NCBI RefSeq assembly: GCF_963675165.1
Contig: NC_087380.1
Span: forward strand, 6,518,071 to 6,582,070
Reading direction: 5' to 3'
Length of the DNA: 64,000 nucleotides
From: Halichondria panicea
Taxonomy: Eukaryota > Porifera > Demospongiae > Suberitida > Halichondriidae
Part shown: positions 1 to 64,000 of the stretch, in pieces
Position numbering within the stretch: position 1 is the stretch's first letter
Layout: each line of letters begins with the position of its first letter
Program-made: the position numbers and the translations under genes
The notes under the pieces: model-generated
Told to the model about the DNA's origin: nothing
What the model saw: the letters and a program-made list of their open reading frames with translations, nothing else
Databases searched by the model: none

Positions 1-130
1 GGTCAGGGCCAAAAGTTGCCTTTTCTGCTTTCACAAAGAGACTATTTTTTTTCACCATGCTCCATATTTTAGCAGTGACATCAGCGGTTCCCCAGGATGC
101 TCCTAAGATTTTCAAACTACTGCAAGCCAT
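1..130 (-). CDS. LGAxxG/YQY repeat protein, 5' end only (runs off window)
   Basis: Partial coding sequence read on the minus strand from an ATG at 128-130 out through base 1. The first residues (MACSSLKILGASWGTADVT) match the start of the gene at 35520 (MACNLKILGAAWGTADVT), and the match continues through WSMVKK to an FGPD/FGFDP position, so this is a paralog of that gene cut by the window edge. It shows only the first repeat of a DUF3395-like beta domain; no function is known. A few bases of 5' leader (GAGCAG before ATG) are also shared. A 6.6 kb inverted-repeat element begins only about 19 bases upstream of the ATG, so its native promoter has probably been displaced. Whether the rest is intact cannot be seen. 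Confidence 0.7.
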   Translation of the reverse strand, partial: MACSSLKILGASWGTADVTAKIWSMVKKNSLFVKAEKATFGPD

Positions 131-879
131 CTGCTCAACCGAACACGTGTTAGGCCACTAAAAGAGAAACACACTAAAAGAGAAATACCGGAAGTGAAAT
201 TAAATAATGGGCGTGGTAATAGGAGTGGAGCAGCGGGGTCCAATTTGCTAGCGGGTTCTGTACCGGCCAATAAATGCAGCCAACAGCCTAGTCTCGCGGA
301 CCCAGACCCTGAATAAGGGTCTGGCCAATTTCACCGTACAGAGTTGTGTTGACCGCGCCACAAATATCGTGGCGCTCTAAGTGGCTGATAAGTGTTTGTA
401 GTAAGTTGTGAAACCGCACAGCTGCACCGCTAGCTAAAGTAGATTTGGCAAATCTAATTATGTGGTTTCACACATCCGTCCTCCACCCACTAACCAATTA
501 TCAATGTAAACAGCCACTTAGACCGCTGCACAAGTAGCTCATGTGTAATTTGCCAGACGATAATATATCGGCTGGTCCACGAGACTACCAACAGCCAGAG
601 CCACAGCACTGCAGTGTGTGTCACTGTGTACTTTGTCTATGCAAGTAAACCAACCTCAGTGTGAACACTGCTGCTGCTGATATCACACCAAGTGTCTAGA
701 CATGGATGACAAAAAATATGACAGTCTTTCAAAGTCTGACCGAGCCTGCATGGTGCTGTAATCACTGAACTGAATGCTACTCGGATGCACTACCTTATAT
801 AGGGATACTACCACCACATTATCTCCGAGCACATCAATGGATGCAACATCACCTACCCACCATCTCTCCACAACTCTCA

Positions 880-1345
880 ACTCCTCCTCAAACAGCGTCA
901 ACTATTCACTCCATTCCACGAAGTCAGGCATAATTATTGTTTAATGCTAGGAGTGTTGCAAACAAACTACGAGATCTTCACGCAGGAGAAAACATTGATA
1001 TTATCGCTGTCACAGAAACACACAGATACAAAACTAATGGTCCCCAATCATTCTGTCTTCAGGAGAGACAGAAATTGGTAAGGGGGAGGGATTATAATAT
1101 GTTTCTGGTTCGTAACAACATCCCTGCAACAAGGCTCCACGACCTCGAAACCGACTGTCAGAGTGAACTCCTATATGGGTGGAAATAAGTTACCCTACAC
1201 CATCAGCTAAAAATGCTAGTGAGTCTTCTATCGACCTCCAAGCTCGTCCAACATCCACCTAACATTCCTCAGGAACTCTCTATCAACGATTTTTTCATAT
1301 TCAGAATCATGCCCAGTGATCATTGGCAAAGACTTTAACATCCCG
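880..1345 (+). pseudogene. LINE endonuclease domain, N-terminal part (broken)
   Basis: Reading frames with stops and shifts encode fragments of an apurinic-endonuclease-like (EEP) domain of a non-LTR retrotransposon. Visible pieces are FNARSVANKLRDL, IIAVTETH, RPPSSSN and VIIGKDFNIPSINW, which are the usual order of N-A-R-S-v-x-N-K, T-E-T-h/w and G-D-F-N-x-P motifs in jockey/CR1-like ORF2 proteins. The open frame 937-1188 covers the first third only. The element is split at 1392 by a TA-flanked insertion and resumes at 3551. It lacks a reverse transcriptase and is dead. Confidence 0.75.
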
Positions 1346-2113
1346 TCTATCAATTGGAGACTATATACTTGCATCAAATCTATGTGACATACAGTGCATC
1401 CAGTCTATAAAGAGTATATAGAATACCAAAATAGGTGAGTATAATTATAGTTGTACTTAAATATATCTGATCAACATTGGAACACTTCTAAGAAATTGTG
1501 CTGATATAATTATATATATTTATTTACTGATTCAGTCCGTATCCTAGGTGATTTCCAGTGAATATGAGCCATATTTTACTTCCCCCAGGGAAGTATGGAA
1601 TATGGCTCATATTTTTACTTCCTACAAGCACTATTCAACTTTTGAATCATCTTGACAATTTGTACACAGTAAAATAGCAATACAGCACGCAACAAGTTTT
1701 TGTAGACTATGTTTTGTGCTATTGTCATATTGACCTGAGCTAGCTAGCAGTCTAAGCTACTTATTACATGTTCATGAGGCTTGAAACACTGCAGTTCAAT
1801 CCTTGCTCTGTGTTTCTAGTCAAGGCTGTGGCTCAGAGGTAGAGGAGTACAGTGCATGCAGTGTTGGTAGACTTTGCAAATTGAAAACGGCAGCTGCTGA
1901 TATTGGTGGGCGGGTCTGGTCAAAGTTTATGGCTTCCAGTAGAACCTACATGTAGCTGCTTGGTTCTAGCTAGGCAAGCTCTCATACTTGACAGCTGTAA
2001 CTGTTCTAACTGCATATTCTGAGGCACAAGTTACTGTGAGAGCATGCAAGCTTGACTGTCTCCATTGATGTTCAAATGACTGTTTTGCTGTTTTTGCAGT
2101 AAATAAATCAGTT

Positions 2114-2221
2114 GTTGACTGGTTGCCTAGTAATTATGGTCTATAACCAACCTCAGCCTCGGGCTACGCCCTCGGCATTGGTTAGTTATAAGCCATAATT
2201 ACTAGTCAACCAGTCAATAAC
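2114..2221. repeat. Palindrome with CTCGGGCTACGCCCTCGG loop
   Basis: The arm GTTGACTGGTTGCCTAGTAA pairs with TTACTAGTCAACCAGTCAA about 60 bases on. The centre carries CCTCGGGCTACGCCCTCGG. It is a small hairpin-type repeat lying within the 1392-3550 element. Confidence 0.6.
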
Positions 2222-2474
2222 TATAACATACCATGCATTGTATATAGGTGAATGAATAAGCTATACCATAATAATTACTAATTTATCGGACACTTCTAAT
2301 TATCCCGGACACTCTTTTGGGCAATTTTCGTTGTTCTAATACAACGGACACTCCATGCAGTGCTTTAATATTCCCGACAATACCTTGAAAAGTTGAGTTA
2401 CGGCCACGGCTAATTTTTTTACTGAAACTGCAGCTAAAAATGTCCTTAAAACTGCATCACAAACGATTAACAAT

Positions 2475-2643
2475 CAATAGTATGGCTACTCGTGCAATAA
2501 GGGATTAATAGCACTCATAACAAGCACTGGCAAGGTTAATAGCACTCGGCGGGCTACGCCTCGTGCAATTAGTATCCTTGCCATTGCTTGTTACTCATGC
2601 TATTAATCCCATAATTATTGCACTCTTATAGCCATACTATTAA
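2475..2643. repeat. Palindrome with GGCGGGCTACGCCTCG loop
   Basis: The arms AATAGTATGGCTA and TAGCCATACTATT enclose further matching pieces (GGGATTAATAGCA / TGCTATTAATCCC and AACAAGCACTGGCAAGG / CCTTGCCATTGCTTGTT). The loop again contains GGGCTACGCC although the arms differ from those of the palindrome at 2114. A third related core (GGGGCTTACGCCCTCG) lies near 2715-2732. Confidence 0.6.
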
Positions 2644-3550
2644 TTATATACATATAATTATAGGAGCATAATCGGAACACCCATGCATGCATGCATTCTC
2701 GGAACATGCAGCCCTCGGGGCTTACGCCCTCGTGCTTCAGTGCAATATATTCCATACATCCCTTGTGCATGCCCGTGTTATAACTATAACATACTATAAT
2801 TATTAGCTATAGTCCAACTATTCAGTTGCTCACTGTTCTATTAAACTTAGCTAGCTTCGCATGCAGCTGCTTGCTTGTTCTAATTATTCCGGACACTTCG
2901 CATACTCTGTAAAAATCTGTTCCAATTATATACCCGGACAATTTCCAAAATAATTATTTTTTGCTGTCCGATAAATTAGAAGATATATACGGTATATTCA
3001 AAAATACTTCCCCAAAAGTTGTTATAGTGGGAAATCATTTTAGGTGAAAAATGGGGGTGATGGTGTGTAACATCAATTATCTCCGGAATTAAAGTATTTC
3101 TAGACAAACTTTTCTTATCAAAAGTTAGACATTAATTTTATTCAAGCTTACTCGGTGTAATTTTTGGACCTTAGCTGTGAGATCTTCTTCAAATCTCTCC
3201 TTAACCGAAACGGCACTAAAAAGTAGCAATTTTGAGCACTGCGGAGGATGTGTAGATATATTTAAGCAACACTTTCACAAGATAGCCAAACTATCTATAG
3301 ATGTTGTGACAAAGTTCCAAACCGGCCTTATAACCGGAAACCTTATAGGCCTTTTCTCCCCCTAACCGATTACCCATGCATGGCCACTATATATATAACA
3401 CTGTTTTATTAATCACCACAGCTTATTCATTTACCTACACAATGGGATCAGTTGACTTTCTCAGAAATATTCCATATTTATACTTAAGTACCACTATATA
3501 CTCACACATTAATTTGTGGTATATTCTAACTCTTTAGATTGGATGCACTG

Positions 3551-3945
3551 TATAGTGAATGACAACTCCGGTCAGTGCATATTTCTACTCCCTCCACCAA
3601 ATTGATTGTAACAGCTCCGACAAGACAAAAAAACATACTCGACTTAGTGCTCAACGGCAACATTTCAAGTTATGGTAACTGAAAGAATCCATGGGAGTGA
3701 TCACGAAGCTGTATCTTGTCTTAAAATCCACAAGACCCAACATTCCTATGTGTTTTACTTCGAGAGGGGACTTTGTCAAATTCCAAGGAATGCTGAGGAT
3801 TATATTTCATGAAATATATGGTTCATTTCTGAGCGATGCCTGGATGAAGTTCAAATACCTGCTGCTGATGTCAGCAGACTATATAATGCATCCCTATAAG
3901 CTCACTCTCACAAACAAGAAACGCTCTATACCGGGTTAGCCCAAG
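3551..3945 (+). pseudogene. LINE endonuclease domain, C-terminal part (broken)
   Basis: Continuation of the LINE interrupted at 1392. Translated fragments TRQKNILDLVLNGN and HGSDHEAV are the conserved end of the EEP endonuclease (LDLVL...G-S-D-H), followed by YFERGDFVKFQGMLR and DAWMKFKYLL, typical of the linker before the reverse transcriptase. The open stretch 3691-3939 covers the last part. The frame then fails and no reverse transcriptase follows. Confidence 0.7.
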
Positions 3946-5051
3946 AAACGGTACGAGTGATGATGATGATCAGACACAAGGGCAAGCACCCTGCAGGGCT
4001 TACCTAAAAGCAAAAAGAACACAAAACAATCTGACTGCATGGTAGATACAATAACCATAGCAACACCGTGCAAGAATTCTAGAATAAACTCATTCATATA
4101 ATTATATATAGGCACTCTTTTTTATTAGAACACCTAAATTTCATGTGGAACACAATCTGCTTCTCTCAGTATATGCTCTATATAGTGCATCGTATACAAC
4201 TTTAAATTTACATTTTTAAACGTGCTGTTTTAATTCCCATGCATATATATAATTATAATTATTGTGAAACACAGCTAGCTCACAACCTCACGTTTTAGCT
4301 TAATACTCTTATACTTTTACTATAATTATTGGGAAGTACATGTACATTTATAGGATTATAGCTACGTGACTACCTATAAGTGCAATTCCTTTTGGATAAC
4401 ATTGTTCAATAAAATTCAAACAAAATTCTGCATGGCTATAGCCTATAATTATATACACAGGATCATAGGCTTTTGTTTCACTTCCATGCGTCACTATTAA
4501 GACTAACATGCAATAATATACATGCATGCAGTCTCACAACAAGTATATATACTGATCTCCTTTACATAATTATAATACTAGCAAAACACATTTGTACACT
4601 GGAAGTAAGCACTGTCTGTTGAACTTTACCTGGCAGAGCAGTATGACATGCATATACATGCATGCATGCATGGGTCTATAATTGTACATTAAATAATAGT
4701 TAGACACTGTTTTGGAGGTGTCTCTGTGATTTAGAAGCCCAAAGGCACTGATTTAGTATCCCGAGCGTAGCGAGGGTACTAAAGTGGCTGAGGGCTTCTA
4801 AGTCACATGAACACCGACAAAACAGTCATTTAGATACTAGTGCACATGCGCAAACCGCTTGACTACAATACAATTACTTGACAACGGAATACTAGGTATA
4901 CTAAGTAAATTTGCAGGTATACTAAGTCCCATAGTATACCTGCTCTGAGGCACTTTTCCCATGTACTTCTCATGTAGATCTTATCAACTAGTGTCTAACT
5001 ATAATTATAGTTTAATTTTACCACGAAGGCAGTAAAAAACCTGTAAAGCTA
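3946..5051. other. No gene seen; AT-rich filler with small palindromes
   Basis: AT-rich sequence with a short GAT microsatellite near 3959-3970, several TATAATTATA tracts, and a palindromic segment around 4700-4990. The latter carries the core CCCGAGCGTAGCGAGGGTACT, which resembles the GGGCTACGCC loops seen at 2114-2643. No coding frame is convincing. Confidence 0.5.
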
Positions 5052-6320
5052 AATTTCTCTTTTAGTGTGAACCCGCTGGACCTAACACTAAAAGATTATT
5101 TTACACCAGAGGTGTTTTGCATGTTCAGGCACTGTGTTACACACATTATACCACACTATTTTCAAGTACCACAGACTGTCAGAGACCAACAGCATCAGTA
5201 ACAATCTGTACAGATACATTTCTCTTTTAGTGTAAACTTGCGGACCTCACACTAAAAGAGAAATTTTACACCAGAGGTGTTTTGCATGTTCAGGCACTGT
5301 GTTACACATATCTACATCATTACCACACCATTTTAAGTACCACAGACAGTCAGAGACCAACAGCACCAGTAACAATTTGTACAGCTACAATTCTCTTTTA
5401 GTGTGAACTTGCGGACCTCACACTAAAAGAGAAATTTTACACCAGAGGTGTTTTGCATGTTCAGGCACTGTGTTACACATATCTACATCATTACCACACC
5501 ATTTTAAGTACCACAGACAGTCAGAGACCAACAGCACCAGTAACAATTTGTACAGCTACATTTCTCTTTTAGTGTGAACTTGCGGACCTCACACTAAAAG
5601 ATTATTTTACACCAGAGGTGTTTTGCATGTTCAGGCACTGTGTTACACACATTGTACCACACTATTTTCAAGTACCACAGACTGTCAGAGACCAACAGCA
5701 TCAGTAACAATCTGTACAGATACATTTCTCTTTTAGTGTGAACTTGCGGACCTCACACTAAAAGAGAAATTTTACACCAGAGGTGTTTTGCATGTTCAGG
5801 CACTGTGTTACACATATCTACATCATTACCATGCACCATTTTTAAGTACCACAGACAGTCAGAGACCAACAGCACCAGTAACAATTTGTACAGCTACAAT
5901 TCTCTTTTAGTGTGAACTTGCGGACCTCACACTAAAAGAGAAATTTTACACCAGAGGTGTTTTGCATGTTCAGGCACTGTGTTACACATAATTATATCTA
6001 CATCATTACCACACCATTTTTAAGCACCACAGACGGTCAGAGACCAACAGCACCAGTAATAATTTGTACAGCTACATTTCTCTTTTAGTGTGAACTTGCG
6101 GACCTCACACTAAAAGAGAAAGTTTACACCAGAGGTGTTTTGCATGTTCAGGCACTGTGTTACACATATCTACATAATTACCACACCATTTTCAAATACC
6201 ACAGACGGTCAGAGACCAACAGCATCAGTAACAATCTGTATACAGATACATTTCTCTTTTAGTGTGAACCTGCAGACCTCACACTAAAAGAGAAATTTAC
6301 ACTTGAGGGTGTTTTGCACG
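5052..6320. repeat. Tandem array, about 8 units of ~171 bp, each with a hairpin
   Basis: The phrase TCTCTTTTAGTGTGAAC recurs at about 5056, 5221, 5392, 5563, 5727, 5901, 6079 and 6253, a spacing of 164-178 bases. Each unit carries TCTCTTTTAGTGTGA and, eight to ten bases later, TCACACTAAAAGA. These are exact inverse complements, so each unit can form a strong stem. The rest of the unit (ACACCAGAGGTGTTTTGCAT, AGTCAGAGACCAACAGCA) is well conserved, and two subtypes alternate. The stem motif is the same as the terminal motif of the surrounding 149-6777 element. Confidence 0.9.
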
Positions 6321-6851
6321 TTAGCTCTGTATACTTTCAAACAGTGTAGTGATGTATAGACCCATACATGTCATAAACAATTCCTATATTAAGTATATAT
6401 AATTATAATAAAGCTCATGGAAAAACCAGTGACACCATGCACTCCCATTTTTTTGCAGCCTAGCTGAGCTACATCTACATCTAGTGATCTAGCTCATGAT
6501 TGATCCATACTTTACTGACAATGCCAGAGAAAACTTTGGGCACTGGAAAGGATTAGCTACAATTTAACCGGCAGGACAGAGTAGCATCTGATTGTCTAGG
6601 ATCTTCTTGAGACTGCATGCATGGCGTGCATGCATGTATATGTATGTAAGCTAGCCTATCTATATGCTGGTACACTAGTGTTAATGTGGTACCCGCCAGC
6701 AAATTGGACCCCGCTAGGCCACACCCATTATTTAATTTCACTTCCGGTATTTCTCTTTTAGTCTTTTAGTGTCCTAACAAACGCGATACAAAAGTTGGAA
6801 TACTGCAGGAATGCAATGCGGGAGTAACCTGCTATGTCGCACCCCTGCCTC

Positions 6852-7962
6852 TAGCCTCGATTCCAAGCCGCTGAGAAAGACGGCCTGGTATACACTGTTT
6901 ACGCATGCGCCAGAATTACCCAGAATCTGGGTAATCGTAAATTGTAGTATATTTATCAGTATTCTTATTCCGCATTAGTTTGTAAAACATTGATATCCGT
7001 TTCATTTATAATGATGTCATTGAAAAAAGAAATCTAGTCCAAGTTGTGTAATGGCTGCTACCTTCTCTTCTGCTCTCGCGTACGCGTTATCCTGTGTTGG
7101 AAAACCAGGTCTAGTCTTGAAAGACAAGCAGCTGGAGGCGTTGAAGTGTCTGTACGCTGGTGTTTATGTGGGTACCCTACCGACCGGCTATGGCAAGTCC
7201 CAGAGAGCAAGTCCATCTGCTTTCCAGACACTCCCTTTCTTGATTGATGTGAAGCTTGACAGGACCAGTGCACCTCTCTCTGAAAGAAGTGTTGTGATGG
7301 TGATTTCTCCTCTTGTTTCTCTTGTTTCTCTGAGTGAAGCCATCTTTAAAGTGTTAGTGTGTCTGTTCGACGTTCAGTACCATTCTCTCTGGAAGGAAGT
7401 ATTGTTGTGACATTTGCCGAAAATTGGTCACAGAGTAAGTACGTGGTATCTGATCCGAGAACTGTGTGGCCTGAATGTGTTTACAATCCGAGGGACTTGT
7501 GTGTATCTGATCCGAGGGACTTGTTGCTTGAGTGTGTATCCGGACTTGTTGCTTGAGTGTGTATTAATGGATAGTGCGCTCAATGGTAAATCTATTGTGT
7601 AAATCAATAAGTAGTCCTCACATTATGTTACGTCACAGCCACTGTACTTATCCACATTTATTTTTTACCCACAGGTTTAACTAATTTCTTATGAGATTAA
7701 CTTGTCGCCTGAGTGTGTATCCGATCCGAGCCTCAAGTTAATGAATAAATCTACAGAGCTGATGTTTTACTTAGCTGTCTCTGTCTACAGTATATACAGA
7801 GAGGTAGCCTCTCCTTTTTCTTTTTTCTGTTCTTTATCAATAAGATAAAATACTGTTTTAACGTTCAATGAGATAAAATACGGTAAATAATAAATTAATT
7901 GTCCACCCACGCGCCAACAGTAAATACCAGGCCCACTATTCAAGGGGCTGGAGTCGAGGCTA
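6852..7962. mobile_element. TAGCCTCGA-ended DNA element, 9-bp target duplication, with RecQ-like fragment
   Basis: It starts TAGCCTCGATTCCAAGCCGC and ends GGCTGGAGTCGAGGCTA, with the subterminal GGCCTGGTATA/TATACCAGGCC-type match of the family. A perfect 9-bp duplication CCCTGCCTC lies at 6843-6851 and 7963-7971. The subterminal sequence includes an ACGCATGCGC motif. The interior holds a RecQ-like helicase fragment (7051-7410), short direct repeats of GTGTATCTGATCCGAGGGAC (about 7440-7730), and a GCCTCTCCTTTTTC segment shared with elements at 24112 and 28076. Relatives sit at 20342, 24248 and 44455. Confidence 0.85.
7051..7410 (+). pseudogene. RecQ-like helicase, N-terminal fragment
   Basis: The 119-residue frame begins with the ATG at 7051 and reads LKDKQLEALKCLYAG, then GTLPTGYGKS (Walker A, helicase motif I, residues about 41-50), then SVVMVISPLVSLV (motif Ia region). 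This order is that of RecQ-type superfamily-2 helicases. The Walker A is followed by an altered segment in place of the expected motif-linked residues. The frame ends before motif II (DEAH), so the fragment cannot be a working helicase. It sits inside a 9-bp-duplication transposon, which suggests it was captured or is the remnant of an element-encoded helicase. Confidence 0.7.
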
Positions 7963-7971
7963 CCCTGCCTC

Positions 7972-8530
7972 CTCTGGGAATAGCACAAACGGGGTGGAAC
8001 CTACACGCGGTTAAGCTCACGTGGCTGCTATTTCTTGATTGAAGGCAAGAAAGACAAAGAAGTCGTTAAAATGCATTCCAATGACACAATTCAACTGGTG
8101 GCAAGTAACTTGAAGTAAGCGCCATAAAGAGACAAGTTTAGAGCATAAAACTCAGTGAATTTGTTGCTGGCTAGTATAGTAGCTAGAGTTTTACAAGTAG
8201 AGATTAGATTTGTTGTAACAACCAAGGCTCAGATGTTGGCAGTGATCCTATCCTGAATACAGGCACAGAATACTTATTAAACACTCTAAAACAGAATTAT
8301 ACTAAAAACAATAATATCTCAAAATCTAAGTGGTGATTAAAACTGGTTGAAAAGCTATTTCATATTAGTATAAGCCCAGCAATGAACCATCCTGATCCAA
8401 GTGTATTTCTTGAAAGATACATGCCAAACCAAATCCACTATCAAAGTACACAGTCTTGATCATGCACAAGTTAATGAGATTCATAATCCTTTTGGCTGGT
8501 CATGTGACCGTGTCGTACCTCCTCTGATTC
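7972..8530. other. No gene seen; solo transposon terminus at 8510-8526
   Basis: AT-rich sequence without a convincing frame. Near the right end, GTGTCGTACCTCCTCTG (8510-8526) is the same right terminus as that of the MITE at 22649-22769. No matching left end was found upstream, so it is a lone end, a few bases from the next element's target site. Confidence 0.5.
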
Positions 8531-8539
8531 TGATGTGTC

Positions 8540-8566
8540 CAGAGGAGGTTGGTCACGCGTCATAAT
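8540..8566. repeat. Left terminal inverted repeat
   Basis: About 26 bases from CAGAGGAGG to GTCATAA, matching 15719-15744 in reverse complement with one mismatch (C versus A at position 15). Confidence 0.85.
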
Positions 8567-8702
8567 TTGCTCATGTGACTGCAAAATCTTTTCTTTTTTT
8601 GTTGTTGCCATTTCCAATGAATCTCATTATTCTCCAACCTTTTCCAACCTAGCGTTAGATCGTAACGCAGTAGTGCAAAGTATTGCGAATGTGTTAGCAC
8701 TG

Positions 8703-11700
8703 ATGTCTTCTCTTCTAAAACGACCTAGGAGCAGTCCAACTTACTTGACACCGACCAGGCCAGGAAAACGAGCACCCCTAAGGCTAAGACTGTTAGAAAA
8801 CTCTCCCCATAGTAGATTCCCAGTCTGTAAACCTAGGCAGCTGGAGCTTGGTTCTCCTCACCATATTATTCATTCTGCTAATGCAAGTGTTACAGCTCCT
8901 CAACGACAAGTATACTGTAGACAATATGCTGATGCTTGGAGTGAGGCTGAGATCAAGGCTTTGGTAGAGTTTGTTCACTTTCACTGCGATAAGAGCAACT
9001 GGCCCACTCATCACAACAACAAATATTGGAAAGCAGCTGCTTCATTTGTTAGAACACAAGCCAAAACAACAGTTCAGCGATCAGGTAAAGTAAGAAGTAG
9101 ATGTCTCTGCTGGCGCTAAAGCCTTCAGTACTCAATATTCTAGGGGTGCTGCTAAATGCAACAGCATGAGTCGACTGTATTATAATATACATCATGTATA
9201 TAATTACATGCTGTCGAAGTTCAGTTGTACTGAAATAACGGCTTGAGATAATTATTGTAATAAATGTCACATGTCCCTTGGTTTTTTGTGTAGGTGCATC
9301 ATGCCGGTATAAAGTTGTTGGTTGGTTAAAGAAAAAATTTGCTCAGCCCCAAAATGCAGAGGACTTCTACTTTGCTTTACATTCTTCTGTTGCTATACAA
9401 ACTGAAGAAGCTAGTGTTAAGGTGCAGACCAGGTCCAATACAGCCAATGTCAGCGTACAGACCGCACGCATGTTAACAACAGCTAGTGTTCAGACTCAGA
9501 CGGAAGAAACAGTACCTGTGGCAGTAAGTGTTGAGGTGCAAACAGATGAACCTGCAATCACAAGTGCTCACCCAGTCGTATCACCTGATTTGCTGGCTTT
9601 GTCTGAAATGTTTTGTGACTATTGTAAGGAAACTTTGCATTTATGTGTACCAGCAGATTTCCTGGAATTGTCAGCAGCAGCAATGACTCACCTACAGAAC
9701 CACGGTCGATCAAATGTTATGTATAATCTGGCCAAAGGTGTGGGTACCGAACGACCAGACCAAAGTGATTCCTGTTTCCCTGTTCGTAGGATGCCAATAG
9801 GACTTGTAGAATATGTCACCAATTTCTTTTCAGCTACAGACATTAACTCGGTAGGGAAATATCTTATCTATAATTACAGCTACTGCATGTAACTCTCATT
9901 TTATATTCCAGGTTCCACCATGTCCACATGATTATCGATCGTGGTTGGAGACTATGTACTGCCAGTTTGGTCAGAAGTGGGCTAAACTCCATCATGGGCC
10001 AATGTGGAGTGTATCTGAATTGCATGGGACCTCTCACCAGAAAGAAAGAACACAGTCCAGGTATATATACTCATGCAGGAGGAGACGGGTTGTGGCTGCA
10101 TGATTGTATTAACTCCGGGCCTGTATATTAGTGTGTCTTTATATAATTATAGTTCATGTGTAAGTAGTGTTTCTCAGGCGTTAGCCAATATTCCTTCAGT
10201 AAGTGAGAGTACTCTCCGTCGTGACATTGCTGATAGTGGAATTTCTTTGGATGCCAGTATTCAGGTATCATGCATGTGTACACTATAGAATTTGGGCAAT
10301 GCACTACAAAAAAAATTAATCAATTTAACAATTTTTTTAATGGTCAAAACAATTGAAACTGAGGTGACATTTATTAATGTAGCTTTAACGAAGTACAAAA
10401 AGCGTCAATTCAACTTTTATGTAATAATTATAACAACTATTTAAAAATACTTATAAGTATTAATGTATAAAATATAGTTTTAACGTTATTATTGCTAGGT
10501 TAAAACTATTGTGTTTTATTGTCAAATCTACTTAAGCCATGCATACATTAAAACAACCATTAAGACAATACTTATTATAATAAATAAGACTCATTATAGC
10601 TAAATAAATTCCTAAAACAACGATTTACAAATGAATCGGTATAACAATTATTATTCAATTCAATAAATAACATGTTAATACAAAAATAGTGATAGGAAAC
10701 GTTCGTGACAACTGAGTGAGACAATGGTATACAATGTTAAATTAGAAGGACAGTTTTATATTAATTAGCCCAAGGAATAGTTCTTCTTGGTGTAACATAC
10801 TGGACTCACAAGTATAGCAGACCGATCACTCTTGACCACGCAGAGTCCACCTATAATAGTAAATACATCATTGTTATTGATATTAATTATTACCGTGTAT
10901 TATCAATCACCGAGAGGATATCCAACAATGACGCCACTTCTATCCATTCGTCTGTTTGTTTCGTTTGTTCTCGCATGTCAAGCTTGCCAGTTTAAGGAAT
11001 TTCTGTAGGAAAAAGTATATGCTTAGAGGTATATTGACAGTGACAGTGTTCACCAGAAAACTAGACACTTTATGTTTGTCCCTCACCTCTCACAGAAGTA
11101 TCATCATCCACTTGGTGTAGTCACAGTCATACCTATTAAAGTCTTATAATTATACTGTTGAGAACACTTCATGTCTGTCCCTCACCTCTCACAGAAGTAT
11201 CATCACAGTCAGATTTATAGCAGCAAATGTCCAGCATATAGAAAGGGTAATCGTCTTCTCTTTTCTTGGAGCACATGGTTTCACAGCTCTAGATCTACTG
11301 AGCATGCGCAATCTTAGACTTAGCATAGCCACGCCCACAATTTCATTTTAGTTTCTAGGTCCTCTAATATCTATGGTTCTATGCAAACTTGTACATTTCC
11401 TTACAATGTTCATGACTGTATATAATTTCACATCACTCATGCTATTATAAATGGATTGTTAAAAATATTGATTGTATATAATTATATGTGTGCCTGTGTT
11501 AGAACAAATATTATTATTGTTAAATCTAAATTTATATATTGTATTCTAACATGCTGCATGATAGAGTTTCAAATATAATTTAATCAAAATGAGTTTGTTA
11601 GTTTGATTTAAGATATCAATAATAGATTCTATATAAATTATTGTAGAAGTAAAAGACATTGTGTGATTCTACAATATTTTAAGTTAAAACCACATATACT

Positions 11701-14528
11701 GATTATTTTAACGTTGTCTTTTTATTTTACTAAATATTAAGTTGATTCAACTGTTTAAGAATAGTGTTAAAACGACTATGCAATGTAGTTTCAAAAAAAA
11801 TTTTTTGCAGTGTGTGTACCCGTTTTATCACCTCACAGATATCTGTGTTAGATGAAGCAGCCCGTGTTCATCCAGACACTTGGTGGTGGATTAAAGCTGA
11901 TGGTGTTGACTTGGTGAGTGGATTAGGAGAGTCAGTGAGAGGTGTTTGGAGTGGAGATGTAGATCTCGCTGACGGTTCACTGAAAAAAGCGTACGATGCT
12001 CATCAAACCAGGTTAATGTTTGTCAAGAGGATAGGAGTTGAAACAAGGTCAGATTCTTCCATCATTCTGAAGGACCTCATGATGTTGGAACAGCTTGTCG
12101 TGGAAGATTTAAAACACATCTCAGCTTGTAAGGTCTCTGCTGCATTCGATAACACTGCATATGTATAGACTTTCTGCATAATTATATCAAATGGTGGTTA
12201 CATGTTTCAATTCCAGGTATTACAGTAAAAGCAAAGCATTATGAAGAGAAGCAAGCAGCAGGAAAAACCTCCGAGAAGCAGATGTTTGGATTGGCATGGG
12301 ATGTTGAAGAGCTGGGCCGCATCAATGAGAGTGGAAGACAGCTTGTAGTGGAAAGTAGAGCTATGACGGACAAGCTGCGTGATCCTGCTTACGATAAAGT
12401 TTCTGAAAACTTTCCCAGGAAATTGAGTTCATTCAGGGAACAAGCTGTCCAGTTTTTAAAGAAATCAATGAAATTTAAACGTACCCCGGCTACTCATGTG
12501 CTTGTGGTAATGATTAGCCCAGAAGAGCGGAATAAGAAACCTTATGCTCTGCCGGTTCAGTGTGTGGCATATCATTCTTTAAAAGATGAAGCTGTCCGGT
12601 CTCTTGTCAACTCAATGATCAAAGAAATGACTTCAAGAGGAATGAAAGTAGCTGGTAAGTATACTGCATGCGTACGGTACATGTATACACTGTTACTCTA
12701 TAATGCAGGATTTGTTACTGATGGGGAGTGGAATTCATTAAGATCAAAGGGGAGAGAATGCCCACTCAGTATTTTTGAGATCCGTGCTCAAGTTCGTCGA
12801 AAGTATACTAGACTCTCTGTCAAAACTATGACAGATATGTTAACGCCCAAAGGTAGGACCTGGTATACATGCATGGTCATAAAACTATGTCATGGTATTA
12901 TGATTCCATCGCAGAGTTATCAGGAGGCTTAATACAAGCTTTGCATCCAAACCCTGCTGTTAGTCAAGACATATTGAAGAAAGTTTACACTTGTCTTAGT
13001 GAAGAAGAATGCTCAATGGAAGATGTGATAGTGCGCCTACGACAGAGGACCGTTCCTTCGGGATATGACTATCATATGGATTTCTGGTAATCTAGTGTAC
13101 AGTGTATAATACAGTCAGTATATATAATGATGTCATATAGATCAGTTATGTTAGTGACATAATAATATCTATTGACCATCTCATTATCAGGAAAGAAGGA
13201 AAAAAAAGAACACATGTTGCGTTCTATACTGGCTCAGTATGAGTACGCCTTTCGGGTGCTCCAGTATTGTGAACAAGGAATCAGTTTTGACAAGCATTTG
13301 CACATTCCAGAGGTTAACACAATCACAGGTGAAGTCCTCTGCCATAGAGAAGATGAAGGACACCTATTTAAGGTATAAAAGTATAGGGCATTGTATTTAA
13401 CATTCAATGTGCATTATACATTTTGCTTATAGCACTTCTGATCAATCAATTATGCATGTATTATAATTTATATGCACATGGAACAGAGGATGGGAAACAC
13501 TCTTCGTGAGGGACGGGTAGACGACAACAGAATGGAATATTTTGTAGAAGCTGTCAAAGATCCAAGCACTGGTCTCACATATCCTGCTTTGACTGGAGTG
13601 CGTAAGCAGCCCGTACAAGATGTTGAGCGCTTATTTGGTGAAGGAGTGATCAAATTTATGGAAGCAAAGCAATATATGCCTGAAGCCATCTATCTAAGAG
13701 TTGTGCGTAATTGGCGAAGAGCTGTAGATGAGAGAGGCTTGGGTGAAAGTACTAGGCAGCAATTCCTCCAGGAATTCAAAGATTTCATTTGTGCGGACCT
13801 CATGCCTTGGTATACTCATAGCAAGGATTTCAGCCTGCTGGAAGTTAACAGGTGTGTAACTTACTCTGTCCATCGTGTAAATTCAGCGATATAAGCATAC
13901 TGTTTTTCCCAGACCACTAGACAAGGTGAGAGGATTCACCAGAGAAACCTTAATTGGTGTCACCGCTGACATTGAGACCAGAATGTGGCGACACACTTTC
14001 AATAAAGCAAATGGCATTCCTCCAGAACATCCAAGAGCATCTACAACAGATGATGTGGAATGTTTCTTTAGCGTGCTGAGGGATTGTGTTGGCAAAGACT
14101 TTACTCTAAAGCAGGTGATACATGCATCAAGTATTATGATTTAGACAGTCAGAGTGAGTTTACTTTGCTTTTGCACCTAAATGTACACATGCACTTTTCA
14201 GGTATATTATGGGTGGAGAAAAATCACTCTTGAATTCAAGAAAAGAATGGATCCTTCTCTACCATTCTACTACTACACCACTGCCCACCAAAGATTTTAT
14301 GAAGGAGATTTGCCAGGGTTTGATCAACCAGCAGAAAAGATTAAATCAGTTCGGATTCCCCAACGAGAGCTTCTAGTTCCAGGGGTGTCTCGTAGAGCAA
14401 CTCTTCCAGTGAGAGGCAGCCTGTCCATCCGGGCAACATTTCATAATCGACCCGTGAATCTTCCTCCTCTACCGAATGCGAGTGTATCTTCTCTAGTTTC
14501 AGCTGAACATTCATATGCTCATGAGTAA
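8703..14528 (+). CDS. Candidate transposase, 12 exons, ~1,105 residues (one frameshift)
   Basis: Exons by GT-AG junctions that keep one frame: 8703-9084, 9294-9850, 9912-10060, 10153-10264, 11839-12127, 12217-12654, 12709-12852, 12915-13086, 13191-13372, 13487-13851, 13913-14114, 14202-14528. The start MSSLLKRPRSS lies inside the element; an upstream in-frame ATG lies outside it and was rejected. Residues ~79-138 (WSEAEIKALVEF...YWKAAASFV) look like a Myb/SANT-like DNA-binding domain. Residues ~150-215 hold five VQT/IQT motifs. The core has WWWIKADGVDLV (D~421), AGFVTDGEWNSLR (D~647) and TTDDVECFFSVLRD (E~980). By analogy with P/hAT-type transposases I infer a split DDE triad. An A8 run at 13200-13207 shifts the frame of exon 9 by one base; otherwise the frame is open. 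I do not recognise a named superfamily. Confidence 0.75.
10265..11838 (+). other. Long AT-rich intron of the candidate transposase gene
   Basis: At 1,574 bases it is far longer than the other introns (54-210 bases). It contains a duplicated block, CCCTCACCTCTCACAGAAGT (near 11080 and 11172), and no convincing extra exon or nested gene, although a small exon could be missed. Confidence 0.5.
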
Positions 14529-14786
14529 ACTGCTTAGCTGTATAATTTATATATAATTATATCATAATTATATACATGCATGCTAAGTCCATGCATTATA
14601 CCTATAATTATATGATTATAGCAAAATTAACGTATACTACAATTATACGTTGTCATTGGATATTATTAATTGATGTCGAGAACAGTTTAACCAAGAAATC
14701 ATACAGTGCTTGCACATTGCATAACTATTTTGTCCCATGAACCTTTTTGTGTTATTTTAATGCCACAATACCACCCAGGCTGTGAT

Positions 14787-15602
14787 CTAGTCCAGTGTGT
14801 AATAAATTTTACCCACTGTATATAGCTCCACCGATACTATTTTGTTGTCCTGCTGTGCTGTGTGTACATTCTCCAATACTTCGCGAACAAGATACCCAAC
14901 CCGTTCCCAAGAATGATCAACAAATCCCTCAATGGCAATGGCACTGGAATCATATTGATTAAAGGGTTCAGGGTTAATTCTTACGTCAGCTACTTCTCCC
15001 CTTCTCTTCTTCAATGCCATCTCAGCAAGTAATTCTTGGTACTTGGGTTCCTTGGTTGACCCAATACATTTAAAAACAACGGAGTGTAACACATCATTGC
15101 TACTGGTACCTGAATCAGTATCTTCCTCAGTATCCTCGTCATTGTCTTCTAAATCAGAATCACTAACATACTGAATTTCAGAATCGTCTACAGGTAGGGA
15201 TTCGGGAACAAATACAACCTCTGGCATTACAAACCAATTCCACAACACAAACAACTCATTATAAAACGTACTAAGTTCAGCTCCAGTAATGTCTATAGAT
15301 CTATTGAACTCTTGTAAGGGTATGAAAAAAGCATTTTCATGTCCAGCACACAACCGCAAAGTAGAATTGGCGCTTGCTGTTTGTGCATCATCTGCATGGA
15401 TAAACCCATCAAGCACGATTCCATTCAGTTTCTCATCATTTTCAATGGTGTACTGTATAGGAGTTAGTTTTGTCTTAAATACAGGAAAGCTGGGCACTGT
15501 GTAATCAATTGTTTTGCCGACTGAAACAACATATAACAGCATATGGTTGCTCTCAATTTCTTCACCACATTCATTACACTTACAGCCAACTACTTTGTCC
15601 AT
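14787..15602 (-). CDS. HIRAN-domain protein encoded by the transposon
   Basis: Intact 271-residue single exon, start at 15602. Residues 7-12 form a CxCxxC knuckle (CKCNEC), possibly a small metal site. Residues ~148-170 are an acidic linker (SDLEDNDEDTEEDTDSG). Residues ~174-268 match a HIRAN domain: VVFKCIGSTKEPKY, then RINPEPFNQYDSSAIAI and ERVGYLVREVLENV, the family's EP-x-N-x-x-D-x-x-A-I ... GYL pattern. HIRAN domains in HLTF/Rad5-type proteins bind DNA 3' ends, so a role in handling transposon or donor-site ends is a reasonable inference, not shown. The gene converges on the transposase gene, with 258 bases between their stops, and lies 142 bases inside the right terminus. The stop is at 14787-14789. 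Confidence 0.75.
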   Translation of the reverse strand: MDKVVGCKCNECGEEIESNHMLLYVVSVGKTIDYTVPSFPVFKTKLTPIQYTIENDEKLNGIVLDGFIHADDAQTASANSTLRLCAGHENAFFIPLQEFNRSIDITGAELSTFYNELFVLWNWFVMPEVVFVPESLPVDDSEIQYVSDSDLEDNDEDTEEDTDSGTSSNDVLHSVVFKCIGSTKEPKYQELLAEMALKKRRGEVADVRINPEPFNQYDSSAIAIEGFVDHSWERVGYLVREVLENVHTAQQDNKIVSVELYTVGKIYYTLD

Positions 15603-15718
15603 CTGGGAGGTCTATTAATCAATGCTTGCAGTGCGGTATCCTAGCTGGCTGGATCTCAGCTAGACGCAAACTCGCCAATATTTATAACAGCAGGCACTAA
15701 CACATGACTTGTGACGAG

Positions 15719-15744
15719 TTATGACGCGTTACCAACCTCCTCTG
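15719..15744. repeat. Right terminal inverted repeat
   Basis: Reads TTATGACGCGTTACCAACCT then CCTCTG, the reverse complement of 8540-8566 with one mismatch. It is followed at once by the 9-bp duplication TGATGTGTC. Confidence 0.85.
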
Positions 15745-15760
15745 TGATGTGTCAAAGCAG

Positions 15761-17341
15761 CATAGATAGTGTAGTAAGAGGGATTGGAAACGGGATCACG
15801 TGGGCTTATCAATGCAATGTAATGAACTTGGGGCCTTGTGGACAATCCAGGCTGCGCGTAACGCAGCTATAAGCGCTAAATCACGCCCGTCCAGAGATAC
15901 AAAGACAAGGTTTTCTCCTGTTCTAGGACAAAGGTAAAGCACTAAAACTAGTAGCAGTATTTATTAGAGCCTCTCTTACCATGTAGATACTTATTATTTA
16001 TTGGGACCTTATTTACCAGTCCTATATCAGAAATTGGCGGCATTTTCACACTGGAATGACTTTCTGTACCTATATCTTTTTTGTTATACAAGCAATATTA
16101 AAGATTGATGATGTTGTTGATAGAGAATTAGGTAAGGAATGAAATGGTGTTGAGTTGGCCCTGCTAAGTACTAAGAAAAGTTCACAACATGGTGATAAAA
16201 TGACAAATTGACCTAAATTTATGTCCACTTTTCCGTACCTCTCTTTGGCATATAATTTGTCGTGAGTATTTCTAAATGCCTTTATATTATAGTGAGTGCT
16301 GTATATTGTGCAATAGACACCTTCATTTGACTGAACAAAGCCTTATTTTGGCAGTAGCTGTGATGTTTAGTCTACATGTATAATTACAAATTGACGTATG
16401 TACATGTATATACTGGTCATACGTTATTATGTTACTACCGTCTTGTTTACTTGCCCATGGGTGATATATACTATAGGGTTGGAGAATGAATACCTGGACG
16501 ACTGGGACACTGGGAAAAATCGGTTTCTAGCCGTAAGGAGCTAAGTGCACTGGCTGCAACAAGATGCTGTAGTGATGCCACAAGGACTGAAGTTCACAGT
16601 CAGGTACGTATATATACAATGTGTATTGTAAACCTAAAACTCCCCTCGCCCCTTTGCAGTCAAATCATTCATTGACATGGTAGGAGACCTGTTCATCCTC
16701 CCTGATGCAAGTGCCTTTCTGAGTGAGCAAATCGGCTAGAACCCTCTCGAAGTGTTTAACTACATTTCTATTTGATGCACATAATTATTTTTTTTACGTG
16801 TGATCAAACAACCATAATTATAATTATGAATCGAATGAACTATATACACTAAGAGTATAAGAGTGTGAATACACAATACGCTAAAGTGATAGCTATTAAA
16901 TTGTATTTCCCTTGTAAATCATCCATTCATAGCTACAACTTTGTTGCTCAAAGTCAGTGCAGTTACATGATGCTGGCACTGCTAAATATCTTGAATCCTT
17001 CGTCTTCACAAACAGAGGCTTAGTGGCTTCTCTCGATCTCAGTAGAGTGTTTCTCTGTATTAAAAGGGACAAATATTAAAATGGACAAGCAAGCTAGCTA
17101 TACAAATGTAGACTGGTATTTTGGACTTATACCTTCGATGCTCATCACTGCTCTTAGCTTTAGCTCTAGCTCTTATCAAGGTCTCATGTGCTGTCTGTCT
17201 GCTCTGTAATCTGTGCTGCCATCCCAAGGTGATGTGAAGAAACTATTATTAGCTTCCGGTGCAGTGAATTAACTTCCTGCGCAGCCTGGACTGGCCGACA
17301 ATCGCGGTCCGTTTCCAATCCCTCTTACTACACTATCTATG
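15761..17341. mobile_element. 1.6 kb inverted-repeat element with CATAGATAGTGTAG ends
   Basis: The left end CATAGATAGTGTAGTAAGAG, with GGATTGGAAACGG after it, is matched in reverse complement at 17290-17341, and the AGTCCAGGCTGCGC / GCGCAGCCTGGACT pieces pair further in. No exact target duplication is seen (GTCAAAGC and GTCTAAGC nearby differ at one base and do not abut symmetrically). The interior has no coding frame I can support. It begins seven bases after the target duplication of the 7.2 kb transposon. Confidence 0.7.
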
Positions 17342-18102
17342 GTCTAAGCTAAAGACAAGTACACAGATCTATCTAGCCAGCGTTTTGATACTATAGATCC
17401 TTGTACCACAGTGTCTGTTGTGTCACAACTTGTGGATTAGCATGGAAAAGCTGATGAATGTAGAAATCTCGGCAGTTCTTCTTTTAAACCGAGGAGTGGC
17501 AGCGATTTAAGACAGCTTGAACAAGTCTGACTACTCTCAATTCAACTGCTGCCCTCTGCCATTATCTGTCTTGTATTGTACAGGTTATTAAAAGCTTTAG
17601 GCAACTAATAACACACTGACTTTCGGCTGCCAGTTCTCATCACGTAAAACTGAAACACAGCTAATCTCTGCTGGTGTCTTAGATGACTATATCCTAGCTG
17701 AATGCCTGATGTCGTTATTACTCCATCAATCTTCTCTTTTCTAACACTAGCATCCATTCTCAAACTGTAGCTAAGAAGCCCGCGATCACTTTTGCAGGCT
17801 ACGCAATTCTACTTAACCTCACGCAATTTTTGGATCACGTGGAAAAATCCATGAATAACCTCTACCCAAATTCTGAAGCTGTAGCCCAGAGTCACCAGTC
17901 CCTTTTCTCCCGCCCCCGTCCAATCAGAGAAAAGGGAGTGGCTTGCGAGTCTAACTGAGAGTGGAATTTTAATGAGTTGCATGACATCATGTATGACATC
18001 ATCATGTGGTTTGTAATGTCTGATATGCGTGGGTTGCAAATGAATTATAAATAAGCTCCCCTTGCTTAGTTTGTGGCAGAAAAACCAAGAAACCATGAGA
18101 AC
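17342..18102. other. No gene seen; contains a TAGACTCGC-type palindrome
   Basis: Anonymous sequence. At about 17889-17956, CCAGTCCCTTTTCTC and GAGAAAAGGGAGTGG pair, followed by CTTGCGAGTCTA, the same terminal sequence as the palindromic insertion at 24548-24619. Confidence 0.45.
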
Positions 18103-18150
18103 TCAGGGGCGTTTCTAGAGATTGAAGCAGGAGGGTGCTCAAGAGCACAG
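18103..18150. repeat. hAT-like solo terminus (CAGGGGCG)
   Basis: CAGGGGCGTTTCTAGAG followed by AGGAGGGTGCTC resembles the ends of non-autonomous hAT elements. No partner end was found. Confidence 0.4.
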
Positions 18151-18259
18151 AAAAAAATGGGGCTGCGTGCATAGCACGCGCGATTTTATGCCCCCGCATT
18201 TATTGCAGCGCGTCTTTCATACATTCAGCTCCTCCCCCATGCAGCCTTGCAGCAAAAAA

Positions 18260-19497
18260 GTACAGTTCATTTAGTCTAGAGAGTAGATTACCACAAATGT
18301 GTGAGTAGTTGTACTTAAATGTAAATATCTTTTGATTGGAGCATTTCTAAGAAATGGTGTTGATATCCGTGTGTAGATGATTGACTGAACTACAACATAT
18401 CCAAAAATGTTTCCATGAAAACATAAGGTGGTGGGTTTGTGGTGATTAATAGAACAACAGTAAATTGTTATAGTGTGTAATCCGTTAGAGTAATAAAACA
18501 GTAATCTTGTACAGCTAAGGTCCTAGACTTCATCACATAATTGTTCAATGGTTTAGGTATCCTGGCCATCCCTTTATGGGTGTTACAGATGTTCACAGTG
18601 TTTATAATTAATAATTTACTGGTTTTCAGGTACACTTTTAGTTAGAGTAATAACTTTTGAAAAATTAATAGCTTAGCTTTCAAATTTCTGTAGTAAGTTT
18701 ACAGATAAATGGGCTACATTTTAATACCAAGAAAGTCCTATATGCTTATTCCATTGCTGAGATAACACTGAAAAGCTACATAATTTACTATTTACTACTG
18801 TTTTGATGACATCAACAGCTGCAAACCACAAACCAATGATGCTTTAATCAACCACAAACGTAATTAAGAGTGGGCGTACAGTTATTGTACGCCCACTTAT
18901 GTGGTTAATTATAGCGTGATCGATTTGTGGTTAGCAGCTTGTGATGTCATCAAAACGGTAGAAAATAGTAGAATATGCAGTTTTTCAGTGATATCTCAAC
19001 AATGGAATAAGCATAGAGGATGTTCTTGGTATCAAAATGTAGCCCATTTATTTGTAAACTTACCAGAGAACGTTTAAAGCTAAGCTATAACATTTTCAGA
19101 AGATATTACTCTAACCAAAAGTGTACCTAAAAACCGGTAAATCATGAATTATAGACACTGTGAGCATATGTAAGACCCATAAAGGGATGGTCAGGATACC
19201 TAAACCATTGAACTATTGTGTGAGAAAAGTCTAAGACCTTAGCTGTTTAAGGTTAGTGTTTTATTACTCTAACCGATTACCCACTATAACAATTTGCTGT
19301 TGTTCTATTAATCACCACAAACCCACCACCTTATGTTTTCATGGAAACATTTTTGGATATGTTGTAGTTCAGTCAATCATCTATACACGGGTATCAACAC
19401 CATTTCTTAGAAATGCTCCAATCAAAATATATTTACATTTAAGTACAACTACTCACACATTTGTGGTAATCTACTCTCTAGACTAAATGAACTGTAC
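18260..19497. mobile_element. 1.24 kb foldback element (near-complete palindrome), TA-flanked
   Basis: Almost every base of the left half pairs with the right half. The axis is at about 18883 within GTGGGCGTACAGTTATTGTACGCCCAC (18870-18896). The ends are TACAGTTCATTTAGTCTAGA and its complement TCTAGACTAAATGAACTGTA, so a TA target duplication is likely. No reading frame is meaningful, because each is mirrored on the other strand. The outer ~230 bases resemble the ends of the 1392-3550 element. Confidence 0.9.
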
Positions 19498-20341
19498 AGC
19501 ACACTGCCCAAGAAACGAGCGGCTCCTACTACTCTTGAACAAAGCCAAAAATACTCTAGAGCTTCTCTCTTCCATTCTAGTTCTGTTACTATGTTACTAC
19601 ACAAAGCATCTAGCTACAATAATTTATGTGTATCAAAATGTATAATGTTGTGGTTTGTAGCCCAGAATCTATAGTACCGGTACTATAGCTCATAGTTCCC
19701 TGCTAAATACATTCAAATGGGATCTAATACATGCATAGTGTGATAATAAGACATAATTATGAGTCAGTTATCTTGTAGGATCTCCATGCACTATTCTCCA
19801 GGGGTACATCCTAGCAAACTGGTCAATCACTGCAATGGGGATGTCCAGTCATTCTAGTGTTAGTCATTGCTTCGCAGTATCTCTCAGTGGAGCAAGAGGT
19901 GACTGGGAGAGTGCAGAGGATCTTGATCAGCTATTATGCATTACATAACAACATTGGAATGGCAATGGCAATGCTGATTGCGCATGCTCAATTGGGCGTG
20001 GTCATTACTTGTAACCGTGAGATAGAGCTGCATGTATCTCTGGAGCTGCACAGTTAGCTAGCTAGCTACTGAGTGATAGGATTAGTTTCATGGTTGTCTG
20101 GGAGGACAGGGGGGCGCTCAAGCCCCCAAAGCCCCCATTGTACACCCCACTGGAACTGGTGGTAGAAGGCTACTGTCAAGCCCTTTCCATCCCCACATAC
20201 TTTCAGACTGGAAAGATTTTCTCCAATGTAAGACAAGTGGTGCGAATCATCTACATACTAAAGTCACTGGAGGATTTGTCTCAATTGCAGCTTGATTGAT
20301 AAGCTCTGCTTGGTCGCTTAATCTTGCACTAGCACATTGCC
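19498..20341. other. No gene recognised
   Basis: Two short open frames (19857-20057 and 20090-20299) are present but have no recognisable domain, splice context or repeat support. The second begins in a G-rich GACAGGGGGGCGCTCAAGCC stretch that resembles a hAT-type repeat end. Confidence 0.4.
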
Positions 20342-21446
20342 TAGCCTCGATCCCAGGCCGAGTTTTCGCTTTTATAACGGTTAGGCGAACAACTGGGCCT
20401 GGTACTAGTTGTCTGCGCATGCGTCAGTCGTTCGTCAGATTCTGACGAATGGATATTCTCGTTCACTTTCGTGACATTTATATTCGTGTACTATCGTGTA
20501 CTAGAAGTCAGTTCCCGTTTTATCATTATTGGAATCGATTGGAATGGCTCTTAGCTGAAGCTTCTCTCTTCTCTGAAGCTTATTCTGAAGACTGAACAAC
20601 AAGGGAAGAGGTATAAAGCTTTGTCAAGCTTGTTAATTAAAGGTCAGATATTTTTGTGTGGGCCCTATGGCTATGCTATCAAGTATTGTTCATGTTTGGC
20701 AAGATCTACCGGTACGTAGGTAGACTATAGTTTCATCATTAATATGGTGGATCAAGTGAAGAGTGTGAGCTAGGAGAACTTGGTGCTGCCATCATCAGCT
20801 CGTCGACACAATGACACTATAACCGAGAAATTTAATATGTATAGATCTACACGTATTTAAAATGTCTACTTCTCTGTACAGGAGCAATGGCTAATATCCA
20901 GCTATCCCAACAGTGCTCCTCTTGGCTATACTAACAGACGAGACTGGACAGTTTGAGGTAAGGGTTTAACCGTCTTTGGTTTCTTTTAATATTGTCCTAT
21001 ACTCACAGGACTGGAGTATGACCTGCTCATTCGAGCGTTGCTGGGTAGCTCAGAGACATCAAGAGAATCTATGTTTTCTCAAGCAAAAAATTTAACTGAG
21101 TTACGAGTTGGGGCCTAGAATCACAGAAGTCCAGCAGCCTGCTAAATCTTTTTGAAACATAATTGGAAGGCATTCAATCATCCTGAAGTTGCCCTGGGTC
21201 ACTGTAATTGTGCTGCAGCACAACTGGCAACTCCCCAGGCCTTTGTGAAGCAGCTCCCTATGTGCATCTTTTGTGTACTCACTCTGTGCATTTTCTGTGT
21301 ACAAATTTCAATTATTGATTTATTAAATATTTTTGCCGACCACAAATATACAATGAAAATTTGACGCATGCGCAGACAACTAGTACCAGGCCCAGTTGTT
21401 CGCCTAACCGTTATAAAAGCGAAAACTCGGCCTGGGATCGAGGCTA
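20342..21446. mobile_element. TAGCCTCGATCCCAGGCC element, 1.1 kb
   Basis: The left end TAGCCTCGATCCCAGGCC, with GAGTTTTCGC, TTATAACGGTTAGGCGAACA and ACTAGTTGTCTGCGCATGCG following, is mirrored exactly at 21366-21446. The flanks share only TTGCC, so the target duplication is degraded or absent. The interior has no supported coding frame. It belongs to the same family as the elements at 6852, 24248 and 44455. Confidence 0.85.
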
Positions 21447-21475
21447 AGTCTTGCCCATCCATTATTTTGTTATTA

Positions 21476-22456
21476 CAGTAGAACCTCGATTATCCGGATA
21501 CAACCTTTTCACCTCACTTGAAATATCAGTTTAAAAACAAAAAAAGAAACATACCACTAATTGACCTCAGGTATGTGTACATATAGCAATGGTCAGAGCT
21601 GGATGCTCAGTTTCAAATTGTAAATGAATGATTGGTTGTGCAAGACCTACATCTATTTTTAGAGCGTTGTATTGATGTGTTTAGCCTTCTTTCGAGTGAA
21701 TCCTAGGCGTTTAAGTAGACAGCATAATGTGGCAGCACTTTAGATCTACCAGTAATCTGAACTTCTGAAGCAATTGGGTCTGAATTTTAGGTAGTCGGCT
21801 TTTCACAAATAATTTCAATTCATCGTGAGATCATCTAGACAGTGCTCCCTTGGGCTGGCTTTATAAGCAGCGACACATCTCCAGTGAATTGAAAGCTATC
21901 AATAACCCTCGGGCCAAACATGTAGTAGCTTCAGCAACAACCAATCTATCTGCTGCTTCCTGATGGTACAGCAATTGACAAGCTTTTGCCATGCCATTCT
22001 CCACCTCAGATACAAATGATTATAGGATTTTGTACAGCCAGGTTCCCCCATTATTACTTGCAATCATTCATTTACTGTGAGCATGCCCAGCTCTGACCAT
22101 TACTATATGTACACATACCTGAGGTCAATTAGTGGTACATTTCTTTTTTGTTTTTAAAATGTAGTGAGGTGAAAAGGTTGTACCTTGGTTCCAGAAGCAG
22201 GCCAGATAAGTGAACATGCCGGACAATCGAATAGATAAACCACGCCTTGATCCACCCACTTTATTGATAAACAGCAGTGCCACATGGTTATCTGCGCATG
22301 CGCAGAAGAGAAGCAGGCATGTCTCCATGGTAACATCTGCAACGCGCATGTGCGTTTGAGGGACACGCCCATTTTCTGATCTGATAACAAGAAAACTGCC
22401 AAGCCGGATAATCGAGGTTCCGGATAATGGAGGGCCGGATAATCGAGGTTCTACTG
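21476..22456. mobile_element. pogo/Tigger-like (Tc1/mariner) non-autonomous element
   Basis: The left end CAGTAGAACCTCGATTATCC and the right end, complementary to it (GGATAATCGAGGTTCTACTG), are flanked by TA at 21474-21475 and 22457-22458. Such CAGTRGAACCTCGATTAT ends are typical of pogo-type mariners. The inner arms (ACCTCAGGTATGTGTACATA and CCATTACTATATGTACACATACCTGAGGT-type match) also pair, so it is a long inverted-repeat MITE. The right end has tandem GGATAATCGAGG units. No transposase. Confidence 0.85.
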
Positions 22457-22574
22457 TATCATGCATTCTACCACAAAAAAACTAACTAAGCAATACCGTG
22501 GGCGTAAGAATGTCACATGACATTGATACTGCACTCTCTGATTGGTCATTACCAGATTCAGGTAACGGCACAAC

Positions 22575-23138
22575 CAAAGGAGGCTGGAACCACTTGACCT
22601 TAGCTAATTAAGGTCACTAATTGGATTTATCAAACTTCTCTTGCAGACCAGAGGAGATACGACATCCGCGTGTCATCTGCATGTCTTTAACACACACATT
22701 CCGAACTTTGACCTAAGGAATGTGTGTCTAAAACGTTTCCTTTGACACGCGGATGTCGTACCTCCTCTGCTTGCAGACTACTTCAAGCCTAGTTTTTAGT
22801 GTCTATCAGTTTAAAACGTTATTTTTCAGGGGGGGTCAAATTTTTTTTTCGCCAATTTTACTCAAAAGCAGAGATACAATCAAAAGTCTTGCTCTTGTAT
22901 ATACTAGCCTCGATATCATGAGCGGCTTGTTTTCGAGGTCACTGCATAGCTGGCTTTGAGACTTGTATCTCTGCTTCTGAGCAAAATTGGCGACAATAAA
23001 ATTTAACCCCTCCCCTGAAAAATAACGTTTTAAACTGATAGACACTAAAAACTAGGCTTGAAGTACATAATCTGCAAGAGAAGTTTGCAATTAGTGACCT
23101 TAAAATTAGCTAAGGTCAAGTGGTTCCAGCCTCCTCTG
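22575..23138. mobile_element. CAAAGGAGG/CAGAGGAGG element with 9-bp duplication, interrupted
   Basis: It starts CAAAGGAGGCTGGAACCACT and ends AGTGGTTCCAGCCTCCTCTG. The perfect 9-bp duplication CGGCACAAC lies at 22566-22574 and 23139-23147. The inner arms AAACGTTATTTTTCAGGGGG and its complement pair across a centre near 22900. A second element (22649-22769) has inserted in the left arm. Confidence 0.85.
22649..22769. mobile_element. 121-bp MITE, CAGAGGAG ends, 9-bp duplication, nested
   Basis: It starts CAGAGGAGATACGACATCCG and ends CGGATGTCGTACCTCCTCTG. The perfect 9-bp duplication CTTGCAGAC is at 22640-22648 and 22770-22778. The arms TGTCATCTGCATGTC and ACACACATTCC pair imperfectly. Termini match those of the 7.2 kb transposon for the first eight bases, which makes it a likely client of the same transposase. 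Confidence 0.9.
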
Positions 23139-23159
23139 CGGCACAACTCTCAGATAGGC

Positions 23160-23300
23160 AATCCACCAGTCCCTTACCCCGAGGAAGGGCTGGCTGGCTG
23201 GCGAGTCTAACGGTGGCCCTGAGCGCTTAGAAATTGCTCTTCCTCAAAGAGAGGGCCTGGTATCGACTGTTTGCGCATGCGCCACATAATCCCCAGACTG
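23160..23300. repeat. Degenerate transposon ends (CTGGCGAGTCTA; GGCCTGGTAT...GCGCATGCGC)
   Basis: CCAGTCCCTTACCCCGAGGA with AGGGCTGGCTGGCTGGCGAG is a worn TAGACTCGC-type hairpin. It is followed by GAGGGCCTGGTATCGACTGT and TTGCGCATGCGCCA, a worn left end of the TAGCCTCGA family without its partner. Confidence 0.5.
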
Positions 23301-24040
23301 GGACTCCGGATATTATCTTATAATGCTCAGTAAAACAATGACGTCACAACAAACGGAAGTGGATTGAAGAAAGTGGATAGAAGTGCGATTGTGAAGGTTA
23401 CGTTTATAGCTCCTGTGATAGCATTTTAATAGCTACCTCTAGCCTGCTATGTTAACAAAGAACTCACAGCCTGCAACAGTGTGGATAACAATCGTCTGAA
23501 CGGAGGGAAGGCTGACAATAGCCTATATGGCCATGGACAGGCAACGCCCATCTGACACTAACCTAATTGGTGAAAGGCTAGTCTCGCACCAGCCCCGTTA
23601 TCGACTTAGCGTTCAAATAGAAAACATCCGGGGCTGGCTGTGCGAGACTACTATATAGCTCTGTGTATGTAGTATTCTTTGTGTGTATATGTTATTCAGG
23701 ATATTTTTTGGGTGAAATTCAGTTTAATGGGATGGATTTGTTGCAGACTTTGCTTCTCTTTATTAAGATCAGCTATCAGATGCATCAGAGGTACGCGGTC
23801 AAGATGCGGACACGCTCTGAAATTGCCTGAGTTGCTTGTATTAATAGTGAGAGCTGAGTCAGGTATTAACCCAACTCAGTTCTAATTGTACATGTACAAC
23901 AATGTTACAGTAGCGTTACAATTATTATTTTTACTACTTGTTTTACTCGTATACACAGATTTACTTTTAAAAAAAGTTTAATGGGAAACATTACGGGGAA
24001 ATTATCCAATAATTTTGCGCATGCGCAAACAATGCACAAC
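23301..24040. other. No gene seen; small palindrome at 23579-23650
   Basis: Mostly anonymous. At 23579-23650, TAGTCTCGCACCAGCCCCG pairs with CGGGGCTGGCTGTGCGAGACTA around a ~30-base loop: a palindromic MITE related by its TAGTCTCGC ends to others in the window. Confidence 0.55.
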
Positions 24041-24111
24041 AGTCAGTAGCACCAGAAAATTTTCTATCTATGGTAGCACAGGCCTTGGAAATTGGTAGCC
24101 CTACACAGGCT

Positions 24112-24245
24112 CTCCTTTTTCTCTTCTTTATCACATCGTTAAATAAGATAAAATACTGTATTAATCGTTCAATAAGATAAAATACGGTATTAATTGGAGG
24201 AATAAAGAAGAAATAGACGTAGAGTTAGGAAAAGGAGAGCCTGTA
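24112..24245. repeat. Palindromic MITE (GGCTCTCCTTTTTC ... GGAAAAGGAGAGCC), copy 1
   Basis: The arms CAGGCTCTCCTTTTTCTC and GGAAAAGGAGAGCCTG enclose two ATAAGATAAAATAC repeats. About 200 bases including this MITE (24040-24245) recur at 25096-25292, just beyond the element at 24248-25087. Confidence 0.75.
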
Positions 24246-24247
24246 TC

Positions 24248-25087
24248 TAGCCTCGATTCCAGGCCGCTTGAACAAGGCGGCCTGGTATACCTTGTATGCG
24301 CATGCGTGTACATTACCCCAAAAAGGGGGTAATCCGTGTATTTGTGGATACTGTCAGTAAAATAAACCGTATACTATTTGTATTCTGATTTTACAGTCCG
24401 TTACATAGAAGTATTGTGCAAAGATGACTGAGTTCTTACGCCCTTTATTGTATCAAGCCAAGTCTCTACTTAACGACACCCTACACTGTAAGGCTACAGA
24501 TGTTATAGGAAAGGCATGATGTGTTCCTGTGGGTCCCCTGATGAGGCTAGACTCACAAGCCGTCACTGTTGCAGGCGAACAGTACTGTTCGCCTGCAACA
24601 GTGACGGCTTGCGAGTCTATGATGAGGCTGTGGTAATATAGACCAGGCAAGTGTTCTGCTACTAAATCTTGCCTTTATGTTCGACAAGAAGTCATTGCTG
24701 AAGATAAAGAAGCTAATGATTACTCCTGAAAGCTTTTAATAAGCTTTAACTCGACACTCAGGAAGTTATTCACTCAAGATCTACTGATGTATTAAAGAGT
24801 CCACCACTCTTCCTAGCTGGCAGCTCTAGCTGTCTGGGAGGCTTTCTTAAACTGTCTCTTTGATAAACAGAGCTAGAAGAAGCAACACTGCTGCAGCATA
24901 ATTATTCTACTTTGATTAGTGTCTCTGAAAGCTGCCATTGTGGTCACATTGTCATACGTATTATTCCCTTTTGTAACTTTGTCTGGTTTTTCACAATTTG
25001 TATGATGAAATTGTTGTCAATTATTTCGCGCATGCGCATACAAGGTATACCAGGCCGCCTTGTTCAAGCGGCCTGGAATCGAGGCTA
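24248..25087. mobile_element. TAGCCTCGATTCCAGGCC element, 840 bp, 9-bp duplication
   Basis: The ends TAGCCTCGATTCCAGGCCGC and GCGGCCTGGAATCGAGGCTA are perfect inverted repeats, continuing through CCTGGTATACCTTGTATGCG and GCATGCG. A perfect 9-bp duplication GCCTGTATC lies at 24239-24247 and 25088-25096. The interior is shared, base for base with few changes, with the element at 44455-45212 but not clearly with the RecQ-bearing copy at 6852. It contains a 72-bp palindromic insertion (24548-24619). Confidence 0.9.
24548..24619. mobile_element. 72-bp palindromic insertion (TAGACTC...GAGTCTA), 9-bp duplication
   Basis: A near-perfect hairpin: TAGACTCACAAGCCGTCACT against AGTGACGGCTTGCGAGTCTA, with centre ACAGTACTGT. 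The 9-bp duplication TGATGAGGC is at 24539-24547 and 24620-24628. The sister element at 44455 has the empty site with a single TGATGAGGC, which confirms the insertion. Confidence 0.9.
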
Positions 25088-25154
25088 GCCTGTATCTAGC
25101 ACCAGAAAAATTTCTATCTGGTAGCACAGGCCTTGGAAATTGGTAGCCTCTACA

Positions 25155-25292
25155 CAGGCTCTCCTTTTTCTCTTCTTTATCACAATCGTTAAATAAGATG
25201 AAATACTATATTAATCGTTCAATGAGATAAAATACGGTATTAATTAAAGAAGAAATAGACGTAGAGCTAGGAAAAAGGAGAGCAGCCTGTAT
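25155..25292. repeat. Palindromic MITE (GGCTCTCCTTTTTC ...), copy 2
   Basis: Second copy of the MITE at 24112-24245 together with the ~60 bases that precede it (TAGCACCAGAAAAATTTCTA, CACAGGCCTTGGAAATTGG). The pair forms a direct duplication that brackets the 840-bp element. Confidence 0.75.
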
Positions 25293-26289
25293 CGGGAAGT
25301 CGTGTGAGGGTACTATGGAATGCCATAGTGGACAATACTAAAGTTTGATTCCGATTGTTGATGGCGATTATTGATTTCCTTTCAAGTGATCGATCATTGG
25401 AATCGATTCACACCATCGATTGCCATAGAGGAATTGATTGCAGGAATGGATTGCCACCATCGATTGTTGGAATAGAGTTCGATTCCGATTGTCGGTTGCC
25501 TTCCCAGCTGTCATAGAGGAATCGATTCCTTCAATCGATTGTCACCATCGATTGTCATCAATGAAACGATTCCTCCCACAATTGATTACAGGGATTGATT
25601 GCTACCATCGATTGTCAGAGGAATCGATTCCCACAATAGATTGTCATATAGAGGAATCGATGTGGTAATCGATCATAGGAATGGATTGTTGGAGTTGATT
25701 GCCCCTCTTGGCTCATTAAAAAAATTATGATTACAAAAGTTGTTCACCTGTACAATTTACATTGATATATATTATCTTTGTAATCATTTAACCAACAATA
25801 ATAGTGTCATATCTATGGAACGCCACCTGGGTCAAAAATAGAGTATCAGCATCAAGGACCAGACTATCAGCAATCAGTGATTCCAGGAAATCGATGTACT
25901 AGCAATCAGTGATTCCAGGAAATCGATGTACTAGCAATCAGTGATGCTAGGAAATGGGTGGGGCCTGCAACATCTAGACCTAGTGAATCGATGCGCCAGC
26001 AACTGATTCCAGGTAACTGATGCATGCACCCAGCAAACCAGTGATTTCAGGTAATCGGTGCTCCTCCAGTCGAGTCATGGGCCTCATGGCAGATTAGTCT
26101 AGTCACATGACAAAGTTATTGCAAGACAAGCCAAGGCCACGTGGCAGTTGCTCGGTTCAACAACAATGTCAACAACAATGTCCTTCACAGAAGACCAGTA
26201 GAGACTGCTAGATCCTACAAGTATCTTGTCAACACCTGACCTCTGACTTTGGCAATGGGTCACGTGACTGCTCTGTTTTATTAACTCTA

Positions 26290-27101
26290 TCGCATGCATG
26301 TCTTCAGAAGATCTCCCGAAAAAGATTATGGTAGAAAGACTTCTCGCCGACTCTCCATCAGGTCTCTTAAAAACATGGTCCACACTAGTCTTATCTCGTT
26401 GCTACCCTTCACTCTCGTCTATGATCTCAAACGGGAAAAACAAAGGGTCTTTTAAGACTGCTGCAAAGAAATCTGCACTAGTCACACAATACGTCAAGAT
26501 GACAGACACATGCACAAATCTCCCTATCTCATCCCTCCCCGCCCTTCTAGGTCGCCCTTCGATGCTATGGTCATGCTGTCAGCTGGATCGTTCTATGCAT
26601 GGCCCCTCAAATTTCAGAATCAGGCTCCTAGTGGGCTGTGACAGGCTCGAGCTGGATGCGTCCAGGTTTAGATATCGCAACAGAGGAAATATCTCTCCCG
26701 GTGATGCATCGTGCAAACTATGCAACACTGAAGAAGAATCACCTTCACACTTTTTAGTAAGTTGCCCTGCTCTCTCAATGCGCAGACTTGCTCTCCTGCA
26801 GGATGCCCCATCCTGCATCAGTGTTCACCTCCCCCACGACCCAAGGGCACTACATGACACCCTCTACAATCTCCTGCAAGGCCTTGTCTGGCTGAAAGCT
26901 GCCCATGCGCAAGAGTGGCTCTTGCTCTTCATCAAAGATCTAAGGCAAACCCGCGCTGATCTCCTTCTCACAAGCACATTGGTTTAAAGCTCCACCCTCT
27001 TACTGCGTGTTATAATAATACCCATTTTCAATATTCTTTTTTGTCTGCCCAATGGGCTACTCTTCATTATTTGGAGGCTACAAAGAAGAAGAAGAAGAAG
27101 A
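26290..27101 (+). mobile_element. 5'-truncated LINE insertion with (GAA)n tail
   Basis: A reverse-transcriptase C-terminal coding region (26298-26987) is followed by a ~100-base untranslated tail and a GAAGAAGAAGAAGAAGA run at about 27085-27101. Truncation at the 5' side and a simple-repeat 3' tail are usual for non-LTR retrotransposons. It lies between the two inner arms of the 25334-29107 element, so it inserted into it or was carried by it. Confidence 0.65.
26298..26987 (+). pseudogene. LINE reverse transcriptase, C-terminal domain
   Basis: A 229-residue open frame that lacks the polymerase active site. Residues ~105-160 read FRIRLLVGCDRLELD, RFRYRNRG and CKLCNTEEESPSHFLVSCP, i.e. the R-x-R-x-G segment and the C-x2-C-x8-H-x4-C knuckle found after the thumb in jockey/CR1/I-type ORF2 proteins. 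The region before it (LLKTWSTLVLSRCYPSL) is consistent with the C-terminal part. The frame is open, suggesting a fairly recent copy, but the enzyme core is missing by 5' truncation. Confidence 0.75.
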
Positions 27102-27164
27102 CTGCAAAGCTGCAAGCATTGCGACATCACTAGCCACTGCCGGTGCAGGTGTGCATCGATTACA

Positions 27165-27945
27165 GGATCACAGTACTGTACTCGTAATCAATTTCAGGCC
27201 CATCCATTTCCTAGAATGACTGATTGCTGGATCGATTTACTGGTAATCAATTGCAGGCCCATCCATTTCCTAGAATGACTGATTGCTGGATGGATTTCCT
27301 GGAATCACTGATTGCTAGTACATCGATTTCCTAGAATCACTGATTGCTGGATCGATTTCCTGGAATCACTGATTGCTAGTACATCGATTTCCTGGAATCA
27401 CTGATTGCTAGTACATCGATTTCCTGGAATCACTGATTGCTAGTACATGGATTTCCTAGAATGACTGATTGCTGGATGGATTTCCTGGAATCACTGATTG
27501 CTAGTACATCGATTTCCTAGAATCACTGATTGCTGGATCGATTTCCTGGAATCACTGATTGCTAGTACATCGATTTCCTGGAATCACTGATTGCTAGTAC
27601 ATCGATTTCCTAGAATCACTGATTGCTAGTACATCGATTTCCTAGAATCACTGATTGCTAGTACATCGATTTCCTAGAATCACTGATTGCTAGTACATCG
27701 ATTTCCTAGAATCACTGATTGCTAGTACATCGATTTCCTAGAATCACTGATTGCTGGATCGATTTCCTGGAATCACTGATTGCTAGTACATCGATTTCCT
27801 GGAATCACTGATTGCTAGTATCGATTTCCTAGAATCACTGATTGCTAGTACATCGATTTCCTAGAATCACTGATTGCTAGTACATCGATTTCCTAGAATC
27901 ACTGATTGCTAGTACATCGATTTCCTGGAATCACTGATTGCTGAC
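27165..27945. repeat. Minisatellite, ~33-bp unit, about 24 copies
   Basis: The unit reads roughly ATCGATTTCCTAGAATCACT then GATTGCTAGTACA, with variants GCTGGATCG and CCTGGAATC. Higher-order alternation of the variants is visible. A few reverse-complement units lie at 25870-26060 in the opposite arm of the host element, so the array expanded on one side only. Confidence 0.9.
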
Positions 27946-28075
27946 AGTCTGGTCCTTGATGCTGATACTCTATTTTTGACCCAGGTGGCGTTCCATACAT
28001 ATCAACCGAAGGTATATACGTACATAGATCTGCATCCTACGATCGATCCCTCTACAATTGATGGTGGCAATCGAT

Positions 28076-28814
28076 TAGCCTCCTTCGCAGCCTCTCCTTT
28101 TTCTGTTCTTTGTCAGAAGAGAAAATTGGAGGAACAAAGAAAGAAAGAAGGAAGCAACTAAGAAAAAGGAGAGCCTGCCTTGCTAAGTCGCGTGATCCCC
28201 TACTGACGTAGACAAATTTTAACGAGCGTGGGCGAGAGAAAACCTCAATAACTGTCCTCCCACACAGTACTTGGAGCACATTTACCAGGAACATAATCTG
28301 TTATGAACAGTACATGTACAGTGCAGTGCAGTAGAGTCAGCCTTCGTGAGACCTTTAGTCAGTAAGTATGAAAGACTAGAGTAGAGTAGAGTAGACTATA
28401 CTGCTGTAATAATTATATCTACTAATCAAGTGGGTCTGTTCTGAACTCAGGAAAAAAACTGAGCTAAATTTAGATATTTAGTCTCTTTAGTCTTTACTAG
28501 GTAAGCCCTCGTCTACGATGTCTCCACGCTTGATTCTGGCTTACTATCTACGATGCTAACAGCTTTTATTTAGACTTTGCAATGCGTAAGCATGCTGTAG
28601 CTTTTTGCTCTGTCAGGCTCTGCCCAGCTAGTGATTGCCCACGTTCATTTTCACTCGTCTACCACTCGTCTACCGTCACGCGACTTAGCAAGGCAGGCTT
28701 TCCTTTTTCTTAGTCTCTTCCTTCTTTCTTTCTTTGTTCCTCCAATTAGTCCCGTATTTTATCTTATTGAACTATGACAAAGAACAGAAAAAGGAGAGGC
28801 TGCGAAGGAGGCTA
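28076..28814. mobile_element. TAGCCTCC-ended element, 739 bp, 9-bp duplication
   Basis: It starts TAGCCTCCTTCGCAGCCTCT and ends AGAGGCTGCGAAGGAGGCTA. The inner arms (AAAAAGGAGAGCCTGCCTTG and its partner near 28690; GCGTGATC / GTCACGCGACTTAGC) also pair. The perfect 9-bp duplication GCAATCGAT is at 28067-28075 and 28815-28823, inside the ATCGATT-rich arm. It contains a GTAGA microsatellite (28376-28396). Confidence 0.9.
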
Positions 28815-29112
28815 GCAATCGATTCCAAACATCAATTGCTGGAAAGGCAATAGACAATCGGAATCGACTACTCTACAATCGATTCCCGTAATCGGTTGTG
28901 GCAATCGATTCCAGTTCCTCTATGACAATCGATGGTGGCAATCGATTCCTGCAATCGATTCCTCTATGACAATCGATGGTGGCAATTGATTCCTGCAATC
29001 GATTCCTCTATGACAGTCGATATGGTGGAAATCGATTCCAACGATTGATCACTTGAAAGGAAATCGATAATTGCCATCAACAATCGGAATCAAACTCTAG
29101 TATTTCCCAAAC

Positions 29113-29228
29113 CAGGCCTACACATCTGCGTGTCAAAGGAAACGTTTTAGACACACATTCCTTATGCCAAAGTTTGGAATGTGTGTGTTAAAGACACGCG
29201 GATGACACACGGATGTCGTACCTCCTCT
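29113..29228. repeat. Worn copy of the CAGAGGAG MITE
   Basis: ACACATCTGCGTGTCAAAGG ... TTTAGACACACATTCC and GGAATGTGTGTGTTAAAGAC ... GGATGTCGTACCTCCTCTG correspond to the MITE at 22649-22769, reversed in its centre. The left terminus is degraded and no target duplication is clear. Confidence 0.65.
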
Positions 29229-29670
29229 GGGCCTTACTTTTCTTAACTGTACGCCCATTTCTTTCTTTGCTGCCTCACTATGTCTTTCTTATGATATGGA
29301 TGAACAGTGACAACAGCAAGGCCTGGGAACGAGGCTAGGAAATTGGCTGCTTTACAAAAAAGTTAAATATCACGTGACCTCAAATTAAAGGCACTAGGAT
29401 AAAAATAATATTGTTTATAGTTTTTTGGTCATGTATACGTATATAATTATGACTAAAATTAATTAATGCACTTCCGCTTATTGAGGAAGTTAGGGGTGTG
29501 TTTTCAATTAAAATTCTATGAATATCATTATCGTTAACAAATGCCTCAATCCGCTTCCTATTTTGGAAATAATAGCTTGAGAAACTACAAATTGACTTTG
29601 CATGGCCTAGCACCCGCCTTCTTGGGTGGCTAGGTCAATAGTGCCAGTGTCTGAGGCCTTCCATAGTGTG

Positions 29671-30292
29671 CAGGGCCGTAAGAAGATTTTTAGGTGGGGG
29701 GGGGGCAAAAAAAGGAATGGACCTGGCCTCTCCTTGCGATGCAGGGGGTGGGTCCGGGAGGGGGAAATTCCTCCTCCTGCCCCGCCGGAGGCAAACTTTT
29801 CATTTTGTATGTTCTCAGAGATAAAGAGGAGAAAGATACATAAATGAAATAATCTGCATGTGAGAGTTTATTTTTTAAATAGTTTATTCGACGTGTGTTA
29901 GTGGAAGCAAAGTCACGAGCAACTGCTTCAAAGTCAGTTAGCAACTTATGTATATAAAGTAAGAATAGACCCTGGGGATTCATCGAGCTTAATTCGTAAG
30001 AAGGTCTTATTTCAATATTGTGCCATAGTGAGCTCTAGCTATATAAATTTCAGCTGCAATGTGGATCAACTTGCTTTAGTTACAGTATATACAGTGTTGT
30101 TGCAACAAACCACGTGCATTTAACCAATGTGGTTAGATTAAAAGGCACTAAATATAATATCAGGACTATGATCTGCTGGACTCTGCAGAGGAGCCCACCC
30201 CATTTCACTGTCTGAACCAAGGGGGCTCTGCCCCCTTGGTTTTCAGAGTGGGGGGCAGTTGCCCCTCAGCCCCCCTGATAATTACGGCCCTG
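29671..30292. mobile_element. hAT-like non-autonomous element (CAGGGCCGTAA ends)
   Basis: The left end CAGGGCCGTAAGAAG is followed by a GGTGGGGGGGGGG tract; the right end reads CAGCCCCCCTGATAATTACGGCCCTG. Such ends with G/C runs inside are typical of hAT MITEs. An 8-bp duplication is not exact (ATAGTGTG / GTGTGGTG). An internal hairpin (AACCAAGGGGGCTCTGCCCC then CTTGGTT) sits at ~30217-30241. A related piece is at 51345-51480. Confidence 0.65.
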
Positions 30293-30912
30293 GTGTGGTG
30301 GTAGTTATGCTTGCATAATAGTTACTCATGCAGCTGCCTTTATGTTAACCATTCATTTCATTCGTGCACAGTTTTGATTTGAAGCTGACGGCTGCCGTGG
30401 GCAACAAGACAGCCATGGTCTGGAAGCAAAAATCATAAGAACTATTAAACTGTTGAAATGCGACTAAATAATTATAAGTTGTAACTATACCTGATTCTAC
30501 ATGATATTTTAATTTGTCATAAAAATTATTACATGTATACATAATTTGATCCACCAGCATGCATGCTGCTATCTATATAGAGTTGAGAGTCTGAGACGAA
30601 GATTAAAACCAGCTGACAGCCCATGCAGGAGAGCTTGCGGCGATCAACTCATGATCATGTGTCAAATCTCACAGCAAGCCCATAACCCATAATTAATTAG
30701 CTTTATTAAATTATAGATGCAATACATGCAGTCAAGTCACGTCACATTGTACATGTGCTATATAGCCTCCCGGGTTTTCACTTTATAGGGCAAGTGACCT
30801 AGCGTTATTTATAGGACAACTTGGCTTTGGTACGAGGCTAGAATCTTAACAATTGGATCACATAATACTTTCTCGTATAGTAACAAAATATTCAATTAAT
30901 TTATGAAACACT
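30293..30912. other. No gene seen; 3' flank of OGFOD1
   Basis: AT-rich sequence without a supported frame. GGCTTTGGTACGAGGCTAGA near 30822-30841 is a worn end of the AGCCTCG repeat family. Confidence 0.4.
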
Positions 30913-33900
30913 TTAAGAGTTAGAGTCAGTATTCTCTACATAGGTTGCTTGTATGGTGTTAAGCCACACCCCCTCCGAGGCCCGGTGGTTGACATACTTT
31001 GTGAATGAGAGAGTGTCTGGCTCTTTGTAGACCAGGGAGAGGGCATTGGGACGAGGGACTATTGACAGCAGCTGCAGAGAGGGGGCGAGGGGTAGGAACA
31101 CTGTAATTAAACATTACTGAGTAGCAATCGAGAGTGAGCTCTAGGACACATTTCAACAGACAGACGTGTTAACAAAACTGCGTGTATGTACTATGACAAA
31201 TGATACATTGCAATTGGAAGGCACAAAATCATTATATGAAGTATCAACCTAAAATCATTTCAGCTATAAATCATTGTCTGCAAAAAGGAGAATTATTGCA
31301 TGCTAGCCAGAGAATTAAGCTTCCGTTTTACCAAAATCTGATGCGGGGAAGCAATTTTTTTTATTCTCTTTTTGTTTTATAGGCCACTAAAAATGTCACA
31401 CTAAGTTAAAAAAATGTACGCCTAAAACCTCATTTTAGACCAGTAGTTCAGTAGTTTTGACGATCTTTATACAGCAATAAAAAGGAGCAAGCGATGGTAA
31501 ATAAAGGAAGTGGGCGGGTCTAAGAACCATGCAATCTACTTGTATGGCTTTAATGGGACAACTTTTATAATTTGACATTGTTAATTACCTCCTCGTCAGC
31601 ATCCTTAGCAATATAAGAGACCACACCTCCATAGTCAGGTGACCAATCTGTACAAGGTAAATATAGGTACACCAAATTTCAACAATAAGTACTACATAAA
31701 TACTGTATAGTGGGTAATTTTCATGGGGTAAAAATCCATTATTTTCGTGGGCAAGCTGACCTCAACAAACATTTTACCCACAAGTCTTAGAGCACCTGGC
31801 TCAGTCATTTTGTAGCCTCACCGTCTGAGCAACAATGTAGTTGTGCGTCCAGTACAAATCTCCCGGTCCCCTCATCCCCTGCCAGAGTGTAGTCACCATG
31901 ACACCAGCGGTACACATCACAATGACACAGGGCAACCGCATTTTGCACTAAGTTTTCACTTTGTACAGAGTTTGTTGTTGTGCACTTAACACTCGGTTCA
32001 CCAACGTCTTTAACCCCGCCATCTTCATCATTTTCAAAGCTTTGTTCTCCATTTATTTTATTAACCTCTAACATGGAGGGACCAACTGAGCCGTCCCGAG
32101 AGGTGGGTGAAGCTGATAATCCTTCATCTGCGGAGACAGACACACAGTGAAACAATTAATGCAGTGCTGTGTGCATCCTACTACAAATATTTTTACAATG
32201 AGTTAATGTAGGCACTATTTGGGCTTTATCGTTCGATGTGTGAGACACAAAACTCTGCTGTGTCTACGTCTACGTAGTTAGGTGTGGAAGTACTGCAGGT
32301 GGTCACAATTACTCTGAACAATGGTCTATGATATTATAATCCCTCGGAACGTAATGTACCATCAACAACAGCTGAGTCAGCAGAGTCTCTAATGACATTC
32401 TCCGCCAGATCCAGCCCGGTGAGGTGTGAGAGGAGGAGACAGAACGGCTGGGAGGTGAGCACTCGGAGCAGCTGGCCCAGTGCGTCCTCAGGGCTCAACC
32501 GATGAACACGTCTACAGGGGAACAATTGAGTACATGTATATAGACACATGCACAACATCTCGGTTGATGGCATGTACGTGTATCTAACATTAATAGCTAA
32601 TTATTGAACATATAGATATAATGGGTATAAAATTAATGCTGCACAATAGAGACTTCAATTAAAGTAGCAATAAATTCAGTCCTGTGCAACACTAGCATTC
32701 AAGCTCCACCTACATGTGGCACTCCACTTCTATATTTAAAGGCTTTTCGATGAGAGGTACCTTTTATTTGCAGGGCCAACCACAGTCACCTTACATTCTT
32801 TCATATCTTCACAGATCTGCTGATACTTGTTGTCCTGTATAATTATACGCACAGTAAACATCACATGATTGACAAACTGTGAGAGTGGCTGCAAAATATT
32901 AAGAGCACTGACAAGATCACCCTCAGTAACCATGCCAATTAACAAGCCTAAGCACTGAATGTCAAACGTATAACGAGGCTCGTGTACAACCACACACAGC
33001 GGGAGGATACAGTACTTACATGTTTTATTCTTACCAGTAAGAAGTCTGGTAGCTCTACTTGTGACTCCTCTTCGAACTGTCCCTGTATCTGCTCATACAC
33101 TCCAATGTCCAGGTACACTGGGTTGATCCAGTCACTCAGCACTTCCAGCTACACAAAACACAGTTATGGCAGCCTAATGTACGATGATACTCGCTACATG
33201 TACTCGCTATATTCTAATGTACGATGATATAAATTATACCCAGGCCACGATAGCAAATCGCCTCGCTATACTACTATCAACACATTATTCAAACATGCAG
33301 AGTTGAAATTATGTATCATAATTATGCTATTTTTCCATCCGAAATAGTTCACTCCTGACATTACACTCAAGAATTATAAGCTTGCTAGCTACCCCATAAT
33401 AATAGCCATGTAGTTACAGTACCACCAACACTCACGCCCATAGGTAGTGGAGGATGAAGGGGTCTCGCGATGTCCTTATATGGAGGTGCTCTGACAGGGG
33501 GTGGGCCGTGAAACCAACCACTGACCGAGAGTCGAGTCTTTGTGCTCAGTACCTCCGATACCTGGACACATGAAAACGTAACGACTCTCATGAATTACAA
33601 AATCAAGTGTACATAATCAAATACTTTACAGGTCTAAATATACCTGATGAAAGGAGACGGCGTTAACATCAAAGAAGATAAAGTTGTTAGAGTCTGGAAT
33701 CAGACTCTGACAAATGGAACTGGGCTGGCCCTTGCCTGGAATGGGACCAGGACGTTATCCACAACCAACACATGCAGACTGGAATGTAACCAGGACATGA
33801 TTCACTACCCAAGACTGCAGGACTCACCGTCAACAGTAAAGAGGTCTAAAGAACCTGCAGAAGGAAAATATCACCTGAAAAGGTTACTTTTAAGTTCATA

Positions 33901-35362
33901 AGCTCAGCTAAGAACACCCACCGGCCCTGTTCCTCCCTGCACTCACCACCGTCCTCCTTGCTCCACTCTGGGACCAGGTAGAGGATGAACGCAATCCTCC
34001 GTCCCTCCAACTCATCGTCATGGCAAAGCAGGACATCTGAAGTGATAGAAACAGGGTAACAATCATTCTTTACCTCTTATTAGGATCATAGATCATACTA
34101 AATTCTACAAAAGTCAACACATTATGAAAAAGCATCACATCAATTAAGGCTCTTGATTTCAATGGATTGCACAGAAAGAGAACAGTATACATGTACTATC
34201 CTAAATTTTTGTTAAAGACAGGCACGAAATTAATATTTTTGTGTATACCTGTATACTCATACTTCGAGCATGTGATGTCAATGGTGTCAGTTAGCTGCAG
34301 ACCCGTCACTTGTCTCAACCAAGGAAGACACTGCTCTCTCAGAAGACACCTAGTGAGTGGTTAGTGTCCACGCTGCATCACTTTATAGGAGGGTATAGCC
34401 GTATACAAACACTGACCTTAGGGCTGATATACATCGGTAGTCAGTGAACTTCTTCAGATCATTCGACTGTGCAGTGACAAATATAGCAAGAAGTATTGAA
34501 TGAATAAATCCCATAATTATAGTTGCAGGGAGAGTAACGTCACACATAATAAACTATATACTTCTGCTCAGCTACTACCTAAAGTCTATTTGCATTGAGT
34601 TTGACCCCGGAAGTTATGTGGTCAACTATGGCTTCATTTATGCTTTATGTGGTGGACAAGTTTGCCTGGTAGCTGGTTGGAGCTTACCAGCTCTACAGCA
34701 TATAGATAGAAGCGCTTTTTAACAAGGAATCCAATGGTATATGAAACTTTGAATTTTAGTGAAGTATGACAAAGTTATGACAACTTTATGAAGGTCAAAC
34801 TTATGCATACAAGTAAAATATCTATTTTTAAACATGGTCGCAGAATTGATCTCTTTACGATATCCAATACTCACCTGATGAAACTGATAAAGGTCGTTGT
34901 TTTTCTCGTAAAACTTTAGTCTAAGCAGTTCCCTCGTGAGTCCCTCAAGGAGCCCCTCACGACTCGTCTCCATGGCTACAGGGGTCTTAATGAACTTGGG
35001 AAGTACGCAACATTGAAACGGTCGACATAGTAACTGTGCACCAGTGGCCACTGCAGAAACGCATTTGGTGATAATTTATGCTAAAATTCAAATGCAACTT
35101 ACAATCATTGAAGTATCCATTTTCTCTGAATTAATAGAAATAATAATTGTTATTACTCTTGTAGCTATATGCAGCAAGCAAGTAGCTATAAAGCTTTAAT
35201 AGTGATTTACCTCCAAGTTGACGATAGCTTTTCCTGGAAGTTTGCACTTCTGTAATCTGAATTTATAGAGTATACTACTTTTGGGTGGGTCTGCTCTAGC
35301 AGCTGCTTCTTTGCTGGTGGTGCTGAACGGTCAGAACTTTGAAAAGTGGAAGCTCTTTTCAT
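30913..35362 (-). CDS. OGFOD1: OGFOD1, prolyl 3-hydroxylase (2-oxoglutarate/Fe oxygenase), ~15 exons
   Basis: Known OGFOD1 hydroxylates a proline of ribosomal protein uS12 (RPS23) and acts in translation fidelity and stress granules. Exons, minus strand, approximate: 35213-35362, 35104-35126, 34875-35050, 34421-34468, 34252-34350, 33955-34038, 33829-33863, 33643-33737, 33445-33563, 33034-33150, 32759-32834, 32359-32515, 31822-32130, 31590-31650, 30913-31071. The N-terminus [18 protein letters not shown] is basic, fitting nuclear location. [35 protein letters not shown] (the Fe-binding H-x-D), [18 protein letters not shown] (second His) and [12 protein letters not shown] (2-oxoglutarate Arg) form the catalytic domain. 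[25 protein letters not shown] and [18 protein letters not shown]-type pieces form the C-terminal Tpa1-like domain. All motifs are present and the frame looks intact. Confidence 0.92.
31690..31785. repeat. TACTGTATAGTGGGTAATTT MITE remnant in an OGFOD1 intron
   Basis: TATAGTGGGTAATTTTCATG ... ATTTTCGTGGG ... ACATTTTACCCACAAG resembles a widespread TATAGCGGGTA-type MITE, also present in introns of the NIDO genes (57833-58035 and 40690-40862). Confidence 0.4.
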
Positions 35363-35519
35363 CTTCTTGATCTTGCTAAGCCAGAAGGTGTGTCCACGTG
35401 GTTTGGAGGCAACAAACAACAACATAATCGACATGCGCATGAGCGCAGACTGCAGAGGTGACACACCCTTCTTTGTTTTTCGATTCTAGAGAGTCGATTT
35501 GTACGATCTCGCTGAGCAG
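35363..35519. promoter_or_regulatory. Shared (bidirectional) promoter region
   Basis: 157 bases separate the ATG of OGFOD1 (minus) from the ATG of the repeat gene (plus), so both 5' leaders and promoters must overlap here unless there is a distant 5' exon. The region contains ACATGCGCATGAGCGCAG (35431-35448), close to the NRF1-type YGCGCAYGCGCR consensus that is common in animal housekeeping promoters. No TATA box is evident. Inference from spacing and motif only. Confidence 0.5.
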
Positions 35520-37451
35520 ATGGCTTGCAATTTAAAAATCTTAGGAGCAGCCTGGGGAACCGCTGATGTCACTGCTGAAGTATGGAGCATGGTGAAAAAA
35601 GATTGTCTCGTTGTTGAAGCAGAGAACTCAACCTTTGGTTTTGACCCTATGCGTGGGCATAATAAGTTTCTTGTTGTGTGTTACCAATATGCAGATCAAA
35701 AACCTCTCATTACTGCTGTAAAAGAGCATGATTCAATCCGTCTTTCAAAGGCCAAATCTCAGGAGAATGAAACATCAATATCTTCGGAAAGTTCCACAAC
35801 ATCTTCTCACCAGCCTGCTCCTAAAGGAACCATCACCATTCTGGGAGCTGTGTGGGGAGTCAAGGATGTTACGGAGCTTGCTCAACAGTTTGTTATGGGA
35901 GGTGGAACCAAGTTCATGAAGCCTGCAACGAAAGAAGTGTGGAAAGGAATCGATGGTTGGCCGGGTGCGGTGAAGACCCTTGTTGTTATCTATCAGTACT
36001 CTGATATTTCAATGATGAGTATTGCTAGGGAGACGGAAACAATGCATTTTGAAGTATCACCTCCTCTTTCATCCTTGGTGCAGCATACGGGCTTGAACCA
36101 GTGACGCAGCAAGTGCGAGAGCTCATCAAAAATCGTCAACTTCATTTGACACCAAAGTTGATTCTCCCAGATAATACCTGGCCGGGGCACTACTACAAGA
36201 GCTTTGTGATGGTCTACCAATATGGTATTGAAAAACCTCAGTTGCTTATTTCCGACAGCTCTACGAAAGTTAGCATCTTATATGAGCGTCACGAACAAGA
36301 AGAAGTCAACAAAGAAGTCGACCTAGACCACCTTTTGATTCTTGGAGCAGCATATGGATTAATAAATGTGACAGAAAACATACAAGATATTGTCAAGGCG
36401 TTACAACACATCGAATTGTCTACTATGGTGAACAACTTGACGATGAAATGCGATGGTTTGAAATTTCATGACAAGACGTTGGTAGTAATCTATCAGTATG
36501 GACGCAGCCCGCCAGTTGTGTCCATCACCCAGGAGGGAAAATGTTGAAATCACGAAGATGCTACCACCAACTTATGTAGGGTTTCTCGACTCAACAAATT
36601 TGGTGGACGATGCAGATGTGATTTTGCTCAGTGCTGTAAACAACAATTATGTGGCATACATACCCAACGATGACAAGCTTGGAGCTACCACTAAAAACTC
36701 TGGCTGCGAATTCACAATCGAGCCAGATTCTCCTGGAATGTATTACCTCCAAGAAAAGCAGTCGAGGAAATTTTGTTCAGTGAATATAGATGGCTACCTC
36801 ACTTTGAAAAGCGAAGAGGGAAAAACGTTGTTCAAGCTAATGCTCTCAACAACTGGCAAAGTTCGGCTTGCTACAACTGACAACAAATTTGTTCGACTTA
36901 CTGATGACAATTTTTTGAAAGCTGATACTACTGAGCACCTTATTGCAAGCACATCTTTTCAGTTGGCAGTGGATTGTGCTGGCAATAGCCAACAACCTTC
37001 AAGCACCGAATGGAGAAACCTTTCCAGCCACAAAAAACTGCGGCTCTCATTTATTTGCGAAGTGACTAGGGGATTTTTTCTGGTACTAGGCTTCAAGTCA
37101 TTCTTACGCACAGCCTCACCTAGCGTTGGACTACTCCATCTAATCCAGGGCAATGAAAATTCCGTGAAAGCTCTTCATACACTCAGGAAAGAACTACGAC
37201 CCACAACAAGTGTGACGAAAGCTGTTTGCTCAGCAATTTGCTTCTTGAATATTGTCTGGAAGGAGGGACTGTTGTGGAAGGTATTCAAATTCTTACAACT
37301 TGAAGAGGGTGTGATAATCTACACTGAAATCTTTACTCAAGTTATCCAAGTGCTACTTCTTCCTGAAGCCGAAGCAGCTCTTTTACTAGGCAGTTTTACT
37401 ACCTGGGCGCTCGAGCTGATCAATACCAGCAAGAAAGTTGCTGTAGACTGA
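35520..37451 (+). pseudogene. DUF3395-like repeat + fascin-like trefoil protein (two frameshifts)
   Basis: A single-exon reading starts with ATG 35520 (MACNLKILGAAWG), chosen because the paralog at window base 130 starts identically. Four ~70-residue repeats follow (about 35530-35740, 35830-36050, 36070-36290, 36330-36535), each of the form ILGAxxGxxxVT ... GHxKxLVVxYQY. The pattern resembles the C-terminal DUF3395 domain of DNAJC11 (DP..G..K.L.V.Y.F). From about 36590 to 36970 comes a fascin-like beta-trefoil region (NNNYVAYIPNDDKLGATT, GMYYLQEKQSRKFC, GKVRLATTDNKFVRL), then an unrecognised helical tail. The frame shifts by one base near 36055 and again near 36532 (GGGAAAA run); either it is recently broken or these are sequence errors, since everything else is well conserved. 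Function unknown; no signal peptide, so probably cytosolic. Confidence 0.65.
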
Positions 37452-37695
37452 CAAACCTTCATAGTGACTAGTTTATTAGTTTATTAGTTACCTTGTATAC
37501 ATACTCGATTGATTGTTTATTTTGTGATCCACCTAGCTGTCACTGAGTTTTTACTACCTTGGGCGCTCGAGCTGATCGATACCAGCAAGAAACTTGCTGT
37601 AGACTGACGAACCTTCATAGTGACTAGTTTATTAGTTTATGTATATATACATACTCAATTGATTGTTTATTTTGTGATCCACCTGTCACCAAGTT
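37394..37695. repeat. Tandem duplication of the gene's 3' end (~155 bp x 2)
   Basis: TTTTACTACCTGGGCGCTCG through TTTGTGATCCACCT occurs twice, the first copy containing the last 17 or so codons and stop of the preceding gene and the second copy lying downstream (from ~37548). The copies differ by a few bases, including an extra T that breaks the frame in copy 2. Confidence 0.85.
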
Positions 37696-38102
37696 TTAAC
37701 AAAATGTTGCAGTAACAAGTTGTATACTGCATGCTATAATATAGCATGTTGCAAGGGTCTAATGAAAATCATTTATACTTATATAGCCACACATGCAGTC
37801 AAAAATATTCATTCCCATGCAGGTGTAACTGATCGAATCGACTCTTTTAAAACGTTGACTCCGTTTCATAACATTTGGATTTTGACACAAACGGCACCCC
37901 ATACGCTCACGCATCAAGGCATAATTATCATGTTAAATATAATATACAATGTATGTATGACAGTGTCTGTCACTATACAATAAGTTAACAATAAAATAAT
38001 ACATCATCAGCAGTCAATGCGTGTTGTCCATAGCTTGAGCCTACATATTGATAAACTAATCACCTAACACTCAAATGTTGTATGGGATGAACTATATGGT
38101 TG
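37696..38102. other. No gene seen between tail of repeat gene and NIDO copy A
   Basis: AT-rich spacer; small open frame 37720-37983 has no recognisable content. Confidence 0.4.
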
Positions 38103-41100
38103 TTAGGGGTCACTGGGATCAATGATGGCGGAAGTGTCCACTCTGTACATCCACACCCCAGGCCTCCCAACATTGTTAGTGGTCACGATGTTCATGATAG
38201 CTTCTGATAAGGAGTCAGTAACAGTCACAGAGCGGACACCATCACCACCGTTGATTCCAGCCAGTGCATAACCACTGTTTGTCCATTGTATGTCATCGTA
38301 GAGGAAGATGACAAATGAACGTTGACCATCTGTTGCCATGACGATTTGGAAAGTATTTACCTGAATCCAACACAATAATAATCCAGTATTGTATATATTC
38401 AAGTGTTATATCGACTCACCTCAGGACTAAAACTAAAGGCCTGATGGAGTTGAAGCCAAGTAGCAATGAACAGGGACGTAGGAGTGAAGGTAGGCTGGTT
38501 AGGAAAGGCAGTGCTCACTTCATTAGCAGCTCGTGTGAGGAGCATGGAGTCTTGAGTCTCTGCATAAGTACTAACCCACTAGAACGTGAATCGGTATTTG
38601 ACCAGAATGGGGCTAATACCGGGGGGTTGGACGATACAAGTGGGAAATCTTCTGTAAAAGAATTTGTAAACGAAGCACTGAGAGACACATCTCCATTTGT
38701 GTTGACCTGATAAAATTATGTGTACTGTGAATTCACAAAAACACAACAGGGCAGACTTACAAAGATGGAAGTGTGATCTTGTCCCAGAAACCTGAAAGGA
38801 CCATTCTGTAAATCAACTTTTGTGGTTCCATCAAGAGATGAGGCGCCTCGTACAAATGAAGTGCAGTAGAGCACAGGCTCACCTGTAAAGGGGCAACAAA
38901 CTAACAGCTGATACATGCACTCAACTACTCACTGTCATTAGTGAACAGGGCTACGATGGCAGAGTTTATATAGCCCACAGGTGTCACTGTTGCCAATGCA
39001 ACAAGTCTTCGGTTGTTGCCGATGAGGGTGGGCCTGAAACTCAGTTTAGTGTTGGGGACAGACCCAGAGGGAAAGGTCAGTGTGTTGAGCACATTGTCTA
39101 TTTCAATTGTGATCTCAGTAGGGAAAGCCAATGTCCCAGACACAAGTTCAATAACCACCTCATCACAAATTGTAACCAACCACGTCTTGTGTAAACCTGA
39201 ATACTGGTTCTGTATGTGTGGGGGATACCAAATTGCACACAACAATAATTCACCTACCATCAGTGTCCACTCTGTACATCCACACTCCAGGCCTCCCCAC
39301 ATTGCTAGTGGTCGTGATGTTCATGATAGCTTCTGATAAGGAGCCAGGTACAGTCACAGAGCGGACACCATCACCACCGTTGATTCCAGCCAGTGCATCA
39401 CCACCGTTTGTCCCTTGTATGTCATCGTAGAGGAAAATGACAAATGAACGTTGACCATCTGTTGCCATGACGATATGGAAAGTGGTTACATGCATGAACC
39501 AGTATTGTATATTCAAGTGTTATATCGACTCATCTCAGCACCAGCACTAAAGAGAGGGATTTGAAGCCAAGTAGCAATGAACAGGGACGTAGGAGTGAAG
39601 GTAGGCTGGTTAGGAAAGGCAGTGCTCACTTCATTGGCAGCTTGTGTGAGGAGCATGGAGCCTTGAGTCTCTGCATAAAGTACTAACCCACCAGCACGTG
39701 AATTGGTATCTGACCAGAAAGGGGCTAATAACGGGGGATCTTCAGATTCAAGTGGGAGCACTTCCGGAGAAAAATTTGTAAACGAAGCAATACATCACCA
39801 TTGGTGTTGTTGACCTAATAAAATGCATGTGTATACTGAAAACACAACAGGGAAGACTTACAAAGATAGAAGTATAATTTTGTTCCAGAAACCTGAAGGG
39901 ACCATTCTGTAAATCAACTTGTGTGGTTCCATCAATAGATGAGGCGCCTTGTACAAATGAAGTGCAGTAGAGCACTGGCTCACCTGTAAGGAGGCAACAA
40001 AGTAACAGCTGATACATACACTCAACTACTCACTGTCATTAGTGAACAGGGCTACAGTGGCGGAGTTCATATTGAATTGAAATGAGCCCAGAGGTGTCAC
40101 CGTTGCCGTGGCGAAAAGAACCCGATTAGTGCCATTGAAGGTGTTGGTTAAATTGAGTGAAGAGTTACTGTTGGGGACAGACTCAGAAGGAAAGGTCAAT
40201 GTGTTGGATACATTGTCCATTTCAATGGTGATGTCAATAGGGATAGCAAGTGTCCCAGACACAAGCTCAATGCCAAATACCATGGCAACACCCTCACTCT
40301 CACAAGCTGTCACCACGTCTTGTGTAAACCTGAATACTGGCTCTGCATGTAAATGAGGGAGGAGGGTACCAAATTGCATACAATATAATTCACTTACCAC
40401 CACTATTTACAATAATAACGGTGACATTATTGATGACGTTGACATTAGGATTGAGGGATTGTGCTGTCACCAGGAACACTTCAGCAAACTCTACCAAATC
40501 ATCAGATACAATATTAATGTCTATGCACATCTCAGATCCTGGTCCGTCACGAACGGTTCCACTAACAAACGTGACTTTGGCATTGACAGCAGTGTAGTCA
40601 CCTGGCTCTATATGAGGGAATGAGCAACATGACGTCATGCACTGACTATATACCGTATAATAATTATTATAGCGTGTATACATTTCAAGGGTATAAATGT
40701 TTGCGGCTTTCGCTGATTAAGGGTGTATCACAATTTAATATCGCGTGCATGCATGCTGCAGAAAGGCTGCTATTCAGCGAAAATTAAAGCGAAAACCTTT
40801 CTAATGGTCATTCCGCGCAAAACTTTATACCCTCAAAATATACCCGCTATACGGTAGTTACCAGTGGCACTTCCATCTTGTGTGAACACTCTTATTTCCA
40901 CATTTCTGGGCGGAAAGATGTCAGTAACTATCTCCACACAGATGCGAATTGTTCTATCCTCTTCTGCTCTAGAGATCACCTCCTGACTAAACTGAAAGTC
41001 AAGTGCTGTACGGATAGAAAACCTATAATTTATTGTGCATACAATTTGTACAACTCAAGTAGCAACAAAAAATGAATTGTTGAGATTGTGTGGCACACAG

Positions 41101-42517
41101 TGTCTAATTCATAAAAATATAGTACTGTATAGTGCTAGAAAGATATGCGAGCTAAAATATTCCGTTTATAAGGCTACGAAAACATTATTCATGCGATTTA
41201 TCTTATTTCCTCGATATTTAAAGGATATATAAGAGGCGCAATTTCAATGAGGATTGTACAAGCCTCGAATAAATGTGCAATGTGATACAAAATCAATGTA
41301 TGCGATACGATAACCAGTTAAAGGCACTAGCTCGCATAAATGCCAGTTTTTATCAAATATGTATAGCACTAGAGTAGTAGGCATCTTACGTGTGGTTGCA
41401 ACAATTTGCAATTGTTCAAATCTTTCTGGTTGTTCCCTGTACGGATCATGTGAGTGCATGGGTAATCCGTGTTATGAACAAAGAGAACATGTAGGGTAAG
41501 GCTCATAATACAAGTCTAGCATACAGGTCCATAGAAATAATGAGTGGCTCTTTAGAGCATGTAAACATGAAACTATAGTAAAGCTCTTATATATAGATGT
41601 TACATGCATGATTAGATATACCTGTTAGTACAATTGAGTACCACATCGATCACCGTTTTTCCAGCACTGGGTTGACAATATGCCGGCTAACAAGTGCAAG
41701 GAGAATCTCATTGTCAGTGTAATCTACAAATAATATTAACCACATTTTCAAACGATATAACATTTCAACATACTACACTCAATTTTTCCGTCCAATGCCT
41801 GACCCACATGACAGACCTGCCAGGAGATTAGCGGTGACCTCAGCATCCTGACCACTGGGGATAACCAGCTGTAGGGAGTGGGTACATGGTTACACTATCA
41901 GGTATGGCTATATATACCTGTGGTGAAATGTTGCCCAGATTAGGGATGGTCGTGACGCTGGTGAAGAAGACGAACACTTCAGCTCGAGTTAAAGGGCCTG
42001 TGTGTAACATGTGAACACGAGGATAACACTCAGTGTGCATGTTAGAGCAAGCTCAAACTCACCTGGGCCAGGAAAGACTGTGACAGAACCATTGGTTAGG
42101 GGGGCCTCTCGATAAAACTCTTGTTGAGAGCCACTGTTATCCAATATTGTCAGTTTGTTAATTGGAGCTGGCAGCCTATGAATTATAATAATTATGAACA
42201 CAGAATCCCACATGTGTATGCACGTAAGCATATACCTCCTAATCACATTCATTGTTGCCATGTCCACGATGCTGACGACTTTGTTCTTATACGTGATCCC
42301 AGCATCAAAGGGAATGTTGACATCATCCACACTGCATGCCAGACTCCTAGCCTGCTCTTCTGTGCTGCGTCTCACTCGATGCACATACTCCACTTGTCTC
42401 CTCACTCTGGAATTCTGTACATATAGCATGCAGAAGAATATTACGTCTATAGTTTATATAATAATGACATCGCCTTACAAATTGATCAAGTTTAGCAGGC
42501 ACCCCACTGCGCTGCAT
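38103..42517 (-). pseudogene. NIDO/Calx-beta surface protein, copy A (decayed, lacks CUB and signal peptide)
   Basis: Minus-strand copy of the gene at 55198-60577, with most exons in the same order and splice sites. The ATG (42515-42517) is followed directly by 12 codons corresponding to the end of copy B's exon 6 (MQRSGVPAKLDQF), so the signal peptide and CUB exons are deleted. Then come the RVRRQVEYVHRVRR exon (42236-42414), LPAPINKLT (42063-42175), a domain ending NISPQ (41918-41997), Calx-beta-like exons (YTAVNAKVTFVSG..DINIVSDD, 40405-40610) and two NIDO modules (FWSDTNSRAGGLVLYAE; VMATDGQRSFVIFLYDD; SNVGRPGVWMYRVDT). Relative to B it has a 4-bp insertion near 41811 giving an early stop, two extra bases near 41657, and one missing T near 38567. 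It is very likely non-functional. Confidence 0.75.
40690..40862. repeat. TATAGCGGGTATATTTTGAGGG MITE in intron of copy A
   Basis: Terminal inverted repeats TCAAGGGTATAAATGTTTGC and TTTATACCCTCAAAATATAC with an inner palindrome (CAGAAAGGCTGCTATTC). It lies in the same intron as the MITE at 57833-58035 in copy B, so the insertion predates the duplication. Confidence 0.65.
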
Positions 42518-42654
42518 GGTGTAGCAATTGTCTGCAGGTACTATATAATTATATGAGGACTGCAGGCAAAGCTGTACCGAAACTGCGAGGTCTTTTTCTT
42601 TTTTATAGTATACAATGCTGATGTTGTAACATGATGATGGTGGAATGTAACATC

Positions 42655-43085
42655 ATTTGTGTCTATATATAGAAGATGGCACAAAATTATGTTCTCAATT
42701 TTCATGATTACTTTGGAATGAGTTCTCTAATTCGTAGCCTCAATATCACATTCGTGTCTATATTGAATGGCACAAAGAATTAAAAATTATGTTCTCAATT
42801 TTCATGGTTACTTTGGAATGTAGCCTCAATATCATTCGTGTCTATATTGAATGGCACAAAAAATTAATAATTATGTTCTCAATTTTCATGGTTACTTTGG
42901 AATGAGCCTTTCATGAGTATTGAATGGCACAAAGAATTAAAAATTATGTTCTCAATTTTCATGGTTACTTTGGAATGTAGCCTCAATATCATTCGTGTCT
43001 ATATTGAATGGCACAAAAAATTAATAATTATGTTCTCAATTTTCATGGTTACTTCGGAATGAGCCTTTCATGAGTATAGCCTCAA
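42655..43085. repeat. Tandem repeat, five ~85-bp units upstream of copy A
   Basis: The unit AATTATGTTCTCAATTTTCA + TGGTTACTTTGGAATG recurs five times, with variable linkers (TAGCCTCAATATCATTCGTG, TTCATGAGTATTGAATGGCA). It sits in the 5' flank of copy A and is absent from the corresponding place in copies B and C. Confidence 0.85.
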
Positions 43086-43610
43086 CAACAACCCCATCTA
43101 TGAGCCCGTTTTGAACTGCCATCTTCAAATCATATGGTCGTTGGCACTGGCAGCTTCGGAAAACCTTTCATTTCCTCCCCTCCTCTGCCAAATGACGCCG
43201 GTCGCAGCTGTACGCGGAGATTAGTTGAGGATAAGACTTAAACTTGCTACGTCTGTCTGTAGTGTGTGTCTGTGACCTCTCATGACCCTTCAGGCTCACT
43301 CCAAATCGGCCACATTGCCGTTAGTGGGAAGGGAATTATAGTAAACTGCATGTACACCTCATCACAAATCTTGCATAAATATAAATCTGGTAGTGGATAT
43401 ATAAGTTTCCTATGAAGAGGAGAGGGTGGTGGGTAATACAAGAATGCTGTGTTGCATGTCCCGGGTATTAGATAATCCACCCTCATGTAAGCAAGCCTGT
43501 TGATGTGTTGTGTGGGTGGCTAAACAAGTTAGCTTAAATTAGGAACACATTCTCTACGGATTCCATGTTGCCACGCTATATATGCAATTGTATTATCACC
43601 GTGACTGCTA
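43086..43610. repeat. Duplicated upstream flank (copy A)
   Basis: CCTCTCATGACCCTTCAGGC, ATAATCCACCCTCATGTAAG and CCTGTTGATGTGTTGTG recur as reverse complement at 54345-54800 and in the same orientation at 63600-63950. It is the distal upstream part of the duplicated NIDO unit. Confidence 0.75.
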
Positions 43611-44454
43611 TAGTGAGGATGAAAGCATCGCGGGTGCTGATGCCTCGGTGGAGGTGCCAAACGGCAGCTATACTAATAGCACACATAATATAAATTATGA
43701 TAAACGCATTGGCTTGCATCATAGATAAACAAAAGAAAGGGATAGGCAACGCCCAGCACGTCTGTTGGATGAGGTGAGTTGCTAAAAAGGGGTGTGTGCA
43801 CTCAAAATGTCAGTAAAGATTTTATAGTGTTTGTAGTATTATAGCAAGCTGTGCTCTTGAGGAGACACCAAATACACTTAGACATAGGCTATTAATCTTT
43901 TAGAGCTGCTTATGCAAAGTGATGAGGAAGTGAGCTCCAAAGGGGGGTGTCAGTACTCTCTACAAACCATAACAGGTCTGTTCCCAACTCCTTCAAATGC
44001 CATCTCTTCGATCACACAATACAGATAAAGATACTTGTGTTCCACTTTCTAATACCTAAACTGTGTCTTAGAGCACTTCAAACTAGATTACCATGTACAG
44101 TACGTAAGAGCAGGAGAGGTACGCAAACTTTCTGGACTTCGGACAAACGTTTCATGGTGCTGCCACTACTTCACTGCATTGAGAGCTGGAAAATATGCTT
44201 TGAATTCCATAGTAAATTTTTAGGTTTTCTTCTCACTAAAAGTAGTAGCCTATAAAAGGGACCAAGTGAGTTATTGTTCCATGCAGTTATAAACACACTT
44301 GAATGTGAAACGTACATGTTATAAAATTATTTCATATTGGAGATAGAGGTACACAAACTGACAATTTGGTGTTTTTTCACACAAATCAAGCTGAATAAAA
44401 GAAAACTTGGCACTAACATAGCAGCTGTAGCTATCAGTAGTGCTGGGTGTATGT
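43611..44454. other. No gene recognised
   Basis: Open frame 43947-44255 (102 codons) has no recognisable motif, and stops abound around it. No repeat structure seen. Confidence 0.4.
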
Positions 44455-45212
44455 TAGCCTTGATTCCAGGCCGCAAAGAGAAAGGCGGCCTGGTATACTT
44501 TGTATGCGCATGCGCGTACATTACCACAAAAAGGGGGTAATCCGTGTATTTTATGGATACTGTCAGTAAAATAAACCGTATACTATTTGTATTCTAAAGT
44601 TACAGTCCGTTACATAGAAGTATTGTGCAAAGATGACTGAGTTCTTACGCCCTTTATTGCATCAAGCCAAGTCTCTACTTAATGACACCCTACACTGTAA
44701 GGCTACAGATGTTGTAGGAGAGGCATGATCCCCTGATGAGGCTGTGGTAATATGGACCAGGCAAGTCTTCTGCTACTAAATCTTGCCTTTGTGTTCGACA
44801 GGAAGCCATTGCTGAAGATAAAGACGCTAATGATTACTCCTGAAAGCTTTTAATAAGCTTTAACTCGATACTCAGGAAGTTTAATATTCACTCAAGATCT
44901 ACTGATGTATTAAAGAGTCAACCACTCTTCCTAGCTGGCGCTCTACTGTCTGGGAGGCCTTCTTGAACTGTCTCTTTAATATTGATAAACAGAGCTAGAA
45001 GAAGCAGCACTGCTGCAGCATAATTATTCTACTGTGATTAATAGTGTCTCTGAAAGCTACCATTGTGGTAACATTGTCATACGTATTCTTCCTTTTTGTA
45101 ACTTTGTCCGTTTTTTACAATTTGTATGATGGAATTGTTGTCAATTATTTCGTGCATGCGCATACAAAGTATACCAGGCCGCCTTTCTCTTCGCGGCCTG
45201 AAATCGAGGCTA
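44455..45212. mobile_element. TAGCCTTGATTCCAGGCC element, 758 bp, 9-bp duplication
   Basis: The ends TAGCCTTGATTCCAGGCCGC and GCGGCCTGAAATCGAGGCTA are followed inward by GGCGGCCTGGTATACTTTGT / ATACCAGGCCGCC. A perfect 9-bp duplication GGTGTATGT lies at 44446-44454 and 45213-45221. Its interior (GATGACTGAGTTCTTACGCC ... TTTAATAAGCTTTAACTCGA) matches the element at 24248-25087 but lacks that copy's 72-bp insertion. Confidence 0.9.
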
Positions 45213-45221
45213 GGTGTATGT

Positions 45222-45837
45222 GTGCATGATGCCTTTGAATTTCTCTTTTAGGCCCCCTACGAGAAAATAAGCAGATATAGGGATCATTGTGTACTTTCTT
45301 GAGCGCAACTCGCCTCCAACCAGAGGGTGTGATGTCACACACTGTATTACCTAGCATCACGTGGGACGTTGCCTATCCGTTTATCTATGCTTGCATGAGA
45401 ATCTACATGTAGTTGTGCGGAGTTCAGGCAGAATCCAGAATTACAAAGACTGGGTAATGATTGACCATGTTTGTTGTTAAAAACGATCGATGCCAAAAGT
45501 TCAAGCCTAAGATTAGTACACGTACTTACAGAGACAAGCTCTTCTGAAAAGGCTGCAATAACATTCCAAGTAGGCATAACTCGGAAGCATTATTTTGCAA
45601 ATCAACAAATTGAAGTCCAAGACAACATGACTAGACTAGCTATATATCCGGAAACTCTTACTTCGACTTCATTGATCCGCCTTGCCGAGCAGCTGTGCAG
45701 TGCAGTCTACACACACAGACACCCACAAACATGCACATGCACTACCGTATATTCTGCTTGCGCATGCGCATCGATGCTACACATTGTTGTGTTAATCCAC
45801 TCCAGGTTCATTACTGAGATAAAATCTGGTGCTGCAC
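45222..45837. other. No gene recognised
   Basis: Open frame 45471-45872 (133 codons) has no recognisable domain. The stretch includes a CGCATGCGCA motif at ~45758. Confidence 0.35.
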
Positions 45838-46139
45838 CAGAGGAAGTACGACACTCTTTCTATTGTGCATGATGACGTTTGCTGAGCTGGCAGTTTACCG
45901 CGACATTGCCACGACAAACTCTAGGCTTGTACATGTAGAAACTGACTGTCTAGCTAGCTCTGTGTGTTTCTCACTGGGGTTCAGCAACGGAAACAGTTTG
46001 ATCTAGGTCTAATCTATACCATTAACTTCAGTCACAGAATGACAAAGTTATTATGAGGAATACACTACATTGAAAACCAATGTCAAAAAGATTGGAATGC
46101 AATTAAAAGAGCGACCACGAGATGTGTGTCGTACCTCCG
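45838..46139. repeat. Worn CAGAGGAG-type element, ~300 bp
   Basis: The left end CAGAGGAAGTACGACAC and the right end GTGTGTCGTACCTCCG are imperfect inverted repeats of the CAGAGGAG family. The target duplication is not clear (only GCAC/CACC resemblance). Confidence 0.5.
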
Positions 46140-46284
46140 CACCATATGGCTGCACCCCATCAAGAGTGTAGACAGTGTAACAGCTGTATATAGGATTTAA
46201 GGCTGCATGCAATTTTCGGGCCTTAAGCTCGCAGTTGTGAAATATTATGCGCAAAAACAAACAATCTATGACAAATCTAAAACT

Positions 46285-46400
46285 CGAAGCCTTGCAATAC
46301 TTGCTGTCCCAGTGCATTGCCGCGGTATTGAAAGGTCTCTGACCCATTGCCATGGAAATGACTCCATTTGTAGCTCAAGGCAAGATATTACTGCAGGGAT
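46285..46400 (+). pseudogene. SRCR-domain exon remnant
   Basis: Translates as LAVPVHCRGIERSLTHCHGN then DSICSSRQDITAGI, the C-terminal half of a scavenger receptor cysteine-rich domain (V-x-C-x-G-x-E-x-S-L-x-x-C ... C ... A-G-I/V). The final Cys of the domain is not present before the frame changes. No neighbouring SRCR exon was found, so it is probably a stray relic. SRCR genes are numerous in sponges, which agrees with the organism guess. Confidence 0.5.
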
Positions 46401-48080
46401 AATAAATAATGAATACGAACAGAGAACTGTATAATAAAGGTTTCTCAGCGGAAAATACAAATTGGAGCATCTATATACTCACAAGCCCTCACTGTATCTC
46501 CATGCAGCCAGCCAGGCTGTATCCAATCTTACACAAGTCAAGTGCATGTATGACTATAATTAAACTGCTTAATAGTCTATTGTGACAGAGTCACCATTGT
46601 ATAATTATGGTGCCATTGTATGGAGTACATGCAAGGTCACAGTCTACACTAAGACTCCGGAAGTGTGTATTATACAGTTCATTTGTCAATTTATATGGGC
46701 CCTTATGGGAGATAATGATATTCATAGTTTGCGGTAGTATCAAAAACAGTAACACTCCTTTTGTCAAGGATAACTTTTCACCAGTAGGTGCCTACCACTA
46801 TTAAATGATATACAAATAATGCTGAATAAATAAGCTACTGAATGATATAAAAATTAAGTGGTAAAAAAGTACTGAATTGCTGCATTGTATGAAAGAAAAC
46901 TGGTGATATTTATATTTTCTGTGACTTTGATTTCCGGGCAAATTAGTAATAGGGGTGCTGGAGAGATACAGATGGGCTAGACTATAGACAACACTGGTAA
47001 CTACAAGTAGACCAAATAAGAACACTAATGACCCAGGTTTGACCAAGATACAACAAAGTAAACATTGACAAAAATGAGTAAGTTTAGCTCTTGCCTACTT
47101 TCCACTTGAGTGTCCAGAGTTTCTTGAAACTGCCTAGATAGCTAATATAATGCTAGAAGTTAGTCTTTGCAAAGAAATAAACAGCATCCGCTTTGCCAAT
47201 ATTTTTTTATAGCAGGTCTTGTGTTCTAACATTGGCCAGTTTATTGGATATATCCTGTTTGGACTGACTTTGATTTCTGGGCAAATTAGTACTCCCCAGT
47301 TCTGGATCCTAATTTTCCTGTGGCCAGTTCATGAATACTATATCTACTAGTACTGTGACTCTGGAACCTGGCTTGCACTTCAGGACCTGGGTATTGATGC
47401 TGGAAAAACTGAAAAAGTTGTTTCTTTATCCAATTCTGATAGTAAACAATGACATACAGAAGCCATAATTAAATTTACGGAGAATTACTGTAGTATTTAC
47501 AAGCCACAAACAGGAAATTTACTCACTATGATGCAAAACCACGATTACATCATTTGAAGCCAAATTTGTAGTCTTAGTGTAGACTCAGGGCACACCACTA
47601 TAGATCTCAAAACACCTATTTTACATTAAGGTGGTATGCACAGTCTCACCCTTCACCAACACAGCAAAACATTATTTTATAGGGACACCACCTCTCAATT
47701 ATTGTGGTGCCTGGAGGAGTAGGAGTACTCATTGCCATGTATTAACTATTACTTCCTTCCTAAACGGATTTTTGTACACATTGTTTACTACGTACACATT
47801 CACATATGGTTTACAAATGCTATCAATAAGAGTTTATGTTCCTATTATAATGTATTGTCAAGGCGAATCCATGCAACGTTCATGCTTTCTTATTCAACCA
47901 CTTTTACTACAACAACAACAAATAAAACAATGGCTTAAAATGGCTAGGTAAAACAGAACACGTTACTATAATAGTCAGCCACTCAAACTATACAATCTGT
48001 GTTTTAATGTGTAACTATACAATCTGTGTTTTAATGTGCAGCAGTAGATATAAGCAAATAGGACTTAGCTATATAAGCCA
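46401..48080. other. No gene seen; small direct repeats
   Basis: TTTGATTTC-GGGCAAATTAGTA occurs twice (46925 and 47269). A 30-base duplication of ACTATACAATCTGTGTTTTA is at 47986-48040 just beyond the 3' end of the receptor gene. Nothing codes convincingly. Confidence 0.5.
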
Positions 48081-50750
48081 TTAAATGTTGCTGCCAATTG
48101 TCACAGCATTACTAGTCATAGTGTTCATCGTTACAGCAGGGGATACGTCATACGTTTGTTTACTTTTAGAGTCCTCATCTTTCCTGATGATTACAGTAAA
48201 CAACCGTGGTCCAACAACACTGACTAATATCGTATAAGCTCCGAGAGTGGTTGTCAGGGCGATAAACGCATTTTGAAGGTTCTGAGCAGATCCAGTGAAG
48301 AAATAAGAAACGAAAAACATGGTCCAAATCGTTAGTAGGATATACGCTGAAACACAGATGGTTTTTGACTCGTTAAAATTGGCAGGACTCTTAAACGTCA
48401 TGGTGCCTAGCACCGCAGTGATTAGAATAAGACCAGCCTCGTACAAAACTGAAACAATGAAACCCAGAATTGGCTCAGCCTCACAGGTAATGATAATTTC
48501 TGGTTGAGAGTTGAGATTCATTGTGTTAAGTCGTACTTCACGCAAGACATTGGGATTTACAATAGTGACTGAGAGCAACACAATAACCATTTGACCACAC
48601 ACAATCAAAAGAGAGAAGAGAACTTGGTGATACCACTGAACACATTTTAGCTGCTTTGTCCGCGATCTCTCAAAGACAAAGATTCGAGTGATTCTAATCA
48701 CCTTGATCAGCAAAGATCCGTTCATTAGCGAGAAACAAAACCACAACAAGATTCGCTGCAGAACACAAATTGCTAGAGATGGCGGAGATAAGTAGATGAA
48801 GCTACTTACGAAGCTGCTAGCTGCACCAATTAGAACTAGTATAACAGATTCTCGACTGGAAGCCCTAATGACAGGTGAGTTCCAAAACACTGCCAGCAAT
48901 ACAACGGCCACAATCAACAGGATTATACCGAGGACAGATCCAGCTGAAACCACAATAGCAAAAGGATGACTGAATGACAAAAATACTTTGGGTATCTTGA
49001 CACAACCATTACTTCCAACAGTTGGAGTGTTACCCCACATTTCACCGTACACAGAGCAATTACTGCAATTGGAAGCTAGCGAACTATTTGAAAACAGCAC
49101 ACCCAGGCAACTATCACAAAGACCACAGCACGCACCGTCGATTCTGCGAATGTACTGGCCAGGAGCACAAGAACTACACGCTGAGCTAACAGCCTCAGGG
49201 ATCATTGCTCCTGAAAAATCGAAAAATTGTACTGATGTGTCCTGACTTACATCTAAAGCGTTGAGCTCACTCCACATTCCAATGTTCTCAAGGCTGTAGC
49301 TAACTTCATTTTGCTCTGTCTTGGCTTGATAATTCGTTACTCTAAACGTAAATGACTTTACGCTTCCATTTTCGTTAAAAACTACACGATTGCCTGTCAA
49401 ACTAGTAAAATTCACATTTGCTACATACTGTAATAAATTCGATCGATCAAACGTTCCATTTTGGCCATTACATGAGCTCGTCTCTCTATTCCAGACAACA
49501 GGGGACCCGCAAATGTCATTCAAATAGTTCTGGAGGGCATGGGCATGTGTGTACACAGCATCGATCACCAATGGTACAAAAAAATCATCACTGCCAGCTG
49601 TCACTCCGGCTAGCGGACAATCTTCACCAGAGCAATTGAAAAAATTGTGGAAGAACTCGGGAAACCACGGATCTCGTAAATTGTTCCCCAGTGTGAGATT
49701 TGAATAGTAGCTATGGAACAAATTAGCATGATTTGAAACAGGCAAAACTCCAAAGAAACCGGACACTATATTTGGAGGAAATTCGTTGGCCAGTTGCGTC
49801 CAGCCACTACTACCTATCCAGGTGAAGTGCCGTGTTGTGACATTTTCAAGGTGTTTGAATAGTTCTTGTACATGCTGTCGGGTAGAGTAAAACACCACAA
49901 CATTTGCTGTTGATCTTGAAAGTTTATCTGCTATTTTTTGATAATCAGATACAGTAGCTGTCTCATCAATGCCTTCGTTTAGATCTATACATATGCCTAT
50001 TTCACCAGCTATCCTTACTAGACTATCAATCCCAAAGCGGCCATAAGTGTTTCGAGAAAATATTGTTGAAATGTAAGTCCAACCGAAATGCTGAATCACG
50101 TCAATAATAGCTTGTACCTCCAATGAATCTGAAGGTACGGTCCTAAAAAAATATGGGTATCGCTCCCTATCTCCAAGAATATCTGAGGTAGAAGCAAAAC
50201 TGACTTGAGGGACTGTAAATAAACGGGTAAGGCCAGCTACGGGAATTGATACAGAGCTAGATGCTGCTCCCACAAGACCAAAGGTGGTTAGAGTAGTTGT
50301 GTTCGCGACTGTTTGATTTATTGATTCACCAGCAGTTGCTGAGCACGTGCCTTGCATAGGTGTGATAATCAAATCGGCAGTTTCGTCCAAACCAATCTGC
50401 TCAATAAAACACGTGTCTCGAATATCATAACCAAGCGTAACATTCGGTAAAAGATTTGGGTCAGAGTTGATGGTATCCAGTGCAAAGAGCATGGCCTCTA
50501 CAATGTTTATACGATTGAAGTGTTCACAGTACCCCCTGGAATGCACAGGGAATAGTCCACCGAGGATAAAATCAGCATTTCTAGTCTCTCTCATTCCTCT
50601 GATTCTACTAGTCCCAGCACCACTGGTATCAGCCGGCCCAAAGACAATAGCCTCAGGTGGTGCATCGTTGTTGTACTGAGTGGTTGCACTAGTGAATATT
50701 GGGAAACTTGCAGCTAGTAGCACAAAGACAGCAATAGCTTGACCAGTCAT
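48081..50750 (-). CDS. Class C GPCR, metabotropic-glutamate-like receptor, intronless
   Basis: Intact 889-residue single exon. Residues 1-22 are a signal peptide (FVLLAASFPIFTSA). Residues ~60-520 are a Venus-flytrap ligand domain: LGGLFPVHSRG, NIVEAMLFALDTIN, GAASSSVSIPVAGL, FTVPQVSFASTSD, YFFRTVPSDSLEVQAIIDVI, GWTYISTIF. Residues ~530-585 are a cysteine-rich NCD3G-like linker (CSSCAPGQYIRR, CCGLCDSC). Seven membrane segments follow (~600-850), then a short tail ending MTSNAVTIGSNI. By alignment to mGluR1, the Ser/Thr and Asp/Tyr positions that hold the amino-acid backbone (S165, T188, D208, Y236) look conserved, but the D318 equivalent in GSDGW is Ser (WIGSSGW). The ligand may therefore differ from glutamate (inference). 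Plasma membrane, G-protein coupled. The lack of introns suggests descent from a retroposed or expanded family, as common in sponges. Confidence 0.92.
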   Translation of the reverse strand: MTGQAIAVFVLLAASFPIFTSATTQYNNDAPPEAIVFGPADTSGAGTSRIRGMRETRNADFILGGLFPVHSRGYCEHFNRINIVEAMLFALDTINSDPNLLPNVTLGYDIRDTCFIEQIGLDETADLIITPMQGTCSATAGESINQTVANTTTLTTFGLVGAASSSVSIPVAGLTRLFTVPQVSFASTSDILGDRERYPYFFRTVPSDSLEVQAIIDVIQHFGWTYISTIFSRNTYGRFGIDSLVRIAGEIGICIDLNEGIDETATVSDYQKIADKLSRSTANVVVFYSTRQHVQELFKHLENVTTRHFTWIGSSGWTQLANEFPPNIVSGFFGVLPVSNHANLFHSYYSNLTLGNNLRDPWFPEFFHNFFNCSGEDCPLAGVTAGSDDFFVPLVIDAVYTHAHALQNYLNDICGSPVVWNRETSSCNGQNGTFDRSNLLQYVANVNFTSLTGNRVVFNENGSVKSFTFRVTNYQAKTEQNEVSYSLENIGMWSELNALDVSQDTSVQFFDFSGAMIPEAVSSACSSCAPGQYIRRIDGACCGLCDSCLGVLFSNSSLASNCSNCSVYGEMWGNTPTVGSNGCVKIPKVFLSFSHPFAIVVSAGSVLGIILLIVAVVLLAVFWNSPVIRASSRESVILVLIGAASSFVSSFIYLSPPSLAICVLQRILLWFCFSLMNGSLLIKVIRITRIFVFERSRTKQLKCVQWYHQVLFSLLIVCGQMVIVLLSVTIVNPNVLREVRLNTMNLNSQPEIIITCEAEPILGFIVSVLYEAGLILITAVLGTMTFKSPANFNESKTICVSAYILLTIWTMFFVSYFFTGSAQNLQNAFIALTTTLGAYTILVSVVGPRLFTVIIRKDEDSKSKQTYDVSPAVTMNTMTSNAVTIGSNI

Positions 50751-53059
50751 AGTCTCTCAGTTTAACTTTTGTTATTGAATGTATATGCTGTGACATGAAA
50801 ACAGTAGATATAGATCTACACAGGATGTTATGTAATACAGAAGTGAAAGTATCATAACATGTCATGCATAGTATACTACTTTCTGGGCAATGGAATTTGC
50901 TTTTGTGTAAACACTACCTGAAGTCAGACACAAATAAAAATCTAAAATACAGGTGACCATAATTATAACGGTTAGATCTACCCATGCACATATACAATAC
51001 ACTGGTATATAAGTGATTGCTATAAGAGGTGTATAGACAGGTCTACATGTAGTATAACGTACAGTCAGCAACCTTGCTCTTCCCTAATAGTAGCTATGAA
51101 CTGAACTATAGTTATACAACACGTACATATTAGCTATGTCTATAACAATGCAATGAGTTTGGGTGTGTCATGCAGTCCACAATAACATATGATTATCGTG
51201 ATGCTGTCATGAAATAGCTACAATATTCATAGCTTCAAAACTCAATCTCTATAAGCCACAGAATTGCCACGGAATTTCCAGGCAACCCTCAACAGGACAC
51301 AGTAATTATATAATTTATTACCACATCAGGCCATAACAGATGTTTTTATGGTGGGGGGAAAAAAATAAAAATGGGTGATGCTTCTGGGCAAGGCGGCGCT
51401 TGCGACGGCCAGGGAGTGTGTCCGGGAGAGGATGTACCCCTTTCTGCCCCATCGGAGGCGACATTTTTCTTCTCAGAGGTGTTAAACAGAAACAAGTTTT
51501 ACACACCTATAAGACACGTTTTTCAATAATTATATGCAAAATGATAATAATTGTTATGTTCCCATGATAATAATTATAGCTGCAAATCATATAAAGGCAC
51601 GTCATTGAATAGGACTCACTCACTTCATTGGAGAGAAGATATTCATCACACAACAGCTAGCTTTCTTCAGGTTGCAGTATTATAATTATATACGGGATTT
51701 TTCTCAACTTTTCTGCTACAAAGTAGGAATACCCAAGCATTACCAAAATGGTCTGCCACCACCACTCAACCATTCACATTAAGCAGATAATATTAAATAT
51801 ACCGGGCTTGGCAAATTTTTGCCTATTATTCTTTTTGACTATTCTTAAAAAGTCAGCCAGTTTGGCTATTATTCCAGTTTAGTGTATACCCATTATTCCA
51901 GTTAATTTATTTGTAGTTGTATTGATAGCACTACCTGAGGTAGCCTCGTTCCCAGCCTCGTTGTCTCTATAGCTCAACTTGAAAATATTTGCCCCCGGGA
52001 TCGGCTATACTTGAGGTAACATTTATACAGAAAGTGCATGAAATATATAATCATGCACCTCTAGTGTCGAAAGAGAAAATACTCCTCCATGCCTGCCTAG
52101 TGGCTATAAGTGCTTACAGTACAGTAACAGATGTCTATATCTATAGCTACATTATAAGATGTGAAATTATAGGTCTACCAGACTCTGAGGGTCAAATTAT
52201 GCTAATTTAGTGCCCTATTATTCTCGTTGCTAGAAGTCTCCCTATTATTCCAAACATTATGCTAGCATAATTTGCCAAGCCCTAACCGTTATGCCACCAT
52301 ATACAATTTTCTTGAATATGCATGTAGGAGGAAATCTCAGCTGTTAATCTCAGGTCCAACTGGCAACATAACTTGCACGCATGCGGTATATATGGTAATG
52401 CATTAGTAGAGGCTTAATATTATACACTTATAGACCTTACCTCAATGAGCACCGTTGCATGTATATATATATATATATATATATTGCATGGCTAAGTGAG
52501 AAAATGTACGAAGCTGTCCTAGCAGTATATATATACAAGCGATCTGTACACACATCTATGTTGATAGCTATAATTATAATTATACAAATAAAATGAGGCC
52601 AGAGACATGTTGAAAGAGTAACATTTGCTTGTGAGATTAAGATGCACTCACCTCATATTTTAATACTTCACACACTCATGTTTACCGCAAGCATATTATC
52701 TATATCGGACTTGCATATAGTGATCGAGTTCAACATGCATGCATGAGTTCACAATAAAACAACCTTTATCAATTTATAAATTCTACAAAATTCTTGGACT
52801 AGCAAACACAACTTCATCTTCTCTTTGCAGTTATTTTAGCCAGTGCAAATGTATTTATACAAAACTGCATTCAAACTTCGTGCGCTCTTTAGTGAAGCAC
52901 AATTGAATACGATGTGGACAATTTGACATGTCAAGCGCAAGAAGTAATGTCCAGCTTGGCAACACTGCAGCACCATGCACGACCACAAATCTTCAAAACA
53001 GCGTACTAACATAATGCAGGTTGTATACACGGGTATATACTTACAGTAAGAGACTTAAT
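50751..53059. other. No gene seen; hAT-like fragment and (TA)n tract
   Basis: 5' flank of the receptor. At 51345-51480 a G-rich fragment (GGTGGGGGGAAAAAAATAAA ... CCCCATCGGAGGCGAC) resembles the interior of the hAT-like element at 29671. GAGGTAGCCTCGTTCCCAGC is at 51940-51959. A TATATATATATATATA run lies at 52460-52485. No convincing frame. Confidence 0.45.
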
Positions 53060-53061
53060 TA

Positions 53062-53604
53062 CAGTGGAAGCTCTGATAACAACCACCTCCGAATAAAGGC
53101 CAGCTGCTATAATTATAACCGCCAGGCATCCAGATCCCAAATACCTTAATGTTATTATAGACGGGTAGTAATTTTAGCGTTTTCAAATTTTCCTCTGTTT
53201 TTAGGGTACTTATTTTGGCGGATTTGTAGAAATTCATTACAATAGTCAAAAGATGTACAAATATGAGTTTTTGAATCGAAGTTTGTAGTCAGAAAAAGGG
53301 CTAGCTTGCTTAGCATACTCTCAAAAGTACATTACATTATACCAAGAGTTCTTGATTTATAAAAGTATACTTTTAAAAAAAGTTATTTTTATTTTGAGAT
53401 TCATAATTTTTTAATTGCGTTTTATTATTAGCGCGTACTTAATTTAGCGTACAAATTTGCTAAAATTTGCTAAAATTAGTACTCGTTTATAATAGTAACA
53501 ATAAGGTAAACAGTTTGTGTACAAAACAATCCCTAACAAAGGCTACCTCTGTAAAGGCCAAAACAATGTTCTCCAAAGGTGTCCATTATAGAGGGGTTCC
53601 ACTG
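53062..53604. mobile_element. Tc1/mariner-like MITE (CAGTGGAA ends, TA duplication)
   Basis: The left end CAGTGGAAGCTCTGATAACA and the right end (reverse complement CAGTGGAACCCCTCTATAAT) are flanked by TA at 53060-53061 and 53605-53606. Inner arms AATAAAGGCC / GGCCTTTACAGAGGTAGCC pair. Interior AT-rich with TTTAGCGTAC motifs. No transposase. Confidence 0.75.
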
Positions 53605-53606
53605 TA

Positions 53607-54344
53607 CATGCATGCACTGCATACAAGATGGGCTATGCGAACCATTACACCCATTGTCCGTCATGCAATAATTAGGTTCATATCTAGATTTATATCAATC
53701 TCAGAATGCACACACTTCTCACTCTGCAGCTAAACTCATACTAAGGAGTTTCCATTTCTACTGCACTGAGGACCTTGAACACGTCATCCCGGTTCTCCTC
53801 TCCAAAACAAATCGAGTGCTATACTTGAGAAGTTTTTCCCTGGCACAGCTGGTAACGGATCCTCACTCTGGCGACACATGGGATGGGTGGATAGGGAGAT
53901 TGAGCTTCGTGGGGCTGGGCATCAAGTATGGGTTCTGCAGTATAAGTTTTAAATCTGAAATGTCCCAGCTGCATGCATGTCAACACTTAGAGTCTGTTGC
54001 CCATAATCAAGGCTGTGCAAATAATTAATAATTATGGCCGGAGAGTTAGCTATAAAATCACAGGTATATATAGATCTAATATCACCTATATGTATGACAC
54101 AGGAGTGCATGTCTATTGAATATTCATGACTCCTGATATGATCATTTTCACTTTTACACAGTCAGTGCCAGTCATTTTTATCTATGTGGATAAGGTAGGC
54201 CACGCCCCCTCTTTTTCTGCCATGACATTAGAATACACTGAGGTGTAGCTATAATTAAGTATACTATTGGTTAGTTAGTTTGCAATTGTACACTATACAG
54301 TGTATACTAAATTCACCAATCATAATTTCTCATGCACTAGCACG
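53607..54344. other. No gene recognised
   Basis: Short frames at 53467-53733 and 53816-54028 show no family resemblance I can defend. Sequence ahead of the duplicated NIDO unit B. Confidence 0.35.
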
Positions 54345-55197
54345 ATAATAATACAATTGCATAGCGTGCATGGCAACATGAAACTCTGTGAGAATGTGTT
54401 CCTAATATAAGCTAATTTGTTTAGCCACCCACCCACAACACATCAACAGGCTATGCTTACATGAGGGTGGATTATCTGATACCCGAGACATGCAACACAA
54501 CATTCTTCTTACACTGAACTGTATTAGCCACACCCTCATCCTGCAGGGCTTCCCACCAACGGCAATGTGCATGCATGGCCGAGTTGGAGCGACCCTGAAG
54601 GACCATGAGAGGTCACAGACACACACTACAGCCAGCTAGGGTACAGCTGTGACCAGCGTCGGAAAAGGTGGAGAAATGGAAGGATACATGCAAAGCTGCC
54701 AGTGAATGGTGAAGATGGCAGGATTCAAGACAGATTCAGAGATGGGGTCGTTGTTGAGGCTGATCAAAGTGCAATGAAAGGAGAGCTATTTCACACTATA
54801 ATTGAATGAAGTGAATGTGGTGGACTCCTGATGCAATTGACTGGCATGCAAATGATCTCACAATACATGCAGCTAACCCATGAATGCATTCTACACAATA
54901 TGTTTTTATTATACTCCTGATCGATCTTGTTGAATAGACTAATTAATGCATGAAGTATAATAAGTGCAGCTAACCTCACAATAAAATTATGAAGTAAAAA
55001 TTCACACCTAATTCATCAAGTGATTCAGGTTCCTTTCTCTTACAGACACGCATTGTGTGCTGCATTCCACCATCATCATGCTACGAGGCCAGCACTATAC
55101 TATTTAAACTGGATCACAAAACAGGCTTGCAATCTCGCCACAGCTTTGCCTGCCTGAGAGTCCTCGTATTATAGTACCTGCAGACAATTGCTACAAC
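54345..55197 (+). promoter_or_regulatory. Duplicated 5' flank and promoter of NIDO gene B
   Basis: The whole flank is shared with copy C in reverse complement (63950-62460) and, for its distal half and the last ~60 bases, with copy A. A TATA-like CTATACTATTTAAACTGG lies at about 55096-55113, roughly 85 bases before the ATG. In C the same box reads CCAGTTTAAATAGTATAG on the plus strand. Conservation in copies whose coding exons have decayed simply reflects recent duplication, not proven function. Confidence 0.55.
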
Positions 55198-58100
55198 ATG
55201 CAGCTGCTGATCATTACTGCAGCATTGCTGAGTGCACTTATGCAAAGGTAAGCCTCCTCTTATGCTGAATGGTTCCCAGATACTCTCTTTTGACGGTGCA
55301 GGAGCTGGTGCCAGGAGTTTGGCTCGCCACCATTGTGTCTACTCAATCGTTTGGATGTCCTCCCCTGCAGAGTTGTCAATACACACACAACTCCTCTTCC
55401 ACAAGACAAGTATGTTCAATAGCTTTTGCGCATGTGCCCTTATGATTATCTAGTATAAGATCAGTTGCACTCTTTTTTGTATATACACGTTGCATGCAGT
55501 GAGTATGCAGTATACAGTACAAGGATTCGTGAACGTCCTCTGAGGTGTGAGATTCGTTGCCGTGGTACCAGCCCACAATCTCTCCCTACTGTCGATGGAG
55601 ATCCCAGAATTTATTATCTTTTCTCCCCAGGATTTGGAAGACAAGAGTAATTGCAATGTTTAACATTCAACTACTGTAATATTTTATTTTTGCAGCTATG
55701 ATAACCGGCAGCTAATACGGTACAGAGTGCAATGTCCTCGTGACCATTTTTCTTTCTTCGACCTCATGTCTTTGGACCTGGAACCACCTTCTTGCAACAA
55801 CACAGACACTGGAGAAACAAAGTGAGAAATCTATCATTATAATTATAATAGACATTGTATTATCCTGAGCTGTAATTATTTGCAAGGTGTGTGGACTACC
55901 TTCAAGTGAGCAGGGGAGGAGGTGACTTTGGGTTCCTTGAAGTGTGTGGTAACGTCACCCCCATCTCCCTCCGGTCACAACTGGACAGCGGTGAGAGAGA
56001 TTAATCACACATGCACATAGCAACAGCATTTTATATACTACACAGGAGAAGAAAATTTCACTAAGTTTTAACATTTATCCTCTCTCTAAAACTACAGGTA
56101 CCGTTGAGGTGATACTGAGGACAAGTGAAGATGAACACTTCCCTGAATTCTCCGCAGCTGTTGTGTGTGTGAACACTGCCCTCTTGCAGGGGCTTGATGA
56201 TGGTGGGACGTCATTGCCACGAATTGACGGCAGTGGGGTGTCTGCTAAACTTGATCAATTTGTAAGGCGATGTAATTATTATATAAACTAGACATGACAT
56301 TCTTCTGCATGCTATGTAACAGAATTCCAGAGTGAGGAGACAAGTGGAGTATGTGCATCGAGTGAGACGCAGCACAGAAGAGCAGGCTAGGAGTCTGGCA
56401 TGCAGTGTGGATGATGTCAACATTCCCTTTGATGCTGGGATCACGTACAACAACAAAGTCGTCAGCATTGTGGACATGGCAACCATGAATGTGATTAGGA
56501 GGTATATGCTTACGTGCATACACATGTGGGATTCTGTGTTCATAATTATTATTACTTCATAGGCTGCCAGCTCCAATTAACAAACTGACAATATTGGATA
56601 ACAGTGGCTCTCAACAAGAGTTTTATCGAGAGGCCCCCCTAACCAATAGTACTGTCACGATTTTTCCTGGCCCAGGTGAGTTTGAGTTTGCTCTAACATG
56701 CGTGCATACACACTGAGCCTGTCCGCATGTACACACAGGCCCTTTGACTCGAGCTGGAGTGTTTGTCTTCTTCACCAGCTTTACGACCATTCCTGAACTA
56801 GGCAACATTTCACCACAGGTATAGCCATACCTGATAGTGCAACCATGTTATCGTCCACTCTCTACAGCTGGTTATTCCCAGTGGTCAGGATGCTGATGTC
56901 ACCGCTAGTCTCCTGGCAGGTCATGTGAGTCAGGCATCGGATGGTCAAATTGAGTGTAGTAAGTTAAAGTGTTATATCGTTTGAAAATGTGGTTAAATAC
57001 ATTTTTTGCAGATTACACTGACAATGAGATTCTCCTTGCACTTCTTAACCGGCATATTGTCAACCCAGTGCTGGAAACGGTGATCGATGTGGTACTCAAT
57101 TGTACTAACAGGTACATCATGTAACAGAGTCAAGTTATACCCCTTATTTCTATGGACCTGTGATGTTACACTCGATCATAATAGTTTAGACTTATATATG
57201 TAGCACTCAATCATGATTATTTACACTAAAGTTGATTCATAATTCTTTGTTCATAATTATTATGGATTACCATGCACTCACATGATCCAGGGAACAACCA
57301 GGAAGAATTGAACAAATTGCTGCAACCATACGTAAGCTGAAAATAATTACAATTGTATTTCCTACTATATATACTGTAGTGCTATGGAAATTAAAACTAA
57401 CAAACATTTTTATCGCACATTAATTTTATTGGCTTTTATTCGAGGCCTGTACATGAAATCACACCCTTTATCAAGGAAATAACTTTTTTTCGTAGCCTTA
57501 TATAATTATGGGCCAAAACGCAATACTTTATGCTCGCATATTATTTCTAGCACTATATACAGGTACCATTTTGTGAACTGTGTCGTGTTTGCACACAAGC
57601 TCAACAAATACGTGTAGTAGATGTTGTTTATTGTTACTCGTACAACTTGTATGCACAATACAATGTTCTCTATCCATACAGCACTTGACTTTCAGTTCAG
57701 TCAGGAGGTGATCTCTGGAGCAGAAGAAAATGGAACAGTTCGCGTTTGTGTGGAGATAGTTACTGATATCTTCCTGCCCAGAAATGTGGAAATAAGAGTG
57801 TTCACACAAGATGGAAATGCCACTGGTAACTACCGTATAGCGAGAATATTTCGAGGGTATAAATTTTTGCAGAATGACCGCTAGAAAAAGTTTTTTTTTG
57901 TGGATTTAATGTACACGGAATAGCAGCCTTTCTGCCATGCACGCAATATTTAATTCTTGGGTATAAATGTTCGCGATACATGCGAAAACGGAAACATTAA
58001 TTTTATACCCTCGAAATATGCACGCTATACGATATACAGCTAGTCAGTGATGTTATGTTGCTCATTCCATCATATAGAGCCGGGTGACTACACTGCTGTC

Positions 58101-60577
58101 AATGCCACCGTCACGTTTGTTAGTGGAACCGGACCAGGATCTGAGATGTGCATAGACATTGATATTGTATCTGATGATAATTTGGTAGAGTTTGATGAAG
58201 TGTTCCTGGTGACAGCACAATCCCTCAATCCTAATGTCAACGTCATCAATAATACCACCGTTATTATTGTAAATAGTGATGGTAGGTGAATTATATTGTA
58301 TGCAATTTGGTACCCCCCTCCCTCATTTACATGCAGAGCCAGTATTCAGGTTTACACAAGACGTGGTGACAGCTTGTGAGAGTGAGGGTGTTGCCATGGT
58401 ATTCGGCATTGAGCTTGTATCTGGGACACTTGCTATCCCTATTGACATTACCATTGAAATAGATAATGTGTCCAACACACTGACATTTCCTTCTGGGTCT
58501 GTCCCCAACAGTAACACAACACTCAATTTAATCACTACCCTCAACGGCACCAATCGGATTCTTTTGGCCATGGCAACAGTGACACCTCTGGGCTCATTTC
58601 AATTCAATATGAACTCTACCACTGTAGCCCTGTTCACTGATGACAGTGAGTAGTTGAGTCAGTGCATGTATCAGCTGTTAGTTTGTTGCCCCTTTACAGG
58701 TGAGCCAATGCTCTACTGCACTTCATTTGTACGAGGCTCCTCATCTGATGATGGAACCACAGAAGTTGATTTACAGAATGGTCCCTTCAGGTTTCTGGAA
58801 CAAAATTACACTTCTATCTTTGTAAGTCTACCCAGTTTGTGTTTTCACAAATTCACAGTACACTTACTAGGTCAACAGCAATGGAGATGTGTCTCTTAGT
58901 GCTGCGTTTACAAGTATTTCTCCAGGAGTGCTCCCACTTGTATCGTCCAACCCCCCGGTATTAGCCCCATTTTGATCAGATTTAAATCCAAATGCTGGTG
59001 GGTTAGTACTTTATGCCGAGACTCAAGACTCCATGCTCCTCACACGAGCTGCTAATGAAGTGAGCACTGCCTTTCCTGGCCAGCCTACCTTCACTCCTAT
59101 GTCTCTGTTCATCGCTACTTGGCTTCAAGTCCCTCCCTTTGGTGATCCTGAGGTGAGTCGATGTAATACTTATCTGCAATAATCATGGATCTTTATTCAG
59201 GTAAATACTTTCCAAGTCGTCATGGCATCAGATGGTCAACGTTCATTTGTCCTTTTCCTCTACGATGACATACAAGGGACAAACGGTGGTCGTGCACTGG
59301 CTGGAATCAATGGTGGTGATGGTGTCCGCTCTGTGACTGTACCTGGCTCCTTGTCAGAAGCTATTATGAACATCACGACCACTAGCAATGTGGGGAGGCC
59401 TGGAGTGTGGATGTACAGAGTGGACACTGATGGTAGGTGAATTATTGTTGTGTGCAATTTGGTATCCCCCACACATACAGAACCAGTATTTAGGCTTACA
59501 CATGAACAAGGCGTGGTTACAATTTGTGATGAGGTGATTATTGAACTGGTGTCTGGGACACTGGCTTTCCCTACTGAGATCACCATTGAAATAGACAATG
59601 TGCTCAACACACTGACCTTTCCCTCTGGGTCTGTCCCCAACACTACACTGAGTTTCAGGCCCACCCTCATCAGCAACAACCGAAGACTTGTTGCATTGGC
59701 AACAGTGACACCTGTGGGCTATATAAACTCTGCCATCGTAGCCCTGTTCACTAATGACAGTGAGTAGTTGAGTGCATGTATCAGCTGTTATAGTTTCAGT
59801 GTTGCCCCTTTACAGGTGAGCCTGTGCTCTACTGCACTTCATTTGTACGAGGTTCCTCATCAACCGATGGATTTGTACAAGTTAATTTACAGAATGGTCC
59901 CTTCAGGTTTCTGGAACAAAATTACACTTCTATCTTTGTAAGTCTACCCAGTTTGTGTTTCACTAATTCACAGTACACTTACTAGGTCAACAGCAATGGA
60001 GATGTGTCTCTTAGTGCTGCGTTTACAAGTTTTTCTCCAAGAGTGCTCCCACTTGCATCGTTCAACCCCCCGATATTAGCCCCCTTCTGGTCAGATTCAG
60101 ATGCAGGTGATGGTGGGTTAGTACTTTATGCAGAGACTCAAGACTCCATGCTCCTCACACAAGCTGCCAATGAAGTGATGACTGCCTTTCCTAACCAGCC
60201 TACTTTTACTCCTATGTCTCTGTTCATTGCTACTTGGCTTCAAGTCCCTCCCTTTAATGGCCCTGGGGTGAGTCGATACAACACGTACTTATCTGCAATG
60301 ATTCTGGATCTTTATTCAGGTAAATACTTTCCAAGTCGTCATGGCATCAGATGGTCAGCGTTCATTTGTTATTTTCGTCTACGATGACATACAATGGATA
60401 AACGGTGGTAGTGCACTGGCTGGAATCAACGGTGGTGATGGTGTCCGCTCTGTGACTGTACCTGGCTCCTTATCACTAAGTATCATGAACATAATGACCA
60501 CTAGCAATGTGGGGAGGCCTGGAGTGTGGATGTACAGAGTGGACACTCCCGACATTATTAATCCCAGTGAGCCCTAA
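55198..60577 (+). CDS. CUB + Calx-beta + double NIDO secreted/surface protein, copy B (22 exons, one in-frame stop)
   Basis: Exon starts and ends follow GT-AG with frame kept: 55198-55247 (signal peptide MQLLIITAALLSALMQ), 55302-55409, 55500-55646, 55696-55821, 55887-55990, 56098-56261 (together a CUB-like domain with four or more Cys, GFGRQEYD.., CGNVTPISL, EFSAAVVCVN), 56323-56511 (RVRRQVEYVHRVRR, furin-like site), 56563-56675, 56739-56818, 56868-56958, 57012-57111, 57291-57331, 57682-57825 and 58078-58281 (Calx-beta: IDIVSDDNLVEFDEVFLVTA), 58337-58645, 58700-58821, 58871-59152 and 59201-59432 (first NIDO: FIATWLQV, SDGQRSFVLF, SNVGRPGVWMYRVD), then a second set 59481-59759, 59816-59937, 59986-60267, 60320-60577 (second NIDO). 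Codon 58973-58975 is TGA where the other NIDO copies have TGG (FWSD). No membrane anchor is seen at the C-terminus, so it is probably secreted. NIDO/CUB proteins take part in matrix or cell-surface contacts; role here unknown. Confidence 0.75.
57833..58035. repeat. TATAGCG-type MITE in intron of copy B
   Basis: The ends CGTATAGCGAGAATATTTCG and CGAAATATGCACGCTATACG are inverted repeats, with GAGGGTATAAATTTTTGC / TTTTATACCCTCG inside. It lies in the intron between the exons ending 57825 and starting 58078, the same intron as the MITE of copy A. Confidence 0.75.
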
Positions 60578-61592
60578 CAACCAACAATGTGAGTTTATCC
60601 CAACATTTGAGCGTGTGAGCTGATTATATATTCTTGTTTTTACATGCAGGTTCAAGCTTACACCATTGACTGCTGTATAGTATATCGAATTTATAAGTAG
60701 AAATATTATCGTAGTGACAGTATACATAATTATTGCATAAATCAACATCGTAATTATAAATAAATATGCACAATTGTATATCAGAGACATCGTCCAAGGC
60801 CAATTTTTCTATAGAAGAACAGAAGAACAAAAGAGTTTTCTATAATTAGTGGGGGGAGGGTATACTGAACAAACAGAATAGCCGACACTTAGTTACCCAC
60901 ACACTGAGAGTATGAATTTGGTCGTGGAAGCGATACAGAAAGGAGCCTTTATTTTAGAAATCGAACAATTCAAGCTCAATTATTATTATTCAAGCTTTAC
61001 AGTCACAGTGTGAGGTGATGATAGAAGCTTGTGAAAGTAATGGAACATGGAGTGGATCTGCTCATTGTATACGCTGAGAAACCTTTATTATACGTATTAT
61101 AGTTATCTATAAATTTCATTCACAATGGCAAACTAGTGCGCTGTGACCATTCACTGTTGTGATGCTGGATACATGAACTCTCAAAGGAAGGAATTGTGGG
61201 ACTGGAGTGACATGCACTGGCATGCATGGGTCATGTAAAACTTGTCAATTAAGGTATAGAGATTATTGAAACTGAATGTCTAGCATTAAGTTAATACTCA
61301 AACAGCCATCTGTTCAGACCTCTCTGTACTTAGTATACATGTATAGCGGAATCACAGTTACAGTCTTGACTGTATATAGTCCATGCATGCAGATCGACTT
61401 GAAAGAACTGTTACTATACTCAAAGCAGTTATATACGGCGGCTATATAGTGTCTGCAGGTGCAGAACAATGAGAATTAACATGTCTGGCAAAGGAGTGAA
61501 CATGTGGTGTAGCTAGCTAGTGTTAACTGACTTAACAGTCTGTCTCTGTTATGTATTTGTCCCCATTAAGTACTCAGGGGCATCATATTAGT
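60578..61592. other. No gene seen between copies B and C
   Basis: Anonymous AT-rich spacer between the tail-to-tail copies B and C; no supported frame, no obvious inverted repeat. Confidence 0.45.
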
Positions 61593-62470
61593 GTCTCTGC
61601 ATAAAGTACTAACCCACCAGCACTTGAATCGGTATCTGACCAGAAGGGGGCTAATATCAGGGATCTTCAGATCGAGTCAAGTGGGAGCACTTCCGGAGCA
61701 AAATTTGCATTAAGAGATACATCACCATTGGTGTTGACCTAATAAAATGCATGTGTACTGTGAATTCATGAAAACACAAACTGGGTAGACTTACAAAGAT
61801 AGAAGTGTAATTTTGTTCCAAAAACCTAAAGGGACCATTCTGTAAATCAAGTTGTGCATGTGGTTCCATCAAGAGATGAGGAGCCTCGTACAAATGAAGT
61901 GCAGTAGAGCACTGGCTCACCTGTAAAGGGGCAACAAAGTAATAATAGTATATTCTTATACACTGAACTACTCACTGTCATCAGCATATTGAAACCTAAC
62001 AATAGCTTACCGTATCTGAACAACAACATACACATGCAAGTCATGTAATTAATTAGTCCAAAGTTGGGGGGCTCATAACTTGAGTTTTTATGCAGAGACT
62101 CAAGACTCCATGCTCCTCACACGAGCTGCTAATGAAGTGAGCTATACTACAGTATATAATATATCTTTATAACATCACATCACATGACTGTATGGCCATA
62201 ATAATTATGGTACACCGTTAATTGTTCATGCATAAAAATCTAATTTTGCTAATAATAGAATAGAATCCTGTGTAGAGTAACAAAAGTACATGCACCCATG
62301 CATTCGTAATGATAGCCAAATTAATCCATATTCATTTAAATATGCATTCAAGTTAATTAACCTTGTATGTTACATTGCATGAGTAGGGGAGATATGTGAA
62401 GTACGTTACCTGCCCACCAAACTTCTAGGTTACTAGGTAACAAACCACAGCCGTAATAGCTGCATGTTGT
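61593..62470 (-). pseudogene. NIDO gene copy C, rearranged remnant
   Basis: On the minus strand the ATG at about 62463-62473 keeps the first codons of copy B (MQLL) and then diverges into a stop. Fragments of later exons follow: 61790-61920 (CTSFVRGSSSLDG, LDLQNGPFRFLEQNYTSIF) and the start of a NIDO exon at 61593-61740. Another NIDO scrap (62085-62140: AGAGACTCAAGACTCCATGC) is in the opposite orientation. So the copy is truncated, internally deleted and partly inverted. Confidence 0.7.
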
Positions 62471-63950
62471 AGCAATTGTCTGCAGGTACTATAATATGAG
62501 GACTCTCAGGCAGGCAAAGCTGTGGCGAGATTGCGAGCCTATTTTGTGATCCAGTTTAAATAGTATAGCGCTAGTCTCGTAGCATGATGAGGGTGGAATG
62601 CAGCACACAATGACATTAATTCGTGTCTGTAAGAGAAGGAACCTGAATCACTTGATGAATTAGGTGTGAATTCTCACTTCACAATATTATTGTGTGGTTA
62701 ATTAGCTGCACTTATAGGTTATTATAATTATAATTATAGCATGAAGGTTCTGAATCATAAAATTATAGCAAGGGTATACCTGCATGCATGCATGTATCCA
62801 TAGATACTATAGTATCTATGATGATCATGACTTGTCTGTCATTGAATGATTGTAATTTCTTAATAATACTGCATACTTTATAACAATAATTATGAGGTTA
62901 GCTATACTTATAACTATATATGCATATACTTATGACTCAACAACTTTGATCAGGAGTGTCATAAAAATATAACATTGTAGAAAAATTAGGCGTAGATACA
63001 TGTTTTGATCTATAATGAATAACTATATATGTATGTAGCAAAGGGTTTAGCATACGTATACTGGTTAATATTGTGAGATCATTTGCATACCTGTCACTTG
63101 CAATAGGAGTCCATCTCATTGTAAAACCAGTTGTATAAGTATAGGGATTGGCAACCGATTTGTAGATTTTTAGCAATTTTAGATATAGCCATGCGACTTG
63201 AATGTATATAGTTTATAATTCTGTAAATTACAACGTTAACTCTATAATCTCTTATCTGCCATTATATAATTATTCTAGATTTTAGTGTCTAGTCATGAGG
63301 TAAAACTAACCTTGATCCCCCTATATATACTGTGCACTCCATGTGCATAGTACATCGTACATTCATGTACACAGCACTCATTGCCATGCAGAGTTAATTG
63401 GTCATTATATTCATAAAAAGCACATGCAGAGGTAGATGTACACAACAAGATATCTGACACCATGCACACAAACACTGGCACAAAAAAGCATGAAGTCTTT
63501 AGCTATAGAGGATTCAGGGTTTATATTGGTTGTTATGTCATTGAGCAGTTTCTTCCTTGCCTATATATATAATAGTGTGAAATAGTTCTCCTTCCATTGC
63601 ACTTTGAGCAGCCTCAACAACGACCCCATCTCTGAGTCCGTCTTGAATCCTGCCATCTTCAAATCATGGTCGTTCACTGGTATATCTTCCCTTCTCACCA
63701 AATGACACCGGTCACAGCTGTACCCTCAGTAGCTGGCTGTAGTGTGTGTCTGTGACCTCTCATGACCCTTCAGGCTCGCTCCAACTCGGCCATGCATGCA
63801 CATTGCCTTTGGTGGGAAGCCGTGCAGGGTGAGGGTGGTGCCAGGCTAATACAATTCAGTGTAAGAAGAATGCTGTGTTGCATGTCTCGGGTATTAGAAA
63901 ATCCACCCTCATGTAAGCATAGCCTGTTGATGTGTTGTGGGTGGGTGGCT
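62471..63950. repeat. Duplicated 5' flank of NIDO gene copy C
   Basis: Reverse complement of 54345-55197 in two blocks: 62471-62735 (CAATTGCTACAACATG box, TATA-like element, CACCTAATTCATCAAGTGAT) and 63600-63950 (CATGACCCTTCAGGCTCGCT, ATCCACCCTCATGTAAGCAT). The ~860 bases between hold AT-rich sequence with a few open frames that I do not recognise. Confidence 0.7.
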
Positions 63951-64000
63951 AGCCTCGAATCCACGCCGATTAAAATTTTAATCGGCGTGGATTCGAGGCT
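63951..64000. repeat. TAGCCTCGA palindrome at window end
   Basis: TAGCCTCGAATCCACGCCGA pairs perfectly with TCGGCGTGGATTCGAGGCT around AAAATTTT. It is a complete hairpin MITE of the TAGCCTCGA family or one hairpin-shaped terminus of a longer element beyond the window. The final A lies outside. Confidence 0.75.

What the first reader, a model, noticed from the sequence alone, without database searches (positions are those of the whole stretch)
8540..15744. Apparently autonomous transposon of unassigned superfamily, with SANT-headed transposase and convergent HIRAN gene
Seen: near-perfect 26-bp terminal repeats, an exact 9-bp target duplication, and two nearly full-length genes filling 7.2 kb. 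The large protein has recognisable SANT-like and possible D/D/E segments (KADGVDLV, FVTDGEWNSLR, TDDVECFF), but I can match it to no named superfamily by motif. Known: HIRAN domains of HLTF/Rad5 bind 3' DNA ends. Inferred: a two-protein mobile system in which the HIRAN protein protects or processes element or donor ends.
Basis: partly seen in the sequence, partly recalled or inferred. Interest (0 to 1): 0.92.

Follow-up and report, generated by a model that had tools for sequence, protein, structure and literature searches.

The report
Sponge P-like transposon with HIRAN partner
This is a jumping gene in a marine sponge whose cutting enzyme resembles the fruit-fly P element enzyme and whose complete copies also carry a second gene for a protein built like DNA-end binders, suggesting that the element brings its own tool for handling the loose ends it makes.

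The parts
8531..8539 (.). left copy of 9-bp target site duplication TGATGTGTC
8540..8565 (+). left terminal inverted repeat (CAGAGGAGG...)
8703..14531 (+). P-like transposase gene, 12 exons: 8703-9084, 9294-9850, 9912-10060, 10153-10264, 11839-12127, 12217-12654, 12709-12852, 12915-13086, 13191-13372, 13487-13851, 13913-14114, 14202-14528 (the last includes the stop; element runs on to 15744)
   Evidence: GT..AG exon assembly; relatives
8703..9850 (+). exons 1-2 (with intron): N-terminal region with weak Myb/SANT-like match (protein residues 77-145, E 0.032)
10265..11838 (+). intron 4, which contains a separate repeat (a 301-bp probe of it has 24 matches in the genome)
11839..12127 (+). exon 5: first strand of RNase H fold, KADGVDL (candidate catalytic D1)
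12709..12852 (+). exon 7: FVTDGEWNSLR (candidate catalytic D2, just after strand 4)
13191..13372 (+). exon 9, containing an A-run (13200-13207) where this copy's reading frame breaks
13913..14114 (+). exon 11: TTDDVECFF (D and candidate catalytic E, spaced 3 apart as in P element D528/E531)
14790..15602 (-). accessory gene, one exon, 271 aa: OB-like domain, acidic linker, HIRAN domain
   Evidence: domains from a model of relative P0019
14699..14820 (-). remnant of the conserved C-terminal end of the HIRAN domain, out of frame in this copy (approximate)
15719..15744 (-). right terminal inverted repeat
15745..15753 (.). right copy of 9-bp target site duplication TGATGTGTC

Best explanation
A cut-and-paste transposon of a SANT-headed lineage of the P (P element/THAP9) transposase fold that encodes two proteins as a unit. 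Step 1 (inferred from fold and signature residues): the transposase binds the CAGAGGAG ends, cuts with P-type DDE chemistry and inserts with a 9-bp (sometimes 8-bp) stagger. Step 2 (shown by sequence): about 300 sites in the genome carry ends of one subfamily, some as short non-autonomous copies. Step 3 (inferred): the second protein, modelled as an OB-like single-strand-binding-type domain joined by an acidic linker to an HLTF-like HIRAN domain, binds the long 3' single-stranded tails that a P-type transposase leaves, on the excised element or the donor break. By occupying the 3' end it would shield it from resection and from host HLTF-type translocases that strip proteins from cut DNA, and so help the cut complex last until insertion or steer repair.
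Confidence: 0.5

Rival explanations
1. The HIRAN protein is a regulator of the element: a repressor or copy-number control factor that binds the ends or competes with the transposase, as truncated transposase does in Drosophila P (recalled), with no role in end chemistry.
For: It has its own gene read from the opposite end of the element, next to the right terminus. Deletion derivatives that keep HIRAN sequence while losing most of the transposase exist, though they were found by searching with HIRAN, so their frequency says little.
Against: In 9 of the 10 bounded HIRAN-only derivatives at least one HIRAN match contains a stop, so they look like passive deletions. The domain pair resembles ssDNA/3'-end binders rather than sequence-specific repressors.
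Confidence: 0.2
2. The HIRAN protein steers insertion or donor copying to replication forks: it recognises the 3' end of nascent strands and tethers the transpososome there, raising copy number.
For: HIRAN recruits HLTF to stalled forks (PMC4666394, abstract and section 16). The N-terminal part ranks with OB folds of MCM and RPA.
Against: No target-site analysis was done and no direct evidence exists here. Many OB folds look alike.
Confidence: 0.15
3. A host-interference factor: a motor-less HIRAN protein acts mainly as a dominant-negative against host HLTF/Rad5, rather than as part of the transposition complex.
For: Isolated HIRAN domain inhibits HLTF-driven Cas9 removal and resection in vitro (PMC11237066, passages).
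Against: Does not by itself explain the OB-like domain. No test in sponge.
Confidence: 0.15
4. The HIRAN gene is a captured passenger without function in transposition.
For: Many solo or decayed HIRAN copies exist in the genome (80 matches, many with stops).
Against: Present and convergent in 9 of 9 complete elements with several different end sequences; HIRAN-domain amino-acid changes fewer than synonymous ones in 10 of 10 pairs.
Confidence: 0.05

Closest known systems
Drosophila P element and THAP9 (P transposase superfamily)
   Same: Predicted fold over residues 262-990 of relative P0001; D on strand 1, D after strand 4, E on helix 4, with an insertion between strand 5 and helix 4; D(2)H and D..E signatures; inverted ends and internally deleted copies.
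   Different: Weak Myb/SANT-like match instead of THAP; duplications mostly 9 bp, not 8 bp; extra helical segment 427-560 between strands 1 and 2; a second, HIRAN-containing gene. Of 42 canonical P loci in the same genome, 2 have a HIRAN hit within 8 kb, one of which belongs to a neighbouring SANT-type element.
HLTF/Rad5 HIRAN domain
   Same: HIRAN domain by profile and fold; N91-equivalent invariant 25 of 25, following aspartate 24 of 25.
   Different: No SNF2 motor or RING domain among the Pfam matches of the proteins scanned; the Tyr93-equivalent position is variable (mostly K, F or Y).
KolobokP transposons (DDE transposase plus His-Me finger endonuclease)
   Same: A eukaryotic DNA transposon lineage with a second enzyme-type gene (PMC9587614, search listing with start of abstract only).
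   Different: Another superfamily and another partner, going by title and abstract start; not compared by sequence here.
MULE, hAT, Transib/RAG transposases
   Same: RNase H fold. 9-bp duplications are typical of MULEs (recalled).

Membership tests
P transposase superfamily | RNase H fold with P-type topology and an insertion between strand 5 and helix 4 | tested here: met
P transposase superfamily | Sequence profile TNP-like_RNaseH_N (PF21787) | tested here: met
   12 of 16 relatives at E<=0.1, best 5.5e-9, two with precomputed assignment; window protein 7.4e-5, 23.5 bits, just under the 24.6 cut-off; the genome search with this profile listed no locus of this family
P transposase superfamily | D, D, E triad, D(2)H signature, D three residues before E | tested here: met
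   P0001 numbering: D401/D404 15 of 15, D623 14 of 16 (two have N), D778-x2-H781 16 of 16, D954 and E957 15 of 15; P element pattern from PMC8230255 and PMC7776569 passages
P transposase superfamily | THAP domain at the N-terminus (P element, THAP9) | tested here: not met
   No THAP match at E<=1 for the window protein or E<=0.1 for 16 relatives (only about 7 of the 16 include the N-terminal part); weak Myb/SANT-like matches instead (window, and 2 of 16). So it is filed as a P-fold lineage, not as a canonical P element or THAP9
P transposase superfamily | 8-bp target site duplication | tested here: not met
   9 complete elements: 9 bp exact in 7, 9 bp with one mismatch in 1, 8 bp in 1
P transposase superfamily | GTP cofactor and 17-nt staggered cleavage | not testable with these tools
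   Biochemical; described for Drosophila P in PMC7776569 (passages)
HIRAN domain | Pfam HIRAN profile above cut-off | tested here: met
   Element genes at C8:4928427 and C12:3243716 score 39.2 and 38.8 bits against 24.7; 12 of 30 relatives at E<=0.01, best 4.8e-6. The window gene itself is below the cut-off (14.6 bits)
HIRAN domain | HLTF HIRAN barrel fold | tested here: met
HIRAN domain | Binding of ssDNA 3'-OH ends | not testable with these tools
   Only residue conservation was tested
OB-fold ssDNA-binding proteins (RPA/SSB) | OB barrel in the N-terminal domain | tested here: inconclusive
MULE superfamily | MULE transposase domain or fold | tested here: inconclusive
   No MULE Pfam match at the thresholds used; absence from a structure list does not exclude it

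The most novel reading that the evidence does not exclude
A eukaryotic cut-and-paste transposon family that encodes its own dedicated 3'-overhang handling protein (OB plus HIRAN) as a second component of the P-type transpososome: a binary transposase/end-binding system in which the accessory protein holds or shields the long 3' tails made by P-type cleavage, or counters host HLTF.
Probability: 0.4. Interest if true: 0.86.

Novelty: new variant of a known kind. Interest (0 to 1): 0.74.

Why it matters
P elements are distinguished from other characterised cut-and-paste transposons by an unusually long 17-nt staggered cut (PMC7776569, passages). A P-fold lineage that keeps, across divergent subfamilies, a protein with the architecture of a 3'-end/ssDNA binder makes the fate of such tails directly testable, and offers a natural two-component system for studying how cut ends are protected, evicted or repaired. 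It also gives a P-type family with mostly 9-bp duplications and a SANT-like head, whose transposase relatives occur in sponges, lancelets, a mussel, a ribbon worm, a brittle star and an anemone.

Tried and rejected
Unassigned superfamily: rejected by fold. MULE (suggested by 9-bp duplications): no profile match. Chance neighbour HIRAN: rejected by 9 of 9 complete elements and 17 of 24 loci. The 7 unpaired loci: six were examined (C11:3.426M, C3:1.661M, C10:3.515M, C1:8.688M, C1:8.703M, C16:3.305M); these lack part of the transposase or are fragments, and C10:3.515M keeps scattered pieces including a C-terminal one with no HIRAN match, a counter-example of a decayed kind; C11:3.451M was not examined. 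Strong codivergence: the first Mantel results (r 0.89, n 13; r 0.78, p 0.0003, n 10) still held near-duplicate pairs; without them r 0.42, p 0.027, n 9, so I claim little from it. Sequence search of PDB with the transposase profile found no DDE transposase at E<=10, and with the accessory profile HLTF HIRAN only at E 2.1. Viral-contig scan with the transposase: no relative. Literature on HIRAN with a eukaryotic transposon, listings only: 'HIRAN'+'transposon' 14 papers, 'HIRAN domain'+'transposable element' 4, 'HIRAN'+'transposase' 7, none of which looked by title and abstract start to describe one; one search was spoilt by matches to longer words such as names (20 of 377 listed), and one search listed 12 of 191, none of those 12 with HIRAN. 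Subscription papers and Repbase are not covered. A left end for the second element that ends at 8526 was not found in 3000-8540.

Full report
WHAT IS THERE. The element at 8540-15744 is real. Its 26-nt ends pair at 25 of 26 positions and it is flanked by identical 9-mers TGATGTGTC. The + strand carries 12 exons with GT..AG borders, the - strand one 271-aa gene. The transposase frame is continuous over exons 1-8 and, from just after an A-run in exon 9, through exon 12, but the two parts are out of step. The accessory gene is shifted before the conserved C-terminal stretch, which can still be read in another frame. Intron 4 contains another repeat; a 301-bp probe of it has 24 matches in the genome. 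So the copy is complete in architecture but probably dead, or carries two small sequence errors.

WHERE IT IS. The window lies in a 131.5-Mb assembly of 39 contigs. A homologous protein annotated as Halichondria panicea LOC135338466 comes from a contig of 7,363,180 bp, the exact length of contig C7 of this assembly; the host is therefore taken to be the breadcrumb sponge.

THE FAMILY. Searching the genome with the middle of the transposase gave 57 matches and with the HIRAN protein 42; the tool scores only the best candidates, so these are lower bounds. Stitching loci gave eight further elements with both ends: C14 5,358 bp, C16 7,041, C10 5,860, C15 5,999, C8a 5,537, C7 5,695, C8b 7,848, C12 6,991. 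All nine, window included, start CAGAGGAG at both ends (the C14 left end departs at the ninth base), and have transposase matches on one strand and HIRAN matches convergent at the other end. Duplications are 9 bp exact in 7 of 9, 9 bp with one mismatch in C10, 8 bp in C8b. Three have ends identical over all 80 bp compared and a fourth over 73 of 74, so some copies are probably recent. A 24-base end pattern of the C14/C16-like subfamily with up to 3 mismatches has 303 sites, backward control 0; among the 100 sites listed, several facing pairs lie about 250-790 bp apart and are MITE-like. Of 15 HIRAN loci without a nearby full transposase that I inspected, 10 have both ends; 7 of these 10 have 9-bp duplications, one 8 bp, two none. 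Six of them (L038, L042, L056, L057, L059, L060) align as internal deletions of C14/C16-type elements, and 9 of the 10 have a stop inside at least one HIRAN match.

PAIRING. Of 24 transposase loci, 15 have a HIRAN hit within 8 kb; about 0.16 expected by chance. A more sensitive local search adds C5:3.953M and a fragment at C8:3.599M, giving 17 of 24; by the strands all are convergent. The other seven are truncated or fragments as far as examined (six of seven). The genome also has canonical P-type loci (PF21787, 46 matches in 42 loci): with the first HIRAN lists 1 of 42 is within 8 kb and with the wider list, 2 of 42 (about 0.36 expected if that list is taken as 70 loci). One of the two is simply the HIRAN of the neighbouring C10 element, outside its ends; the other, at C15:4.219M, has a decayed HIRAN match 3.5 kb away and was not looked into. 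Within this genome the partner thus goes with the SANT-headed lineage.

SELECTION. Among five elements of different subfamilies the HIRAN domain shows pN 0.39-0.51 against pS 0.72-0.92 in all 10 pairs; pS is saturated, so this is a sign, not a rate. Whole-element DNA of two of those pairs (C8a/C10, C7/C8a) gave no blastn match. The two close pairs have too few changes to say anything. Distances of the two genes correlate (r 0.78, n 10), but after removing the last near-duplicate only r 0.42, p 0.027, n 9, and p 0.066-0.076 for n 6-7.

HOW IT PROBABLY WORKS. Shown: ends, duplications, two genes kept together in this genome. Predicted: the P fold and the OB-HIRAN fold. Established elsewhere: P transposase makes a 17-nt staggered cut with 3' single-stranded extensions (PMC7776569, passages); HIRAN binds a 3'-OH at the end of ssDNA, lets HLTF evict Cas9 from cut DNA, and as an isolated domain inhibits that eviction and resection (PMC11237066, passages). 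Inferred: the OB-HIRAN protein sits on the 3' tails made by its transposase and shields them from resection and from host HLTF. I give the P-fold about 0.93, the two-gene unit in this sponge about 0.95 and the end-handling role about 0.4. Rivals are regulation, fork targeting and host interference.

NOVELTY. Known kind: P-superfamily cut-and-paste transposon. New: SANT-like head, mostly 9-bp duplications and above all the OB-HIRAN gene. Literature searches (listings only) showed no description, within an open-access library that lacks Repbase and most subscription papers.

Noticed in passing
window 8490-8526: Right end of a second, related element (CAGAGGAGGTACGACACGGTCAC on the - strand) stops 13 bp before the finding's element; no left end was found in 3000-8540. 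The end resembles that of the C13 HIRAN element in L053.
   Followed up: partly
window 7968-7976, 22761-22769, 23130-23138, 29221-29229, 43179-43187 (all - strand): Further CAGAGGAGG sites in the window; the one ending at 23138 resembles the terminal sequence of the C8b/C12 subfamily.
   Followed up: partly
window 10265-11838: Intron 4 of the transposase holds another repeat; a 301-bp probe (10300-10600) has 24 matches in the genome, most 94-98% identical; by eye its ends look like CACTACAAAAAAA/TTTTTTGCAGTG.
   Followed up: partly
G000 C1 (three), C2, C3, C4, C9, C12: Eight canonical P-type loci with identical scores (92.4 bits), five with a 570-aa open frame: probably a recently active P element family in the same sponge.
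   Followed up: no
G000 C6:1680937, C12:4927452, C7:4332838, C13:193867, C1:12882448, C9:3409105 and others: A set of similar HIRAN-gene matches with three or four in-frame TGA codons and no transposase hit nearby; perhaps another deletion derivative that spread.
   Followed up: no
L003 5964-6765: A decayed copy of the element's first ~1 kb lies between two ends of a different subfamily (..GCTTCGCACCTCCTCTG on its left, CAGAGGAGGCGCGAAGC.. on its right), as if several family members were nested.
   Followed up: no
window 5042-6322, 27201-27942, 42734-43077: Tandem arrays with units of 171 bp (7.5 copies), 32 bp (about 24 copies) and 84/157 bp.
   Followed up: no
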